Program-made: the position numbers and the translations under genes
Shown: piece after piece, positions 1 through 58,301 of the stretch
Numbering within the stretch: the stretch's first letter is position 1
Layout: each line of letters begins with the position of its first letter
The notes under the pieces: model-generated
Database searches by the model: none
What the model was told of the DNA's origin: nothing
What the model saw: the letters and a program-made list of their open reading frames with translations, nothing else
Assembly: GCA_007116145.1 (NCBI GenBank)
Contig: SKJB01000066.1
Span: forward strand, 1 to 58,301
Source: Limnochordia bacterium
Lineage (GTDB): Bacteria > Bacillota > Limnochordia > Darwinibacteriales > DTU012
Length of the DNA stretch: 58,301 nucleotides
Direction of reading: 5' to 3'

Positions 1-744
1 AAGTTCTCTATTGTTGTTACTGCTATCATGATTACTATTGTGGATGCCATATTCTGTACCAACTTGACGATACATAGCGTCTACTTTAACTTCGTCATTT
101 AACTTAGTTTCAGCTTTGACAGCAACGTGCATACCGTCAGTATTAGGAGTGTTAAGAGTGTAACCTACTCCACCTTGAATGGTTACATCACTAACTTTAA
201 AGTTACCAAATCCAACGACTGTATTAACAGCGTCAACACCAGAAAAATTATGCTCAAAAGCCAATCCAACTGGATTATCTGAAACATCAAACCGAGCAAT
301 GGAAGTAATCCGTTTTCCGACATTATACTGAACTTCCATATCTGCATAATCAGCTAAAGGGAACTCTGCTCGTACTAAAGGACCATCACCCCGATTAATT
401 CTAATAACGTTTAACGGAGTATTAATCCAAGAAAGATTACGGTTTGCGACATCAATCTTTACATCGCCTTCCCATATTTGCAAACGATAGTCGCTGAAAC
501 TACCGACAGCTCCACTTTGAGTGAATCGACCTAGTCGACCTTCAAGTTTCCAACGACCACTTTGCTCAGTCGAAACATCTAAGTTAAGTTCGTACCTATG
601 ATTCATAGCAAATCCCTTTAAAGCAAAATCATCATCATTGTCAAGTTCTAATTGATACCAGCCACGGAAATTAACATTCGAAGCCATTGCACTAGCGGCT
701 AAAACCATAACTAGCACTAACGATAATACTAATACTTTCTTCAT
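1..744 (-). CDS. Secreted beta-barrel-like envelope protein, 3' end cut by window edge
   Basis: An open frame of 248 codons runs from ATG at 744 to the window edge without a stop, so the C-terminus is missing. The start has a strong purine-rich ribosome site (GAGGGGGAAAC) directly upstream. Residues 1-21 form a classic signal peptide (MKK, hydrophobic core, ASAMA before SNVNF). The mature part consists of alternating polar/hydrophobic short strands (for example RYELNLDV, RWKLEGRLGRF, NTVVGFGNFKV), the pattern of an outer-membrane or surface beta-barrel. No family could be named. Together with the barrel proteins at 1164-2501 and 8277-8993 it suggests a diderm envelope. A long structured leader precedes it (745-1020). 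Envelope location is confident; the barrel fold is inferred from strand pattern only. Confidence 0.75.
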   Translation of the reverse strand, partial: MKKVLVLSLVLVMVLAASAMASNVNFRGWYQLELDNDDDFALKGFAMNHRYELNLDVSTEQSGRWKLEGRLGRFTQSGAVGSFSDYRLQIWEGDVKIDVANRNLSWINTPLNVIRINRGDGPLVRAEFPLADYADMEVQYNVGKRITSIARFDVSDNPVGLAFEHNFSGVDAVNTVVGFGNFKVSDVTIQGGVGYTLNTPNTDGMHVAVKAETKLNDEVKVDAMYRQVGTEYGIHNSNHDSSNNNREL

Positions 745-779
745 TTGTGTTTCCCCCTCAGTAATTTGTATAAATAGTT

Positions 780-1020
780 TTTGTCTTGCTATAACATGTT
801 CCGTGGTGTCTTGTGGGGAAAGTCTCCATGTTTCCTTTACCCAACTATCTCACGTCAGGACCATGCTCATCAACTTCCCGCTTAGCAACTGGTACTGAAC
901 GGGCACCTCCTTTCTATCCAGTTCCCTTGGGAAGAATAATGCCTCACCTACATACTTAGACATCAATTACATAAATCCTTCTTTTTTTCTTCTTAAAACG
1001 AAAAAACTTTTTAAAATTTT
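780..1020 (-). promoter_or_regulatory. Long structured leader of the barrel gene at 1-744
   Basis: The 419-base stretch 745-1163 has no convincing gene. Read on the minus strand it contains AGGTGAGGC near 932-940, a ribosome-site-like AAAGGAGGT (905-913), a stem-loop in which CCCGTT pairs with AGCGGG just after it, and a second hairpin (814-843; GGGTAAAG against CTTTCCCC with one mismatch). A very short frame ATGAGC... (870) reaches TGA within seven codons. Parts recall segments of metal or cobalamin riboswitch consensus, but I could not align a complete known class. Bases 1021-1163 are AT-rich and show nothing further that I can defend. Confidence 0.4.
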
Positions 1021-1163
1021 TATAGGCAAAGCACGTTTATAGATGAGATATTCGGCAATGTTTCAGAGAATCCTGCTCCAAAAAAATATTAATTGTGATT
1101 TATTCGCGGAATTAGTGAAAGCGATCTAGCCGCTGATGGATCGTTCTTCTTCGCTGAAATCAT

Positions 1164-2501
1164 CTAGAACATGACAGAAATACCAGCAGTTGCAGACGTA
1201 CCTACTACAACTTCCCCATCGCTAAAGTTTCCACCTACGTGTTTTACTCCAAGGTTTATCCCGTTCGGCGCTTTGAAATCTGCACCAACAGAGTATCCAA
1301 TAGTTTCTTTGTCCGCAACAGTTACTTCACTGCTTAAACCCATACCATTTACAGCAGGTACCATGGTTACTATCGTTTTTGCGCCAAGAGTGTGCGCAAG
1401 ACCTTCTCCTGGTGTCCAAACACCCTTATAGTTGGTCTCGACATTAAAATTATTAGTAGCTGCAAACGATTTCCCTACTCCAAACGTAGTATTTTTTGTG
1501 CTAATACCTGACTCTGCAACATCCACTACGGTTTCAACATCTATAGCATAACCTTCCATGTTTGTCTCCGCAGCTAACGTGGCTTCTTCAAACATCTGAT
1601 CATAGTCAGCAGCTATTTTCACACCTTGTTGCTCCGTAGCCACTCCAACATAGATACCTTTTTCTATACGATTACCTTCGTGTACCCAGTTTTGACCTTG
1701 GTCATTCTTGCTGTCAGCTTTAGCAATATAGGCAGGTTTCCAATCATTAGAGATTGAGCGATATCCAGCGTGCACACTCATGTTGTCCGCTACTTGATAT
1801 TGAGCACTAACGACCCATAATCGTTCAACACCAGTACTAGCATTAGCCTCTGCTGGGTCAGCAACTTGCGCAAAGTCTTTCTGCACCGCCAAGCCTCCAC
1901 CCACAATTAACAGATCCAGAGGACGGACCGCAGCATCCACGACGACATTGATACCGACGTTGTCATGAATAATTGTAGATCCTGCTTGCATATCATTTAG
2001 CTTCACCCTGGCATTTATACCCGTAATTGCACTCTCTTCGGTAGGGATTGCATAGAAACCATTGAGCTTCGCTGGCCCTACTTGCAGATTGCTGACACTG
2101 ACTCCATATTCATCGTTTACTGAAGTAAACGGTCCGTAGTTAATATCAAGACTACCAAAACGAGTTGTCGCTTCAGGGCCACCATACCAAAACGAACCCT
2201 CTGTTTCAATATAGGCTTTCTTTAGTTTTAAGTCTGCTGCACTCATACCTAAGTCTAATCCAGTTCTATTTTTCTCTTTTAAGCCAAACTCAACAACGGC
2301 TCTAGTTGATTCTCCAGCAGTATCGAAGCCAAAATTAAGATCCAGTGTTGATTCAGGTTTCACCTCGACTGTACCGTCTAAAGCTCTACGCCACTCAAGA
2401 TTGGAGTCAAGAGCACCACTAAAGTTAATTCCAGCTGTGGCTGCAGATCCCGAAAGCACGAATACAATTGCAGTAGATAAAGCAATCATTGACGTTTTCA
2501 T
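1164..2501 (-). CDS. Porin-like outer-membrane beta-barrel protein (445 aa)
   Basis: A 445-residue secreted protein. Residues 1-23 are a signal peptide (MKT, hydrophobic stretch, SAATA before GINFSG). The rest is rich in Gly, Asn, Thr and aromatic residues in alternating amphipathic strands with no long helix, and the chain ends in GISVMF. A C-terminal Phe on the last strand is the usual recognition signal of BamA-assembled outer-membrane barrels. Size and composition fit a 16- to 18-strand porin, but no specific porin family or substrate could be recognised. It has no SLH domain, unlike OmpM porins of Negativicutes. The gene is preceded by a 385-base leader containing a translated-looking 18-codon ORF (2535-2591). 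The barrel assignment is inference from pattern; export is well supported. Confidence 0.7.
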   Translation of the reverse strand: MKTSMIALSTAIVFVLSGSAATAGINFSGALDSNLEWRRALDGTVEVKPESTLDLNFGFDTAGESTRAVVEFGLKEKNRTGLDLGMSAADLKLKKAYIETEGSFWYGGPEATTRFGSLDINYGPFTSVNDEYGVSVSNLQVGPAKLNGFYAIPTEESAITGINARVKLNDMQAGSTIIHDNVGINVVVDAAVRPLDLLIVGGGLAVQKDFAQVADPAEANASTGVERLWVVSAQYQVADNMSVHAGYRSISNDWKPAYIAKADSKNDQGQNWVHEGNRIEKGIYVGVATEQQGVKIAADYDQMFEEATLAAETNMEGYAIDVETVVDVAESGISTKNTTFGVGKSFAATNNFNVETNYKGVWTPGEGLAHTLGAKTIVTMVPAVNGMGLSSEVTVADKETIGYSVGADFKAPNGINLGVKHVGGNFSDGEVVVGTSATAGISVMF

Positions 2502-2534
2502 CGTTTAAAATATCCCCCTTAGGATTGTGTGAAA

Positions 2535-2591
2535 TCATTCGATTTGTTTTCTATCATTCCCGATTTCTTTGACCTGATCGGACCAGCTCAT
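2535..2591 (-). CDS. Possible 18-residue leader peptide upstream of the porin-like gene
   Basis: An 18-codon frame (MSWSDQVKEIGNDRKQIE) begins at ATG 2591 behind a near-perfect ribosome site, AAAGGAGG with a six- to seven-base spacer, and ends at TGA 2535, 31 bases before the porin-like start codon. Its ribosome site is at least as good as that of the downstream gene, so translation is likely if the leader is transcribed. It is not hydrophobic and contains no run of a single amino acid, so it does not look like a classical attenuation peptide. It could be part of a regulatory leader or a small protein. No homologue recognised. Confidence 0.4.
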   Translation of the reverse strand: MSWSDQVKEIGNDRKQIE

Positions 2592-2632
2592 GATCGACCT
2601 CCTTTCGGGCTTTGCTAGCTCTCTGGGGCACC

Positions 2633-2668
2633 CAGCAAAAAATAACTAACATAAGTCATTTTTTGCTG
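2633..2668 (-). repeat. AT-rich inverted repeat in the porin leader
   Basis: CAGCAAAAAAT (2633-2643) and ATTTTTTGCTG (2658-2668) form a perfect 11-base-pair stem with a 14-base loop. It lies between the candidate terminator at 2671-2698 and the leader peptide. Without a following U-run it is not a standard terminator; it may be an RNA fold or a protein site. Confidence 0.45.
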
Positions 2669-2670
2669 AA

Positions 2671-2698
2671 TAAAACACAAGCCAGTCCTTCGGCTTGT
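2671..2698 (-). terminator. Candidate terminator or attenuator ahead of the porin-like gene
   Basis: On the minus strand ACAAGCC and GGCTTGT form a seven-base-pair stem with an eight-base loop, followed by GTTTTA. It lies 190 bases beyond the TSUP gene and 170 bases before the porin start, so it may end the TSUP transcript or act as an attenuator inside the porin leader. The rest of 2699-2886 shows no gene or convincing promoter. Confidence 0.45.
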
Positions 2699-2886
2699 TG
2701 GTACAGATTTTCGCCTTAATAACTAAATAACCTGCTAGATAAAGGTTTATAATTATTTCCAGCACAGCCAATCTAAGAGCACTGCATGATAATTACTGTA
2801 CTGTGTTTTACCCCAACTCTAATTCTCGATTTTTACCTCAATCCCTGCTAGAACCAACTATTACAATTTTCCAGCTACCTAACTCG

Positions 2887-3246
2887 CTAGACCTTCGCAG
2901 GTAAGAGCATGCGAATCGCAATGTATATCAGTAAGATCGCAAATCCTTTTTTCAGCAATTCTGCTGGAATATAACCACTTACATAGGTACCTACATACGC
3001 ACCAACCATACCTCCAAGTGCAATCAGTACCGCTAGGTTTAAGTTCACATTACCTTTTTGATAATGACCGATCAGACCTACGACAGCGGTAGGGATAATA
3101 ACCGCTAAAGACGTGCCGGCGGCTTGTGGCATCGTTAAATGAAACAGATATAACAAGATGGGGATTAATACGGGTCCACCACCGATACCCATTAAAGAAC
3201 TCAATATACCTATACCGATTCCAACAAACACTGCATTTACTGCCAT
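2887..3246 (-). CDS. Half-size TSUP (TauE/SafE) family membrane protein
   Basis: A 119-residue membrane protein with four hydrophobic segments and the glycine-rich TauE/SafE signature (SSLMGIGGGPVLIPILLY) in the first. The family (sulfite or organosulfonate exporter type) usually has about 250 residues built from two such halves; short single-repeat members exist and often come as adjacent pairs, but no partner gene is visible here. I chose ATG 3246 because GAGGAGAG lies seven bases upstream. A longer frame back to 3312 would start inside the terminator of the preceding gene. The substrate cannot be read from the sequence. It may work as a homodimer. Confidence 0.75.
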   Translation of the reverse strand: MAVNAVFVGIGIGILSSLMGIGGGPVLIPILLYLFHLTMPQAAGTSLAVIIPTAVVGLIGHYQKGNVNLNLAVLIALGGMVGAYVGTYVSGYIPAELLKKGFAILLIYIAIRMLLPAKV

Positions 3247-3310
3247 ACTCAATCTCTCCTCTGCAAAATTCTTCTTGCCCATGTATATTGCAACTAGGCA
3301 TCCCACACAC

Positions 3311-3334
3311 AAAAAAAGAGCGGTTACCCACTCT
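3311..3334 (-). terminator. Rho-independent terminator after the HAD phosphatase gene
   Basis: Minus strand: a seven-base-pair stem (CCACTCT at 3328-3334 against AGAGCGG at 3317-3323, one G-T pair) with a four-base loop, followed by seven U residues (3311-3317). It separates the HAD gene from the TSUP gene and supports the downstream TSUP start at 3246. Confidence 0.75.
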
Positions 3335-3401
3335 TCTATTCTTATATTAGCTATTTAACACCAACATCCTTTATCTCCCGAATCAAATTAATGTTATTTT
3401 A

Positions 3402-4205
3402 TTATAAAACAAAACGTCGCAGAGCAGACGCAACTCCCGATTCCTCGTTTGTCCGTGTAACATAGTCTGCAATTTCTTGTACAGCGCGATTACCATTGCC
3501 CATCGCTACTCCAATACCTGCATATTGTAACATCGTCAAATCATTTCCACTATCACCAATTGCTAATACTTGCGCTGATGCGATCCCAAGACTTTTTGCA
3601 TAATTTGCTAAGGTAATCCCTTTACTCGCTTGATTATGGGTCAGCTCTATATAGCGACTCTTCGATCGAGTCACCTGTGCAATAGCTCCAAAACGTTCGG
3701 TAACAATGGGAAAACGCTGGGCTATTTCTGCTTCTGTCCCAACAATCAGTAGCTTAGACAGAGCTTTTTGATTCTCTGCAATAAATTCTAATAAATCGCC
3801 CACAACAATTGCATCAACGTTAGCATTTCTTATATAGTACTCCACATTGTCATTCATCTGTTCGACATATAATTTGTCCTCAAAATAGATATTTAGCGTC
3901 CAATTCTCAGCTTGACAATATCTAATCACCGCTTTAGCCAGTTCATACTCTACAGCGATATGCGCAATCAATTCACCATTGATGCGTCGTAACATCGCCC
4001 CGTTGTAACTCAAAATGGCCTCATCCGGCGGTAACGCCAATTGCTTAGCATAGGGAAGTGCCGAAATGTGCATGCGTCCCGTAGCAAGCATTACTCGCAC
4101 ACCTTTGGCTTGCGTGGCTTGAATTGCCTGCAAATTTTCTGGAGATATCTCTAATTTGTGATTGATCAAGGTATCGTCGACATCAATTGCAACTAGTCTA
4201 ATCAT
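3402..4205 (-). CDS. Cof-type HAD-superfamily phosphatase
   Basis: A 267-residue soluble HAD hydrolase of the Cof (class IIB cap) type, which dephosphorylates sugar phosphates, nucleotides or flavin and pyridoxal phosphates. Visible motifs: motif I D8-V-D10-D-T12 (Asp8 nucleophile, Asp10 acid/base), motif II Thr42 in LATGR, motif III Lys195, motif IV GDSGND at 217-222. The cap domain lies between roughly 85 and 185. Length is typical. GGAGG sits nine bases before the ATG. It is transcribed with or just after the SHOCT-like gene upstream (terminator at 4240-4263 lies between). The exact substrate of such proteins cannot be predicted from sequence. Confidence 0.9.
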   Translation of the reverse strand: MIRLVAIDVDDTLINHKLEISPENLQAIQATQAKGVRVMLATGRMHISALPYAKQLALPPDEAILSYNGAMLRRINGELIAHIAVEYELAKAVIRYCQAENWTLNIYFEDKLYVEQMNDNVEYYIRNANVDAIVVGDLLEFIAENQKALSKLLIVGTEAEIAQRFPIVTERFGAIAQVTRSKSRYIELTHNQASKGITLANYAKSLGIASAQVLAIGDSGNDLTMLQYAGIGVAMGNGNRAVQEIADYVTRTNEESGVASALRRFVL

Positions 4206-4239
4206 CTAACTCAGCCTCCAAATCGTTGTCTTTCAAAAC

Positions 4240-4263
4240 AATAGGGTGGTTTCCCACCCTATT
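4240..4263 (-). terminator. Terminator overlapping the stop codon of the SHOCT-like gene
   Basis: AATAGGGTGG (4240-4249) and CCACCCTATT (4254-4263) form a perfect ten-base-pair stem with a four-base loop. The minus-strand stop codon (4259-4261) lies inside the stem, and GTTTTG follows the hairpin. It ends the three-gene DUF2089 operon. Confidence 0.75.
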
Positions 4264-4615
4264 CTACTATTAACGTGATCTTGCGATGTTCCTCTGGTTG
4301 ATCTATTTCGACTAGTTTACCACGAGCTCCTGCCTGGATACTCTGAAATAGCGCACGAAAATCCCCATTAGCCTGAAACCACTCTTTGGGAAGAAATTCC
4401 CAAGCTAATTGGGCTAAACTCACTGGCAACTTAACGTTAACATGCTCCTTATCTTGCTCAACAACCTTAATAACCAAAGTACTAGCCGTTACTCTCCCTT
4501 TAACCTGCACTTGTTGTGACTCAAGCGCGTCTAAAAGTTTGGCTGCGTCGTCCACACTGACCTTCTTCGCCTCAAGCATTGCGAGAATTTGGCGCTTTTC
4601 TTCACTTAGTGCCAT
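4259..4615 (-). CDS. SHOCT-like domain protein (118 aa), last gene of DUF2089/YvlB operon
   Basis: A 118-residue soluble protein. The first 30 residues (ALSEEKRQILAMLEAKKVSV, then DDAAKLLDAL) are the short helical SHOCT-like module also found at the N-terminus of the next gene upstream and the C-terminus of the DUF2089 protein. Then comes a beta-rich stretch (VTASTLVIKVVEQDKEHVNV), a conserved-looking PVSLAQLAWEFLPKEW segment, and a second strand pair at the end. Proteins of this shape commonly accompany DUF2089 and DUF4097 genes in Firmicutes; their function is unknown. I chose ATG 4615 over a longer frame because GAGGAGAG precedes it; it overlaps the upstream stop by 14 bases, indicating translational coupling. 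Confidence 0.75.
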   Translation of the reverse strand: MALSEEKRQILAMLEAKKVSVDDAAKLLDALESQQVQVKGRVTASTLVIKVVEQDKEHVNVKLPVSLAQLAWEFLPKEWFQANGDFRALFQSIQAGARGKLVEIDQPEEHRKITLIVE

Positions 4616-5765
4616 GGGAACTCTCCTCTCGCGCAATAACGATCGATCCAGAATTAGTCTTGGCATTAATCCGAATGGAGGTGGCGCCGTCACCACTAGC
4701 CGTTCCGCTGATCCGATGAATTCCAGCACGTTTCTCATTAATACTAAATTCAAAATGGGGAATATCTACCTGAACCTTTCCAACCGCTGTTGATGCGTCC
4801 GCAGATACTCCGAGCCCAGCTACTTGTGGCAGTACGCAGCGCAAGCTACCATTCGTTGTTTCCAATTTTATTTCACTCTCTGGATAAGCGAACGTTAGCG
4901 GGGCAACAGTAACAGAGCCATTAGTGGATCCACATTCGATTAGTTTCGCACTACCGCTCACCTTCAGTGAACCATTCCCGGTGCGTTGACGAATGGTTTC
5001 GCTCTCCACATAATCAAGTTTACATGATCCATTACTGGTAGTAACATCAATTTCCTTAGCCTTTACCTGACGCACAAGCATAGCACCATTGGTTGTCATA
5101 GCCTTGATAATCGTTCCAGAAATGTTGGTAACACTTACCCGACCATTATTGGCTACTAGCAGTAGATTATACTTGAACTGCCGGGGTAAATACAGCTGAT
5201 AAGCAAGAGTCACATCGATTTGGTGCGCAAGTTGCACCACTAGTTCGTCGAGCTCCTGCCCACTCTCTTTTAGTGGAATCTCGACAACTTTAGTTCGAGC
5301 TGTCTCCCGATCCTTTGCACGTACTTTTTGAATAACGACAAGTTTAAAGTGCTCTTGATCCCAGCCCTCAACCATGATCGGACCATTCGCACTTGAAAGT
5401 CTGAGCGGCACTTCAGGATGACTCGATGAAAACGTACCACTAAACTCCTGCGTGAATTCATGACTCTCGGTTCCAGCCATAAACGGTATTTTTGCAAGAA
5501 TTCGTGGTAGACTCGCTAATTTTTCTGCTAGTCCACCCTCTAGTTTTGCCTCAAGCGTACGGCTAAAACGATCGGCCGCTTGCTCCACCTTATGCGCAAA
5601 GTCTTCGCCATGTTTTTCGAGCCTTGCCCATCCACCTTCTCGATCCTCGTCATCGTCGCCTTTCTCGTCACCTTCACGCATTGCATCAAGTAAGGCTGCA
5701 GCCTCTCCCGCAGTTATTTTACCCGCTTCCAACATTTTTAGAATTAGTAATCGCTCTTCACTCAT
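4602..5765 (-). CDS. DUF4097/YvlB-like beta-strand repeat protein
   Basis: A 387-residue protein. Residues 1-30 hold the SHOCT-like helical module (ILKMLEAGKITAGEAAALLD), followed by an acidic linker (GDDDEDREGG) and a helical segment to about 90. From about 110 to the end come repeated short strands with a TNGS/TTNGS-type turn (ISGTIIKAMTTNGAMLV, TTSNGSCKLDYV, ETTNGSLRCV), the DUF4097 pattern of a stacked beta-solenoid, as in B. subtilis YvlB and LiaG, which belong to cell-envelope stress responses. There is no signal peptide or membrane segment, so it is probably cytoplasmic. It is eleven bases from the DUF2089 regulator upstream and overlaps the SHOCT-like gene downstream. Role in an envelope-stress operon is inference from relatives. 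Confidence 0.8.
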   Translation of the reverse strand: MSEERLLILKMLEAGKITAGEAAALLDAMREGDEKGDDDEDREGGWARLEKHGEDFAHKVEQAADRFSRTLEAKLEGGLAEKLASLPRILAKIPFMAGTESHEFTQEFSGTFSSSHPEVPLRLSSANGPIMVEGWDQEHFKLVVIQKVRAKDRETARTKVVEIPLKESGQELDELVVQLAHQIDVTLAYQLYLPRQFKYNLLLVANNGRVSVTNISGTIIKAMTTNGAMLVRQVKAKEIDVTTSNGSCKLDYVESETIRQRTGNGSLKVSGSAKLIECGSTNGSVTVAPLTFAYPESEIKLETTNGSLRCVLPQVAGLGVSADASTAVGKVQVDIPHFEFSINEKRAGIHRISGTASGDGATSIRINAKTNSGSIVIAREESSHGTK

Positions 5766-5775
5766 ATGTATCCCC

Positions 5776-6138
5776 CTATTTTTTTAGCAGTCTAACTGCC
5801 TCTTCTGCAGTAATCTCACCATTGTTTAAGGATTTCAGCACCTCTCTACGATGGTTATCCTCCTCACGATCCACTCGATACCCCAGTGCTTCAATCACAG
5901 TATCCAGACGATTCCGGACAGTAGGATACGATATCCCTAGTAGTCGCTCCACTTCCTTTATATTCCCACGGGCTGCCAAAAAGACTTCCATAAACTCGCG
6001 ATGTTCTGTCGGCAATTGACAAAATTTACAAGGTTGAAATCGACCCTCTAAGCTACTTTGACAATTCCGACAATGTAGCTTGGTGACATCCATTGCATCT
6101 CCGCAAACAGGACACTTACTAACCATGCGTCTTTCCAC
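5776..6138 (-). CDS. DUF2089 zinc-ribbon/HTH regulator
   Basis: A 120-residue DUF2089 protein. From the chosen start, cysteine pairs at 9/12, 23/26 and 37/40 form an N-terminal zinc ribbon; residues 45-90 are a helix-turn-helix (GNIKEVERLLGISYPTVRNR); the C-terminus (VLKSLNNGEITAEEAVRLLK) repeats the SHOCT-like module seen in both downstream partners. Such genes usually head operons with YvlB-like proteins and are thought to be transcription regulators. I prefer the GTG at 6138 (AAGGGG nine bases upstream); an in-frame ATG at 6126 lacks a well-spaced ribosome site. A sigma-A promoter and repeated TACACATT/ATTGACAT elements lie just upstream, so autoregulation is plausible. Confidence 0.8.
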   Translation of the reverse strand: MERRMVSKCPVCGDAMDVTKLHCRNCQSSLEGRFQPCKFCQLPTEHREFMEVFLAARGNIKEVERLLGISYPTVRNRLDTVIEALGYRVDREEDNHRREVLKSLNNGEITAEEAVRLLKK

Positions 6139-6166
6139 ATTAACACACCCCTTAACATACTTAAGG

Positions 6167-6236
6167 TACACATTGACATTATTCGTCTACACTTCATATT
6201 TTAACCAAAAATATTAATTATGTCAATATACACATT
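6167..6236 (-). promoter_or_regulatory. Repeat elements around the DUF2089 operon promoter (candidate operator)
   Basis: TACACATT occurs twice in direct orientation (6167-6174 and 6229-6236), and ATTGACAT (6172-6179) faces its reverse complement ATGTCAAT (6220-6227). The second copy contains the minus-strand -35 hexamer; the first lies just downstream of the expected transcription start. This arrangement would let a dimeric regulator, such as the DUF2089 protein itself, block or loop the promoter. Confidence 0.5.
6198..6226 (-). promoter_or_regulatory. Sigma-A promoter of the DUF2089 operon
   Basis: Minus strand: -35 TTGACA (6221-6226, perfect consensus), 17-base spacer, -10 TAAAAT (6198-6203). 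It lies 60 bases before the GTG at 6138. It is one of the best housekeeping promoters in the window. Confidence 0.8.
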
Positions 6237-6356
6237 AATATTATTGATGTTGCTGCGGTGTGAAAGAAACAGCTTCTCTCATTTAGGATTCTTTGAAAAT
6301 TCTGGAGGAAATCGGACAGTTTTCCCGAATATAATAAAGCACAAGGAGGTCAATTC

Positions 6357-8204
6357 ATGAAGAACATCGTAAGCATACTACTAATATCTCTTGTTTTCTC
6401 TGGTTGTTACTTTGGCGGGTTTCTCGGACCCTTAAATGTAAGGCGCGAAGTTACCATAAGCGGTTTAGTGATCGATCAAGAGACAGAAAGAATAGTACAG
6501 GGTGCTATGGTTACTATTGAAGAAGAGGGTGCTACTTTATACTCACTTAGCACTAATCAAGACGGTCGTTTTAGTCAGAGCTATACAAGCTTAAATTCAT
6601 TAGCTAGCATCCAAATTGAACACCCAGACTACTGGCCCCATGGTCCCATACATATTAATACCCATTATCCATCGGACGAAACATATCGACTTATACCAGC
6701 AACCACAAAACTCTATACGCTTAGGGGAGCGATTGATTACGCACTGCCCCAAGTCTCTGCAATTCACTCACTAAGCACCGATTCCAACGAGCGTATGCGA
6801 GAAAGTCCAATCTTTGACGCTGTTTTACCCACTGAAATTCTCGTTTATCTCCACAATAGTAATTCTCTAATTGCTGCTCAATTGCAGAGAGCATTAGGAA
6901 CGAAAAGCTACCGCAAAAATGCAGTACTCGGTGCTATTGTGTTTACAATACATCCACACCAGGACATCCACAGTGTCATAGAAGAAGCTCTAGCACACCC
7001 AGATGTGATGGATGCATTTATCAATTATCCAACCATGTCCTTTGCAACAGTACAACCAGATGATCCCCGTTATTTGGAGCAGTGGAATTTACCAGCGATT
7101 TATCTTCCGCAAGCATGGTCATGGGTTAGAGAGAGGGCTAAACAGCCAATCACAGTTGCAGTATTAGACTCTGGAATCGACACCTTACATCCCGACTTAC
7201 AGACAAATTTTGACTGGGTGCAGGCCTATAATACCATCGATGATAACGCTGATATTCATTATACCCATCTGCGAAGAAACCCCCGCTCACATGGGACGCA
7301 TGTTAGTGGTATTATAGGGGCTACTGCAAATAATCGGGTTGGAATCACAGGAGCGGTATGGGATGTCACAATCATACCTATTAAGGTTCTACCAGATAAA
7401 CAGGGAATGAATGGCACGTTTGAGGATTTGTTGGTGGGTCTTGCTAAAGCCATATCGCTGAATGTCGACATAATCAATCTCAGCCTCGGTATTATGAGCT
7501 TAGATGATCGGGCAAACTTAAGGCTTCACGAGCAAATTCTCGCAGCTGTCGACAAAGGTATTGTCGTTGTTGCCGCCGCTGGTAACCAGACCGAAGAAGC
7601 AGTATATCCAGCAAAGTATCCCGAAGTAATTGCTGTTGGTGGGACTACGATCCATCAAACCGTAGGAGATTATTCTGCCACAGAGGGCGTAGGGCTCTTT
7701 GCTCCTGGCGGAGGCGCTTCTGCTGGGATACTAAGCACGGATGCTCCTTTGGATATGTCTAGATATTCATCAGCTTTCGGCACCTCCATGGCTGCACCAT
7801 TAGTGACTGCCACCGTTGCACTCATGAAATCCGTGAAACCGCATTTCGATCCTACAACAGTTGAGGATCTTTTGCAGAAAACAGGTATTGGACTTAGTTC
7901 TAGTCAGCCCGAACAGCGGCTCCTCAATGCCTACGCTGCCATAACTGGAGCCTATATTGAAAACGTCCAACTCGTCTTTACAAATATTGAACACCCAGAC
8001 CTTGTATATGATATGACAGGATACATTGATGAAGATCGCACCTTTGAGACCATGCTTCCAGCGGGCACCTATCAATTAACCGCTTATATTGATGTAAATA
8101 GGAATGGCCTACTAGACGCTGGAGATTGGTACACAGAACAAGTCGTGGTCGTCCACGCTCTATCTCCAAATGCCGACCTTTACCTGAAGCTAGATATCTT
8201 CTAG
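6357..8204 (+). CDS. Subtilisin-like (S8) serine protease lipoprotein
   Basis: A 615-residue exported protease. Residues 1-17 are a lipoprotein signal (LVFSGC, Cys17 lipidated). Residues 32-115 form a carboxypeptidase-regulatory-like beta-sandwich (VTISGLVIDQETERIVQGA), and 150-230 may be an I9-like propeptide. The S8 domain spans about 240-530 with the full triad: Asp271 (AVLDSGID), His312 (HGTHVSG), Ser477 (GTSMAAP), and oxyanion Asn410 (AAAGN). A further beta domain resembling a pre-peptidase C-terminal domain ends the chain (PAGTYQLTAYIDVNRNGLLD). AAGGAGG lies seven bases before the ATG. It is a single-gene plus-strand unit with its own terminator. It should act on the cell surface or in the periplasm; its substrate is unknown. 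Confidence 0.9.
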   Translation: MKNIVSILLISLVFSGCYFGGFLGPLNVRREVTISGLVIDQETERIVQGAMVTIEEEGATLYSLSTNQDGRFSQSYTSLNSLASIQIEHPDYWPHGPIHINTHYPSDETYRLIPATTKLYTLRGAIDYALPQVSAIHSLSTDSNERMRESPIFDAVLPTEILVYLHNSNSLIAAQLQRALGTKSYRKNAVLGAIVFTIHPHQDIHSVIEEALAHPDVMDAFINYPTMSFATVQPDDPRYLEQWNLPAIYLPQAWSWVRERAKQPITVAVLDSGIDTLHPDLQTNFDWVQAYNTIDDNADIHYTHLRRNPRSHGTHVSGIIGATANNRVGITGAVWDVTIIPIKVLPDKQGMNGTFEDLLVGLAKAISLNVDIINLSLGIMSLDDRANLRLHEQILAAVDKGIVVVAAAGNQTEEAVYPAKYPEVIAVGGTTIHQTVGDYSATEGVGLFAPGGGASAGILSTDAPLDMSRYSSAFGTSMAAPLVTATVALMKSVKPHFDPTTVEDLLQKTGIGLSSSQPEQRLLNAYAAITGAYIENVQLVFTNIEHPDLVYDMTGYIDEDRTFETMLPAGTYQLTAYIDVNRNGLLDAGDWYTEQVVVVHALSPNADLYLKLDIF

Positions 8205-8220
8205 CACAAATCATCAACGC

Positions 8221-8250
8221 AAACGAGCCACCCTAAGGTGACTCGTTTTT
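8221..8250 (+). terminator. Terminator of the subtilisin-like gene
   Basis: AAACGAG-C-CACC (8221-8232) pairs with GGTG-A-CTCGTTT (8237-8248) around a CTAA loop, with one C-A mismatch, followed by a T run to 8250. It begins 17 bases after the protease stop codon. Confidence 0.75.
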
Positions 8251-8276
8251 ACTATCTTGTACAGAGATTTTCTCGA

Positions 8277-8993
8277 CTAAAAACGGAAGGACACTCCAGC
8301 ACCATACGTAGTGGTGGAGAAATCGCCTTTATAATCCGCTCCAGATGCACCTTTACTTGCATTCACAGCACTATAGGTTATCCCTACTTGTACCCCAACT
8401 GCATCGGTAAAATGGTAGGCAACAGCTCCGCGACCGGTTGCGATCGAACCTGTGATTTTATCTATTTTAGCAAACCCTGCCTGGTCGCTGTCAAACGTAA
8501 AGTTGGCTGCAGGAGTATAGCTTACCGACCCGTTAACAGAGATCTGTGGACTAACAGCAAATTTTACATCGCCTTTACCATAAATACCCCACCCATCAAG
8601 GGTATCCTTGTCTGTGGTATTGACCGCGATGTTAGCTTTAGCATATCCAGCACCTAGCGAGAAAGCCATGCTAGGATCGGCCAACAAACGATATTTTGCG
8701 CCAACTGTTAATACATCCTGTTTAAACAATTCATCTGCAGGTAACTTATCAAAGTCAGCTGCACCCTTCTTTTGATACGCCCAGCTTGATGCAAAACTAG
8801 CGTCTACTAATACATTGGAATATACTTCTACTTCACCATTAAGTGATAAGGCCCAATCTTTTGTCGATACAGCATCATAACTACCGTTACCCATCATATA
8901 AAGACCATCAAGACTAACCTGCGACTGTGCCATAACAGCACCGCTGCCAAGTAAAACAGCTAAAACCATACTCAGTACAATGACTTTTTTCAA
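8277..8993 (-). CDS. Small outer-membrane beta-barrel-like protein (238 aa), TTG start
   Basis: A 238-residue secreted protein. Residues 1-22 are a signal peptide (KKVIVLSMVLAVLLGSGAVM, Ala before QSQ). The mature part alternates polar and hydrophobic residues in strands, many ending in Ala/Tyr/Phe (ALSLNGEVEVY, TVGAKYRLL, FSLGAGYAKANIAV), and it ends GAGVSFRF. A terminal Phe and about eight to ten strands fit a small OmpA/OmpW-like barrel. No family could be named. The start codon is TTG at 8993: AGGAGG lies nine bases upstream, and the nearby ATG at 9000 is followed at once by a stop. A promoter lies at 9044-9073. Confidence 0.75.
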   Translation of the reverse strand: MKKVIVLSMVLAVLLGSGAVMAQSQVSLDGLYMMGNGSYDAVSTKDWALSLNGEVEVYSNVLVDASFASSWAYQKKGAADFDKLPADELFKQDVLTVGAKYRLLADPSMAFSLGAGYAKANIAVNTTDKDTLDGWGIYGKGDVKFAVSPQISVNGSVSYTPAANFTFDSDQAGFAKIDKITGSIATGRGAVAYHFTDAVGVQVGITYSAVNASKGASGADYKGDFSTTTYGAGVSFRF

Positions 8994-9043
8994 TTCACAT
9001 TTCCTCCTCGTAATCTTTTAGTTATATATTCTCTGTTACTTGG

Positions 9044-9073
9044 ATTATACCTTCCCAATCACCCTAATTGCAA
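9044..9073 (-). promoter_or_regulatory. Sigma-A promoter of the small barrel gene
   Basis: Minus strand: -35 TTGCAA (9068-9073), 18-base spacer, -10 TATAAT (9044-9049, perfect). It lies just beyond the uvrC stop codon, so the barrel gene is expressed independently of uvrBAC. Confidence 0.7.
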
Positions 9074-9083
9074 AAACAAAAAT

Positions 9084-10919
9084 TTACTTACGTACGTATT
9101 GATACAATTCTTCTGCAACTTTTTGACTAATACCATCCACCGCTATTAACTCTACAATTTCCGCTTCTCGGATCCGCTTCACACTGCCAAAATGTTTAAG
9201 CAGTGCTTTCTTCCGTTTAGGACCGATACCTACGATGTCATCGAGCACAGAACCATGACTAGCCTTACTTCGTAATCTCCGATGATAGGTGATAGCGAAT
9301 CGATGTGCTTCATCACGGATCCGCTGTACCATATACAGACCCTGTGATTCCCGGGGGAGAATGATTGGAGTTGTTTGTCCCTCGACATATATTTCTTCAA
9401 ATTGCTTGGCTAAACCAATAAATGGAATATCTATCCCTAGTTGATCTCGTATTTCTAAGGTAGAACTTAATTGCCCCTTACCACCGTCAATTAATACCAG
9501 GTCGGGGAAATCGGAAAAACCCTCACCCCTTTCAACGCCACTGCGTTCTCTTAAGCCGCGAGTGAACCTTCGTCGGATTACCTCTTGCATGGCTAAATAG
9601 TCATTCGGCCCCTCTTCAACGGATTGAATTCTAAAACGACGATATTGATCATTAGCGGGTTTTCCATTAATTAACACCACCATGGAAGCAACAATTTGGT
9701 TACCTTGGGTATTAGAGATATCATAAGCTTCCATCCGCTTTATCGGATGTGCAAGCTTTAGTGTATGTTGTAATTCCCACAACCCACGCTCAATTTCTTG
9801 TTGCTTTCGTTCGTCCTTCGCGCGCATCTCATCTAAGACAAGTTGGGCATTATCAGTGACCATCTCAACGAGGTGACGCTTTTCCCCTCGTTGAGGAACA
9901 TGCAAATATACTTTACTCTGCTTCAACGTTTCCAACCATTGACCAATGATCCCAGATTCGGATAGCGTAAACGGGAGAAGTATTTCCTTTGGCACAAAAC
10001 TAGAATCCGAGTAATACTGCTGAATAAAGGCTGATAGGATCTCATCTTCGACGGCTTCAACACTACAGTCCAACAGAAAATGCTCACGCCCGATGAGTTT
10101 ACCATTACGGACAAAAAACACTTGTACACATGCTAAATCCCCCATGCGTACATAACCTAGTACATCCTGATCATCCTCATGACTTGCAACTATTTTTTGC
10201 TTCTCCACGATCGTTTCCAGCGATTGTACCTGATCGCGAATGCGAGCAGCTCGCTCAAATTCCAAGGACTTGGATGCCTGGATCATCTTTCCTTTTAAGT
10301 CCTTAATCAGTCGCTCACTACGCCCTTCCAAAAACAGGCAGACCTCATCAATGATATCTCCATAAGCTGCCTGATCAACGAATCCAGCACAAGGTGCTAA
10401 GCAGCGGCCTATGTGATAGTTTAAACAGGGCCGATCCGTCTGACCCGCTTGGATATCCTTACGGCAAGTACGTACAGGAAACAATTTCCGCAAAAAATTA
10501 ACAGTATGCTTAACCGCTTGCGCACTTGTATATGGTCCGAAATACCGAGCACCGTCACTTAAGCGTTTCCGAACAGAAATTATCCGAGGATACAGTTCGT
10601 TGACAGTCACTTTAATATAAGGGTAGCTCTTATCATCTTTTAATCGAATGTTATACCACGGGGAATGAGCCTTAATTAAGTTATTCTCCAAAATCAATGC
10701 TTCAACTTCGGAATCGGTCACAATATACTCCAAATCTGCAATGTGCTCCACAAGTGCTTTCACCTTGGGAGAGTGATGACGAGCACTTTGAAAATAGGAT
10801 CGAACCCGGTTACTTAAATTAATAGCCTTTCCTACATAAATAATCTCCCCTGCTTGATTCTTCATTAAGTAAACACCTGGTTTGCTCGGTAAATGCGCTA
10901 GCTTTTCTTGTAACTCCAT
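9084..10919 (-). CDS. uvrC: UvrC, excinuclease ABC subunit C
   Basis: A 611-residue full-length UvrC, the dual-incision nuclease of nucleotide excision repair, which cuts on both sides of a lesion after UvrA/UvrB recognition. Domains in order: GIY-YIG nuclease (about 14-90; PGVYLMK ... IYVGKAINL) for the 3' cut, the cysteine cluster around 155-176, UVR motif (about 200-235) for UvrB contact, RNase H-like nuclease (about 380-540; LVLIDGGKGQLS) for the 5' cut, and tandem helix-hairpin-helix (about 565-611). Its ATG shares one base with the uvrA stop (TAATG), so it is translationally coupled. Last gene of uvrB-uvrA-uvrC. Confidence 0.98.
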   Translation of the reverse strand: MELQEKLAHLPSKPGVYLMKNQAGEIIYVGKAINLSNRVRSYFQSARHHSPKVKALVEHIADLEYIVTDSEVEALILENNLIKAHSPWYNIRLKDDKSYPYIKVTVNELYPRIISVRKRLSDGARYFGPYTSAQAVKHTVNFLRKLFPVRTCRKDIQAGQTDRPCLNYHIGRCLAPCAGFVDQAAYGDIIDEVCLFLEGRSERLIKDLKGKMIQASKSLEFERAARIRDQVQSLETIVEKQKIVASHEDDQDVLGYVRMGDLACVQVFFVRNGKLIGREHFLLDCSVEAVEDEILSAFIQQYYSDSSFVPKEILLPFTLSESGIIGQWLETLKQSKVYLHVPQRGEKRHLVEMVTDNAQLVLDEMRAKDERKQQEIERGLWELQHTLKLAHPIKRMEAYDISNTQGNQIVASMVVLINGKPANDQYRRFRIQSVEEGPNDYLAMQEVIRRRFTRGLRERSGVERGEGFSDFPDLVLIDGGKGQLSSTLEIRDQLGIDIPFIGLAKQFEEIYVEGQTTPIILPRESQGLYMVQRIRDEAHRFAITYHRRLRSKASHGSVLDDIVGIGPKRKKALLKHFGSVKRIREAEIVELIAVDGISQKVAEELYQYVRK

Positions 10920-13756
10920 TAAAATTCCCTTCTTCTGTAGTTTGCTAATGCGAGTTTTAAAAATTGTCCGGTGTAGGATGCACTGACGAGTGCGACTTCT
11001 TCGGGTGTTCCGCTTGCAATGACGAGACCACCACGATGCCCTCCCTCAGGTCCGAGATCAATAATATGATCAGCTGTTTTCATTACATCCAGATTGTGTT
11101 CGATGACTAATACGGTATCTCCAGCCTCCACTAAGCGTGCTAAGACATCGAGTAATTTCCGAATATCTTCAAAATGCAAACCCGTGGTAGGCTCATCTAA
11201 GATATATAAGGTCTTGCCATTACTGCGGCGACTTAATTCGGTGGCCAATTTAATCCGTTGGGCTTCGCCACCAGAGAGTTGGGTTGCCGGTTGTCCCAAT
11301 TTTATATAGCCTAACCCTACATCAAAGAGCGTTTGCAGTTTACGATACACTTTAGGAATCGGCCGAAAAAACTCCACCGCTTCTTCGACGCGCATATCAA
11401 GAACGTCAGAAATAGTTTTTCCTTTATACCGCACCTCTAAGGTTTCACGATTATAGCGCGTCCCTTTACAAACTTCACAAGGCACATAAACATCAGGTAA
11501 AAAGTGCATTTCAATTTTGATAATGCCATCTCCACGACAGGCTTCACAGCGACCTCCCTTGACATTAAACGAGAAACGTCCGAGCTTATACCCACGCATC
11601 TTCGCTTCTTGTGTCATGGCGAAGACCTCACGAATACCATCAAAGGCTCCTGTATACGTAGCTGGGTTTGAACGAGGAGTGCGTCCAATCGGTGATTGAT
11701 CAATCTCAATTACCTTATCCAAGTGATTGATGCCTTCCAATTTTACATGACCACCTGGCTTCCCAGTCGCATTGTGGAGCGTCTGCGCAAGCTTCTTATA
11801 TAACACTTCATTGATTAGCGTGCTTTTTCCTGAACCGGAGACCCCTGTAACACAAATGAATAGACCTAAGGGAATAGACACATCAATATCTCGGAGGTTG
11901 TTTTCCCGCGCACCCTTAATTGTAAGCCATTTTCCATTAGGTGCTCGGCGCTTCTTCGGGATGGGAATCTGTCGTTTACCAGATAAATACTGTCCTGTGA
12001 TGGAGGCTTCCTCTTTACAAATTTCGTCAAACGTACCTTGAGCCACCACTTCTCCACCATGCGATCCAGCACCTGGTCCAATATCAATAATCCAATCAGC
12101 AACACGCATTGTGTCTTCATCGTGTTCCACGACTAAAAGGGTGTTCCCTAAATCTCGTAAACCTTGTAAGGTTTCTAATAAGCGTTGGTTATCCCGCTGA
12201 TGTAGCCCAATACTTGGCTCATCTAAAATATAGAGGACGCCCATCAGACTAGAGCCGATCTGTGTGGCCAAGCGAATGCGTTGCGCTTCACCACCAGACA
12301 ACGTCCCAGCAGATCGCTGGAGAGTCAAGTAGTCTAGGCCAACATTGTTTAGGAAACCTAAACGCTCTTTTATCTCTTTGAGGATCTGATAAGCGATCAA
12401 CATATCACGTTCTGATAGTTCTAGTGCGTTAAAAAACGTTAAACAATCAAACACAGCGAATCCACAAATATCCATAATGTTTTGGCCGCCGACAGTTACT
12501 CCAAGTATTTCAGGGCGTAGCCGTTTGCCACCACAATCCCCACAGGGGCGATTACTCATATACTGTTCCACATCTTGTCGTGTCCACTCTGAACTACTCT
12601 CGCGAAAACGGCGATGAAGGTGGGGAATCACCCCTTCGTAGTGGGCATCAAAAATGCGAGTCTTACCAGCCTGGTTCACATAAGGAAACTGAACCTTTTC
12701 TTGTCCTAGTCCATACAGTAACGTCTCTAGTTTCTCTGCAGCTAGTTCCTCTAAAGCGAGATCAGGATCAATATCGTACTTTTCACACACAGCATTTAGT
12801 ATAGCGTGAATCCACTTACTCTTCGTCTCCCGCCATGGCGTTAACCCTCCCTGACGCAAAGACAAACTCAGATTAACCACTAAATCAGGATCGACCTCCA
12901 TGCGATTGCCTAATCCACTACAGGTAGCACAAGCTCCATACGGACTATTAAACGAAAACATCCGCGGGGTTAGTTCCTCCATGGAAACTCCACACTCAAT
13001 ACAAGCAAACTTTTCACTAAATAACAACTCTTGTTGCTCCATCACATCAATAATTACTATACCATCCCCACGTCTAAGCGCTGTTTCAATCGAATCAGCT
13101 AATCGTGATCGCACATCGTGACGCACAACTATCCGATCAACAATGATTTCAATCGTATGCTTTCTATTTTTCTCTAACTGAAAATCATCGGTAACCTCCC
13201 CAGGTTTTCCATTAACGCGTACACGCACATAACCTTCTTTACGAATTTCCTCAAAAACTTTTTTGTGCTCACCTTTTCTACCTTTCACCACTGGAGCTAA
13301 CACTTGAATACGCGTACGATCCTCAAGTGATAATACTTGATCAACAATTTGCTCCACTGTTTGTTGGGTAATCGCCTTCCCACATTTAGGGCAATGAGGT
13401 TTACCCACCCTCGCATATAGCAATCGCAGATAATCATAGATCTCAGTCACCGTACCCACGGTAGAACGGGGATTGCGACTAGTCGTCTTTTGATCAATGG
13501 AAATAGCTGGGGATAACCCTTCAATGGAATCAATATCTGGCTTATCCATCTGACCGAGAAACTGCCTGGCATAGGCCGATAGAGATTCCACATACCTTCT
13601 CTGGCCTTCGGCGTAGATTGTATCAAAGGCTAAAGAGGATTTGCCAGAACCTGATAAACCAGTCAGCACCACAAACTTATCTCGCGGAATTTCAACATCA
13701 ATATTTTTAAGGTTGTGTTGCCGCACACCTTTGACAATTATCTTATCCTTACTCAA
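10919..13756 (-). CDS. uvrA: UvrA, excinuclease ABC subunit A
   Basis: A 945-residue UvrA, the DNA-damage sensor ATPase of nucleotide excision repair. Two ABC modules are visible: Walker A at 33-40 (GLSGSGKS) with signature [12 protein letters not shown] in the first half, and [10 protein letters not shown] with [12 protein letters not shown] in the second. Zinc modules include CIECG ... CATC in the first half and CEAC ... CEVC in the second. Length is normal. The start is a TTG (13754-13756) overlapping the uvrB stop as TTGA, with GGGG eight bases upstream. Coupled on both sides to uvrB and uvrC. Confidence 0.98.
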
Positions 13757-15771
13757 TCGGTTAACCCCATTTCTTGCCGTAGCTGATGAATTTCATCTCG
13801 AATCTCTGCTGCCTTTTCAAAATTCAAGTCACCAGCTGCATTATACATTTCCTTCTCTAAATCTTTAATAAAGTCAGCGAGTTCCTTAACACTCTTTGTT
13901 TTATACTGCTTTTTCGTTACATACGTTCCTTTTTCTTCAGCAACTCGACTTGCCTGAACAATATCCTTAATCGTCTTTTTAACAGATTGTGGCGTAATAC
14001 CATGTTGGGAATTATGGGCCGTTTGGGTTTCCCGTCGTCGGTTCGTTTCTGCAATGGCTCGCTCCATGGAATTGGTTATCTTATCTGCATACATAATAAC
14101 CCTGCCTTCAGAATGCCGGGCCGCCCGCCCAATGGTTTGAATCAATGAAGTCTCACTCCGTAAAAACCCTTCTTTATCTGCATCAAGAATAGCCACTAAT
14201 GAGACTTCAGGTAAATCTAAACCTTCTCGCAGCAGGTTAATTCCCACTAAAACATCAAAAACGCCAGAACGTAAATCGCGTAAGATTTCGATTCGCTCCA
14301 AAGTATCCACATCCGAATGCAAATACTGAACCTTAATTCCCACTTCATTCAAGTAGTCTGTCAAATCCTCTGCCATCTTTTTTGTCAACGTTGTTACCAA
14401 TACTCGCTCATGCTTGGCCACGGTCTCATTGATTTCATCGAGTAAATCATCTATCTGTCCCTTCACGGGACGGACAATCACTAACGGATCAATTAATCCC
14501 GTTGGCCGTAAAATCTGCTCAACACGCGCTTGCTCATTTTCTCGTTCGTACGGCCCCGGAGTGGCTGAGACGAATACCACTTGATTGGTATGATTTTCAA
14601 ACTCGGGAAAACGCAATGGACGATTATCTAAGGCTGAGGGCAAGCGAAATCCATAATTTACTAAGTTTTCTTTGCGCGAGCGATCACCGAAATACATGCC
14701 ACGAACTTGTGGGAGAGTCACGTGACTCTCATCGATAAACATAAGAAAATCTTTAGGAAAGTAGTCTAATAGCGTTGCAGGCATCTCCCCCGCTGCTCTA
14801 CCGGTTAGATGACGCGAGTAATTTTCTACGCCTTGACAAAAACCAATCTGCTGAAGCATCTCTAAATCATAGCGGGTCCGCTGCTCTAGTCGTTGGACTT
14901 CTAGTAATTTATTTTCGGATTTTAACACCGTGATCCGATCTGCTAACTCCGCTTCTATCGCCACAACTGCGCGCTTTAACTTTTCTTCGGACGTAACAAA
15001 GTGAGACGCTGGAAAAATCGTCACTGCTTCTGGTTCTTGAATCACTTCACCCGTTAGTGGATCAAGTTCTAGAATACGTTCCACTTCGTCACCAAACAAC
15101 TCGATTCGGATCACATTCTCATTATAAACAGGAATGACTTCAATAACATCACCACGCACTCGAAAGGTGCCACGCGAGAATCCAATGTCATTGCGCTCAT
15201 ATTGGATCCCGATTAAGCGCCGAAGAATGTGATCCCGATCCCTAAAGTCACCATGTTTGAGGGATAATGTCATCCCCATATAGTCCTCTGGCGATCCTAA
15301 TCCATAGATACAAGATACACTTGCAACAATCACTACATCGCGCCGTTGAAACAACGCACTTGTTGCTGCATGACGCAGTCGATCAATTTCATCATTTATG
15401 GATGAATCCTTTTCAATATACGTATCACTCTGTGGTACATAGGCTTCTGGTTGATAATAGTCATAATAACTAACAAAATAATGCACGGCATTATTAGGAA
15501 AGAATTCACGAAACTCATTACACAGCTGGGCTGCTAATGTTTTATTATGTGCAATGACAAGCGTGGGCCGTTGTACCGCTTCAATCACCTTTGCCATTGT
15601 ATAGGTTTTACCCGATCCAGTCACACCAAGCAGTGTCTGGGCGCGCAACCCTTTGGCTAGACCGTCAACTAACTGTTTAATAGCTCTTGGTTGATCGCCC
15701 GCAGGATCAAAAGGCGAAACAACCTCTAAACGTTTATCCACTTCGCACCCCCCGCTTTCTGTTGTCCGCAT
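13753..15771 (-). CDS. uvrB: UvrB, excinuclease ABC subunit B
   Basis: A UvrB helicase of 672 residues from the ATG at 15771. Walker A is GVTGSGKT (49-56), the damage-probing beta-hairpin lies near 104-125 ([13 protein letters not shown]), and the UVR motif for UvrC binding is at the C-terminus ([13 protein letters not shown]). A GTG at codon 11 (15741) behind a G-rich stretch would give 662 residues, closer to most relatives; both starts are possible. A candidate SOS (LexA/DinR) box is 27 bases upstream of the ATG. First gene of the operon. Confidence 0.97.
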
Positions 15772-15797
15772 AACTCTCCCACTTTTCGCCTATACCG

Positions 15798-15809
15798 ATA
15801 CATATGTTC
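15798..15809 (-). promoter_or_regulatory. Candidate SOS (LexA/DinR) box upstream of uvrB
   Basis: The minus strand reads GAACATATGTAT, matching the Bacillus-type box GAACATATGTTC at 10 of 12 positions. It lies between a weak -35 (TTGTGG) and -10 (TATAGG), where a repressor would block transcription. Damage-inducible control of uvrBA is established in B. subtilis; here it is inferred from this one site. Confidence 0.6.
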
Positions 15810-15894
15810 TCCACAAAGAACCAATTTCCTTTCAGAGGTAAACAAAAAATGCAGGGTCTTTTAGTGGTGGTGGAAATTCCTAATCCATCAAACA

Positions 15895-15920
15895 AGGAGG
15901 GGTTTAATATTCCCCCTCCT
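15895..15920 (-). terminator. Terminator enclosing the stop codon of the deacetylase gene
   Basis: AGGAGGGG (15895-15902) and CCCCTCCT (15913-15920) form a perfect eight-base-pair stem; the minus-strand stop codon of the YibQ-type gene lies in the loop, and TTGTTT follows. It separates this gene from uvrB. Confidence 0.7.
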
Positions 15921-17169
15921 CGCTCTGTTCTGTATACGCCGTTGTTACTAACTCTGGATGCGTTAACACCGATGAAACGGGCACAAGTTGTACACCTGAC
16001 TCTACGATTTCGGGAATCATCTCCCATAGAGCTGTCGCTGTATGCACGCGCACATGCCCGATCACAATAGCTTGTCCTCGGCGCTTCGCCATTTGGATGG
16101 CTAGACGAATTTGGTCTTTTATTGCTTCTGTTTCATTTACATTATCGAGAAAAAAATCATTAATGGCATACGGTAATTCAATCATCTCGGCTATCGTCTG
16201 CGTAATTGTGAGCGGCGAAGTTCGACTGTCTAAAAAGAATAATTCCAGTTCTTTTAAGGTTGCAAGCACAACCTCCATGGTATGCGGATCCGTTGTTGCC
16301 TTAGAACCCATATGATTATTCATCCCAGATACCATTGGCAAATGCTGTAAGTTACTTAGCAATCGACTCCGAATCTCGTCACCACTCATATCCACATAAA
16401 TCCCGCCGGGACCCATATCGAGATACACATTTAACGGTTGCATAGGTTGGTGTAAGATAACCTCATGCCCCAAACTTGCAGCGCGATGAGCTAACTCCTG
16501 CGACTGTGCTAAATACGGTAATACAGCCATGGTAAGCGGAAACGGGTAGGACAATAACGGTTCTGCTGCTCGAGATCTGTAACCCCAATCATCAATCACT
16601 ATGGCTAATTTTGGTTGAAAGTCCTCACTAGCAATCGATAACCATTCACTGCCGAGGCCATCTCCTCCCTCTTGCAAAGAACGAGCTTGTCCACCATGTA
16701 GCGGTGTAGCACTGTTAATCTCCACTTCATGAACAATTACTGCCGTTTTCAAAGAGGGCAAGACTTGTCCCACCTGCAAATAAGCGTGCTGCGTAGTGTC
16801 ATCAATCACTACATCAATTTGATATTTCTGTTCGCGTAAATTCGCCACTAATTGAGTAACCGTCTCACGTAAATCCAGTTTAAAATCTGTGGGTACTATC
16901 CACAATACATCCTGTGTTTTCTGCCACTCTATCAGAGTATCATCAACAACTTTTTGTTTGAGACTAGTTTCCACCTGTTCATAAGCCATAAGCAGATACC
17001 CTTGTTCCAACCAAAAAGTGCTGTCCCAATTCTCTGGGTTAACGAAGTCAAGTCGAAGCAGCGGCGTGGCTTGTGGAGCGGTCACAACGCCAAAGGCAAT
17101 ACTACTGAGTATAAAAAACATAAGTGCAAATAGGAAGAGCCGTTGCCTGCTATACCGATAGATAACCAC
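15904..17169 (-). CDS. Divergent polysaccharide deacetylase (YibQ/DUF610 family)
   Basis: A 421-residue membrane-anchored protein with one N-terminal transmembrane segment (about 8-28), a linker of about 170 residues and a C-terminal divergent polysaccharide deacetylase domain. Visible family motifs: VIDDWG, HQPMQP, NNHMGS, DSRT and FLDN, corresponding to the metal- and substrate-binding loops of the NodB-like barrel. It probably acts on peptidoglycan or another envelope glycan outside the membrane. I place the start at GTG 17169, where AAGGGG lies eight bases upstream and the stop of the MinJ-like gene overlaps by one base (TAGTG); a longer frame begins at 17211. In other bacteria YibQ genes often follow envC and ctpA, which matches this neighbourhood. 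Confidence 0.88.
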   Translation of the reverse strand: MVIYRYSRQRLFLFALMFFILSSIAFGVVTAPQATPLLRLDFVNPENWDSTFWLEQGYLLMAYEQVETSLKQKVVDDTLIEWQKTQDVLWIVPTDFKLDLRETVTQLVANLREQKYQIDVVIDDTTQHAYLQVGQVLPSLKTAVIVHEVEINSATPLHGGQARSLQEGGDGLGSEWLSIASEDFQPKLAIVIDDWGYRSRAAEPLLSYPFPLTMAVLPYLAQSQELAHRAASLGHEVILHQPMQPLNVYLDMGPGGIYVDMSGDEIRSRLLSNLQHLPMVSGMNNHMGSKATTDPHTMEVVLATLKELELFFLDSRTSPLTITQTIAEMIELPYAINDFFLDNVNETEAIKDQIRLAIQMAKRRGQAIVIGHVRVHTATALWEMIPEIVESGVQLVPVSSVLTHPELVTTAYTEQSEEGEY

Positions 17170-18431
17170 TAACTCGACCCCTTTCCGCAATTTCTTAAAC
17201 GGCGAAACCACGACTTCAATGCTCCTTGTTTCACTTGGATGTACATCTGTTGTTTCCGATCTGGAGCAGGAATAATGCCAATTGGTGGAACTTTACCTTT
17301 GTAACTTACTGTGCGCTGTTCTTCACCTTTAACCATATTTTGCACCACAAGAAGTGGATCAATAATCCAGGGAGTCATTTCGTCGAGGAGATGCTGTGCA
17401 CTATTAATCGGTACTCCATTAACGCTGATAATCACATCACCTGTGCATAATCCCATTTTTTCCGCTGGCGAATTGGGATAGACATCTAATACCATGACTC
17501 CATCAGCGTAAAAGAATAGGGGTTTTTCCAGTTTTTCTCTACGCATACCCCGATAAATCACCCATTCATGACCAAACGGAGCAAACAGCACGACTAGTAG
17601 GACTAGTGCAGGTACACGATCTGCCATCAAAGCTAACCCCAATAACACTCCACTATATAGGAGCAAATTCCTGGAAGAATGGGCAACCTTAACCTTTGGT
17701 AGACTAGTAAGAGCCATATCACTGTACCCAAGCGCAGCCACCACGGGGAACATTATATACACAAAGGAATGGTCCATAGGCAGTAGGGTATTAGGCTGTA
17801 GCAGTGGCCACCACTCAGGCATAGCAATTGCGGCAAAGTCAATACTACTATTTAGCATTGCAATTCCAAGTAAAGCTACAAAGGGTAACGGCCAAAAACA
17901 TTGCATGCTGAATCCACCCACCACCTCACCGTTGGCGTGCTTAATGTAGATAGGTGAAGCCGTTTGGTAGCCATGAAACCGAATGAGGACCGCTTCCACA
18001 AAGTGTAGCACCGCAACAAGAGCCATGAGCGCTGGAATATCAACCTTAGGTACTCCGAATAGTAGATGCAACATACTAATAAGTCCCGCTGCATAGGAGA
18101 AACAGAGAAATCTCGGGTGAACCAGCATTAGAATAATGGCAGTGAACCAAAGATATAAAATACCAGTATCAGACAGAGAAATACCAATAATGATAAAAAT
18201 ACCACTAGCCAACAATCCACCAAAGAGTCCATATCCGAGGCTATTTACTGTATCCTGAAGTGGCGTCCCTCGCACTAAGCCAAACATTCGTTTGCGCATG
18301 ATGTGTACGCGCCTATACTGACTGTGAACTAAGAAAAACACCACACCGATAATAAGCAAATAGCGAGGATCGCCTAATACCACAGGTAATGTTTGAAAAA
18401 ATAGTAACCATAAGTCCCAAATGCTATTCAT
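17169..18431 (-). CDS. MinJ-like polytopic PDZ protein
   Basis: A 420-residue membrane protein with about eight hydrophobic segments (residues 10-290) and a C-terminal PDZ domain (about 305-385; VMVLDVYPNSPAEKMGLCTGDVIISVNG). In B. subtilis the protein at this place, between ctpB and uvrB, is MinJ (YvjD), which bridges DivIVA and MinD in division-site selection and has the same design. Synteny and architecture support the call; sequence identity was not measured. GGAGG lies eight bases before the ATG. A terminator separates it from the upstream protease gene, and its stop overlaps the start of the deacetylase gene. Confidence 0.75.
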   Translation of the reverse strand: MNSIWDLWLLFFQTLPVVLGDPRYLLIIGVVFFLVHSQYRRVHIMRKRMFGLVRGTPLQDTVNSLGYGLFGGLLASGIFIIIGISLSDTGILYLWFTAIILMLVHPRFLCFSYAAGLISMLHLLFGVPKVDIPALMALVAVLHFVEAVLIRFHGYQTASPIYIKHANGEVVGGFSMQCFWPLPFVALLGIAMLNSSIDFAAIAMPEWWPLLQPNTLLPMDHSFVYIMFPVVAALGYSDMALTSLPKVKVAHSSRNLLLYSGVLLGLALMADRVPALVLLVVLFAPFGHEWVIYRGMRREKLEKPLFFYADGVMVLDVYPNSPAEKMGLCTGDVIISVNGVPINSAQHLLDEMTPWIIDPLLVVQNMVKGEEQRTVSYKGKVPPIGIIPAPDRKQQMYIQVKQGALKSWFRRLRNCGKGSS

Positions 18432-18454
18432 TAGTAGTACCTCCGGCCCTGTTT

Positions 18455-18487
18455 AAAAACGATCACCCCAGGGCGTCTAGGGTGACC
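18455..18487 (-). terminator. Terminator after the S41 protease gene
   Basis: GGTCACCC and GGGTGATC (18480-18487 and 18461-18468, one G-T pair) form an eight-base-pair stem followed on the minus strand by TTTTT (18455-18459). It is six bases past the protease stop codon and before the MinJ-like gene, so transcription of the two genes may be partly uncoupled. Confidence 0.65.
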
Positions 18488-18492
18488 ATATT

Positions 18493-19692
18493 CTACTGCA
18501 GTTGCTCCAATAAAACTTCCAAGGCTTTCTGCAATTGTCTATCCTCCACCTCTTCATTGTTGAAGAAAATAGCTTCAGCTTCTTCATCCGAGACTTCGAC
18601 AATGATATCCGGAACAATACCAACCTTATTGATATCGTGCCCTCCTGCTGTGAGATACGCCTGTTCCGTAACGGTTAAAGCGCTACCGTCACGTAACGGA
18701 TAAACCGTTTGTACGAGTCCCTTACCAAACGTCGTGGTTCCGACGAGAGTCGCGAGTTGGTGATCACGCAATGCTCCAGCAACAATCTCAGACGCACTAG
18801 CGCTAGATCCATTCAGCAATATCACAATCGGGATTGGTTTGCGTGTTCCTCGCGAGGAAGCCTCATACCCCGTCCGGTTGCCATTGCGGTCTTCTAGGTA
18901 GACCAGCGGACCACTGCCGATAAACTCATTCGCTATTTGCAGTGACGCTGACAGTGTACCTCCTGGATTAAAACGCAAATCCATTATGAGTGCTTGCATT
19001 CCCTGTGCGTCTAAAGTAGCTAAAGCTTGCCTAACTTCCTGGTATGTCCGATCAGAAAAAGTAGCTAGATCAAAATATCCAATATTATGCTCAAACATCT
19101 TCACTTCACTGACGGAATCTACATTGATGATGGCCCGCACAATAGGAACCTCAAGCTGTTCTTCATTACGCAGTACTGTAATTGTTAAACCTGTACCAGG
19201 ATCACCACGCATCAAGCTTACAGCTTCGTTCAACGACATATGCTTGGTTGTTTTACCGTCAATCGCTATTATCTTGTCATTACTTCGCAAACCAGCACGC
19301 TCGCCAGGAGTGCTTCTAATGGGTGAAATAATGGTCAGCTGTTCTTCTCGCATCCCGACCACAATACCTATCCCACCAAAGGCACCTTGATTGCGACTAA
19401 CCATCTGCTGGTAGGACTCTTGATCCATATAATTTGTATACGGATCTCCCACTGCCTCTGCTATCATCCCATTAATCGTCCCTGTTGTTACATAGGATCG
19501 CAATAGTTCGAACGTACTTACCGGCTTATAATACCGACTTTTGATTAGAGCTACAACTTCCGTAACATGACCTATATTCTCAAACCGCGCTTCTTCACTA
19601 ATTGATTCAACACCAGAAAACACAGTTCCGTAGACAATAGATACCGTTAACAGTACGACGATAAGCGCTATAATTGACGTTCTGCGCTTCAC
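18493..19692 (-). CDS. S41-family carboxy-terminal processing protease (CtpA/CtpB)
   Basis: A 399-residue exported serine protease with an N-terminal membrane anchor (5-25), a PDZ domain (about 100-185; APGERAGLRSNDKIIAIDG-like segment at 125-146) and an S41 catalytic core. The Ser-Lys dyad is Ser299 (GSSASASE) and Lys324 (TTFGKG), spaced 25 residues apart as in CtpA/CtpB. Relatives trim membrane or envelope proteins and regulate murein hydrolases; B. subtilis CtpB acts in sporulation signalling. It follows the LytM-domain protein gene, whose product is a natural candidate partner. Start is GTG at 19692; its ribosome site is weak. Confidence 0.93.
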   Translation of the reverse strand: MKRRTSIIALIVVLLTVSIVYGTVFSGVESISEEARFENIGHVTEVVALIKSRYYKPVSTFELLRSYVTTGTINGMIAEAVGDPYTNYMDQESYQQMVSRNQGAFGGIGIVVGMREEQLTIISPIRSTPGERAGLRSNDKIIAIDGKTTKHMSLNEAVSLMRGDPGTGLTITVLRNEEQLEVPIVRAIINVDSVSEVKMFEHNIGYFDLATFSDRTYQEVRQALATLDAQGMQALIMDLRFNPGGTLSASLQIANEFIGSGPLVYLEDRNGNRTGYEASSRGTRKPIPIVILLNGSSASASEIVAGALRDHQLATLVGTTTFGKGLVQTVYPLRDGSALTVTEQAYLTAGGHDINKVGIVPDIIVEVSDEEAEAIFFNNEEVEDRQLQKALEVLLEQLQ

Positions 19693-19795
19693 TAGATCAC
19701 CATCCTTTACTACTTAATCCATTTATATGAAAGAAAGAGCTACACTATACCTTTTGGCATTAATCTAAGAAATCCTGCTTCAATGCAAAGAAAAA

Positions 19796-20950
19796 TTATA
19801 ACCAGATCATAGGATCTACATGCGTATTCTGCTCGCGCACCTCAAAATGTAAATGCGGTCCGGTACTAATTCCAGTGCTACCCACTAAGGCAATAGTGTC
19901 TCCTTTACGAACTCGTTCACCTGCTCCCACAAGTAACTCTGCAGCATGAGCATAAAACGTGGATAGACCCTGTCCATGATCAATGACAACTGTGAGCCCA
20001 TAACCACCCAAAGACTCACTAACCGTAACGATGCCAGGAGCTACAGCATAAATCGGAGTGCCCACCGGTGCTGCAATATCGATTCCAGTATGAAAACGCT
20101 GTTCATTATAGATGGGATGCACTCGAGTGCCATACGGCGATGTGACTCTACCCTCCACCGCTAATGGCCACAGAAGAGATTCTCCTCTTCGAATCGGAAA
20201 ACCAGTCGCTACTTTTGCTTGGAGCACCCGCTCAATGTCCAATGATTTTTTCACTTCATTCGCTAGTATTCGCTGTATCGTATATGCTTGTTGCCGGGTG
20301 TCTGTCAACGCTCTTTGTTGTTGCGCAATATCTACATTTGTTTCACGGATAATGGCTTCTAACCCAGTTAATTCTGTTTCCAATTTCTGCTTTGTTTGTG
20401 TTAACTGTTTCACCGAATCATATATGAAGCGTTGCTCAGTTGTTACATCGACATAGTTCTCCTTAGCACTAGCAAACGCCTGCCCATGACTAAATACAAG
20501 ATAGTCCAAAAAAGCCCATTCGCTTAACAACGATCGGATCGAAAAGCGCTCAGCCAGACCCACCCAAAAACTAGGCTTAGCTTGACGCGCGCTAATCATG
20601 GATTGGGTTAATTGATCTGCTAGTTGATGATATAGTACATCGAGCTCACCATGTTCAGTACGTATCCTATCAAGAAACGCTTGTTTCCTCGCTAATTCTC
20701 CATGGACCGCACTTAATTCAGGCCTAATTCTATCCATGTGTTGTCTATAGTCCTGTAATACTATGCGCTGACGAGCGATACTAGAAACAAGATCGTGCTC
20801 TTGTTTAGTGACTGTCCTCAACTTGTTTTCGTGCTCTGTAACCCCTCTATAAATTGCGTTTAACTCCTGACGTGTACCGCTAATCGGTCCAGCACTTGCT
20901 GGTAGTGCAAATAGTAACGCAAAGAAGATCGTACCTGCTAAGATGCGCAT
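19796..20950 (-). CDS. EnvC-like murein hydrolase: coiled coil plus M23 (LytM) domain
   Basis: A 384-residue secreted protein: signal peptide 1-20 (ends ASA before GPISG), long coiled coil (about 25-245) with a break near 125-165, and an M23/LytM domain (about 265-384). The zinc ligands are all present: His287 and Asp291 (HTGID), His335, and His366/His368 (PHLHFE). E. coli EnvC has lost these residues and only activates amidases, so this protein is likely an active endopeptidase, closer to Bacillus CwlO in logic. It overlaps the shortened FtsX gene by 13 bases. FtsX ectodomains recruit such coiled-coil proteins. Likely role: controlled peptidoglycan cleavage during growth or division. Confidence 0.9.
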   Translation of the reverse strand: MRILAGTIFFALLFALPASAGPISGTRQELNAIYRGVTEHENKLRTVTKQEHDLVSSIARQRIVLQDYRQHMDRIRPELSAVHGELARKQAFLDRIRTEHGELDVLYHQLADQLTQSMISARQAKPSFWVGLAERFSIRSLLSEWAFLDYLVFSHGQAFASAKENYVDVTTEQRFIYDSVKQLTQTKQKLETELTGLEAIIRETNVDIAQQQRALTDTRQQAYTIQRILANEVKKSLDIERVLQAKVATGFPIRRGESLLWPLAVEGRVTSPYGTRVHPIYNEQRFHTGIDIAAPVGTPIYAVAPGIVTVSESLGGYGLTVVIDHGQGLSTFYAHAAELLVGAGERVRKGDTIALVGSTGISTGPHLHFEVREQNTHVDPMIWL

Positions 20951-21459
20951 GGATTACCACCACCCTTAGCCTTACGAATGACCCAGAGCATACCGAACCC
21001 ACCAATTGCAGTGGTTAGGACAAGTAAAACACGACTGATTGTTTCACTGAAGGTGGTAAACCAAGCGATCTTCTCAAAGGCATCTGTTGGATAGGAAGTA
21101 TACTCAATACCTTTGATTTCTTGTATCTGTGCATAGACCCGACTCGCATTGCTCGGGTGTACAATGACCTCCACCATATCAGGCAGTGGATTTACCCCAT
21201 CCCAAGCATATCCTAGTGTAGCTTGAAAATCTGCTAGCGCTTGTTCTTTATCCATATAATTCGTGGCCATAACCCCATCAAGTACATTAAGCTCCTGTAC
21301 GACAAATTGTGCACTCGCTTCTTCCTCTAAAAACACTCGTAATCCACTATCAAAGGTAATTTGCCGACTAAAACTCTGTAAGCTCAAGGCTGACATACCT
21401 AGTAGAAGACACATCATTACTGTAACCATAAAAACAAGAACACATTGTTTTGCTCTCAT
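20938..21459 (-). CDS. Shortened FtsX-like protein: ectodomain and two TM segments, no permease half
   Basis: A 173-residue protein with TM1 (about 8-28), an FtsX-type extracellular domain (about 33-130; DSGLRVFLEEEASA, MDKEQALADFQ, PLPDMVEVIV) and TM2 (about 143-161), ending a few residues later with WVIRKAKGGG. Typical FtsX has about 295 residues and four TM segments; the C-terminal permease part is absent and no remnant follows because the LytM gene begins in the overlap. No FtsE ATPase gene is upstream (YitT and the promoter occupy that space). Start ATG has GGAGGGGG upstream. It may tether or activate the EnvC-like protein without ATP control, or work with FtsE encoded elsewhere. Confidence 0.82.
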   Translation of the reverse strand: MRAKQCVLVFMVTVMMCLLLGMSALSLQSFSRQITFDSGLRVFLEEEASAQFVVQELNVLDGVMATNYMDKEQALADFQATLGYAWDGVNPLPDMVEVIVHPSNASRVYAQIQEIKGIEYTSYPTDAFEKIAWFTTFSETISRVLLVLTTAIGGFGMLWVIRKAKGGGNPCAS

Positions 21460-21509
21460 AGATCCACCCCCTCCAATAACTTATGTTAGTTACTGTATCA
21501 GACCTTACC

Positions 21510-21538
21510 ATTATAGACCAAGCTAATGTGATAAACAA
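21510..21538 (-). promoter_or_regulatory. Sigma-A promoter of the ftsX-like/envC-like operon
   Basis: Minus strand: -35 TTGTTT (21533-21538), 17-base spacer, -10 TATAAT (21510-21515, perfect). It lies 51 bases before the FtsX-like ATG and marks this gene as the first of its operon, with no ftsE in front. Confidence 0.65.
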
Positions 21539-21585
21539 GAGTTCTAAAGTGGCAATGATCTGGTATAAAGGGAAATAATCACAGA

Positions 21586-22428
21586 TTAACCTCGGGTAAA
21601 ACCTTCGCCTAGGACTTCGTGAACATCGCCAATCACTACAAAGGCATTCGGATCGGCTTCATAGACAATCCTTTTTAGCTGAGAAATTTCCGAACGAGCC
21701 ACAATCACAAATAATACATCTCTATCCGCTCCCGTAAAAACTCCTCTGCCTTGCAGTGCAGTCGCTCCTCGCTCCAAACGATGAATAATGGCTTGACCGA
21801 TTAAATCCGGATTGACAGAAATAATGAAGGCTGCTTTCGCATAGCTTTGTCCCTCTTGCACAACATCAATCGCCTTCGTTGTAATAAAAACAGCAATAAG
21901 TGCATATAAAGCTAATTCAGGTCCAAAAACAAAGCCTGCTAGTGCAATAACCACCCCATCCACAATCAGCAAGGCTTGCCCGACACTTGTGGGAAAATAG
22001 CGCGCCAGGAGTTGGGCAGCCATATCTGTACCACCTGTTGATCCTCCATGTCGAAATGCTATTCCTAGACCGATGCCAGCGATTACACCTCCGTAGATGG
22101 AAGCAAGAAGTGGATCATTTGTGACCGGGACGGCATAGTGACCAAATACATCGACTAAAATAGCCATGCTTATCGCCCCAAAAAGCGTTTTAGCTCCAAA
22201 CATCGCACCAAACGTCTTGAGGCTCACAATAAAGAGAGGAATATTTAAAACCAACATAGTAGCTCCTACTGGTAAGCGAAGGAGATGGAAGATAACGATG
22301 GCTAAGCCGCTCACACCACCAGCGGCAATCTTACCAGGTATTAAGAACCACGCCAAGGCAAAGGCCGTTACCGCTACCCCTAATAGCACACCAAGATACT
22401 CTTTTAGTACTTTCACAAACTTACTCAT
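21586..22428 (-). CDS. YitT family membrane protein (DUF161 + DUF2179)
   Basis: A 280-residue protein with five to six hydrophobic segments (about 10-175; AWFLIPGKIAAGGVSGLAIV and GGSTGGTDMAAQLL are typical YitT motifs) and a soluble C-terminal DUF2179 domain (about 215-275; GRGVFTGADRDVLFVIVAR). The family is widespread in Firmicutes and has no firmly established substrate. It overlaps the TagA-type gene by eight bases, making it the last gene of the DUF5693-csaB-tagA-yitT operon. Confidence 0.88.
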   Translation of the reverse strand: MSKFVKVLKEYLGVLLGVAVTAFALAWFLIPGKIAAGGVSGLAIVIFHLLRLPVGATMLVLNIPLFIVSLKTFGAMFGAKTLFGAISMAILVDVFGHYAVPVTNDPLLASIYGGVIAGIGLGIAFRHGGSTGGTDMAAQLLARYFPTSVGQALLIVDGVVIALAGFVFGPELALYALIAVFITTKAIDVVQEGQSYAKAAFIISVNPDLIGQAIIHRLERGATALQGRGVFTGADRDVLFVIVARSEISQLKRIVYEADPNAFVVIGDVHEVLGEGFTRG

Positions 22429-23167
22429 AAGGAAAATCTCCTCTAAGCATCAATCGCTCCAAGACAACCCATAGGGCAAATTGGGGAAGTGCAAGCATTC
22501 GCCCGGCCCGCCACGGTTGTTTCAACAGACGATACAACCACTCTAACCCATAGCGTTGCATCCACTTAGGTCCTCTACTCGCACGGCCAGCAAAAATATT
22601 GAGACTCCCTCCAACCCCCATCGCAACGGGCACATCTAAGTGAGCTAAATAGGCCGCTGCCCACTTTTCCTGTTTCGGCACACCTAGAGCTATAAATAGT
22701 ATGTCCGGACGCACGGCTTTTATGGAAGCAAAAACCTGTTCCTCTTCTTCTTTACGAAAAAAACCATGATGCGATCCCACAATCTGCAACCCTGGATACA
22801 ATTGCAGAAGCTTCGCTCCTGCTTCGTCAGTCACTCCAGGTTCTCCACCAAGCAAGAACACTTTCCACTTGCTCTCTACACTACGGGCTAACACAGCCTC
22901 CATTAATTCGACCCCTGGAATCCTTTGACGAAGTGGTTTACCGAGCATGCGACTAGCCCATACTACACCAATTCCATCAGCCACAACTAAATCGGCGCGA
23001 TCAATAATCTGGTATAATAATGGATCGTGATTCGCAAGCATAACCATTTCAGAATTAGCGGTGATCACCAGATGTGGACCTCGCTGTGCGATCATTTCTG
23101 CAACTTGACTGACCGCTCCGTCCATAGTAACCTGATCAATCTTAACACCGAGTACCTTGACACTCAT
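22421..23167 (-). CDS. tagA: WecG/TagA/CpsF family glycosyltransferase
   Basis: A 248-residue GT26 glycosyltransferase, which adds N-acetylmannosamine (or a related sugar) to a lipid-linked N-acetylglucosamine in the synthesis of wall teichoic acid-type or secondary cell-wall polymers. Family motifs: TANSEMVMLA (about 36-45), ADGIGVVWASRMLG (66-79), RIPGVELMEAV (83-93), LLGGEPGVTDEA and LGVPKQEKW. It overlaps csaB by four bases and yitT by eight. Together with CsaB it points to a pyruvylated secondary wall polymer. The gene symbol is by family; the exact polymer is inferred. Confidence 0.92.
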   Translation of the reverse strand: MSVKVLGVKIDQVTMDGAVSQVAEMIAQRGPHLVITANSEMVMLANHDPLLYQIIDRADLVVADGIGVVWASRMLGKPLRQRIPGVELMEAVLARSVESKWKVFLLGGEPGVTDEAGAKLLQLYPGLQIVGSHHGFFRKEEEEQVFASIKAVRPDILFIALGVPKQEKWAAAYLAHLDVPVAMGVGGSLNIFAGRASRGPKWMQRYGLEWLYRLLKQPWRAGRMLALPQFALWVVLERLMLRGDFPYE

Positions 23168-24216
23168 CGAACTCCTCCAATATGCAAGTGGTTGAGAACA
23201 CCTGTCAGAAGCAGGCGGTTTGCCAATGCCTTTTTGTGCAAATATTCGACTTTACTTCGCAATCCCCTGCTAAATGTGGTATAATCTCCGACTTTAACCA
23301 TTTCATTCAACAGTAAAACTTGATCTAGCTGCACAACCGGGCTACCCATCTGGGCTGCAATTGCAGCAACCTTAGGATCATAGTTCAAGCCCATCGGCCA
23401 GGTTCCACCAAGCGCTGCAAAAACTAATCCATGCAGGCGCATAGCAATACATGCAGAGTATTTTTGCATCTGGTGCATAGCCTCAAGCCATGTTTGGCAC
23501 GTAACAATATTGAGCTCAGGCACCTCTTGTTCAATTCGGCGACCCATCTGTACGTCTCCAGGACCTAAGGGCACAAAATCAACGCGCTGCCCATAGCGAG
23601 AAACCAAAAAACGGACAAATTTAACCCAGTCAAGGATCTGCTTCTCCCATCTGGGATATGGGCGCAGATTTATCACAATTCCTGGTTCCTGCCTAAACTC
23701 TGGAGGACTTGGTTGAAAGCCAAATACTGGATCAGCGGTAACCGTAAGCAAACTCGATGGAATACTCCACTGCCCACATAAAGCAGCGCTAGCTGCATCT
23801 CGCAACACCACCTTTGTTGCTCGGTGGAAGACTCGCCGAATCCATGGCTGGTATAACTTACAACGAACTGGACCCACCCCTTGCCCATAAATGACAACAG
23901 GGGTTTTTGTGGCAAAGGCCATTTCCATGATAGTTAAGTAATATGGAATTGTCCTGACGCTCGTGCTGTCTTGCAATAACGATCCTCCACCGCTTAAGCA
24001 TAGGTCCGACCGATTAAGCGCTTGTTTTATCGCCCCAAAATCATAGCGTTTCATCGCACGCACCTGATGCCACTGCTCAGTTTTGGCAGGGTCGCCGGAC
24101 AGTACACAGATCGCAGAGCGAGGAACGCCACTAGCCACTAAATCCTGGCAAATTGCCGCCAAAACCGCTTCATCGCCCCAATTGCCGTAGCCGTAATATC
24201 CAGAAATCAGAATCAT
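23164..24216 (-). CDS. csaB: CsaB, polysaccharide pyruvyl transferase
   Basis: A 350-residue protein starting with the hallmark ILISGYYGYGNWGDEAVL. CsaB adds ketal-pyruvate to secondary cell-wall polysaccharide, which SLH-domain proteins then bind. Further motifs: GGGSLLQDSTS (about 75-85), YGQGVGPV (110-117), and SACIAMRLHGLVFA (about 254-267) in the C-terminal half, typical of the pyruvyl transferase fold. It overlaps DUF5693 by 47 bases and tagA by four. No SLH protein is encoded in the window, so its surface partners must lie elsewhere. Confidence 0.93.
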   Translation of the reverse strand: MILISGYYGYGNWGDEAVLAAICQDLVASGVPRSAICVLSGDPAKTEQWHQVRAMKRYDFGAIKQALNRSDLCLSGGGSLLQDSTSVRTIPYYLTIMEMAFATKTPVVIYGQGVGPVRCKLYQPWIRRVFHRATKVVLRDAASAALCGQWSIPSSLLTVTADPVFGFQPSPPEFRQEPGIVINLRPYPRWEKQILDWVKFVRFLVSRYGQRVDFVPLGPGDVQMGRRIEQEVPELNIVTCQTWLEAMHQMQKYSACIAMRLHGLVFAALGGTWPMGLNYDPKVAAIAAQMGSPVVQLDQVLLLNEMVKVGDYTTFSRGLRSKVEYLHKKALANRLLLTGVLNHLHIGGVR

Positions 24217-25834
24217 GGCGAAACCATCCCTTCACTCGCAGATATAACCAATACCCCAACCAACCGACAGCATAACCAATAATCATACCATAAGCACTTC
24301 GTAATACTGTAAGAACTAGCGGAGTATGAACATGTGTAAACGTATTAACCAGTGATAACTGTCCGACTACAGCAACACTTAATAAAAGCGGATGGCGTTT
24401 TTTTGTTGCAAGTATCAGATAGAGAGCAGGATGCCCAAGCAAGAATTCTTTTGTGCGCGGTCGCACAAGCAGAAGACGTTCTAGACCTTCACGAAGAGCA
24501 ATTTCCCAATCACCAACTGGTAAGCCGAAATTACCTGTTCGCTGTAAATAGATGTAGCCGATACCAGTTGCCAAAAAAAGTCCTGCTAGATACTTTACTG
24601 GCAAAGCATAATTCCACCATAAAACCCCTTGCTCCCACAGCTCTTGAAGACTGTGAAACGGCAACCGCTCACGCACTAACCCATACCCGAGCACGAATAG
24701 CACAGGAGCAATATGCATGATCTTTACTCCACGAAACTCCGCTAATTTAAGCAAAAAGTCTGTGTCGGCAAGAATTCCTGTAATTAACACCCCGCCAATA
24801 AGTGAGATCCCACAAATCTGCACATACTTAACGAAAATTTTGTCCTGGTTCTGCACTCCGATCATTACCGCTAGTGATGGAAAACAAAGAGCGCTGGCTA
24901 AGGCCATTCCTTGCTGGGTAGGTAGAGGTGCTACCCAAGCAAATAGTAGGATAATCAACCAACTACCTAACAGTCCGCCATATACTTGCTTACCGTTTAG
25001 AGCATACCCAAGCAAAATCAATACCCAAACGCCTCCTAAGACTCCGAGATACACCAATGCTAGTTGGAACTCAGATGCCCTCCAAGCCATATAGGGTTGA
25101 CTCGGTCCAAGGGTGTACCCACTCGCTACAAGCTCGTTACTGAGCTTGCTAATTAGTGTCTTCGTATGAATCCAAGAATCTTCATTCTCTATCCGATACG
25201 GACGTAAATACAACACGCGAATATTTCGCTCACGTACAGCTCGGAGATAACGGGAGACGATCCGAGCCTGTGGCAGGGCATTCATTTCACCTTGTGTAAT
25301 GCTATGGACACGTACAGCATTCGGCACGCTAGCCACATCTTGTATCCCTAATTGGTTCGTAAATTCAATAACACCCACCAAACTGCCAAGATCAGCAATG
25401 GTTTCACGAGTAGCCAATAGCGTCTCTGGATATCCAATAATCCGATTCCCGCTAAAAATAATCAATCGTGGATGAATTTCTCCTAAGACTTGAAGCAAGG
25501 AACGGAATTCCAGCGCACCTCGAGCTACCCGCGGAACAACATCGAAACCCGCGGCATAAATGAGTTCTAATTCTTCTAGTGAAAATCCTATTGGTTGACT
25601 AGCAAACTGTGTTTGTTCATCCAAAGCAATCTGGTGGACACCTAATGGGTGTAGCTCTGTTAACATCAAGGAAATTGACTGGTTACTTTTCTCTGCTAAA
25701 AGCGAGAGTTGGGTGTAATCCATCACTAACTCAACCGTTGTATTCGCCCGTTCAATCCCCATTCTTTGCATGGCGATACCACTAGAAACCACTACAGCGA
25801 CAAGAATAAGAGACCATAAAACACGCTGAACCAT
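24170..25834 (-). CDS. DUF5693 family polytopic membrane protein
   Basis: A 554-residue membrane protein: one N-terminal TM segment (about 5-22), an extracytoplasmic domain (about 30-235; containing LIIFSGNRIIGYPE and RVLYLRPYR), and about nine TM segments in 255-535. This design is typical of DUF5693, whose genes usually stand directly before csaB in Firmicutes. A role in making or exporting the pyruvylated wall polymer is inferred from that neighbourhood. It is the first gene of the operon; the 165 bases upstream hold the prfB terminator and no other feature I can defend. Confidence 0.8.
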   Translation of the reverse strand: MVQRVLWSLILVAVVVSSGIAMQRMGIERANTTVELVMDYTQLSLLAEKSNQSISLMLTELHPLGVHQIALDEQTQFASQPIGFSLEELELIYAAGFDVVPRVARGALEFRSLLQVLGEIHPRLIIFSGNRIIGYPETLLATRETIADLGSLVGVIEFTNQLGIQDVASVPNAVRVHSITQGEMNALPQARIVSRYLRAVRERNIRVLYLRPYRIENEDSWIHTKTLISKLSNELVASGYTLGPSQPYMAWRASEFQLALVYLGVLGGVWVLILLGYALNGKQVYGGLLGSWLIILLFAWVAPLPTQQGMALASALCFPSLAVMIGVQNQDKIFVKYVQICGISLIGGVLITGILADTDFLLKLAEFRGVKIMHIAPVLFVLGYGLVRERLPFHSLQELWEQGVLWWNYALPVKYLAGLFLATGIGYIYLQRTGNFGLPVGDWEIALREGLERLLLVRPRTKEFLLGHPALYLILATKKRHPLLLSVAVVGQLSLVNTFTHVHTPLVLTVLRSAYGMIIGYAVGWLGYWLYLRVKGWFRHDSDFWILRLRQLGR

Positions 25835-25953
25835 AAACCCTACCTCGTTTCAAAAGTCTAAGATACACATTTTCTACTGTCTCTTAGTAGTTCGAGTAAG
25901 AAAGCAGGAAACCTTGTGTCCCAAACGACTAATTTCTCTCATAACATCGTAAT

Positions 25954-26000
25954 CTCCTAAGAAAAGATCCTCTCTACTACCTGGTAGAGAGGATCTTTTC
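25954..26000 (-). terminator. Strong terminator at the prfB stop codon
   Basis: GAAAAGATCCTCTCTAC (25961-25977) and its exact complement (25984-26000) form a 17-base-pair stem with a six-base loop. The last base of the prfB stop codon lies in the stem. The U-rich arm end (CTTTTCTTAG) completes it. Confidence 0.8.
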
Positions 26001-27104
26001 TACTGTTTCATTTTTAGGTACGCTTCAATCAAGGAATCAATATCCCCATCCATTACTGCACTTACATTACCGATTTCCAGATCAGAGCGATGATCTTTGA
26101 CCATTGTATAGGGACAAAAAACATAGGATCGAATTTGGCTGCCCCAAGCAATCTCAGATTGTTCACCTTTGAGTTGCTTTAATTTCGCCTGTTTTTCCAT
26201 TAATTCCTTTTCCGCTAACCGAGCGCGTAAAACTTTCATGGCGGTATCTTTATTCGCATGCTGGGAACGTTCATTTTGACATTGCACAACAATACCTGAC
26301 GGAATATGAGTAATTCGAATTGCCGAGTCCGTTGTGTTTACATGTTGACCACCCGCCCCACTCGAGCGAAAGGTGTCGACCCGTAGATCCGTGGGATCAA
26401 TAGCAATTTCTACCTCTTCATCCACTTCTGGCACCACCTCTACCGACGCAAACGAGGTATGCCGACGACCAGATGCATCAAACGGTGAAATACGAACTAG
26501 ACGGTGGACTCCTTTCTCCGAACGAAGATACCCAAAGCAATTCAGTCCTGAAACTAAAAGTGTCACACTCTTAATACCTGCTTCATCTCCAGGTAATAGG
26601 TCTAACGTTTCTACACGAAAACCACGGTCTTCCGCCCAGCGTGTATACATGCGCAGTAACATCTGTGCCCAGTCTTGTGACTCCGTCCCACCCGCCCCAG
26701 GATGAATGGATACAATAGCATTGTTTTGATCATAGTCGCCACTGAGCATAGCTGCTAGTTCTATTGTTTCAACCGCTTTCTTTAAGCGAGAAATAGTTTC
26801 CTGCAATTCTGATCGAAGCTCAGAGTCTGCTTCTTCGCTAATCAATTCCAGCATCACATCTGCTTCTTCGGCGATCTCCAAGACATTTTGCCATTGATCC
26901 ACAGTGTGTTTGAGGCCCTTAGCTTCTTGAATTACCTTTTGCGCCGTTTCTTGATCCTCCCAAAAGCCAGGACTAGCCATCAAGTCATCCAATTCACTCA
27001 ATCTTGATGCTTTCTTAGCGACGTCAAAGATAGTCCCTCATTTCTTCAACACGCGCATTATACTCAAAAACTGCATCTCGTAATTCCTTCATTTCCACAA
27101 ACAT
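26000..27104 (-). CDS. prfB: Peptide chain release factor 2 with programmed +1 frameshift
   Basis: RF2, which ends translation at UGA and UAA codons, made from two frames. The first 26 codons run from ATG 27104 to an in-frame TGA at 27024-27026; after a +1 shift on CTTTGAC the second frame continues for 341 codons, giving 367 residues. The stop-recognition tripeptide SPF, which separates RF2 from RF1, and the catalytic GGQ ([14 protein letters not shown]) are both present. The upstream ribosome site is AAGGAG. This is the normal autoregulatory arrangement, not a broken gene. It follows secA with a 15-base gap, as in B. subtilis. Confidence 0.97.
27023..27038 (-). promoter_or_regulatory. Programmed +1 frameshift site of prfB
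   Basis: Minus strand: AGGGACTATCTTTGAC, comprising a Shine-Dalgarno-like AGGG placed three bases before the slip codon CTT, then TGA and C. Low RF2 lets the ribosome shift from CTT to TTT and bypass the stop, so RF2 controls its own level. Confidence 0.95.
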
Positions 27105-27118
27105 CTCAAGATCACTCC

Positions 27119-29638
27119 TTATTTACCATGACATTTTTTATATTTTTTTCCGCTCCCACAAGGACAGGGGTCGTTGCGCCCCGTTTTATCCTCAACTTTA
27201 CGGGGTGTACGATCAACAACCTCGCCCTCACTACCACGATTTGTGGTTGCTTGCTGTAGCCGATCCTTCGCTTGGCGTTGCGCTTGGTTTTCGTCGACTA
27301 ATTGCACTCGAAACAACATACGGATAGAATCTTCTTGAATACTCTCATTCATCGCCTTAAACATTTCAAAAGCCTCGAACTTATATTCCATTAACGGATC
27401 TCGCTGGCCGTAGGCACGGAGCCCAATTCCTTCTCGCAGTTCATCCATGGCCCGTAAATGCTCCATCCACTTGTTATCGATCATCTGTAGCATCACGAGT
27501 TGCTCGATGCGTCGCATCGTTTCACTACCATACTCGGCTTCTCGCTCAGCATACGCGACCTTAGCAGCGTCCCCCATCTGTGTCGCTAATTCCTTAGGTC
27601 TTTGGTTCTCAAACTCTTCCATTGTCAGCTGTAACTTTTTTCCTGTTAAATCCTGATAGCGAGTCATCAATCCAGCATAATCCCACTCTTCTGGGACAAG
27701 TTTCTCGTCTGTATATTGCTCGATAATCTTGGCAAAAAACTTGTCAAATATCTTTTGGATTAAGCCTTCCGTATCCTTCCCAGTTAGAACAGCGCGTCTT
27801 TGTTCATAGATCACTTCCCGCTGTTGATTCATAACATCGTCAAATTGTAGTACTTGCTTACGAATTTCGAAATGATGGTTCTCAACCTTTTTTTGCGCCC
27901 CTTCAATAGCACGGGTGATCTGTGAGTGCTCAATGGGTTGGTCCTCTTCCCACCCGAGTCTCTCCATTATCCCAGCGATCCGATCGGACCCAAATAGCCG
28001 CATTAAGTCATCTTCAAGCGAAGCATAAAAGCGCGTGGAACCAGGGTCTCCCTGACGACCAGATCGACCACGCAACTGATTATCGATCCGGCGAGACTCG
28101 TGACGCTCTGTACCAATGATATGCAGACCACCTTTTGCTTTCACCCCTTCACCTAAAACAATGTCCGTACCACGCCCTGCCATATTCGTAGCGATTGTAA
28201 CAGCGTTCATCTGTCCCGCACCTTTAATAATATCTGCTTCCTTCTCGTGATGTTTGGCATTTAAAACCTGATGAATCACCCCCTGTTGCCCAAGCATCTT
28301 GCTAATCATTTCTGATTTCTGAATCGAGATCGTACCAACAAGCACTGGCTGTCCCGTTTTATGCCTTTCTACCACATCCTCAATAATCGCATTATATTTA
28401 CCCTTGCTCGTTTTATATACAGCATCGGGTGCATCTTGGCGCACCATGGGCTGATTTGTGGGTACCACCACAACATCAACACCATAAATCTTTCGAAATT
28501 CCTGTTCCTCTGTGGCAGCTGTCCCCGTCATACCTGAGAGTTTGCTATACATGCGAAAGTAGTTTTGATATGTAATAGCTGCTAGAGTTTGGCTCTCCTT
28601 AGCAATTTGCACATTTTCCTTTGCTTCAATGGCTTGATGTAATCCATCGGAATATCGTCGTCCTGGCATTAATCGCCCTGTAAACTCATCAACGATCAAT
28701 ACTTCACCGTCTTTTACCACATAGTCGCGGTCGCGAACAAAGAGCGCTTTCGCTTTTAACGCTTGATTCAAATAGTGATTTAATTCGAAATTAGAGTCAT
28801 CAAATAGATTTTCAATTCCTAGGATCTTTTCAACCTTCTCCACGCCTTCTTCTGTAATAGCAATTGTGCGGGCTTTTTCATCGACGGTATAATCTTCCTC
28901 TGCTTTCAACCGAGGAACAATTTGTGAAAATTGGTAATACTGCTTTGTCGAATCCTCTGCCTGCCCAGAAATGATTAATGGAGTGCGGGCTTCATCAACG
29001 AGAATAGAGTCCACCTCATCGACTATGGCATAATTTAGCTCTCTTTGCACTAATTGCTGCGGCGCAGTCACCATATTATCACGGAGATAGTCAAAACCAA
29101 ATTCGTTATTCGTACCATAGGTAATATCTGCTTGATAGGCAGCTCTGCGCTGCGCAAAGTCTAGTCCATGAATGATTACTCCAACAGTAAGACCAAGAAA
29201 TTGGTACACCTGACCCATCCACTCTGCATCGCGCTTGGCTAGATAATCATTTACAGTAATAACATGAACACCCTTACCGGTCAAAGCGTTTAAATACACA
29301 GGCAAAGTGGCAACTAGGGTTTTACCTTCACCAGTCTTCATCTCTGCAATACGACCTTCATGTAATACCATTCCACCCATCATCTGCACATCATAATGAC
29401 GTTGACCTAGAGTCCGCTTCGCCGCCTCACGAACAACTGCAAAAGCCTCAGGCAGAATATCCTCTAAAGTTTCACCATGGCTTAGGCGTTTTTTAAATTC
29501 TATAGTTTTTGCGCTTAATTGTTCATCACTTAAAGGAGTGATCGAAGCTTCCCAGCTATTTATCACTTCTACACTTTCTGCTAATCGTCTAATCACTTTT
29601 GGATTAGGATCAAAAAGCTTCTTAAGCATTCCAAGCAT
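27119..29638 (-). CDS. secA: SecA, preprotein translocase ATPase
   Basis: An 839-residue SecA, the motor that pushes unfolded preproteins through SecYEG. Motifs: Walker A MKTGEGKT (100-107), the DEAD-like [15 protein letters not shown] near 205-220, DMAGRGTDI-type motif ([14 protein letters not shown]), helical scaffold and wing domains, and a C-terminal zinc-binding SEC-C motif ([17 protein letters not shown]) for SecB or lipid contact. I use ATG 29638 (AAGGGG seven bases upstream) rather than a longer frame from 29656. Its position next to prfB is as in Bacillus. Confidence 0.98.
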
Positions 29639-29659
29639 TATAATACCCCTTCCCATCTC

Positions 29660-30808
29660 TTAAATAGTATTCTTTTCGGTATTACTTAAATCTATCCTTA
29701 TTCGATAACTAGCCTCTATTAGAGCCCATAACCCACCAGTAACGAGAGAATGCCCGCCGAGTAACACAGGAATATCTGCAGCGAAAGCAGCTTGCGTAAA
29801 TTCTCTCAGTTGGGGATGAACGATCTTATCTGTTAACCCTAGATCGGAATAAAAACGATCACTTTGTGACAAATTCCAGCCAAAATGGGAAAAGAGAATG
29901 CGGGTATCTAATAATGCACCGTTACATATCTGACCGAGGAATTGAAAAAACTCTGAATATCCTAGTGACTCAATGAGCTGGCCAAACAAGGATATCACTT
30001 CACCTCGCACATCGCGTCCTAATGACTTCAACCCTCTTTCCTCAGAATACAGTCGGATTCTGCAGCGCGTCCCCTCGTCTAAATATTTGAATAATAGGGC
30101 TCCGACCCGACCAAATACCACTAGTTCTGATAGGGGATCATTAATTACTTCTTTAATCAGCGTGCAGCGACTTCCATCAAAAGCAGCACTTGTAAGTGCT
30201 TGCTTCGTATGAATACCTACACCAGGATGTGTCGCGAGCACCAATAGATCTCCGGGTGTATCAACATCAAATTGTAAGCCTAGCGTTCGTTGAAGCGAAA
30301 TAAAACGCACATCCGTCTGTTGCGTAATGGCTGACGGCAAAGAGTTATCAATAGCTGGCAAAACAAGACCTTGCAAAATAGTACCTGGACTAAACCCGAT
30401 GATATCAGCGGAGTAGAAGTTATTTGCCACCACTACTCGTTGGTGATCCGTTAATAGATGGCCTATATACTGTAACTCATCGGAAGAAATGAGGGGAGCG
30501 GATGCTCCCCCCATATATAACACCCTATCTAAGTTTCTGCTGCTTACCACTTGCAAGAGGCGCTGACCAAAATGAAAATTCTCAGTACCTAGTGCTTCGA
30601 GTTCTATCTCAACACCGTAACTTGCCGCTCTTTTGGCTAGATCAACATAGGGGGTGCACAGCACAATTTTTTGTAAACCGGCTTGTTGGGATTTTTGGAT
30701 GAGATCAATTACAAAAGCCTGCCGTATTCGACAGAACTCCTCTTCAAGAGGGCTTTCTACGGATCCACCTTCAAAAATAACAAGTGTTACAGGAAAATTC
30801 ATACTCAT
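29660..30808 (-). CDS. NTP-transferase-like protein of unknown role between secA and hpf
   Basis: A 382-residue soluble protein that I cannot assign to a characterised family. The N-terminal 230 residues resemble a MobA/CofC-type nucleotidyltransferase Rossmann fold: a first strand TLVIFEGG, VLYMGGASAPL near 93-103, VVVANNFYSADIIGFSP near 123-139, and FDVDTPGDLLVLATHPG near 191-207, the last a typical metal/NTP-site motif of that superfamily. The expected GxGTRM-type P-loop is not obvious. The C-terminal part (235-370) is a helix-rich region with VLLGGHSLVTGGLWALIEAS. It lies between hpf and secA with short gaps, so it is probably co-transcribed. Substrate unknown. Confidence 0.55.
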   Translation of the reverse strand: MSMNFPVTLVIFEGGSVESPLEEEFCRIRQAFVIDLIQKSQQAGLQKIVLCTPYVDLAKRAASYGVEIELEALGTENFHFGQRLLQVVSSRNLDRVLYMGGASAPLISSDELQYIGHLLTDHQRVVVANNFYSADIIGFSPGTILQGLVLPAIDNSLPSAITQQTDVRFISLQRTLGLQFDVDTPGDLLVLATHPGVGIHTKQALTSAAFDGSRCTLIKEVINDPLSELVVFGRVGALLFKYLDEGTRCRIRLYSEERGLKSLGRDVRGEVISLFGQLIESLGYSEFFQFLGQICNGALLDTRILFSHFGWNLSQSDRFYSDLGLTDKIVHPQLREFTQAAFAADIPVLLGGHSLVTGGLWALIEASYRIRIDLSNTEKNTI

Positions 30809-30817
30809 CCTACTCCC

Positions 30818-31363
30818 CTAAAACTCTGGTTCAATTAAGCCATAATTGCCATCGCGACGCTTATAAACCACTGTCACATCATCTGTTGCTGCATTAGAAA
30901 AGACAAAGAAATTATGACCAAGCAATTCCATTTGTAGCACAGCTTCTTCGGCATCCATGGGCTTAAATGCAAAACGTTTGGTACGTACTATCTTAGCTTC
31001 CTTTGTTTCAGCTTCACTAGTCCCAGCTTGACTAGGGAGCTCACTAATTTTTGGTCCCTGCACTCTACGCTGGATCTTACTCTTGTACTTCGAAAACTGG
31101 CGTTCAATTTTATCTACGCTATCATCTATTGATGCGTACATGTCTTCTGTACTTCCTTCACCCCGTAAGATGCGCCCATTAATTACCATAGTCAATTCAG
31201 AAATATGCATTTCGCGTTCGGTGCGGAGAGTAACTTCGGACAAAACTTCCTGTTCTCCAGTAAGATACTTTTCAAACTTCACAATTTTCTTTTCTGCATA
31301 TCCACGCAAAGCAGGAGTTACATCTAAATTTTTTCCTTTAACTACAACTTTAACTGAGGCCAT
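30818..31363 (-). CDS. hpf: Long-form ribosome hibernation promoting factor
   Basis: A 181-residue long HPF. The N-terminal RaiA/YfiA domain (about 1-100) binds the decoding region of the 30S subunit, and the C-terminal domain (about 125-181; RFAFKPMDAEEAVLQMELLG) dimerises to form 100S ribosomes. I use ATG 31363, eight bases after GAGGAG; a longer frame from 31405 lacks a site. It lies between cspA-type and secA genes, the same place as yvyD/hpf in B. subtilis. Stationary-phase or stress expression is known for the family; the promoter was not identified here. Confidence 0.95.
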   Translation of the reverse strand: MASVKVVVKGKNLDVTPALRGYAEKKIVKFEKYLTGEQEVLSEVTLRTEREMHISELTMVINGRILRGEGSTEDMYASIDDSVDKIERQFSKYKSKIQRRVQGPKISELPSQAGTSEAETKEAKIVRTKRFAFKPMDAEEAVLQMELLGHNFFVFSNAATDDVTVVYKRRDGNYGLIEPEF

Positions 31364-31454
31364 ATTATCCACTCCTCTTTTCTGATTATTACTGTCTCTA
31401 CTCATATACTTCCCGATTTGACAAAAAAATCCTTCTTGAATCTCCTCAATCCAT

Positions 31455-31482
31455 CAAAAAAGAGTCAAGTTTCCTTGACCCT
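31455..31482 (-). terminator. Terminator of the cold-shock gene
   Basis: AGGGTCAAG and CTTGACTCT form a nine-base-pair stem (one G-T pair) with a GAAA tetraloop, followed by six U residues (31455-31460). It lies about 20 bases after the csp stop codon. Confidence 0.85.
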
Positions 31483-31500
31483 CCATTTTTATCTTGCTTA

Positions 31501-31698
31501 CTAAATTTTCACTACATTAGACGCTTGTAGTCCTCTTTCGCCATCAACAATATCAAATTCTACCGTTTGACCCTCTTCTAATGCCTTAAAACCTTCCTCT
31601 TGAATAGCCGAAAAGTGTACAAATACATCATCGCCATCTTCACGTTCAACAAATCCATAACCCTTTTCAGCATTAAACCATTTTACTTTACCTAACAT
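31501..31698 (-). CDS. Cold-shock-domain protein (CspA family)
   Basis: A 65-residue cold-shock RNA chaperone with both nucleic-acid motifs: RNP1 KGYGFVER (residues 12-19) and RNP2 VFVHFSAI (about 25-32). It opens with [24 protein letters not shown] gives a strong ribosome site. It has its own sigma-A promoter (31759-31787), a 5' leader of roughly 50-60 bases and its own terminator, so it is a one-gene unit inserted between the fliS operon and hpf. Confidence 0.97.
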
Positions 31699-31758
31699 CC
31701 TTATACATTCCTCCTAAAAGATACTGCCAGAACCAAAAATCAGCTTCTAGCTAACTAT

Positions 31759-31787
31759 AAATTAACATATTCTGCCAAGTATTGCAA
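31759..31787 (-). promoter_or_regulatory. Sigma-A promoter of the cold-shock gene
   Basis: Minus strand: -35 TTGCAA (31782-31787), 17-base spacer, -10 TAATTT (31759-31764). Confidence 0.6.
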
Positions 31788-31826
31788 GAAATTTAATATA
31801 TTTCCCTGTCCTTTTGTGACTTAGAT

Positions 31827-32321
31827 CTATTTGTCATCCGTTTTACTGGATTGCTTGCGTTCCCATGAGTGATACGCTTTGCGTGCCATTTCTCCCTTCT
31901 GTTCCTTGGTCGTCTGGTACTTCATCTGTTTGGCATACTCATTTAGCATCTGTTCGTGGGCAATCTCCTGTTGCGCTAATATTTCGAGTTCCATGACTAA
32001 TTCATTGATGATGGCCTGTAGACAAGACAAATCCTGTTGATAGTGGGAATCTGCTTTCTTTACAAGCTCAGGAACAGAAAATTCCGTCAGCGCATAAAAC
32101 TTCACAAAGAAATCTTGCTCTACCTGAATGGAGAGTTGGAGTTGGCCGATCTCTGCTAATATTGTTTCTTTCTTATGGAGCATCTCCACTAACTGTTCCA
32201 TTTGTCCTCGTTGAATCAGAAGTTTCTCATCATCTCCGAATCCACCTAATTGCTTATATTTATCTAAAATGCGGCTATAATACTCTTGTAAGTGTTTGAT
32301 TTTTCCTTGGATCTCGATCAT
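31827..32321 (-). CDS. Putative FliT/FlgN-like flagellar export chaperone
   Basis: A 164-residue, almost wholly helical, coiled-coil protein with no membrane segment. Sequence alone does not name it; it is rich in Gln, Glu and Leu heptads (HLQEYYSRILDKYKQ, VEMLHKKETILAEIGQLQL). It overlaps fliS by four bases and takes the place of fliT in the Bacillus order flaG-fliD-fliS-fliT. FliT and FlgN both belong to this helical chaperone type, binding the cap or hook-junction proteins before export. The resemblance to the FlgN pattern (DEKLLIQRGQMEQLVEMLHKKE-like region at 30-52) supports the call. Sure of flagellar context, less of identity. Confidence 0.65.
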   Translation of the reverse strand: MIEIQGKIKHLQEYYSRILDKYKQLGGFGDDEKLLIQRGQMEQLVEMLHKKETILAEIGQLQLSIQVEQDFFVKFYALTEFSVPELVKKADSHYQQDLSCLQAIINELVMELEILAQQEIAHEQMLNEYAKQMKYQTTKEQKGEMARKAYHSWERKQSSKTDDK

Positions 32322-32689
32322 TGCTTCACATTCACCACCTGGCGCCAGGTATCCCGCAAATCCATGAGCAATCCTAGAACTTCGTCTAAGAGACTCGGAT
32401 CCTTCTTGATGTTCGCTTGTACTAAATGTTCATACACAAATGTGTATAGCTGGTAGAGATTTTGCGCCATTTCCCCAACTTCCATATCTAAAGAAGAAAT
32501 CAATTCGCTGATTATGTTCTCCGTACGAACAATCTTTTCGTTAGCATTTGCAAAATCCTGTGCTTCTATAAAATCCTTTGCCTGGTTGGTAAATCGAATC
32601 GCTCCATCAAATAACATGACAATCAATTCACCTTGCGATGCGGTGGATACTTGTGTTTTTTTATACGTTTGATAGGCATTCATGCTCAT
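32318..32689 (-). CDS. fliS: FliS, flagellin export chaperone
   Basis: A 123-residue four-helix FliS, which binds the C-terminus of flagellin and holds it soluble for export. Family features: MNAYQTYKKTQV near the start, LIVMLFDGAIRFTNQAKDF (about 23-41), the central NANEKIVRTENIISELISSLD segment (51-68 region), and LYQLYTFVYEHLVQANI. Ribosome site GGGGG eight bases upstream. It follows flaG directly; fliD, normally between them, is missing here. Confidence 0.95.
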   Translation of the reverse strand: MSMNAYQTYKKTQVSTASQGELIVMLFDGAIRFTNQAKDFIEAQDFANANEKIVRTENIISELISSLDMEVGEMAQNLYQLYTFVYEHLVQANIKKDPSLLDEVLGLLMDLRDTWRQVVNVKQ

Positions 32690-32727
32690 TAAACGTTCCC
32701 CCTCTAAAAGCCCGAGTTCGGAAATCC

Positions 32728-33102
32728 TTATCCCCGCTCGTCAATTAATACTCCTATCATTTTTCGTAGTTGTGCAACCATATCGAGGACCTTTTCCGGA
32801 GGCAATTCACGAATGACCTCATCGTTGTTATTTCGATCCACTACTTTGACCATAATCCGACTTGTCTCTTCGTGCACGGAGAATTGAAGCCCTCGCTGTT
32901 CGGTTTCAAGAGCATTATTAACACTTTCCACAGCAAAATCCAGCTGTCGTCGTTCAGCATCACCCCATGTTGGCTTGGCCATAGGCTCCTGATTCTTATG
33001 CTGTTCTGCCTGTCCCGCACTCTCATCGACAGCGTTTGTTCTAACAATAGCCTTACCCTCGCCCATACCTACTGGTTCTTTGAAACCCTCTGTACGAATC
33101 AT
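32728..33102 (-). CDS. flaG: FlaG family flagellar protein
   Basis: A 124-residue FlaG (YvyC-type) protein. The N-terminal 45 residues are polar and low in complexity; the C-terminal half (about 50-120) has the FlaG pattern LDFAVESVNNALETEQRGLQ, then VHEETSRIMVKVVD, VIRELPPEKVLDMVAQLR. FlaG affects filament length in several bacteria. GGAGG lies seven bases before the ATG, and a sigma-28-type promoter is at 33136-33162, making it first gene of flaG-fliS-fliT-like. In B. subtilis hag precedes it; no flagellin gene is present here. Confidence 0.92.
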   Translation of the reverse strand: MIRTEGFKEPVGMGEGKAIVRTNAVDESAGQAEQHKNQEPMAKPTWGDAERRQLDFAVESVNNALETEQRGLQFSVHEETSRIMVKVVDRNNNDEVIRELPPEKVLDMVAQLRKMIGVLIDERG

Positions 33103-33135
33103 ATCATTGCCTCCAACACTTAGAATATATTATGT

Positions 33136-33162
33136 TTATCGACTGATTATCTGATAACTTTA
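33136..33162 (-). promoter_or_regulatory. Sigma-28 (SigD/FliA) type promoter of flaG-fliS
   Basis: Minus strand: TAAA (33159-33162), exactly 15 bases, then GTCGATAA (33136-33143), differing from the GCCGATAA consensus at one position. It implies late flagellar timing, with FlgM (37424-37705) as its anti-sigma control. Confidence 0.75.
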
Positions 33163-33244
33163 ATCCTAGTCTAAAATATAAAGAGTCGCAAAGGGCTGTC
33201 GCTTCGATGAATTTTTGCGTTTACTCTAGGAGTATACGCAGTTT

Positions 33245-33487
33245 CTAGGAGTCTTTATCACTTTTTTGAAAGAACTTGGAGAGTTCGGAGACATCAACCC
33301 ATTTTCTAAGAGCTGCTCGTTTATTCTCTTGTTGTATCTCGCGATAAATCTCTTCCCGATGAACGCTCACATCCCGTGGCGCTTCGATTCCGATTTTCAC
33401 TTGATCTCCGCGTACATCAACCACAATAATTTTAATGTCATCGCCGATAATAATACTTTGGTCTACTTTTCTAGTTAATACCAGCAT
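33245..33487 (-). CDS. csrA: CsrA, global RNA-binding regulator
   Basis: An 80-residue CsrA, which binds GGA-containing hairpins around ribosome sites and represses translation. It opens [18 protein letters not shown]; Arg44 in the RNA-binding segment VHREEI is present. The C-terminus is slightly longer than the 61-residue enteric form, as in Bacillus. AAGGAGGG precedes the start. It lies next to fliW, whose product antagonises CsrA, as in Bacillus. Possible local target: the flp pilin leader (51480-51501), which has repeated GGA motifs. Confidence 0.97.
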
Positions 33488-33533
33488 TAGAGCGTCCCTC
33501 CTTGGACTCTATCCTTCCCTGTTTCCTACAAGG

Positions 33534-34022
33534 TTAGACAGTTTTACGTACGTCTTGCTTGGACTTGGCTTGCTTTTGACCCTCAAATGCCGTTCGTTGG
33601 AATTCGGCTAAGACATTATGTCTAGTATGGTAATTCCCTTCCATTAAAACAACCTGTTTTGCTAAATTATTTCTAGTATTTATTACCAGTGGTGCCTGTA
33701 AGTTTGCTGTCATGTCTGTAATATTCTCTGGTATCGTCACAATAGCAAACACTTTTCCTTCGTCTGCACTATGAAATTCGAGTTCCTTGACACTATTTCC
33801 TTCCAGCGACACTTGATAATCTGAGCGTATCAATTCTGGTTTAACCAGAACAAATGCCAAGCTCTGCTCCTCAGTGGATTGTAGGAATAGAAAATAACTG
33901 TCTGGTTGCTCAATAATCACAAATTTCGTGTAGTCATCAAACCCTAATAAACCTTGTGGAAAAGATATAATTTCATTCTGATCAACTACTATTTCTCCGA
34001 ATCGCTCCGTCTGAACTCTCAT
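33534..34022 (-). CDS. fliW: FliW, CsrA antagonist and flagellar assembly factor
   Basis: A 162-residue FliW. It binds CsrA and, alternatively, flagellin, so that CsrA is released to repress hag translation when flagellin accumulates. Family features: ISFPQGLLGFDDYTKFVI (about 19-36), FLFLQSTEEQSLAFVLV (48-64), and APLVINTRNNLAKQVVL (about 120-136). GAGGGTG precedes the start. Neighbours csrA and the DUF6470 gene match the Bacillus order. The flagellin arm of its switch must lie outside the window. Confidence 0.95.
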   Translation of the reverse strand: MRVQTERFGEIVVDQNEIISFPQGLLGFDDYTKFVIIEQPDSYFLFLQSTEEQSLAFVLVKPELIRSDYQVSLEGNSVKELEFHSADEGKVFAIVTIPENITDMTANLQAPLVINTRNNLAKQVVLMEGNYHTRHNVLAEFQRTAFEGQKQAKSKQDVRKTV

Positions 34023-34029
34023 TCAATTC

Positions 34030-34533
34030 TCACCCTCTTATGTCAAGGTTACTTCCCTTTACAGAAATATCTACTGATCCAATGTCCCACTGTATTCTTG
34101 GCGGTTGTGTATTAAACTCGACAGCAACATCCCCTTGTTCCCAATGGATATTCACCTGATACTGAAATGATATGCTTGGTCTACTCTTCGGAATCATACC
34201 CACATTTACTTCCGGAACATCACTCTGCGTCTGTTCCTTCGACAAACGTTGCACTACATCCTGGTTAGACATTTCTCCCGCAAAGCGATCGCCTTCATAA
34301 CTGCGGCGAGCAATTCCTGCTAGAGCTGCTTGGTTTCCTTCATTAGCTGCCGTTCTCATCAGGTGTTTATAGTCACCTAACCCCATTTCTGTCATGGGAG
34401 ATCGGAGATCAATCTCCATACTTGGTCCATCATAATCTATTCTTGCCTGGGTTACCTGTTGCTGAATTCGACTGGTGGGATGGTGAATCTGAATAGTAGA
34501 ACGAGCATATGTTGTGCGAATCGCGAGAGTCAT
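34030..34533 (-). CDS. DUF6470 (YviE-type) flagellar-cluster protein
   Basis: A 167-residue soluble protein in the position of B. subtilis yviE, between flgL and fliW. It contains IQIHHPTSRIQQQVTQARID near the start, GLGDYKHLMRTAANEGNQAALAGI in the middle, and a beta-rich end (VNIHWEQGDVAVEFNTQPPR, IQWDIGSVDISVKGSNLDIRG). Function is unknown; a part in flagellar assembly is inferred only from its conserved place. Spaced eight bases from fliW and 11 from flgL. Confidence 0.8.
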   Translation of the reverse strand: MTLAIRTTYARSTIQIHHPTSRIQQQVTQARIDYDGPSMEIDLRSPMTEMGLGDYKHLMRTAANEGNQAALAGIARRSYEGDRFAGEMSNQDVVQRLSKEQTQSDVPEVNVGMIPKSRPSISFQYQVNIHWEQGDVAVEFNTQPPRIQWDIGSVDISVKGSNLDIRG

Positions 34534-34544
34534 CGATCATCATC

Positions 34545-35498
34545 CTAACGTAAGAAGTCAACTAACGAAGGCTGAATAATTCGCGCTCCTACTGATAGAG
34601 CAGTGCGATAAATATTTTCTTCTGACTTTAGGTGCATAATCGTTTCAGCCACATCGATATCCTGAGCATGGCTAAGTAAGCGATTAAAATTTAGTTTTAA
34701 GTCAAGCAAACGATCCTTTGACAACTCTAACCGATTCACTTTAGCTCCAACCTCAGACCGATAACTCAAAACTCCATCAAAGACCCTGTCAAGTTCCGCT
34801 AAATTCGTATTGCTTAGACGCTCTCCATCTTCAGCCATTAAGCTACTGCGAATATCTGTTAACACTTGAAACACGGGACTAAAAATATGCTCCGTTATCG
34901 CTCCGTCTTCTTCTTTGGCACCCACAATATTAATAACAAGCCGTGATGCAACCCCGATTTCAATGGGCAAACCAGCTAAATCATCGCCCTCAGCTGTTAC
35001 ATAACCACCGTGATAATCGACCTTAAAGTATCCCTCACTATCTGGATCCGTAGAGGCTCGAGAAAAAGGACGAGTGGTGGTTAGTTGCCCTGCGAACAAA
35101 TACTTACCTCCATGGCTGGCATTCGATAGCTGCAACACGTTATCGAACAATTGATCTATCTCCCGACTAAGAGCCTCGCGATCTGTTTCACTTAGTGTAT
35201 CATTAGCTCCATACACCGTTAACTCCCGAGCTCGTTGTAAGACACTAGTAACTGCATCAAGCGTTGTATCAGTAGAATCTAACCAAGCTGATCCGTCTTC
35301 CACATTCTGTATGTATTGCTCCGATTCAATGAGCGATGTTTTTAGTTGCATAATTGAAGTTACGGCCGCAGGATCATCCGAAGGTTGGAGTACTCGTTTC
35401 CCAGTAGCTAACTGTTGCTGGAAACGATCTAGGCGATTTAAACCTTGGTTTAGATTGCGTAACATATTACTATTCAGTGATTTGTTGGTAATCCGCAT
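34545..35498 (-). CDS. flgL: FlgL, hook-filament junction protein (HAP3)
   Basis: A 317-residue FlgL. The N-terminal flagellin-type helix (MRITNKSLNSNMLRNLNQGL, QQQLATGKRVLQPSDDPAA) and C-terminal helix (IDVAETIMHLKSEENIYRTAL) flank a central variable domain. It forms the adaptor between FlgK and the flagellin filament. AGAGGTGG lies before the start. Follows flgK after 13 bases. Confidence 0.95.
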   Translation of the reverse strand: MRITNKSLNSNMLRNLNQGLNRLDRFQQQLATGKRVLQPSDDPAAVTSIMQLKTSLIESEQYIQNVEDGSAWLDSTDTTLDAVTSVLQRARELTVYGANDTLSETDREALSREIDQLFDNVLQLSNASHGGKYLFAGQLTTTRPFSRASTDPDSEGYFKVDYHGGYVTAEGDDLAGLPIEIGVASRLVINIVGAKEEDGAITEHIFSPVFQVLTDIRSSLMAEDGERLSNTNLAELDRVFDGVLSYRSEVGAKVNRLELSKDRLLDLKLNFNRLLSHAQDIDVAETIMHLKSEENIYRTALSVGARIIQPSLVDFLR

Positions 35499-35511
35499 AT
35501 AAACCCACCTC

Positions 35512-36972
35512 TTATCGTCCCATTGTTCCTAGGCGATTAATAATTACATCTAGTGTTTCATCCATCATGGTCATAATCCGTGCTGCTGCTGTGTAAGCAT
35601 GTTGAAAACGAATCATATCTGCCATCTCCTCGTCTAAACTAACACCCGAGACTGATTCGCGCAAACCTTGGAGATGATTCACCAATATCCCACCATTGTC
35701 CAACATTACTCTGGATTCTTGCGCTTTAACCCCAAGCCGCGAGATAATCGAGTTAAAGCTATCGGCGAGTGTTGTACCACCTTCTGCGATAGTATTATAG
35801 CGTAACCCTGCTATCTCTAGTGCTATCTCTCCATTACCAACCACCGTTTTGCCGTCAAGCTGATGAGAACTTGCCGCAATATCACGTGCCGAGGGCACAC
35901 GGAGACGAATCGATTGACTTGCATCGTCATTAGGACCAATTAGCTGCCCATTTTGCCCACCCGCAATGGCAAAGAAATCTTCACCCTGTTGATCGTTTAG
36001 TGTGTACCCTTTGCGATGCATGGCATTTACGGTATTGAAGACATCAGCCGTCCACTGGTTTAGATCCTGAATAAATCCTTGCATTTCCTCATCACGAAAA
36101 TGCAAAATCCCGCCTAATTCGCCACCAGTAATATTTGCAGGGATCTCAATTCCAGGCCAAATCACTTCCACCCGATCATATTTAGGGTTGACATCTTCAT
36201 TGCTAAGCTTCACGCTCAAGGGAGATACCTGATTACGTTGCACCAATGTGGTGCCACCAACAGAGACCATCACCATGCGTGTTTGATCCTCTACCACTTC
36301 AATATTCGTAATCTCTGACAATCGTTGAAGCAGCTCATCTCGCTTATCCAGTAGATCATTAGGATTATTTCCAGATGATGTTACTTTACCTATTTGATCA
36401 TTTAACTGAGCTACCCGATCGGCTAAAGAGTTAATTTCGTTAACTTTAATGGAAACAACGCTATTCATGTTATCTCGTAATCGCCCTAATTGCGAACGGG
36501 CATGGCGAACTGTTTCTACGAGAACTTCTGCTCTTTGTAACACCACTGCACGCACAGACTCATTATCAGGATGCTTGCTCACTTGCTGCATGGAATCCCA
36601 ATACATATCCAGCGCGTGATGAATATTGTTTTCAGATGGTTCATTAAAGATGAGTTCCACTTGCTCTAACCCATCTTGCATTGACTGCCAGTATCCATGA
36701 TTGTGGTTTTCTTGCCGCAAACGCATTTCGACAAACTCATCGCGCATACGAGTGACTTGACTAATCTGCACTCCAGTACCCATTTGTCCATTATGAGGAT
36801 TATTACCCAACTGAGGAGACGGATAGGGTTGGCTGGCTGTGTGTATAGCCTTTTGCCGGGCATAGCCCGGGGTATTCGCATTGGCAACGTTGTGCCCAAC
36901 AATGTCTAGAGAGCGTTGTTGGGCTTGAAGAGCGCGCCGTGCAATCTCAATACCACTAAATGTTGTCCGCAT
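35512..36972 (-). CDS. flgK: FlgK, hook-associated protein 1
   Basis: A 486-residue FlgK that joins hook to FlgL. It starts with the rod/hook-type motif (IARRALQAQQRSLDIVGHNV, ANANTPGYARQ) and ends with the typical EEMADMIRFQHAYTAAARIM segment. Length is within the family range. Two bases from flgN upstream. Part of the flgM-flgN-flgK-flgL-DUF6470-fliW-csrA operon. Confidence 0.97.
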   Translation of the reverse strand: MRTTFSGIEIARRALQAQQRSLDIVGHNVANANTPGYARQKAIHTASQPYPSPQLGNNPHNGQMGTGVQISQVTRMRDEFVEMRLRQENHNHGYWQSMQDGLEQVELIFNEPSENNIHHALDMYWDSMQQVSKHPDNESVRAVVLQRAEVLVETVRHARSQLGRLRDNMNSVVSIKVNEINSLADRVAQLNDQIGKVTSSGNNPNDLLDKRDELLQRLSEITNIEVVEDQTRMVMVSVGGTTLVQRNQVSPLSVKLSNEDVNPKYDRVEVIWPGIEIPANITGGELGGILHFRDEEMQGFIQDLNQWTADVFNTVNAMHRKGYTLNDQQGEDFFAIAGGQNGQLIGPNDDASQSIRLRVPSARDIAASSHQLDGKTVVGNGEIALEIAGLRYNTIAEGGTTLADSFNSIISRLGVKAQESRVMLDNGGILVNHLQGLRESVSGVSLDEEMADMIRFQHAYTAAARIMTMMDETLDVIINRLGTMGR

Positions 36973-36974
36973 GG

Positions 36975-37421
36975 CTACACCTTCCGATCGAAAAAAGATC
37001 GACTACTTGTCGTCGGACCTTGACGAGCATAAATCTTAGGCCCAGTATCGACAATAAGACTAAGACTGTATTGAACAAACGCTAAAGACTCATGAAGTAA
37101 CTGTTCATTTGTCGCATTAAGGCTTTCTAATGCTACTGTATTTTTGCGTAATGAGCCTGTTAACTCACTAAGTTTTTGATCGTTGGTTTTCTCTAGCCAT
37201 TCAACCAACGTTTGCCCTGAAGCTACCACATCAAACAAGGACATCCGTTCCACTTCAAGCTCCTGAAGCTCCTTAACGATTTCTTGTTCTTGTTTGGCGA
37301 TGGCAAACACAGTATCCGCCTCCCGGATCATACTACACTTTTCTGCTCCGAGAGCCAACAGGTTTGTAATTAGTTGATTCTGTTGCTCAAGTGTGGAAAT
37401 TAATGCTTGATATACTTCCAT
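36975..37421 (-). CDS. flgN: FlgN family flagellar export chaperone
   Basis: A 148-residue helical protein with the FlgN pattern (LISTLEQQNQLITNLLALGAE, EQEIVKELQELEVERMSLF, LRKNTVALESLNATNEQLLHESLAFV). FlgN holds FlgK and FlgL for export. It is placed between flgM and flgK with two-base gaps, as expected. The ribosome site (CAGGTG) is modest, suggesting coupling to flgM. Confidence 0.88.
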   Translation of the reverse strand: MEVYQALISTLEQQNQLITNLLALGAEKCSMIREADTVFAIAKQEQEIVKELQELEVERMSLFDVVASGQTLVEWLEKTNDQKLSELTGSLRKNTVALESLNATNEQLLHESLAFVQYSLSLIVDTGPKIYARQGPTTSSRSFFDRKV

Positions 37422-37423
37422 AT

Positions 37424-37705
37424 CTACACCTGCTGCTTTAAATACTCTAATATGCTAGCAGCAATATCTTCACTGCTAACTTTATAGGTACCCGAATCGA
37501 CCCGTTCTTTTATCTCTAGTGTTTTACCACTTGTTTCCTCTTGAGCATATACCTGTTGGAATATGGCGTTTAACTCTTTACTTTCATTCGACAGAGTTAC
37601 CTTGTCCGATTTCATTGCCTGGTTTTGTTGCTTACGATTTACTCTACTTTGATCCTGATAAAGCTGGCTAATACGATGGACTGGTTTGTTGCCCGAAATG
37701 TACAT
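37424..37705 (-). CDS. flgM: FlgM, anti-sigma-28 factor
   Basis: A 93-residue FlgM. The unstructured N-terminus (SGNKPVHRISQLYQDQSRV) is followed by the conserved DKVTLSNESKELNAI segment and a helical sigma-binding C-terminus (VDSGTYKVSSEDIAASILEYL). It holds sigma-28 inactive until hook completion allows its export. GGAGG lies eight bases before ATG, and a sigma-28-like promoter (37730-37757) lies immediately upstream, giving feedback on its own gene. Confidence 0.93.
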   Translation of the reverse strand: MYISGNKPVHRISQLYQDQSRVNRKQQNQAMKSDKVTLSNESKELNAIFQQVYAQEETSGKTLEIKERVDSGTYKVSSEDIAASILEYLKQQV

Positions 37706-37729
37706 ATAATGTACCTCCCCTCACTCTAT

Positions 37730-37757
37730 ATATCGACCACACTATCCCTAACCTTTA
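37730..37757 (-). promoter_or_regulatory. Sigma-28-like promoter of the flgM operon
   Basis: Minus strand: TAAA (37754-37757), 16 bases, GTCGATAT (37730-37737). The spacer is one base longer than ideal, but the -10 matches seven of eight positions of GCCGATAT. Confidence 0.6.
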
Positions 37758-37760
37758 GCA

Positions 37761-38165
37761 CTAATTATCGGAATCGCGTTTACGAATAGATTCTAAGGAA
37801 TGAATCTTCCCTGAGGATGGCGGTGTAACGACTTTTTCTTGCGGTGCTGTTGGCTCAACAGGGCTTAGTTGGGACTTACATTTAGCACAAACCCGCCCAT
37901 TCTGGATCAGTGCTTGGCAAACACCACAACGTCGCACAGCGTCGGATGGGAGTACATTTAGCCGCCCTTCCTTGATAAATTCATCGACTCTCTCATAACT
38001 TACTCCCGTATCTTCCACTACCATTTGAATCGTTGCACCCGTGTTGCTCTGGAGATACTGTTTGACCGCTTTAAAGTCAACTTGACGTTTTCTCTGACAT
38101 TGGGGACACTCTTTACTCGTAGGATGAGCATACACTCTATTACATTCTTGACAGTTACGTAGCAT
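37761..38165 (-). CDS. YvyF-type flagellar operon zinc-ribbon protein
   Basis: A 134-residue protein of the TIGR03826/YvyF type. N-terminal zinc ribbon (CQEC ... CPQC, residues 4-20), a middle winged-helix-like segment (VKQYLQSNTGATIQMVVEDT, SYERVDEFIKEGRL), and a second zinc ribbon (CGVC ... CAKC, about 81-97), then a Pro-rich tail. In B. subtilis yvyF lies at the same place between comFC and flgM. Probably a regulator; function not established. It overlaps comF by 11 bases. Confidence 0.85.
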   Translation of the reverse strand: MLRNCQECNRVYAHPTSKECPQCQRKRQVDFKAVKQYLQSNTGATIQMVVEDTGVSYERVDEFIKEGRLNVLPSDAVRRCGVCQALIQNGRVCAKCKSQLSPVEPTAPQEKVVTPPSSGKIHSLESIRKRDSDN

Positions 38166-38832
38166 TTACATTCCCTCCCAACCCCTTTAGGGATAAACTT
38201 TTGGCCACAAATAAACCTCTTGGTACGGCTCCATATCCTGCGATTAATGATGCAATCGTTTGAACCGTTGTCCCGGTCGTGAAAATATCGTCAACAATTA
38301 GTACCTGTTGTCCTAAAAGGACCTTAGCATCTGTAATCATAAATGCCTGTTGCAGGTTCTTTCGTCGCTCTACAGGACTGAGATCGCTTTGTGGTTCTGT
38401 ATCTCGAATGCGAATCATCCCTTGATAAATGGGACGCTTCCAGACGCGGATCATACCGTCAGCTAAAACCCTCGCCTGGTTAAAACCACGTTTACGAATA
38501 CGGTTAGCATGGAGCGGAACAGGTAGTATCCATCTCACCCCTTGCAACGCCGCTTCTTCCTGACAAGCTAACCCTAAAATCATTCCCAATACGAAAGCTG
38601 CTTTGTAGTTTCCTTGATACTTTATTTCTCGCAGTAACTCCTTCATACGGTTCTGGTATACTCCAACCGCATAGCAAGGGATGCCAGATACTTGTAGTAC
38701 GCGCAATCTTAGTTCTAATTGAGCTAAACAAGAGCGACAACCCGGTAGTCCCTCGTCAATGATCTGCTGTTGACAGAGATCACATACAAAGGGCGATGGA
38801 GCGAGCAACTCAAGAAAATCCTGCCATAACAT
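38155..38832 (-). CDS. comFC: ComFC family phosphoribosyltransferase-like competence protein
   Basis: A 225-residue ComF protein. N-terminal zinc ribbon (CDLC ... CRSC, about 19-35) and a C-terminal type I phosphoribosyltransferase fold with the PRPP loop VLIVDDIFTTGTT (about 176-188) and RKRGFNQA (about 122-129). ComFC works with ComFA in DNA uptake during natural transformation. It starts two bases after comFA; comFB, found between them in B. subtilis, is absent. GGAGGAG precedes the ATG. Confidence 0.92.
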   Translation of the reverse strand: MLWQDFLELLAPSPFVCDLCQQQIIDEGLPGCRSCLAQLELRLRVLQVSGIPCYAVGVYQNRMKELLREIKYQGNYKAAFVLGMILGLACQEEAALQGVRWILPVPLHANRIRKRGFNQARVLADGMIRVWKRPIYQGMIRIRDTEPQSDLSPVERRKNLQQAFMITDAKVLLGQQVLIVDDIFTTGTTVQTIASLIAGYGAVPRGLFVAKSLSLKGLGGNVNAT

Positions 38833-38834
38833 CG

Positions 38835-40568
38835 CTACTCCTCCCGCAATAACCCTTGCTGCTTGGCTTGGGTATTTAAGTACTCAATCTGTTGTATGGC
38901 TTGCGTAATCCCTGCTGTAATCGTATTGCCAACAAACCAGACAGAGCCCCTAGGTGATTGTGCTGTACGACCAACACGACCAGCTATCTGCACCAATGTG
39001 CGTACATCAAAAATTGGATGATCGGAGTATAAGGCCATAACCTGTACTTTGGGGATCGTTATGCCTCGTTCCATAATTGAGGTAGCCACCATAATCTGAA
39101 ATTTTCCACTGACTAATCCTGTGCGTTTCATCTCTCGCTCAGGGTCTCCCCCATAGCAAAAACAAACAGGTACAGATAGTACTGACTGCAAATACTGCCC
39201 CACTTGCTTAGCAGCTGCCACAGTTGGTACAAAAACCAAATAAGGCTGTTTAGACTGGGCAAGAACGGCGACAACCTCTTGCGGCATGGACCGTTGCACT
39301 ACTTTGTCCCAGTGGGGTAATTGTACTTGCCAAAATCTGGGAACTGGTAGTGGATGGCCATGATAACGAGCTGGAATGGTTACTAATCCTTTAGCGCTCG
39401 GGCACTTGATGGGTGTAGCTGTCATTTCAATTAATTTGCCACCAGGAACTAAGGAACGAGTAAGTCCATATCTAAGCATTTCTGAACCGTGATAGGGAAA
39501 GGCATCGACTTCGTCAAGAATCACTAAGGAAAATCGTTGATAGAAACGTAATACTTGATGCGTCGTAGCCACGACTAGCGCACCCTCACTGTACCAATGG
39601 CATCCAGCAAAATGCTGCGCAACCCGCGTGGTTGGAAAGCTCTCTCTGAGTCGAACGGCTAATTCCTGCACCACATCTCGGCGCGGAATAGCAAACAAGA
39701 CTTGACCACCACTCTCAAGCACTCGGTCAATCGCCTGGAAGGTAACTTCGGTTTTTCCCGCACCACAAGCAGCCCAGACAAACATTTTTGGTTTATCACT
39801 ATCTAAGAACTCCATTAACTCGTTGCTTGCATTTTGTTGGGCAGTTGTCAGCTCATATTTTAACACAAGGTTAGACGCCAGCGCACTCTGCCTTGGACTA
39901 GGGAGCTGTAGGGCAAGGGGAATTGTAGTCAACAATCGGCTACACCCACGCACTTCACCCAACCCTTCACAATGAACACAAATCGGACAATCTGATCGTC
40001 CGCATTGCCAACATGGTCGTGTTTCTTCTACGAAAGCGTTACAACGAACACAGCGATGTACACCCCAACGTTCATGAACAATCCCTGGCCACCAGCGAAC
40101 TAGACCCTTCTGGTGTCCAATTTCCAATCCATACCTCGCATTCTCAGGCCAAAAACCCCTTTCCCGCAGCTTCTCAAATAGCTGACTATCAAGGAGAATC
40201 CGTCCACTAAGTAGTGCTTGAATCTCTGCAACCAGTTGCGTTTGGCTATCACTCGTTCGATCACTATAGGATACAGGTATATGCTTAATCAATAAAGGAA
40301 ATCCTGGATATGAAACCTTAAACTTCCTTAGCAACCAAACCAGTAACGTTTCTTTGCTAACACAAAGAAACCAACCCCGAATTACTTTGCCGAAAGTAGA
40401 ATGTAGTAATTGTTCTCGCAAAAAATATACTTGATCCATCGGTAAAGGTGGAGTTAATATTACAAGTTCACCCTCAACGGTACGCTCTAACCATTGCGGA
40501 TTTTCTGTAAAATCATACGTCACTTGACTGTTTTCCGCTATCTTTGCAAAGAGTTGTAATTTTGCCAC
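38835..40568 (-). CDS. comFA: ComFA, DNA-uptake helicase
   Basis: A 577-residue DEAD-box translocase that drives transforming DNA through the membrane. It has the ComFA zinc finger (CVRC ... CWQC ... CPIC ... C, about 173-209), Walker A ACGAGKT (about 267-273), DEVD box (about 352-355), and a C-terminal helicase domain ending with VQIAGRVGRT. I prefer GTG 40568, seven bases after GGAGG; a frame from ATG 40601 has no ribosome site. It is the first gene of the comFA-comFC-yvyF group leading into the flagellar genes. Confidence 0.93.
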   Translation of the reverse strand: MAKLQLFAKIAENSQVTYDFTENPQWLERTVEGELVILTPPLPMDQVYFLREQLLHSTFGKVIRGWFLCVSKETLLVWLLRKFKVSYPGFPLLIKHIPVSYSDRTSDSQTQLVAEIQALLSGRILLDSQLFEKLRERGFWPENARYGLEIGHQKGLVRWWPGIVHERWGVHRCVRCNAFVEETRPCWQCGRSDCPICVHCEGLGEVRGCSRLLTTIPLALQLPSPRQSALASNLVLKYELTTAQQNASNELMEFLDSDKPKMFVWAACGAGKTEVTFQAIDRVLESGGQVLFAIPRRDVVQELAVRLRESFPTTRVAQHFAGCHWYSEGALVVATTHQVLRFYQRFSLVILDEVDAFPYHGSEMLRYGLTRSLVPGGKLIEMTATPIKCPSAKGLVTIPARYHGHPLPVPRFWQVQLPHWDKVVQRSMPQEVVAVLAQSKQPYLVFVPTVAAAKQVGQYLQSVLSVPVCFCYGGDPEREMKRTGLVSGKFQIMVATSIMERGITIPKVQVMALYSDHPIFDVRTLVQIAGRVGRTAQSPRGSVWFVGNTITAGITQAIQQIEYLNTQAKQQGLLREE

Positions 40569-40660
40569 AACAGTGCCTCCATTTACTAACCCTTTGGACA
40601 TGATACTAGTATTAATTCACTACTGTCTCCAAAAATCCTGCATTTTTGTTTCAACTGTGT

Positions 40661-40690
40661 AGAAAACGACTCAGCGATGAGTCGTTTTCT
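40661..40690 (-). terminator. Perfect hairpin terminator after the LuxR/GerE-type gene
   Basis: AGAAAACGACTCA (40661-40673) pairs perfectly with TGAGTCGTTTTCT (40678-40690) around a four-base loop. The arms carry T4/A4 tracts so it can act on both strands; it lies six bases after the HTH gene stop and 92 before the comFA start. Confidence 0.75.
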
Positions 40691-40696
40691 AAGGAA

Positions 40697-40969
40697 TCAA
40701 TCAAGTACTACCAATCCATTACGGATTGCCAATAAAGCAATTTGCGTCCGATCATCCACGTTTAACTTGCGATAGATATTACTAACGTGATTCTTTACTG
40801 TATGCTTACTGATAAAGAGTTGCTTCCCTATTTCTAAATTTGTTAACCCTCTCGCTAGCAATTGTAATACTTCAAGTTCTCGTGGCGTCAGAATTTGCAT
40901 AAAAGCTGCTTTATTTGGTCCTTCCTCTACGGGAGGTAAGGAGACTGGCATATTTTTTTCCTGAGACAC
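40697..40969 (-). CDS. Stand-alone LuxR/GerE-type HTH regulator
   Basis: A 90-residue protein that is little more than a GerE/LuxR DNA-binding domain (about 25-88; [37 protein letters not shown]). There is no receiver or ligand domain; the first 24 residues are a short polar tail. GerE of B. subtilis, a late sporulation regulator, has the same build, but small solo LuxR regulators exist elsewhere, so a sporulation role is unproven. Start is GTG 40969 with a run of G eight bases upstream. It sits between the DUF192/tad genes and comFA and could govern either. Confidence 0.85.
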
Positions 40970-41002
40970 AACGTAAGCCCCCCCGTCTAACCATTATGGT
41001 CA

Positions 41003-41371
41003 TTACATCGTATTCGCCGAGGGCTCTTTGTGTTCTTGGACAACAAGCAAATCCCCTAGTTGGGTATGCGAATAGGAAACGGTTCCTAGTGGCAGTTCTA
41101 ACACACTACGACTTCCGAGCTTAAGGGGACCGAAGCGATACGGGTTAAGAGTATGAATATGTATGATACGGTTTTCTTTATCTAAGTACAGAGCTTCACA
41201 ACTAAACCGCATACCTATACTATGCACAGATTGACAGGGTGTTAACAGTAGTCCTTCTCCAGATTCCAAACCTACTCGTCCTAACAACCCGCACAACCTC
41301 CCTCTAAACGTATGAGCCACCGTAACATATGAGCCTAACACGGTTTTCCTTGTTTGGTTTATTACTTTCAT
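41003..41371 (-). CDS. DUF192 family protein at the end of the tad locus
   Basis: A 122-residue DUF192 protein: GLLGRVGLESGEGLLLTPC, the SIGMRFSCEALYLDKENRI core and PYRFGPLKLGSRSVLELPLG are family motifs. No signal peptide is evident, unlike many exported members. Function of the family is unknown. I use ATG 41371 (GAGGAG nine bases upstream). DUF192 genes are often found beside tadC/flp genes, so a link with Flp pili is possible but unproven. Confidence 0.85.
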   Translation of the reverse strand: MKVINQTRKTVLGSYVTVAHTFRGRLCGLLGRVGLESGEGLLLTPCQSVHSIGMRFSCEALYLDKENRIIHIHTLNPYRFGPLKLGSRSVLELPLGTVSYSHTQLGDLLVVQEHKEPSANTM

Positions 41372-41406
41372 GTTAAATCGCTCCTCTACACTGTGCATAT
41401 GCTGAT

Positions 41407-42294
41407 CTATTGGAATGCATACATGAAGTTGATAGCAGCTGGTCCTAAAAGCACGATAAATAGTGTTGGAAATACAAAGATAACAAGGGGAAAGAGCATT
41501 TTAATCGGAGCTTTCATTGCCTGCTCCTCTGCTTTTTGCCGTCTTTGTCGGCGAATCTCTATGGCTTGAATCCGCAGCACTTTACCTATACTGACACCAA
41601 GTTGATCCGCCTGTACTATCGCAGCGACAAAACTTTGCAGATAAGCAACCCCCGTACGTGAGCTTAAGTTGCGCAACGCATCTCTTCGGGGCTTTCCTAT
41701 GCGGATCTCATGCAGAGTCCGCTTCAATTCATCGGCTAGTGGTCCATGTGACTTCTCTACGACCTTAGCAACAGCTCCGTCAAAGCCTAACCCTGCTTCC
41801 ACACTTACCGTTAGTAAATCCATTACATCAGGTATCGCAAGACTAATAGCAAGTTGCCGTTTCGCCACAAGTTGTCGCAAGTAGAAGGTCGGAGCCAACC
41901 AACTTACGATTGTAAACAAGCAGACAACCAAAAACGAGACAGGTAGAACGAGCAATACCAAGAACGTTAATCCTGTAAGCAGAAACTGGAGTGCGATAAA
42001 CTCGATTACCTGTAAATTTCCAGGGCTACCGGCCATTAGTAGTTGCTTGCGCAAGGTGTCTTTCGCTGATTGCGAGGTACGACCTACTAGGTGTTTGGCA
42101 CTCACTTGCAATACAGGCTTAAAGAGACGCTGAAATAGGCTACCAGTAAGAATTACATCACGATTTTGAATATCCTCCTGGGTAAACTGCATCATTCTGT
42201 CTTTCAGCAGCTTCCGTTGCTCTACAATACCGACGAGACCGAACAACAAAACAAGCACAGTGATAAAAGCAAGTACGGCAATTACAATGGGCAT
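41407..42294 (-). CDS. tadC: TadC, Flp pilus inner-membrane platform protein
   Basis: A 295-residue T2SSF/GspF-domain protein. Hydrophobic segments near the N-terminus (5-22), around 100-140 and at the end (about 265-290) flank the cytoplasmic GspF domain (about 155-275; LPDVMDLLTVSVEAGLGFDG, ADQLGVSIGKVLRIQA). With TadB it forms the platform on which CpaF drives pilus assembly. I use ATG 42294 (AGGAG nine bases upstream) instead of an in-frame TTG at 42303. Two-gene pair with tadB. Confidence 0.92.
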   Translation of the reverse strand: MPIVIAVLAFITVLVLLFGLVGIVEQRKLLKDRMMQFTQEDIQNRDVILTGSLFQRLFKPVLQVSAKHLVGRTSQSAKDTLRKQLLMAGSPGNLQVIEFIALQFLLTGLTFLVLLVLPVSFLVVCLFTIVSWLAPTFYLRQLVAKRQLAISLAIPDVMDLLTVSVEAGLGFDGAVAKVVEKSHGPLADELKRTLHEIRIGKPRRDALRNLSSRTGVAYLQSFVAAIVQADQLGVSIGKVLRIQAIEIRRQRRQKAEEQAMKAPIKMLFPLVIFVFPTLFIVLLGPAAINFMYAFQ

Positions 42295-42306
42295 TTCGCT
42301 CAACTC

Positions 42307-43269
42307 CTACACTTGGATACTTACAATCTTACGAATTAAGAGAGCAGCGATAACTTGACCAACGAACCCTAAAGCTAAAAAGAGTTGCCCTAACGTTTCG
42401 GTAAACAATACAGACAGATAGTCCGGATTAATTATGTAGATAAAGCACCCTATACAGATTGGCAATCCAGAAATCACTATTCCAGAAACCCGTCCTTGCG
42501 CTGTTAATGTTTGAATTTCTCCTTTAATTTTGATGCGTTCACGAATGGTTTCGGAAATACTATCGAGAATTTGTGACAGATTACCCCCAATTTGACGCTG
42601 AATCAATACCGCTGTAATCACAATATCCAAATCGTCACTCCCTACCCGAACAACCATAGCTTCCAAAGCGTGTTCCGTTGTCACACCGAGATTCATCTCT
42701 TTTAAAACCTTTGTAAACTCCTGAGCAATGGGATCTTCAGTTTCTCTAGCTACTAACTCCATGGACTGCAAGAAACTATAGCCAGCTTTCAAAGCATTTG
42801 CAATCATTACTAAGCATTCTGGTATTTGTGCCGATAATTTTTTCGTCCGTTTTACTTGACGCATCCGCAAGTAGAATTGGGGGAGGACAACGCCTAGCAT
42901 GGCAAGGGCAAAGCTAGATACTAAAGAATAGCCTAGCAAGACTAACCCTAACGGCATGAGGGCTAGCAACCCACTCAGCACGACAAATTCACTTGGCTTT
43001 AACGCAATAGCTGCTCGTGCTAGTTTAGTCTCTAATCGCCTAGATTGTTTTAAACCTAACGCTCCGCTAATACTTTCGAGAATGTTTTTACCGAGACTTT
43101 TTTTGGCCTGCTCACTAACTTCATCGCAATCAACCGCTGTGACCGCCGCTTGCGAAAAACCTGCTAATCGCTGACGCAATACCGTACTGCCATGCAAACG
43201 CATTAGAGTACAATATGTTATAAACGACACCCCGAAGAACACAACTCCCGTAATCAGGAATGGTAGCAT
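42307..43269 (-). CDS. tadB: TadB, Flp pilus inner-membrane platform protein
   Basis: A 320-residue T2SSF-domain membrane protein with the typical IPECLVMIANALKAGYSFLQ segment (about 152-171) and QIGGNLSQILDSISETIRER (about 228-247), plus four hydrophobic segments. Partner of TadC. Start ATG 43269 lies behind GAGGAGGGGG; a longer frame to 43308 would run into cpaF. Confidence 0.92.
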   Translation of the reverse strand: MLPFLITGVVFFGVSFITYCTLMRLHGSTVLRQRLAGFSQAAVTAVDCDEVSEQAKKSLGKNILESISGALGLKQSRRLETKLARAAIALKPSEFVVLSGLLALMPLGLVLLGYSLVSSFALAMLGVVLPQFYLRMRQVKRTKKLSAQIPECLVMIANALKAGYSFLQSMELVARETEDPIAQEFTKVLKEMNLGVTTEHALEAMVVRVGSDDLDIVITAVLIQRQIGGNLSQILDSISETIRERIKIKGEIQTLTAQGRVSGIVISGLPICIGCFIYIINPDYLSVLFTETLGQLFLALGFVGQVIAALLIRKIVSIQV

Positions 43270-43285
43270 GATCCCCCTCCTCAAT

Positions 43286-44656
43286 CTACCGGTTTTGTAC
43301 CCCACCAAACAAGTCTACAGGTAACTCCACTCCATAGTTACTAAATGTATCCATGAATTTGGGACGAATACCGGTGGGGCGTAGTCTACCCACGATGCTT
43401 CCTGACTCGTCAAACCCTCGTTGCTCAAAGATAAAAACATCCTGTAGGGTAATGATATCACCTTCCATACCCTGAACCTCAGTGATTTTAATAATCTTGC
43501 GACTACCATCTTTTAAGCGAGACTGTTGAACAATGAGATCAATTGCTGAGGCAATTTGTTCACGAATGGCACGCACAGGCAAATCCATTCCAGCCATTAA
43601 CACCATCGTTTCCAATCTTGCCAACATATCACGTGGAGTATTTGCATGCCCAGTGGTAAGTGATCCATCATGACCTGTATTCATGGCCTGCAACATATCT
43701 AATGCTTCACCCCCGCGCACTTCTCCAATCACCACACGATCCGGACGCATGCGCAAAGAGTTACGGACTAGATCACGGATCGTTATTGCACCTTTCCCTT
43801 CAATATTAGCCGGACGGCTCTCTAGGGATACAACATGTTCTTGTCGTAATTGGAGCTCGGCTGCATCCTCAATCGTAACAATTCGTTCATCTGTGGGAAT
43901 GAACGAGGAAAGCACATTGAGCAAAGTGGTCTTACCACTCCCTGTCCCTCCAGATACTACAATATTTAGACGTACCTTTACACAGGCTTCAATAAATTGA
44001 GCCATTTCCTTGCTCAGTGTACCAAAGTTGATGAGATCCTCAATCGTCAGAGGATCGGCAGAGAACTTGCGGATCGTTATGGTTGGACCGTTTAAAGCTA
44101 ACGGCGGAATAATCGCATTGACTCGCGATCCATCTGGCAAACGAGCATCTACCATCGGACTACTTTCATCAATGCGCCGTCCTAATGGAGCTACAATTTT
44201 CTCCATTATGTGCATCACATGATTGTTATCACGAAAAGCAACTTCACTCAATTCAAGTCTTCCTTTGCGCTCAACAAAGACTTTCTTCGGTCCGTTTACC
44301 ATTATTTCCGAGATCTCACTATCTCGAATTAGACAATCAATCGGTCCAAAACCCACCGCCTCATCAACAATCTCCGTCAGCACTTGTTGGGTCTCCGCTC
44401 GACTCAGATTTACTTGCTCTTCGGTAATCACAGCTTGGACAATATGCCCGATTTTATCTCGGAGTTCTTGGCGGCTTAAGTCCTGATCGAGTTGGGTTAA
44501 GAGCTTTGCATCAACTTCGCTCACGAGTTGCTCATGAATCTTTCCTTTTAGTCGACGCAGTGGATCAACACGGGGAGTTTGTTTGCTCTGTTCCTGGGGT
44601 TTAGCCTCTTGTTGTTGGGTCTGTTTTTTCTTTTCTAAACGACTAAGTAATGACAT
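43286..44656 (-). CDS. cpaF: CpaF/TadA, Flp pilus secretion ATPase
   Basis: A 456-residue VirB11-like hexameric ATPase that powers Flp pilus extrusion. N-terminal basic/Gln-rich tail (1-35), N-domain (about 60-200) and ATPase domain with Walker A GGTGSGKT (236-243), DERIVTIEDAAEL (256-268) and VVIGEVRGGEA (the Asp/His-box region). I use ATG 44656 (GGGGGAG upstream). Between cpaE and tadB as usual. Confidence 0.96.
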   Translation of the reverse strand: MSLLSRLEKKKQTQQQEAKPQEQSKQTPRVDPLRRLKGKIHEQLVSEVDAKLLTQLDQDLSRQELRDKIGHIVQAVITEEQVNLSRAETQQVLTEIVDEAVGFGPIDCLIRDSEISEIMVNGPKKVFVERKGRLELSEVAFRDNNHVMHIMEKIVAPLGRRIDESSPMVDARLPDGSRVNAIIPPLALNGPTITIRKFSADPLTIEDLINFGTLSKEMAQFIEACVKVRLNIVVSGGTGSGKTTLLNVLSSFIPTDERIVTIEDAAELQLRQEHVVSLESRPANIEGKGAITIRDLVRNSLRMRPDRVVIGEVRGGEALDMLQAMNTGHDGSLTTGHANTPRDMLARLETMVLMAGMDLPVRAIREQIASAIDLIVQQSRLKDGSRKIIKITEVQGMEGDIITLQDVFIFEQRGFDESGSIVGRLRPTGIRPKFMDTFSNYGVELPVDLFGGVQNR

Positions 44657-44679
44657 ATCCTGCTCCCCCTTAACCACGT

Positions 44680-45864
44680 TTAGTTGCTTCGCTGAAAGAA
44701 CTGAAATTTCTTTTTCTTTTCTCTTGTCTCCTCATCACCCGATAGGTCATGGGCCATATTACTGATGCCCTGGCTTATTCGAGCTCGTGGATGCAGTACT
44801 ACAACCGGATTTCCTTGATTCGCTGCCTCGACCACAGGCCGAATATCATTGGGCAAATGTCGCCATGAGGGATGATGTAGGTAATGAATAAACTGATCGA
44901 GCGAAAGGCCTAGATCCTTAGCTATCCGATTGACGACGATTTTTACTTTATCGCCAAGTCGTAATTTATCTAAAACATCAAGACAACGCCGCACATTTTT
45001 TAAATTCGGTAGATCCGGAGTAGCGATCAGCAAGATTTCATCAGCTAACTCTAAGCTTTGTAGCGTGGTTTCATGAAAAAACTGGGGGGTATCAATAATA
45101 ATATAGTCTGCAATTAGCTTTAGCTCGCCAATCGCTTGACTTATTGTCTCCGCTGTAATCATTTCTCCCTCTTCGGGTATTTCTGGCGGTGCAAGCACAC
45201 GGATACCCGACGAGTGTTGCAGGAGATAGCCTTCGATACTCGGACACCCATCACTATACCAATCAATAATTGTTCGAATAGGCTTTACATTTAACATAAT
45301 GGGTACGTCCCCAAATTGCATATCTAAATCCATTACAATCGCATCTTTACCCTGTTTAGCTAAACTGACAGCTAGATTGGTGGAGAGGGTGGTTTTACCC
45401 ACTCCACCTTTTGCACTAAATACCGTGATAACTTTACCCAATTTCGTTAGAGGCGAGGACACACCTGATTGTAACCGACGCCGTAATTCCACATCCCAGA
45501 CCTGGTAAACAGTATTGACAAGTTCGTCAGAACCAAAGGGTTTGGCTAAATAATCTCTAGCTCCTGCTACCATCGCCTTGCGCAAGTACTCTGGATCACT
45601 TTGTACACTAATGATAATAATTGCGCAATGAGGTAGTTCCTGATTAATCAGTTCCGTGGCTTGGATTCCATCCATACCTGGCATATTAACATCCATCAAT
45701 ATACAGTCTGGTTGTAACCGTCTTGCCTGTTGCAGAGCTTCTTCACCGTTGCTTGCTTCACCAACAACGGCGATACCCGACTCAAACTGTAAAAGCTTAC
45801 GCACGTTCTCCCGCGTCTCTGCAATATCATCTACGAGTAAAATCCGAAGTTTACTCCGTTCCAT
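44680..45864 (-). CDS. cpaE: CpaE/TadZ, receiver plus ParA/MinD-like localisation ATPase
   Basis: A 394-residue protein: a receiver domain (about 5-122) with LVDDIAETRENV and phosphoacceptor-type DVNMPGMDG, then a MinD/ParA-like ATPase (about 135-375) with deviant Walker A SAKGGVGKTT and VMDLDMQFGD. TadZ/CpaE places the pilus machine at its site in the cell. The receiver keeps the full Asp motif, unlike many TadZ proteins in which it has degenerated, so phosphorylation is possible. Start ATG 45864 overlaps the secretin stop; an alternative lies at 45882. Confidence 0.92.
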   Translation of the reverse strand: MERSKLRILLVDDIAETRENVRKLLQFESGIAVVGEASNGEEALQQARRLQPDCILMDVNMPGMDGIQATELINQELPHCAIIIISVQSDPEYLRKAMVAGARDYLAKPFGSDELVNTVYQVWDVELRRRLQSGVSSPLTKLGKVITVFSAKGGVGKTTLSTNLAVSLAKQGKDAIVMDLDMQFGDVPIMLNVKPIRTIIDWYSDGCPSIEGYLLQHSSGIRVLAPPEIPEEGEMITAETISQAIGELKLIADYIIIDTPQFFHETTLQSLELADEILLIATPDLPNLKNVRRCLDVLDKLRLGDKVKIVVNRIAKDLGLSLDQFIHYLHHPSWRHLPNDIRPVVEAANQGNPVVVLHPRARISQGISNMAHDLSGDEETREKKKKFQFFQRSN

Positions 45865-48367
45865 AGAGGGCCACCTCATCATCTTGATACACGATCCATG
45901 GCGTAATTAGGATAACTAACTCGGTTTGATTCTCTAGATACTTACGACTTTGAAACAGCGCACCTATAATCGGCAAATCCCCTAAAATCGGCACTTTACG
46001 AATCTGCAGAGCTTCTTCCTGCTGGATTAATCCACCAATGACGACAGTGGAACCATGGGTGAGCGTTACTGTTGTGGATACTGTCCGTGTAGTGAGTCCT
46101 GGAATCAAATCGTTATTGATTCGGACACCATTCGTCCAATCAAGCGTACTGACTTCGGGGTTAATCGTGACCCGGATTTTATCCTGAAGTACTAAAGGAG
46201 ACATGGTTAGATGAATTCCATAGTTTTGCCATTCAACGTAACTTTCCCCATCTACTGTCCGACCAATGGGGAACTTGCCGCCAGCTAAGAATGAGGCTGT
46301 TTCCCCCGAGAGCGTTAGAAGGCTCGGAGCTGCAAGCAACTTAGCATCTCCCTGTACAATCAGAGCTTCTAATTCCGCTCCCAACGGAAATGAACGGTTC
46401 ATAATCCAACTACCAATGTGAGGCACTTCTTCAAAAGGAATACTGTTGGCTATCCATTCTCCTGGTGTAGTCAAACTGCCCCAGGTCACTCCCCACTCTT
46501 CACTAATATTCTTATTAATCTCTAGCACTCGCACCTGGAGGAGAACTTGCGCTGGTCGCTGCACATGCAAGAGATCCACAACGTTACCATAGAGCTTAGC
46601 TATCTCTAAGACTCGTCCATGTTCTGCTTGATCCGTCACGACGCCTTCTAGAACGATATTCTTCTCAAATGCGATCACAGACACATGAGGCAAGTCAAGA
46701 TGCTTAAGTAATTGCTCACCCATATCGATTGCACCAGGCTGGATGACCTCTAGAAAGCTGAGCGTTGGTTGGTAATAGAGAGCGGCTATTTGCTCCGCTC
46801 GTTTTTTCGCCATTTCCGATGCAACAAGACCTTCTAACACTAAGGTGTCGCGATAGAAATTGACAGTCACAGTCGGTTCGCGTAGTGCAAAACTTAAATC
46901 GGTGATCAGTTCTGCTTGAAAACGGTCACCATCTACTACCAGCATCTCCACAGGGTCAATCTGCAGTTCGGTCTGCGGTTCGGTCTGCACAGAAGGTTTT
47001 GCACTAACTGGTTGCTCTTGCGGCAGATTCGGCATTGTTCGCACACGAATTAGATCAACTACATTTGCACTAAATGCATGGCCGATGGCTAAAGCCCTTA
47101 TCTTCTCGAATTCAGTACTCACGGTACCCTCTAATACGAGCGTGCGATTCAACCAGCTGACTGTAATTTCTGCTCTGTTGATGGCTTCAACTACATCCTC
47201 ATACAGCGGCTTTTGCTCTGTAGCTGTAGTCTTGTTGGCCACCTGCATTAGATCAATCACAGGATATGGAAGAATCTGAGCGAGCGTTAGAGCTCGTTGT
47301 TTTTCCCACGGTGTATCAACAACGCCTTCTAGTACGATGTTTTCGTAGAGCAGACTGATGGTTATATCGGGAGTTTCAATCAGACTGCGCAGATGAGCAA
47401 CTCGCCCATGAATATCGAGTACGGACTCTTCCACAATTTCTTCATCTCGCACCGACTCCCCTTGAGTCGGAAGAATCCGGAGTAGATCAATCACTGGGTA
47501 AGCAAAGGCTTTAGCAATTGCTAGAGCTCTCTTTCTTTGATATTCGGTTGCTACGAATCCTTCGATAAAAACCGTCTTTCCCCATTGCTCCACAGTAATA
47601 TCCTCGCTAATCGCATCATAGATTTGCGTTGTAACCGGCACTGCCTGGTTTCTGTGGTTACCTATATCCAAGTCTACTGGTTCTGGCACTGGTTCGAACA
47701 CCGATTCTTCCATGACTTGTAGCAAATTGACCACTGGACGACGGAACGCTTTCGCAATCTGATACGCACGCTCCCGCTCATGTTCTGTAATGAGTATCCC
47801 TTCGAGAACCACCGTATCATAGATTACCGTGACGCTAATCGCATCACCGACTAATTGGCCAATTTCTTGCTGTAACTGGGCGTCGTGTGTTGTGGTATCA
47901 TAGTCTAGCAAGTTTATCACTGCAGCACTAAAGGCATAGGCTAATTTTTCGACACGGTTTTTCTCCTCTAATGTTTCTACTCTACCCTCAATGATTAAAT
48001 GGTCTTCAATAAACCAAGCGGATACCGTAGCAATATTAATCAATGCTAGTAATTCCCGAGCCAGTGTTCCATCATCTGGTACTACCCGGATTTGATAGAG
48101 TCGTTGTTTATCCTCTTCCCAAACATGCAATGAGGTAACTCCAGTTTCGATCCCATTTAGTAGTAATTGATTCGATGATAGCGCTAAAACGTCAACAATG
48201 GATTCATCACCAACCGCAACACGGGTGAGATCCAAAACAGGCAATAGCCGGCTTTGCCCCTTAATCAGTACTAGTTGGTGGGCTTGGTCCTGGGCACTGA
48301 AGGCTTGGGCGCTAAAGACAAAGAGCAATGTTAGCAAAAGCAGTAACGGAGAAAATTTGCTATTCAT
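45851..48367 (-). CDS. cpaC: Tad secretin (CpaC/RcpA type) with seven BON-like repeats
   Basis: An 838-residue outer-membrane secretin. Signal peptide 1-25; pilus-assembly N-domain (about 30-98; QSRLLPVLDLTRVAVGDESI); then seven BON-like repeats at about 115-157, 177-219, 256-298, 334-377, 400-442, 498-541 and 561-602, each of the form strand, VLEG, acidic/basic helix, and PVVDLL-type strand; secretin channel 605-823, ending with the signature VPILGDLPIIGALFQS. Usual Tad secretins are about 450-600 residues with one or two such domains. A secretin needs an outer membrane. Two acidic Pro-rich linkers (220-245, 445-475) separate repeat groups. It overlaps cpaB by eight bases. Confidence 0.93.
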   Translation of the reverse strand: MNSKFSPLLLLLTLLFVFSAQAFSAQDQAHQLVLIKGQSRLLPVLDLTRVAVGDESIVDVLALSSNQLLLNGIETGVTSLHVWEEDKQRLYQIRVVPDDGTLARELLALINIATVSAWFIEDHLIIEGRVETLEEKNRVEKLAYAFSAAVINLLDYDTTTHDAQLQQEIGQLVGDAISVTVIYDTVVLEGILITEHERERAYQIAKAFRRPVVNLLQVMEESVFEPVPEPVDLDIGNHRNQAVPVTTQIYDAISEDITVEQWGKTVFIEGFVATEYQRKRALAIAKAFAYPVIDLLRILPTQGESVRDEEIVEESVLDIHGRVAHLRSLIETPDITISLLYENIVLEGVVDTPWEKQRALTLAQILPYPVIDLMQVANKTTATEQKPLYEDVVEAINRAEITVSWLNRTLVLEGTVSTEFEKIRALAIGHAFSANVVDLIRVRTMPNLPQEQPVSAKPSVQTEPQTELQIDPVEMLVVDGDRFQAELITDLSFALREPTVTVNFYRDTLVLEGLVASEMAKKRAEQIAALYYQPTLSFLEVIQPGAIDMGEQLLKHLDLPHVSVIAFEKNIVLEGVVTDQAEHGRVLEIAKLYGNVVDLLHVQRPAQVLLQVRVLEINKNISEEWGVTWGSLTTPGEWIANSIPFEEVPHIGSWIMNRSFPLGAELEALIVQGDAKLLAAPSLLTLSGETASFLAGGKFPIGRTVDGESYVEWQNYGIHLTMSPLVLQDKIRVTINPEVSTLDWTNGVRINNDLIPGLTTRTVSTTVTLTHGSTVVIGGLIQQEEALQIRKVPILGDLPIIGALFQSRKYLENQTELVILITPWIVYQDDEVALYGTE

Positions 48368-49250
48368 CTACAAATCGCACCTCCCTATTTGTTCCCCGGA
48401 TAACTTCAATCTCTCGTTGATTTTCTAAAGCTGGAGGTTTCGTCTGCACAGACCGATCACTCACATTCGGTGAAGATGCTGAGACAGGAGTATGAACAGC
48501 AGTCGCTTCTGTGGTCCGAGTAGCCACTTCCTGCCGAGTAGCAAGGGTGTTGCTTTGCGCATAGGCCAACGGATGTAAAATCTCAATTCCTGTCCCTTGG
48601 CGAGAGGCCAGTCCAGAAGCTTCCGGCGGGCGCAGAGCCAAACGGAGACTTCCTTGTTCGTCAGCAAGAATAATCGCTTCTACTTGATTCGGACTGAGTG
48701 CTAAAGTAACACTAGTACTCACGCGAGCCAATGGTTTTTGTTGATTATCCATATCTTGGGCAATAGCAAGTACCGTGACATTTTCTAGCACCGTTATGGT
48801 CAGTGGTTGATCCATCGTGAAGGTGGCGATCACATCGACCCGATCCCCCGGCTTGATAAAACCAGCCACTCCGATTACTTCATTAACAGCAATTGTCATC
48901 CCACGCTTATCAGCAGGAATTGTAAATGAAAGCCCAGGAATCTGACCGAGTGGCAGTAAACGACTACGTAAAATTTGTTCCCCGCTGAGAATCTCACTGA
49001 TTGAAATGCGACCATGTACTTCACTAACATCAAAGATCGCCTCGGGATGCACAGCATCTATAGGTAATCTGCGTCGTTCTACCATGTACCGCGTTACTGT
49101 GGTATGGGTTGCGACTTTCCGTGTGGCCACCACCACCTCCACAGTTTCAACTGGTTTTAATGGTTCAAAACTCATTAGATAATTGTACACAAGCGTCGCA
49201 CTCAGTAACCCCAGACAAACTGCTAAGATTAAAAGAACCTTCCCATTCAT
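48360..49250 (-). CDS. cpaB: CpaB/RcpC, Flp pilus assembly protein with SAF domain
   Basis: A 296-residue exported protein with an N-terminal TM segment (4-24), an SAF domain (about 38-100; VATRKVATHTTVTRYMVERR) and an RcpC/CpaB domain (about 105-215; RGMTIAVNEVIGVAGFIKPG, DRVDVIATF). It stabilises the secretin in the periplasm. A Thr/Ser/Pro-rich C-terminal tail (about 225-296) is longer than needed for the fold. GGGGGTG precedes the ATG. Confidence 0.94.
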   Translation of the reverse strand: MNGKVLLILAVCLGLLSATLVYNYLMSFEPLKPVETVEVVVATRKVATHTTVTRYMVERRRLPIDAVHPEAIFDVSEVHGRISISEILSGEQILRSRLLPLGQIPGLSFTIPADKRGMTIAVNEVIGVAGFIKPGDRVDVIATFTMDQPLTITVLENVTVLAIAQDMDNQQKPLARVSTSVTLALSPNQVEAIILADEQGSLRLALRPPEASGLASRQGTGIEILHPLAYAQSNTLATRQEVATRTTEATAVHTPVSASSPNVSDRSVQTKPPALENQREIEVIRGTNREVRFVDE

Positions 49251-49282
49251 GTTTACACCCCCAAAATATCCCCCAGAAACTC

Positions 49283-50188
49283 CTATTTCACTAATCGATA
49301 CGCAGTTAATCCATAATCGGGTGCACTAGAGCTGATTTCACCATCCACAACCATCCGCATAAAGCGACCAACCACAGTAGCATCACTCCCTTTGGTTTCA
49401 ACATTCTCTAAGAAGAAGGAAGCAAATCCAAGGATCGTTATCTCCTTACGCCCTTTCACATCTAAACTATCTACAATTGGTACAACCAAAATCCGCGAGC
49501 TCTTTAGTGATACCTCATCAAATTGGGCTAGCGGATCTAGACCCATGAGATACTGGATACCCGATTTTGTCTTCCCCGCCATATTTCCTGTTTCTGTTGG
49601 CACGTTATCGCCAATTCGAAGCATTCCCGGATAACCATACTTAATGTTTTTTTCGTAGTTACTCGCTCCTGTTCCCCCAAGAGCTAATGCTCCGAAATTA
49701 CCTTGGAAACTACCTCCACTATGGGGATCATTCTTGAGGTTGATTGTCTGGCCAAATTCAAAACTTCCCCACTCCACACCAAAAGGAGCAGCTCCCATGT
49801 AGCCAGAAATTCCGCCGCGCTCTGCTTGGGCATACGCCTTGACTTCCACGTGTTTGAAACCAAACATGGGCATAAAGAACAAGTCGACTTGCCGTTTAGC
49901 CTCTACAGAAATCCGGCTATTGCCGTGGGACACACCTACCGTTAATGCGGCAGCAGAAACGTTGTTTTTCGCTGCGTAGTTGTAAGCTTCCGCAACTGCA
50001 TTATTAGCCATTGATAACTCTTGCACACCAGCTAAAGCAGCAGCATCCACTGCGTTGACCAACCGACCCCGTTGGAGATACAGATACCCCCCATCCACAA
50101 CAATACCTAATAAACCTAAAAAGAGCGTTAAACCTAGGGCTACGAGAATAATAATCGATCCAGTTTCCTCTTTAATGACTCGTCTCAC
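49283..50188 (-). CDS. TadG-like minor pseudopilin
   Basis: A 301-residue protein with the TadG-type N-terminus (KEETGSIIILVALGLTLFLG, LLGIVVDGGYLYLQRGRLVN, AVDAAALAG) and a beta-rich extracellular part; it lacks a von Willebrand A MIDAS motif found in longer TadG proteins. Such proteins are minor components or initiators of the Flp pilus. Start GTG 50188, GAGGGG eight bases upstream. Located between tadE and cpaB. Confidence 0.85.
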   Translation of the reverse strand: MRRVIKEETGSIIILVALGLTLFLGLLGIVVDGGYLYLQRGRLVNAVDAAALAGVQELSMANNAVAEAYNYAAKNNVSAAALTVGVSHGNSRISVEAKRQVDLFFMPMFGFKHVEVKAYAQAERGGISGYMGAAPFGVEWGSFEFGQTINLKNDPHSGGSFQGNFGALALGGTGASNYEKNIKYGYPGMLRIGDNVPTETGNMAGKTKSGIQYLMGLDPLAQFDEVSLKSSRILVVPIVDSLDVKGRKEITILGFASFFLENVETKGSDATVVGRFMRMVVDGEISSSAPDYGLTAYRLVK

Positions 50189-50206
50189 ATTGTCATCCCC
50201 TCGTAC

Positions 50207-50602
50207 TTACTCTACTCGCATTACAGTGCGACCAACTATCGAAAAGGGATTCGGCAGCACCCCAGCTAACGGTGTAATCAATGGTAATCTCGCATTAACC
50301 GTTACCTCCAACGCATCACCACGCTTGCGCACACTATCACTTGGTGTTACCGTGACCTGAATGGAGATGTTACCTAACGATAACAATGCACGATCAACAG
50401 CTAGATAGATTTCATCATCACTGTAACGCAGCGCTCCTACACGTGCTCCTTCGCGACTAGCGTGGGTAGTAACTAGATAAGCGTGCCCGATCCGCCCAAA
50501 CTCAACAATTCCTAACATGATTGTCAATAACAACGTCAGACAGAGAGCTAACTCAATTAAGGCTTGTCCGCGTGTATCCCGGGCAATACTTAACCATTTC
50601 AT
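50207..50602 (-). CDS. tadE: TadE-like pseudopilin
   Basis: A 131-residue protein with a single N-terminal hydrophobic helix of TadE type (DTRGQALIELALCLTLLLTI, MLGIVEFG), carrying a Gly-X4-Glu-like prepilin motif, followed by a small periplasmic domain (ASREGARVGALRYSD). Processed by the prepilin peptidase next door. Start ATG 50602 rather than the upstream GTG, which would overlap the ribosome site. Confidence 0.88.
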   Translation of the reverse strand: MKWLSIARDTRGQALIELALCLTLLLTIMLGIVEFGRIGHAYLVTTHASREGARVGALRYSDDEIYLAVDRALLSLGNISIQVTVTPSDSVRKRGDALEVTVNARLPLITPLAGVLPNPFSIVGRTVMRVE

Positions 50603-50614
50603 CGTCACTCCCCC

Positions 50615-51133
50615 TTAGAACCAAACCCCATGATAGAGTACAATCAATGCACCAATGGCCATCGCTACTCCGTAGGGAAAACCCCACGTCCGACCCGCAG
50701 CTAATGTGCGCAACGGCACTCTAGACGCCGCTCCATTCACGAGTCCTACCGTTGCATTCCAGAGCAGCCCCTGTAAGGTAACCCCTAGAATTTTTTGCTG
50801 AAAGAGTATTACCATCGCCCAAAGTCCACCAATCACCGCCCCGTACAGAAAGGTGGTTAACACAAACTTTGCGCCCATAAGTGCACCAATTGCTGCTAAT
50901 AGCTTCACATCGCCTGCACCCACCCCTCGCAACGCATATGGGATAAACAACAAGGCTAAACCCACTATAAACCCAAGACCACTAAAACTCATTCCCTCCC
51001 AGCCCCGACTAACAGTATTTATGACGAAACCTAACACAACCATAGGTACGACAATCCCGTTGGGTATTTTGCGATAACGGCCATCAAAGTATAAAATAAG
51101 TGCTAGACCCACAAGTAAGATGAAATGTTCCAC
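50615..51133 (-). CDS. cpaA: TadV/CpaA, A24 prepilin peptidase
   Basis: A 172-residue integral membrane aspartic peptidase that cleaves Flp, TadE and TadG prepilins. Catalytic aspartates are Asp17 (YFDGRYRKIPN) and Asp75 in the GxGD motif (GVGAGDVKLLAAIGA). Six hydrophobic segments. It lacks the N-methyltransferase half of PilD, as usual for this type. Start GTG 51133 with GGGAGG eight bases upstream. It lies just after flp, behind a leaky terminator-like hairpin (51174-51218). Confidence 0.93.
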   Translation of the reverse strand: MEHFILLVGLALILYFDGRYRKIPNGIVVPMVVLGFVINTVSRGWEGMSFSGLGFIVGLALLFIPYALRGVGAGDVKLLAAIGALMGAKFVLTTFLYGAVIGGLWAMVILFQQKILGVTLQGLLWNATVGLVNGAASRVPLRTLAAGRTWGFPYGVAMAIGALIVLYHGVWF

Positions 51134-51173
51134 CGTTTAATCCTCCCAAAGATAGTTTGCCATTGTTATAACA

Positions 51174-51218
51174 AAAGCGACAGCCGGGGGGGCGGGGTAT
51201 AGGGGTGGCTGCCGCTTT
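51174..51218 (-). terminator. Intercistronic terminator between flp and the assembly genes
   Basis: AAAGCGACAGCC (51174-51185) pairs with GGCTGCCGCTTT (51207-51218) in a 12-base-pair stem with one G-U pair, around a 21-base C-rich loop; TTTTGTT follows on the minus strand. It would lower expression of the assembly genes relative to the abundant pilin. Confidence 0.75.
51186..51205 (+). other. Potential G-quadruplex in the flp terminator loop
   Basis: The plus strand reads G7-C-G4-TATA-G4, enough for four G-tracts of three or more with short loops. It lies exactly in the loop of the terminator hairpin, on the template strand for tad transcription. Confidence 0.55.
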
Positions 51219-51247
51219 GTTGACTAAATTATGTTGTATTCCAGTAC

Positions 51248-51442
51248 TTATTCGCCTCCACCTTCGCCTCCGCCAGCGTTTAGAAGCCCATCTGTTATCT
51301 CGTCAAATGTTTCTCCTAGTGTACCACCAATTGCTCTCAACCCGACGATAGCCACAATGGCCACCAAAGCAATAATCAGACCGTATTCCACCATGCCTTG
51401 TCCTTCTTCTTCTGTCCAAAGCCGTTTTAATTGATTGATCAC
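51248..51442 (-). CDS. flp: Flp-type major pilin
   Basis: A 64-residue Flp pilin. Leader MINQLKRLWTEEEG is cleaved after Gly14 (G|QGMVEY), leaving Glu5 and Tyr6 in the mature protein, the Flp hallmark; the hydrophobic helix GLIIALVAIVAIVGL follows. The mature form is about 50 residues and ends in a Gly/Glu tail (AGGGEGGGE). Start GTG 51442 has AAGGAGG nine bases upstream. First gene of the Tad locus; separate promoter (51515-51523) and leader with GGA repeats. Confidence 0.95.
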   Translation of the reverse strand: MINQLKRLWTEEEGQGMVEYGLIIALVAIVAIVGLRAIGGTLGETFDEITDGLLNAGGGEGGGE

Positions 51443-51479
51443 GTTCCTCGACCTCCTTATATTTTAGCTTGCCTCGTGC

Positions 51480-51501
51480 TTCCTGTTTTCCTGTTTTCCT
51501 G
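51480..51501 (-). repeat. Triple CAGGAA repeat in the flp 5' leader
   Basis: On the minus strand CAGGAA occurs three times with an exact eight-base period (51496-51501, 51488-51493, 51480-51485), near the expected 5' end of the flp mRNA. Two more GGA triplets lie at and just after the ribosome site. Repeated GGA motifs around a ribosome site are what CsrA binds. Confidence 0.55.
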
Positions 51502-51514
51502 TCTTTCTGACTTC

Positions 51515-51533
51515 ATTGTAGCACGCTATAGCG
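51515..51533 (-). promoter_or_regulatory. Extended -10 promoter of flp with a palindrome in the spacer
   Basis: Minus strand: TGCTACAAT (51515-51523), an extended -10 element without a good -35. Directly upstream is the perfect ten-base palindrome CGCTATAGCG (51524-51533), where a regulator could sit in the promoter spacer. A weak -35 fits a need for an activator. Confidence 0.5.
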
Positions 51534-51607
51534 CCCCTGAGAATCAGCCAATAGTCCCATTTATTCTGGGACCGTTATAAGTGCTAGCAATATAACTGAA
51601 AACGTTG

Positions 51608-51613
51608 TATAAT
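51608..51613 (+). promoter_or_regulatory. -10 element of the HD-domain gene
   Basis: A perfect TATAAT lies 28 bases before the GTG start; the matching -35 region (TAGCAA) is poor. It is divergent from the flp promoter. Confidence 0.4.
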
Positions 51614-51635
51614 ATGGAACAAGGAGGTGGACGTT

Positions 51636-52370
51636 GTGATTCGTTATAAGGATGTACGAAACAACCCCAATTTTAAACTACTCATAAACCGTGCCTGGGA
51701 TTATTTAAAGGCGAAAGGATATACCGAACATGGAGTGCGCCATGTATCCTATGTATCAAAGATTACAAGTCGCATTTTAGAGGATTTAGGTTTTGATGAA
51801 CGTACAGTTGAATTAGGAGCTATTACTGGTTACCTCCACGATGTTGGTAATATGCACAATCGCAAGCACCATGGCATAACAGGAGCAACGATTGTCTACA
51901 CAGAATTGCGAGCGATGGGCATGGAGTTAGCTGAGGTTTGTGATATTACCACGGCGATTGCTAACCATGAAGAGGAAATTGGAGCTGCGATTAGTCCGAT
52001 CACAGCAGCTTTGATTTTAGCGGACAAAAGCGATGCCCATCGTACACGGGTCCATCGCACAAAATCCGGTCCCCCAGATATCCATGATCGAGTCAATCTC
52101 GCCGTTTTAAACTCAAAACTGTACGTCGATAAAGGGAAGAAAACCATCACCCTAGACATAGAGTTTGATCAAAGACTTTGTCAAATCATGGACTATTTTG
52201 AAATTTATCTCAAACGGATGGAAATGTGTAAGTCCGCAGCTACTCTCCTCGGGTGTCGATTCCGCTTAGTTATTAACGGACTAGAGTTACTAGGACATTT
52301 AGAAACACAGCAACAAGAGAAACTACAACAGCAAGAATTACTCAAGCAAAAAAATAGAGCCGGGGCTTAA
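51636..52370 (+). CDS. HD-domain phosphohydrolase family protein
   Basis: A 244-residue soluble protein with an HD domain: His in EHGVRHVSYVSKI (about 30-42), the HD pair in YLHDVGN (about 70-76), HHG at about 82-84, and a further His in AIANHEEE. HADKSDAHR-like ADKSDAHRTRVH follows at about 132-143. Such enzymes hydrolyse phosphate esters of nucleotides or signalling nucleotides; substrate unknown. A Gln-rich helical tail (QQQEKLQQQELLKQK) ends the chain. Start GTG 51636 is eight bases after AAGGAGG. It is convergent with degU and overlaps it by four bases inside a shared terminator. Confidence 0.82.
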   Translation: MIRYKDVRNNPNFKLLINRAWDYLKAKGYTEHGVRHVSYVSKITSRILEDLGFDERTVELGAITGYLHDVGNMHNRKHHGITGATIVYTELRAMGMELAEVCDITTAIANHEEEIGAAISPITAALILADKSDAHRTRVHRTKSGPPDIHDRVNLAVLNSKLYVDKGKKTITLDIEFDQRLCQIMDYFEIYLKRMEMCKSAATLLGCRFRLVINGLELLGHLETQQQEKLQQQELLKQKNRAGA

Positions 52371-52382
52371 TCCCCGGCTTTT
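52351..52382. terminator. Bidirectional terminator with both stop codons in the loop
   Basis: AGCCGGGG (52358-52365) pairs with CCCCGGCT (52372-52379); the loop CTTAAT contains TAA for the plus-strand HD gene (52368-52370) and for the minus-strand degU-like gene (52367-52369). A-runs on the left and T-runs on the right make it work both ways. Confidence 0.9.
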
Positions 52383-53053
52383 ACAATACCATGCTGAACT
52401 GCATAAACAGCTGCTTGTGTTCGATCAAACACGTTTAGTTTGCGAAATACATTCGTTATATGATTCTTAACCGTTTTCTCACTAATATAGAGCGCTTGTG
52501 CGATTTCCTTGTTACCCATACCATTGACAATACACTGCAACACTTCGTACTCGCGATTGGTAAGCTTTGTCATCTCCTCAGTTGTTTGGCGATGGAGCGG
52601 CTGTTCTTCGGATTGCTCGCGAACTAAGAGATGGAAGCGTTCCATCACTTTTTCCATTAGATAAGAAGGGAAATAGGACTCCCCCATAGCCAAACGGGTA
52701 ATGGCCTGCACAACACTACCTGGTTCACTATCCTTAAGAATATAGCCACTAGCCCCAGCCCGGATCATTTCTGATACATACTCTTCATCATCATGGATGG
52801 TCAATGCCAACACGGGGAGGTTTGGATACTCCTTGCGAAGCTGCCGGGTCGCTTCAATGCCATTGAGCCCAGGCATATTAATATCCATCAATACTACATC
52901 CGGTTGAATTTCTCGTAGTAAATCGACCGCCTGCTGTCCATTCACAGCTTGGCCTACTACATCGATTGTATCGTGGAGCTCAAGGAGTTTGACGAGACCT
53001 TGGCGCAACAGTGTATGGTCGTCAGCGATTAGTACCGTAATCTTCTTCTCCAT
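52367..53053 (-). CDS. degU: DegU-like response regulator
   Basis: A 228-residue NarL/FixJ-type regulator: receiver domain (about 5-120) with acidic Asp11/Asp12, phosphoacceptor Asp57 (VVLMDINMPGLNG) and Lys near 107, and a LuxR-type HTH (about 163-225; LTNREYEVLQCIVNGMGNKE). DegU controls exoenzymes, motility, competence and biofilm in Bacillus. I use ATG 53053, eight bases after GGAGGG. It overlaps the kinase gene. In B. subtilis degSU lies just upstream of comFA; here the tad locus is inserted between. Confidence 0.93.
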   Translation of the reverse strand: MEKKITVLIADDHTLLRQGLVKLLELHDTIDVVGQAVNGQQAVDLLREIQPDVVLMDINMPGLNGIEATRQLRKEYPNLPVLALTIHDDEEYVSEMIRAGASGYILKDSEPGSVVQAITRLAMGESYFPSYLMEKVMERFHLLVREQSEEQPLHRQTTEEMTKLTNREYEVLQCIVNGMGNKEIAQALYISEKTVKNHITNVFRKLNVFDRTQAAVYAVQHGIVKAGD

Positions 53054-53055
53054 TG

Positions 53056-54234
53056 TCATTTCCCTCCATCAGATGTTTCTAACGGAATTTTCAGACCGAT
53101 CCGAGCCCCCTGATTTGGTTTACTTACTATACTAATGCTTCCATCAAGCAGGTCCATCCGCTCTCGCATCCCGAAGAGGCCAAAATGCTCCCCACTAACA
53201 ATGCGTTTTTCTACTTCCTCCATGTCAAATCCAATACCATCATCTTCAATAACCGCATTGAGCTGCTCTGGTCGAAATTCTACTTTCACCTTAATTTCGG
53301 TGGGCCTAGCGTATTTTCGACTGTTACTGAGTGCCTCTTGGATTACACGAAAAACAGCGACTTCGATGACTGAGTCAAAGCGGACATCCTTGCCCCACAC
53401 CATGAGCTTCGTTGCAATACCAGTTTGTAGCTGATATTCCTCTATATATCGTTTAAGTGCTGGAATTAAACCTAAATCGTCCAACGCCATAGGACGCAAG
53501 TTATAAATGATCTTGCGTACTTCCTGTAAGCTTGTTTTCACACAAACTTTTAAGTCCGCTAATTCTGCAGTTAGTTCTTTTGCTCGTCCTGCCAGAAACA
53601 TTTTTTCGCAAATTTCAGCCTTTAACACCACGTTGGCCAAGTCTTGGGCGGGACCATCATGAATCTCGCGCGCCACACGGCGCCGCTCTTCTTCCTGGGC
53701 CCTGATTACCTTCTGTCCTAACTGAAAACGAAAATGTATGCCTTCTAACTGTGAACTAATCTCGGACATACTACCATTCAAGAACTCTAACGCTACGCCT
53801 ACCTGCGAGACCATTTGTTCCGCCTTATTCACTAATGTGCCAACGCGGACTAAACGTTGCTCTAAATCCGCTCGGCGTTGTGCTAAATACTTCTCTCGCT
53901 CTCTAGCGATTGTTAGCTCTTCACGAATTTTATCCGCTTGCTCGTAGACTTGCTGTTTTTCATTTTCGTGATATCGATCAAAATTACGGCTTACTTCCAT
54001 TAGACGCTGTCGCACTTGCTTAAAAGCTATTTCTAACTTATCGACCCTACCAATGATCTGAGCAATATCCTGCTTTAATTCATTAATGTCTGCTTTAACT
54101 CCATTGTACTCATTACGCGCGGATTCTGCAATATCAAATATTTGTAGCTTGCTACTCGATAATGCCTCCATGGTTTTCTGGAGAATTTCTTCTATTAGGT
54201 TAGTATCTAACGAACGTTGAGCCACATCTACCAC
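53056..54234 (-). CDS. degS: DegS-like cytoplasmic sensor histidine kinase
   Basis: A 392-residue kinase without membrane segments. DegS-type coiled-coil sensor domain (about 10-175), HisKA_3 dimerisation domain with phosphoacceptor His192 (VAREIHDGPAQDLANVV), and a HATPase domain (about 290-385; EALSNSRKYA, DDGIGFD, GLFGMRERM). It senses a cytoplasmic signal and phosphorylates DegU. GTG 54234 is used; a second GTG three codons later is also possible. First gene of the pair. Confidence 0.94.
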   Translation of the reverse strand: MVDVAQRSLDTNLIEEILQKTMEALSSSKLQIFDIAESARNEYNGVKADINELKQDIAQIIGRVDKLEIAFKQVRQRLMEVSRNFDRYHENEKQQVYEQADKIREELTIAREREKYLAQRRADLEQRLVRVGTLVNKAEQMVSQVGVALEFLNGSMSEISSQLEGIHFRFQLGQKVIRAQEEERRRVAREIHDGPAQDLANVVLKAEICEKMFLAGRAKELTAELADLKVCVKTSLQEVRKIIYNLRPMALDDLGLIPALKRYIEEYQLQTGIATKLMVWGKDVRFDSVIEVAVFRVIQEALSNSRKYARPTEIKVKVEFRPEQLNAVIEDDGIGFDMEEVEKRIVSGEHFGLFGMRERMDLLDGSISIVSKPNQGARIGLKIPLETSDGGK

Positions 54235-54407
54235 CTATCGCCTCTCTAATCTCTACCTTCTCTAATAAATTCCGTATAAGTTGGGAAAAACCTGCCAGTT
54301 ACAAACGCTTTATGGTCCTAGATAGATAGGACTATTGCCTGATCCACAAATCCTTGGATGTACTCTATACTTAGTCTATGAGGAGCGCAAAGGCGAGGAG
54401 AGAGCAT

Positions 54408-55289
54408 ATGCATAAAAAAATCGTATCCATACTGATAATCGGTCTATCTTTATTCTTTACAACAGGTTGTTTTGGAGTGAAGCCAGTACCCTTGACTGCA
54501 GATGAGCAAGTAAACCAAGTGCTTGAAGACTTAGAGCAAACGGTTAGTTCCCTCGATCAAGTGGATGAGAACGAGTTAAAGAAACTATTTGCTGATGAGA
54601 TTGAATTAGATTCCGAGATTATTTCCAATGAGGAAATCGAGCGCATTAAGCAGTACTTCGTCAACGATGGCGAAGAGATAGTCAAACTCATTGTCACAGA
54701 AAACAATCGTATTACTACACAAGATGGCTTCGTTGTGATTGACGCTGAACTGTACGTAGAACTATTGCGTAACAATGAGGTATACATTGACATTAATACT
54801 ATTCACCTGACAATGCAAAACCTAGGGACAAAATGGACGGGAGATCGCTGGGTTATCACTCGTATACTCCGCTATTTTGACAGCACTTTTACGTACACGA
54901 ATCCAGCCATGAGTGTGAACGAACTGCTTACTCGTTTTTCCGATTACTTCCAAGCAAAATCGTTTAACTCCCTCCGAGAGCTCTTAGCCCACACCGTGAT
55001 AGCCGCCGATGGTACTAGCGTCAACTATTATCGTAATAACTCGTTGTTTGTAGCTGTGCTTCACGAAGATTTTAGCAATGTCACTGTAAACGAATTCGCC
55101 TTATCGAGTCCGTTATATACAATGTATCCCGATCAAATTATTGTGGACGCAATTCTAGATATCAGTATTACCTACAATCACCAAGTCATTAGTGATTCGA
55201 TGCATATTCGTCTAGCTGTTATCAGTATTCCCGAAGGACTCGTGATTAGTCGTTTGACCTATTCGAGTAGGGTTTTTGGCGTACTGTAG
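54408..55289 (+). CDS. Lipoprotein of unknown function
   Basis: A 293-residue protein with a lipoprotein signal (KKIVSILIIGLSLFFTTGC, Cys21 lipidated). The mature part has an acidic helical region (about 35-85; DELKKLFADEIELDSEIISNE-like) and two beta-rich repeats with VVIDAELYVELL and IIVDAILDISITY as possibly equivalent strands, a pattern seen in NTF2-like or DUF4878-type lipoproteins; I do not recognise the family. ATG 54408 has AGGAG seven bases upstream; the frame extends to 54378 without a ribosome site. It is a single plus-strand gene. Confidence 0.8.
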   Translation: MHKKIVSILIIGLSLFFTTGCFGVKPVPLTADEQVNQVLEDLEQTVSSLDQVDENELKKLFADEIELDSEIISNEEIERIKQYFVNDGEEIVKLIVTENNRITTQDGFVVIDAELYVELLRNNEVYIDINTIHLTMQNLGTKWTGDRWVITRILRYFDSTFTYTNPAMSVNELLTRFSDYFQAKSFNSLRELLAHTVIAADGTSVNYYRNNSLFVAVLHEDFSNVTVNEFALSSPLYTMYPDQIIVDAILDISITYNHQVISDSMHIRLAVISIPEGLVISRLTYSSRVFGVL

Positions 55290-55303
55290 ACGGCCAAACG
55301 GCA

Positions 55304-55340
55304 AATACGCGCAGATACCATTCGGGTATCTGCGCGTATT
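55304..55340. terminator. Long perfect hairpin between convergent genes
   Basis: AATACGCGCAGATACC (55304-55319) pairs perfectly over 16 bases with 55325-55340 around a five-base loop. It lies 15 bases after the lipoprotein stop, and the minus-strand stop codon at 55339-55341 touches the stem. No strong U-run follows on either side, so termination efficiency is uncertain. Confidence 0.65.
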
Positions 55341-57489
55341 AGGGCCACCTGACAAATGTAAGACCACCTTGCCAATGAAAGCCAGCATCCGATTGCCAGC
55401 CTAGTTTGAGATATCCAACCCGATGGGGTGACCACAGGAAATCCAGACTAGTAATCTGCCCAAAACGGGTACCAGCCCATTGCCCCTTCCACTGTAGATA
55501 GAGAGCGCTGGCATCTGTTAGAGCTACATGTTTTCGACAAATTACTTCACTCTGCAATACCTGGCTACGATATTGACTAGCCACCGATAACGAAAAACCT
55601 CCACTCGCTAGTTGCATATAGCGCTGCCACAGACCGAACACAGTTACGTCCCTTTGATCCCTAACGAGCTGCAACACAGCTTTGTCTTCCTCGTGGTCCA
55701 AACTAAGTTGAAAATCCCAGCGTCTCAGATTCTCCCAATCCAACTGCCAAGTTAATGGATATTCCCACCATTGGCTCCTAATCTGAATCTGATAACGCTT
55801 CGCTCGCTGTTGAATACGCCAGTGTTCCGACGTATCTCTCATCCACCACTGTATACCGTCACTATCCTCATATTCGAGCCCAGCCGTAAAGTGGTCTTTT
55901 TTAAGGCTAAAACCTGCTCGTTTCTGGGGTAGTTGCACAAACATCCGACCATCACCATTTGAAAGACTGAAATCCCACTGTGAATGATCAGGGTTGAGCC
56001 CTGTAGTAAAACTCCATTTTCCGCTCTCTAGCCTCCCTTGCCACTGCCCAGCCCTACCAATCCATTGCCAATCTCCTAGACGATAATTCTCAACTGCCTT
56101 TGGTACTCTTGATGTAAACGTAACCAGGGTCTCACCCGCCTGTGCTTCTCGTCCTGCATAACGAGCTTGAACTCCATCCCCTTGGAAGTGTAGACTTGTG
56201 TTTGCATCACGCTCCGCAAACATCAGTTTTAATCTCGGGGTCTCTAGATGAAAATTCCAAGTAAACCCTTGCTCCCACGTAAAGTCCCACACAGCAAACG
56301 AATCTGTAGGCTCCCGCCCTTGGTATTGCTCGTTGTTAGCGACTTCGATATCAACAATCTGAATCTGGTGAGATTGCACCACCACCCAACGTGGATCCAC
56401 CCGCTCATCGTGGCTAACTATTGACCAAACACCTGGCGGAAGCGAAATGGTCAATATTCCCTGCGCATCCGTCGTCCGCACTTGATTGTGTGGCGGCACT
56501 AAAAAATGGTGCTGCCTGACAGGATTCCCCTCGGCACTTACGCGGAGAATCACAAGCCCTTCGCCTCCAAACCACCCAGATTCTATGTGGCCGTACAAAC
56601 GAGCACTGTGAGCCCCCAGCGAGGCTTGAATCCAACCTTTGCTTGGATGCCGATATACGAGTGGCAGAACTTGCCCACGCAGTACATAAGGACCTGCCCC
56701 TAGATCCTCCTGAAGAACGTAATCACCATCCCGGTGCTGCCAAGCAAACTGGACTCCATTTACTTCCCACGTCCCAATGGGCAGGAGAGAGTCACTAAAA
56801 CCAAAGACAATAGGATCTTGCAACCTTACTTGATCCACTCGTAGCTCAACAGAAAATACCTGTCCTACCTGAGCAGAAAAACTAGTAGCAGACCACATCA
56901 ACACAGCTGGCTCTCGATATACATCTGCAAGCTGTAACGCTTGCCCATCTAGGTTTCCACTTGAAAAGACTCGTTTCCCTAACCATTCTACGGCAAGCGT
57001 GGTATATTGGGTAGGAGCAAAGAATATCCACTCATCCTGATTAAGAGAAATCACATGATCATCCCAAATGAGCACAAAGTCAGACGACGCTAAGGGCAAA
57101 ATATAAATCCCCGTGGCTCGTTGCAGTGTCACGAGAGCAACACCAGTTAAACACCGAATATCGAAAGCCCCTTGGTATGTACCCGCTTCTTCCCAAGGAA
57201 GTATACGCGCTAAGCGTACGGCAAGTGTTTCGCCTTGATCGGTTTCGCCAGTAAGAGGCTTTGTTAAAGGGTAGAAGTCAGCCCCTAATCCATACTCTAA
57301 GCCCACCAGATCAGTTGCCAATTCGATATGCCACCCCGCTTGACCGTGAACCCAGATTTCCAAACCATGGGCGGCCACAATGCGCTCTCCAGGTATCCCA
57401 GCCGGCCAATCTAGCTCTGGCATCACCGAGGCGGACCCTGTTACCGTTATGCTCATCCACCCAAGTATACATAACAGGATTGCTTTCAC
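55339..57489 (-). CDS. Large secreted surface protein with probable C-terminal beta-barrel
   Basis: A 716-residue protein, no recognised family. Signal peptide 1-20 (CILGWMSITVTGSAS). Residues about 150-300 contain Ig-like strands (ALQLADVYREPAVLMWSATS, FSVELRVDQVRLQDPIVFGF). Around 320-380 is a carboxypeptidase-regulatory-like sandwich (GNPVRQHHFLVPPHN, TDAQGILTISLPPGVWSI). From about 395 to 716 runs a series of some 16 Trp-rich alternating strands (WDFQLSLDHEEDKAVLQLV, YLKLGWQSDAGFHWQGGLTF) typical of an outer-membrane barrel. Codes with a chaperone-like gene upstream (four-base overlap), recalling chaperone-usher operons, but it is shorter than classical ushers (about 800) and shows no plug signature. 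Confidence 0.65.
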   Translation of the reverse strand: MKAILLCILGWMSITVTGSASVMPELDWPAGIPGERIVAAHGLEIWVHGQAGWHIELATDLVGLEYGLGADFYPLTKPLTGETDQGETLAVRLARILPWEEAGTYQGAFDIRCLTGVALVTLQRATGIYILPLASSDFVLIWDDHVISLNQDEWIFFAPTQYTTLAVEWLGKRVFSSGNLDGQALQLADVYREPAVLMWSATSFSAQVGQVFSVELRVDQVRLQDPIVFGFSDSLLPIGTWEVNGVQFAWQHRDGDYVLQEDLGAGPYVLRGQVLPLVYRHPSKGWIQASLGAHSARLYGHIESGWFGGEGLVILRVSAEGNPVRQHHFLVPPHNQVRTTDAQGILTISLPPGVWSIVSHDERVDPRWVVVQSHQIQIVDIEVANNEQYQGREPTDSFAVWDFTWEQGFTWNFHLETPRLKLMFAERDANTSLHFQGDGVQARYAGREAQAGETLVTFTSRVPKAVENYRLGDWQWIGRAGQWQGRLESGKWSFTTGLNPDHSQWDFSLSNGDGRMFVQLPQKRAGFSLKKDHFTAGLEYEDSDGIQWWMRDTSEHWRIQQRAKRYQIQIRSQWWEYPLTWQLDWENLRRWDFQLSLDHEEDKAVLQLVRDQRDVTVFGLWQRYMQLASGGFSLSVASQYRSQVLQSEVICRKHVALTDASALYLQWKGQWAGTRFGQITSLDFLWSPHRVGYLKLGWQSDAGFHWQGGLTFVRWP

Positions 57490-58181
57490 TGGACAAGCTC
57501 AATCACCCCACTGGGAATGCAGTTCCCGGTGATTTGTAGCCGCTGCACCCCAGGGCTTATGGGGATGGAAATCCAGCGACTACGCTGGGGTAAAATCCGA
57601 TTAACGGGGAGTTCAAATCCATCTAGCCGTTTACCCGTCTGATCATAAGCTTCCACAGTTACCTGAAAACTCTGGTGCGTTTCGACAGAGTTATGCACCC
57701 ATACAACCACTTCCTCTGGCAACCACTCGGACATAAGGACTTCTAATTCACTCTCGATCAGATGCGGAGTCAGCAACAGCAAGACCGCAAGGCGAGACGA
57801 AACCGTAGCTGCGGGGAGATCAATAAATAACACAGGGTAAATCGCCTCAAAATCATTATTATGGACAGCTATCCATAACGTCTGCTTGTCTTGTGGTTGT
57901 AATTCTAGTTTACTCGGTGTCACAACAAGATAGTCCTCTGCTGTTTCCCGCCGCTCATCTTGCGAGAGCAGCACCACCTGACCATTGAGATCTTGATCAA
58001 ACCAACCCCAACTCACAACCACCTCATGGGATACGGACCCAACATTATGCACAGTAACCGGAAACCTATCCCCGACTTGCACACCATTTGCATCAATAAT
58101 CACCGGAGCCACTAACAACGCTGTTACTCCACTCCCGTTCGTGCACAACACTAGGAGCAGTGTAATCCATATCCGTCTCAT
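57486..58181 (-). CDS. PapD-like periplasmic chaperone-type protein
   Basis: A 231-residue secreted protein: signal peptide about 1-21 (ITLLLVLCTNGSGVTALL), then two Ig-like halves. The first half has the PapD/CsuC-type layout: VAPVIIDANGVQVGDRFPVT, VHNVGSVSHEVVVSWGWF, YLVVTPSKLELQPQDKQTLW (an edge strand with PSKLEL-QPQ recalling the G1-strand PP motif region). The second half has VVVWVHNSVETHQSFQVTV. Similar proteins assist fimbrial or spore-coat-U-type subunits. Overlaps both neighbours by four bases. Role as chaperone is inferred from fold pattern and context. Confidence 0.6.
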   Translation of the reverse strand: MRRIWITLLLVLCTNGSGVTALLVAPVIIDANGVQVGDRFPVTVHNVGSVSHEVVVSWGWFDQDLNGQVVLLSQDERRETAEDYLVVTPSKLELQPQDKQTLWIAVHNNDFEAIYPVLFIDLPAATVSSRLAVLLLLTPHLIESELEVLMSEWLPEEVVVWVHNSVETHQSFQVTVEAYDQTGKRLDGFELPVNRILPQRSRWISIPISPGVQRLQITGNCIPSGVIELVQ

Positions 58182-58301
58182 AGCTGGGGAACCAGAACAA
58201 AGAGCAATTCCGTCTGGTAACTGCCAGGAGGATCCCCAAAGTCACCAATCATGCGCAATTCAACATCGACAAGCGTCCCTTCGCTAGGACTCGGAGGTTG
58301 G
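58178..58301 (-). CDS. C-terminal part of a secreted or fimbrial-type protein, cut by window edge
   Basis: The last 40 codons of a minus-strand gene whose start lies beyond the window; the stop at 58178-58180 overlaps the chaperone-like ATG (ATGA). The tail (SEGTLVDVELRMIGDFGDPP, GSYQTELLFVLVPQL) is beta-strand-rich, ends with an amphipathic strand and the phrase PPGSYQTELLFVL, like the last strands of Ig-like pilin or spore-coat-U-type subunits. With the two following genes it forms an operon. Confidence 0.6.
   Translation of the reverse strand, partial: QPPSPSEGTLVDVELRMIGDFGDPPGSYQTELLFVLVPQL

Follow-up and report, generated by a model that had tools for sequence, protein, structure and literature searches.

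A short FtsX without FtsE beside a predicted active M23 hydrolase in Limnochordia: a possible ATP-independent membrane dock

What can an FtsX do when its ATPase is missing? FtsEX is a widely conserved switch that uses ATP to control cell-wall cutting during division or growth. The window analysed here, the whole 58,301-nucleotide stretch of contig SKJB01000066.1 from a bacterium of the Limnochordia, probably diderm Bacillota, encodes an FtsX-like protein of only 173 residues next to an EnvC-like M23 protein, and an earlier note on this DNA had proposed that the locus may work without ATP. We followed this proposal through the anatomy of the two proteins, their relatives and the history of the operon. 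The features of the locus are collected in Table 1.

Table 1. Features of the ftsX-M23 locus and its neighbours (positions in the window)
Feature	Position	Strand	Evidence or remark
PDZ membrane protein, synteny marker	17169..18431	(-)	domain matches, gene order in relatives
S41 C-terminal processing protease	18493..19692	(-)	follows M23 here, as in the canonical ftsEX operons
EnvC-like protein, 384 aa: signal sequence, coiled coil, LytM/M23 domain	19796..20950	(-)	ORF, Pfam, structure-chain matches, model
M23/LytM catalytic domain; ligands H287, D291, H368 and catalytic H335	19811..20098	(-)	Pfam, alignment
F147-L151 (FLDYL)	20498..20512	(-)	in the coil alignment, inside the FtsX-binding segment (141-160) of E. 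coli EnvC
ftsX/M23 gene overlap, 13 nt	20938..20950	(-)	same length in five genomes
Short FtsX, 173 aa: TM1, ectodomain, TM2, basic 12-residue tail	20938..21459	(-)	ORF, profile matches, hydropathy, alignment
TM2, residues 143-161; coupling helix, TM3 and TM4 of full FtsX missing after it	20977..21033	(-)	hydropathy, alignment
FtsX ectodomain PF18075, residues 41-119; X-lobe shortened, NPLP motif retained	21103..21339	(-)	Pfam, alignment
TM1, residues 7-25; no elbow helix ahead	21385..21441	(-)	hydropathy and alignment to full FtsX
Promoter-like TTGTTT-N17-TATAAT	21510..21538	(-)	sequence; similar in G002; under consensus-scan threshold
YitT-family membrane protein, 5'-side neighbour; immediately beside S41 in genomes that have lost ftsX and M23	21586..22428	(-)	domain match, synteny

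The short protein has the FtsX-specific ectodomain between TM1 and TM2 that characterizes FtsX among the Type VII ABC permeases. Pfam FtsX_ECD (PF18075) matched it at 37 bits (cut-off 23.5), a six-member profile of the short FtsX matched the solved FtsX chains 8ymc, 8hd0, 8i6o and 6tpi, and profile-profile comparison of the same family with 16 full-length FtsX gave E=1.9e-20. The NCBIfam FtsX_Gpos model (NF038347) was matched only at positions 27-180 of 296, with 46 bits against the 225 needed. As the earlier note had described, the protein stops just after its second transmembrane segment: hydropathy gave two hydrophobic segments only, followed by 12 mostly polar residues. In the alignment with full FtsX the portion TM1-ectodomain-TM2 is kept, with an X-lobe about 9 residues shorter, and the region before TM1 (elbow) and everything after TM2 are absent, the RRKEIxIMKxVGA segment, TM3 and TM4 included, so that the four TM helices and the TM2-TM3 coupling helix of a Type VII ABC permease were not found in this protein. 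FtsX contacts FtsE mainly through the coupling helix (PMC11139282), the elbow helix sits at the FtsX N-terminus (PMC10694151), and the X-lobe of E. coli FtsX binds EnvC (PMC7668044). Since the elbow helix, the coupling helix and TM3-TM4 are missing, the modules that link FtsX to its ATPase are lost; judged by homology, the kept parts are the hydrolase-binding ones and the lost parts those that connect to FtsE. A frameshifted remnant of the permease half has no space, because the reading frame is closed by a stop eight codons 5' of the start and M23 already starts within ftsX, in agreement with the earlier reading.

A sequencing error or frameshift at 20930-20960 was ruled out, since the 13-nt overlap with the coiled-coil LytM gene recurs at the same length in the relatives G002, G003, G004 and G007, and the two genes are fused in three further genomes. 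The stub has a strong ribosome-binding site, GGAGGGGG. The promoter that had been placed directly in front of ftsX is plausible only. Its -35 box is weak, for which reason the consensus scan did not list it; in G002, the TATAAT box and N17 spacing recur, TTGTCT-N17-TATAAT being found again together with the context TTGGTCTATAATGG.

The adjoining protein resembles the EnvC-like, FtsEX-dependent M23 proteins in having a signal sequence, a long coiled coil and a C-terminal LytM domain. It was matched by PF01551 at 118.9 bits and, across residues 32-384, by EnvC chains; the coil alone found no match among solved structures. Single-sequence AlphaFold models were poor (overall pLDDT 53 and 60), and the model of the M23 protein has two long helices, mostly with pLDDT over 80. 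All zinc ligands were present, as the earlier note had observed, together with the catalytic histidine, and the protein thus lacks the degenerate LytM site of EnvC sensu stricto, the amidase activator. From these intact residues we predict an active peptidoglycan endopeptidase. The suggestion that catalysis had moved into the coiled-coil protein had to be given up: in other Bacillota classes the M23 partners of canonical FtsEX are already ligand-complete. Since all 13 aligned M23 proteins from these outgroup classes keep the zinc ligands, unlike E. coli EnvC, the intact active site is the ancestral Bacillota state and no adaptation to the loss of FtsE.

The coil of this protein carries the segment FLDYL, in which F, D, Y and L are invariant across the six proteins of alignment A2, with FSEYL in G002. 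In an approximate coil alignment FLDYL falls on EnvC 151-155, within the second FtsX-binding segment, which binds FtsX in E. coli (PMC7668044). The conservation lies at a predicted FtsX contact site, and the contact itself is a candidate. The linker between coil and LytM domain is short in the alignment, and no restraining arm of EnvC size is evident.

A survey of related genomes, as had been recommended, found the stub in eight genomes of one family. Five have it as a separate gene with the overlap, G002, G003, G004 and G007 sharing both the short FtsX and the gene order of the window; in the other three (G005, G006, G008) ftsX and M23 form one ORF of 538-539 aa. The fused proteins read TM1-ectodomain-TM2-TM3/signal-coil-LytM, with a third hydrophobic segment and an AxA-type site ahead of the coil, and because this arrangement is kept the hydrolase would still face outside. 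A tree built from six syntenic proteins groups the three fusion genomes as a single clade (support 100) within the family. The gene fusion supports a physical coupling of stub and hydrolase, which is a prediction for the separate proteins. The phylum-wide search for short FtsX covered the best matches listed, and no earlier description of a short or FtsE-less FtsX was found in the literature searched. An FtsX_ECD match in G023 (E=9e-4) was rejected; it sits among chemotaxis genes.

Ectodomain and coil tip also disappear together. Both are present in the eight genomes and both absent in G018, a member of another family of the same order, whose 279-aa M23 protein (L135:3568-4407, (-)) shows three hydrophobic peaks at its N-terminus and has a shortened coil. 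We infer that it derives from a separate FtsX-M23 fusion that later lost its ectodomain. The M23 protein of G001 is compatible with this pattern, for it has no coil tip; no ectodomain was detected there, the contig ending before the ftsX side, and a search for YitT found none.

It is rather probable, in our judgement, that the short FtsX serves as a dock in the membrane, keeping the M23 hydrolase there without ATP. TM1 and TM2 would hold the ectodomain on the outer side of the inner membrane, and the X-lobe would grip the coiled-coil tip of the secreted hydrolase, so that an intrinsically active enzyme would be kept membrane-bound and not free in the periplasm. Such docking would restrain or position the enzyme with no cycles of activation, and the locus would stand on a path from an ABC-driven switch to a one-piece membrane-anchored hydrolase. 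FtsX is known to hold the hydrolase CwlO at the cell surface (PMC6705773), and a tether is favoured over an activator. The shortened X-lobe counts against the dock. In E. coli, EnvC bound to the FtsX ectodomain remains autoinhibited (PMC12505981). By analogy these data speak against simple constitutive activation by the stub, and since the bound EnvC stays autoinhibited the stub may be an inhibitor of the hydrolase instead of a neutral dock.

The main rival to the membrane dock is an allosteric regulator, in which the ectodomain would switch an autoinhibited hydrolase on or keep it off, gated for example by divisome contact or lateral TM interactions. We regard it as a serious but unlikely reading. 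A precedent independent of FtsEX comes from Corynebacteriales, where the ectodomain of Cg1604 (SteB) relieves the autoinhibition of RipA (PMC9897464). The two systems are alike in that a membrane protein acting without FtsEX controls, through its extracellular domain, a coiled-coil peptidoglycan-cutting enzyme, such control by the stub being proposed here. They differ in that SteB combines an unrelated receiver-like fold with an NlpC/P60 enzyme, whereas the window has a reduced FtsX with an M23 enzyme; its ectodomain is FtsX_ECD, and the receiver-like fold was not found in it. Regulation would also agree with the activation of RipC by the extracellular domain of M. tuberculosis FtsX, as a title cited in PMC12505981 has it, with the contact that B. 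subtilis SweD makes with FtsX via a TM segment (PMC6705773), and with an ectodomain that is more conserved than the coil. However, E. coli FtsX-EnvC without ATP-bound FtsE gives no amidase stimulation (PMC11139282), and with a short linker and no evident EnvC-sized restraining arm the autoinhibition that such a regulator requires is putative in this protein.

The stub might instead be a non-functional relic heading for deletion and kept by chance. This would fit the situation elsewhere in the class: in 17 class genomes outside the family with a visible junction, YitT or WecG adjoins S41 with neither ftsX nor M23 between them, both genes are gone from most of the other class members, and the ectodomain has disappeared in G018. 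Against it, eight genomes keep an intact stub frame, with 25-31% identity to the protein of the window in the first alignment, the overlap has the same length across genomes, the fusion is maintained in a monophyletic clade of three species, and the ribosome-binding site is strong. The differences between G005 and G008 at codon positions 1/2/3 are 0.20/0.12/0.53 in the ectodomain, 0.13/0.07/0.50 in the LytM domain and 0.28/0.22/0.40 in the coil. At positions 1 and 2 the ectodomain varies less than the coil and is near to LytM, and by this comparison it is under purifying selection, which makes a relic very unlikely. Because most of the class lives without both genes, the function of the stub is not essential in general.

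The stub might also work with an ABC protein other than FtsE, or with an FtsE encoded in the 3.4% of the genome that is not assembled; this reading has a somewhat smaller chance still. The source genome is 96.6% complete and has about 95 ABC-like matches. Nevertheless, FtsE over the curated cut-off was found in none of the 73 genomes of the class, some of them single contigs of 3.0-3.8 Mb, but in 24 of 28 from other classes of the phylum; no class genome has a full FtsX over cut-off, and the FtsX_ECD profile gave one match only in the source genome, with no second ectodomain. The FtsE bit score is insufficient by itself, the genuine ftsX-adjacent FtsE of G079 having 229 bits and the best class match 231. 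Because this real FtsE scores below some ABC proteins of the class, a tree was made of 17 FtsE and the best 14 FtsE-like ATPases of the source genome, and the two groups split with a bipartition support of 100. The absence of ftsE stated in the earlier note is thereby borne out: a cognate FtsE was found neither in the genome, nor in the class, nor among the 14 ATPases of the source genome in the tree, and profile searches together with the tree ruled out an ftsE or full ftsX elsewhere in the genome. The coupling helix, elbow helix, TM3 and TM4 that an ATPase partner would use are missing as well. Since FtsE and the coupling elements are gone, any action of the stub must be independent of ATP hydrolysis by an FtsE-type ATPase, and to this extent the original proposal stands. 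Other classes offered two observations of their own. The FtsE of G079 (L165) is strongly diverged, adjoins FtsX and forms a deep branch in the FtsE tree, and G084 and G098 have neither an FtsX ectodomain nor FtsE over cut-off, being further independent losses of FtsEX.

On the (-) strand the gene order is YitT, ftsX, M23, S41, PDZ and a PF04748 polysaccharide deacetylase. Full ftsE-ftsX-M23-S41 operons occupy the homologous position in other Bacillota classes: at 16 outgroup loci ftsE stands ahead of an ftsX of 292-322 aa, M23 adjoins ftsX in 14, and S41 lies further on in nearly all. The best explanation of the locus is a remnant of such an ordinary operon from which the ATP motor was removed. 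Horizontal acquisition of a partial gene pair, as opposed to vertical reduction of a native ftsEX operon, is the least probable reading, for although the pair is limited to one family plus the derivative in G018 and most of the class is without it, it sits exactly at the ancestral position ahead of S41 and PDZ, as in the outgroups, and the tree of syntenic proteins unites its carriers in one supported clade. The fuller scenario, to which we give an even chance, is a stepwise dismantling within one class, in which the ATPase and coupling modules went first, a stub-hydrolase fusion followed in one clade, ectodomain and coil tip were jointly lost in G018, and the whole system was dropped elsewhere, the stub being an undescribed ATP-free FtsX that docks an active hydrolase at the membrane. 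The divergent PF04748 gene (15904-17211) has a parallel in E. coli K-12, where yibQ adjoins envC (L180); because a PF04748 gene stands near an EnvC-like gene in two distant bacteria, a shared wall function is suggested.

Compared with the FtsEX-EnvC/CwlO/RipC/PcsB systems (Type VII ABC mechanotransmitters), the window shares the FtsX ectodomain fold, the NPLP X-lobe region, the two flanking TM segments, the adjoining coiled-coil partner gene and the operon position ahead of S41. It differs in a stub without FtsE, elbow helix, coupling helix and TM3-TM4, which FtsE cannot drive and which is sometimes fused to the hydrolase in relatives. The hydrolase is like the EnvC-like M23 proteins of Bacillota ftsE-ftsX-M23-ctp operons in its signal sequence, antiparallel coil and LytM domain of predicted activity; here, in contrast, the partner FtsX is a stub, and the FtsX-binding tip has diverged and is lost in G018 and G001. 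In the fused form an active M23 enzyme would be anchored in the membrane, as the endopeptidases of the MepM and ShyA type are; these are held by a single N-terminal helix, whereas the anchor of the fused form would be FtsX TM1-ectodomain-TM2. In a natural FtsX of which the hydrolase-gripping half remains, two jobs proposed for FtsX come apart, retention of the enzyme at the membrane and its ATP-driven firing, and this separation is testable. Meanwhile, the natural fusions are ready-made single-chain FtsX-hydrolase complexes for structure work, and the series of full operon, stub, fusion and loss clearly illustrates the dismantling of an ABC machine.

Two further observations were made in the window. 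At 26960-27125, prfB (RF2) has the classical programmed +1 frameshift, reading ...DYL at CTT TGA C and then DVAKKAS... in the next frame; its start in the ORF list, at a TTG, is too late. The proteins encoded at 1164-2501 and 8277-8993 are predicted to be secreted and, by eye, are possibly beta-barrels, which would fit an outer membrane.
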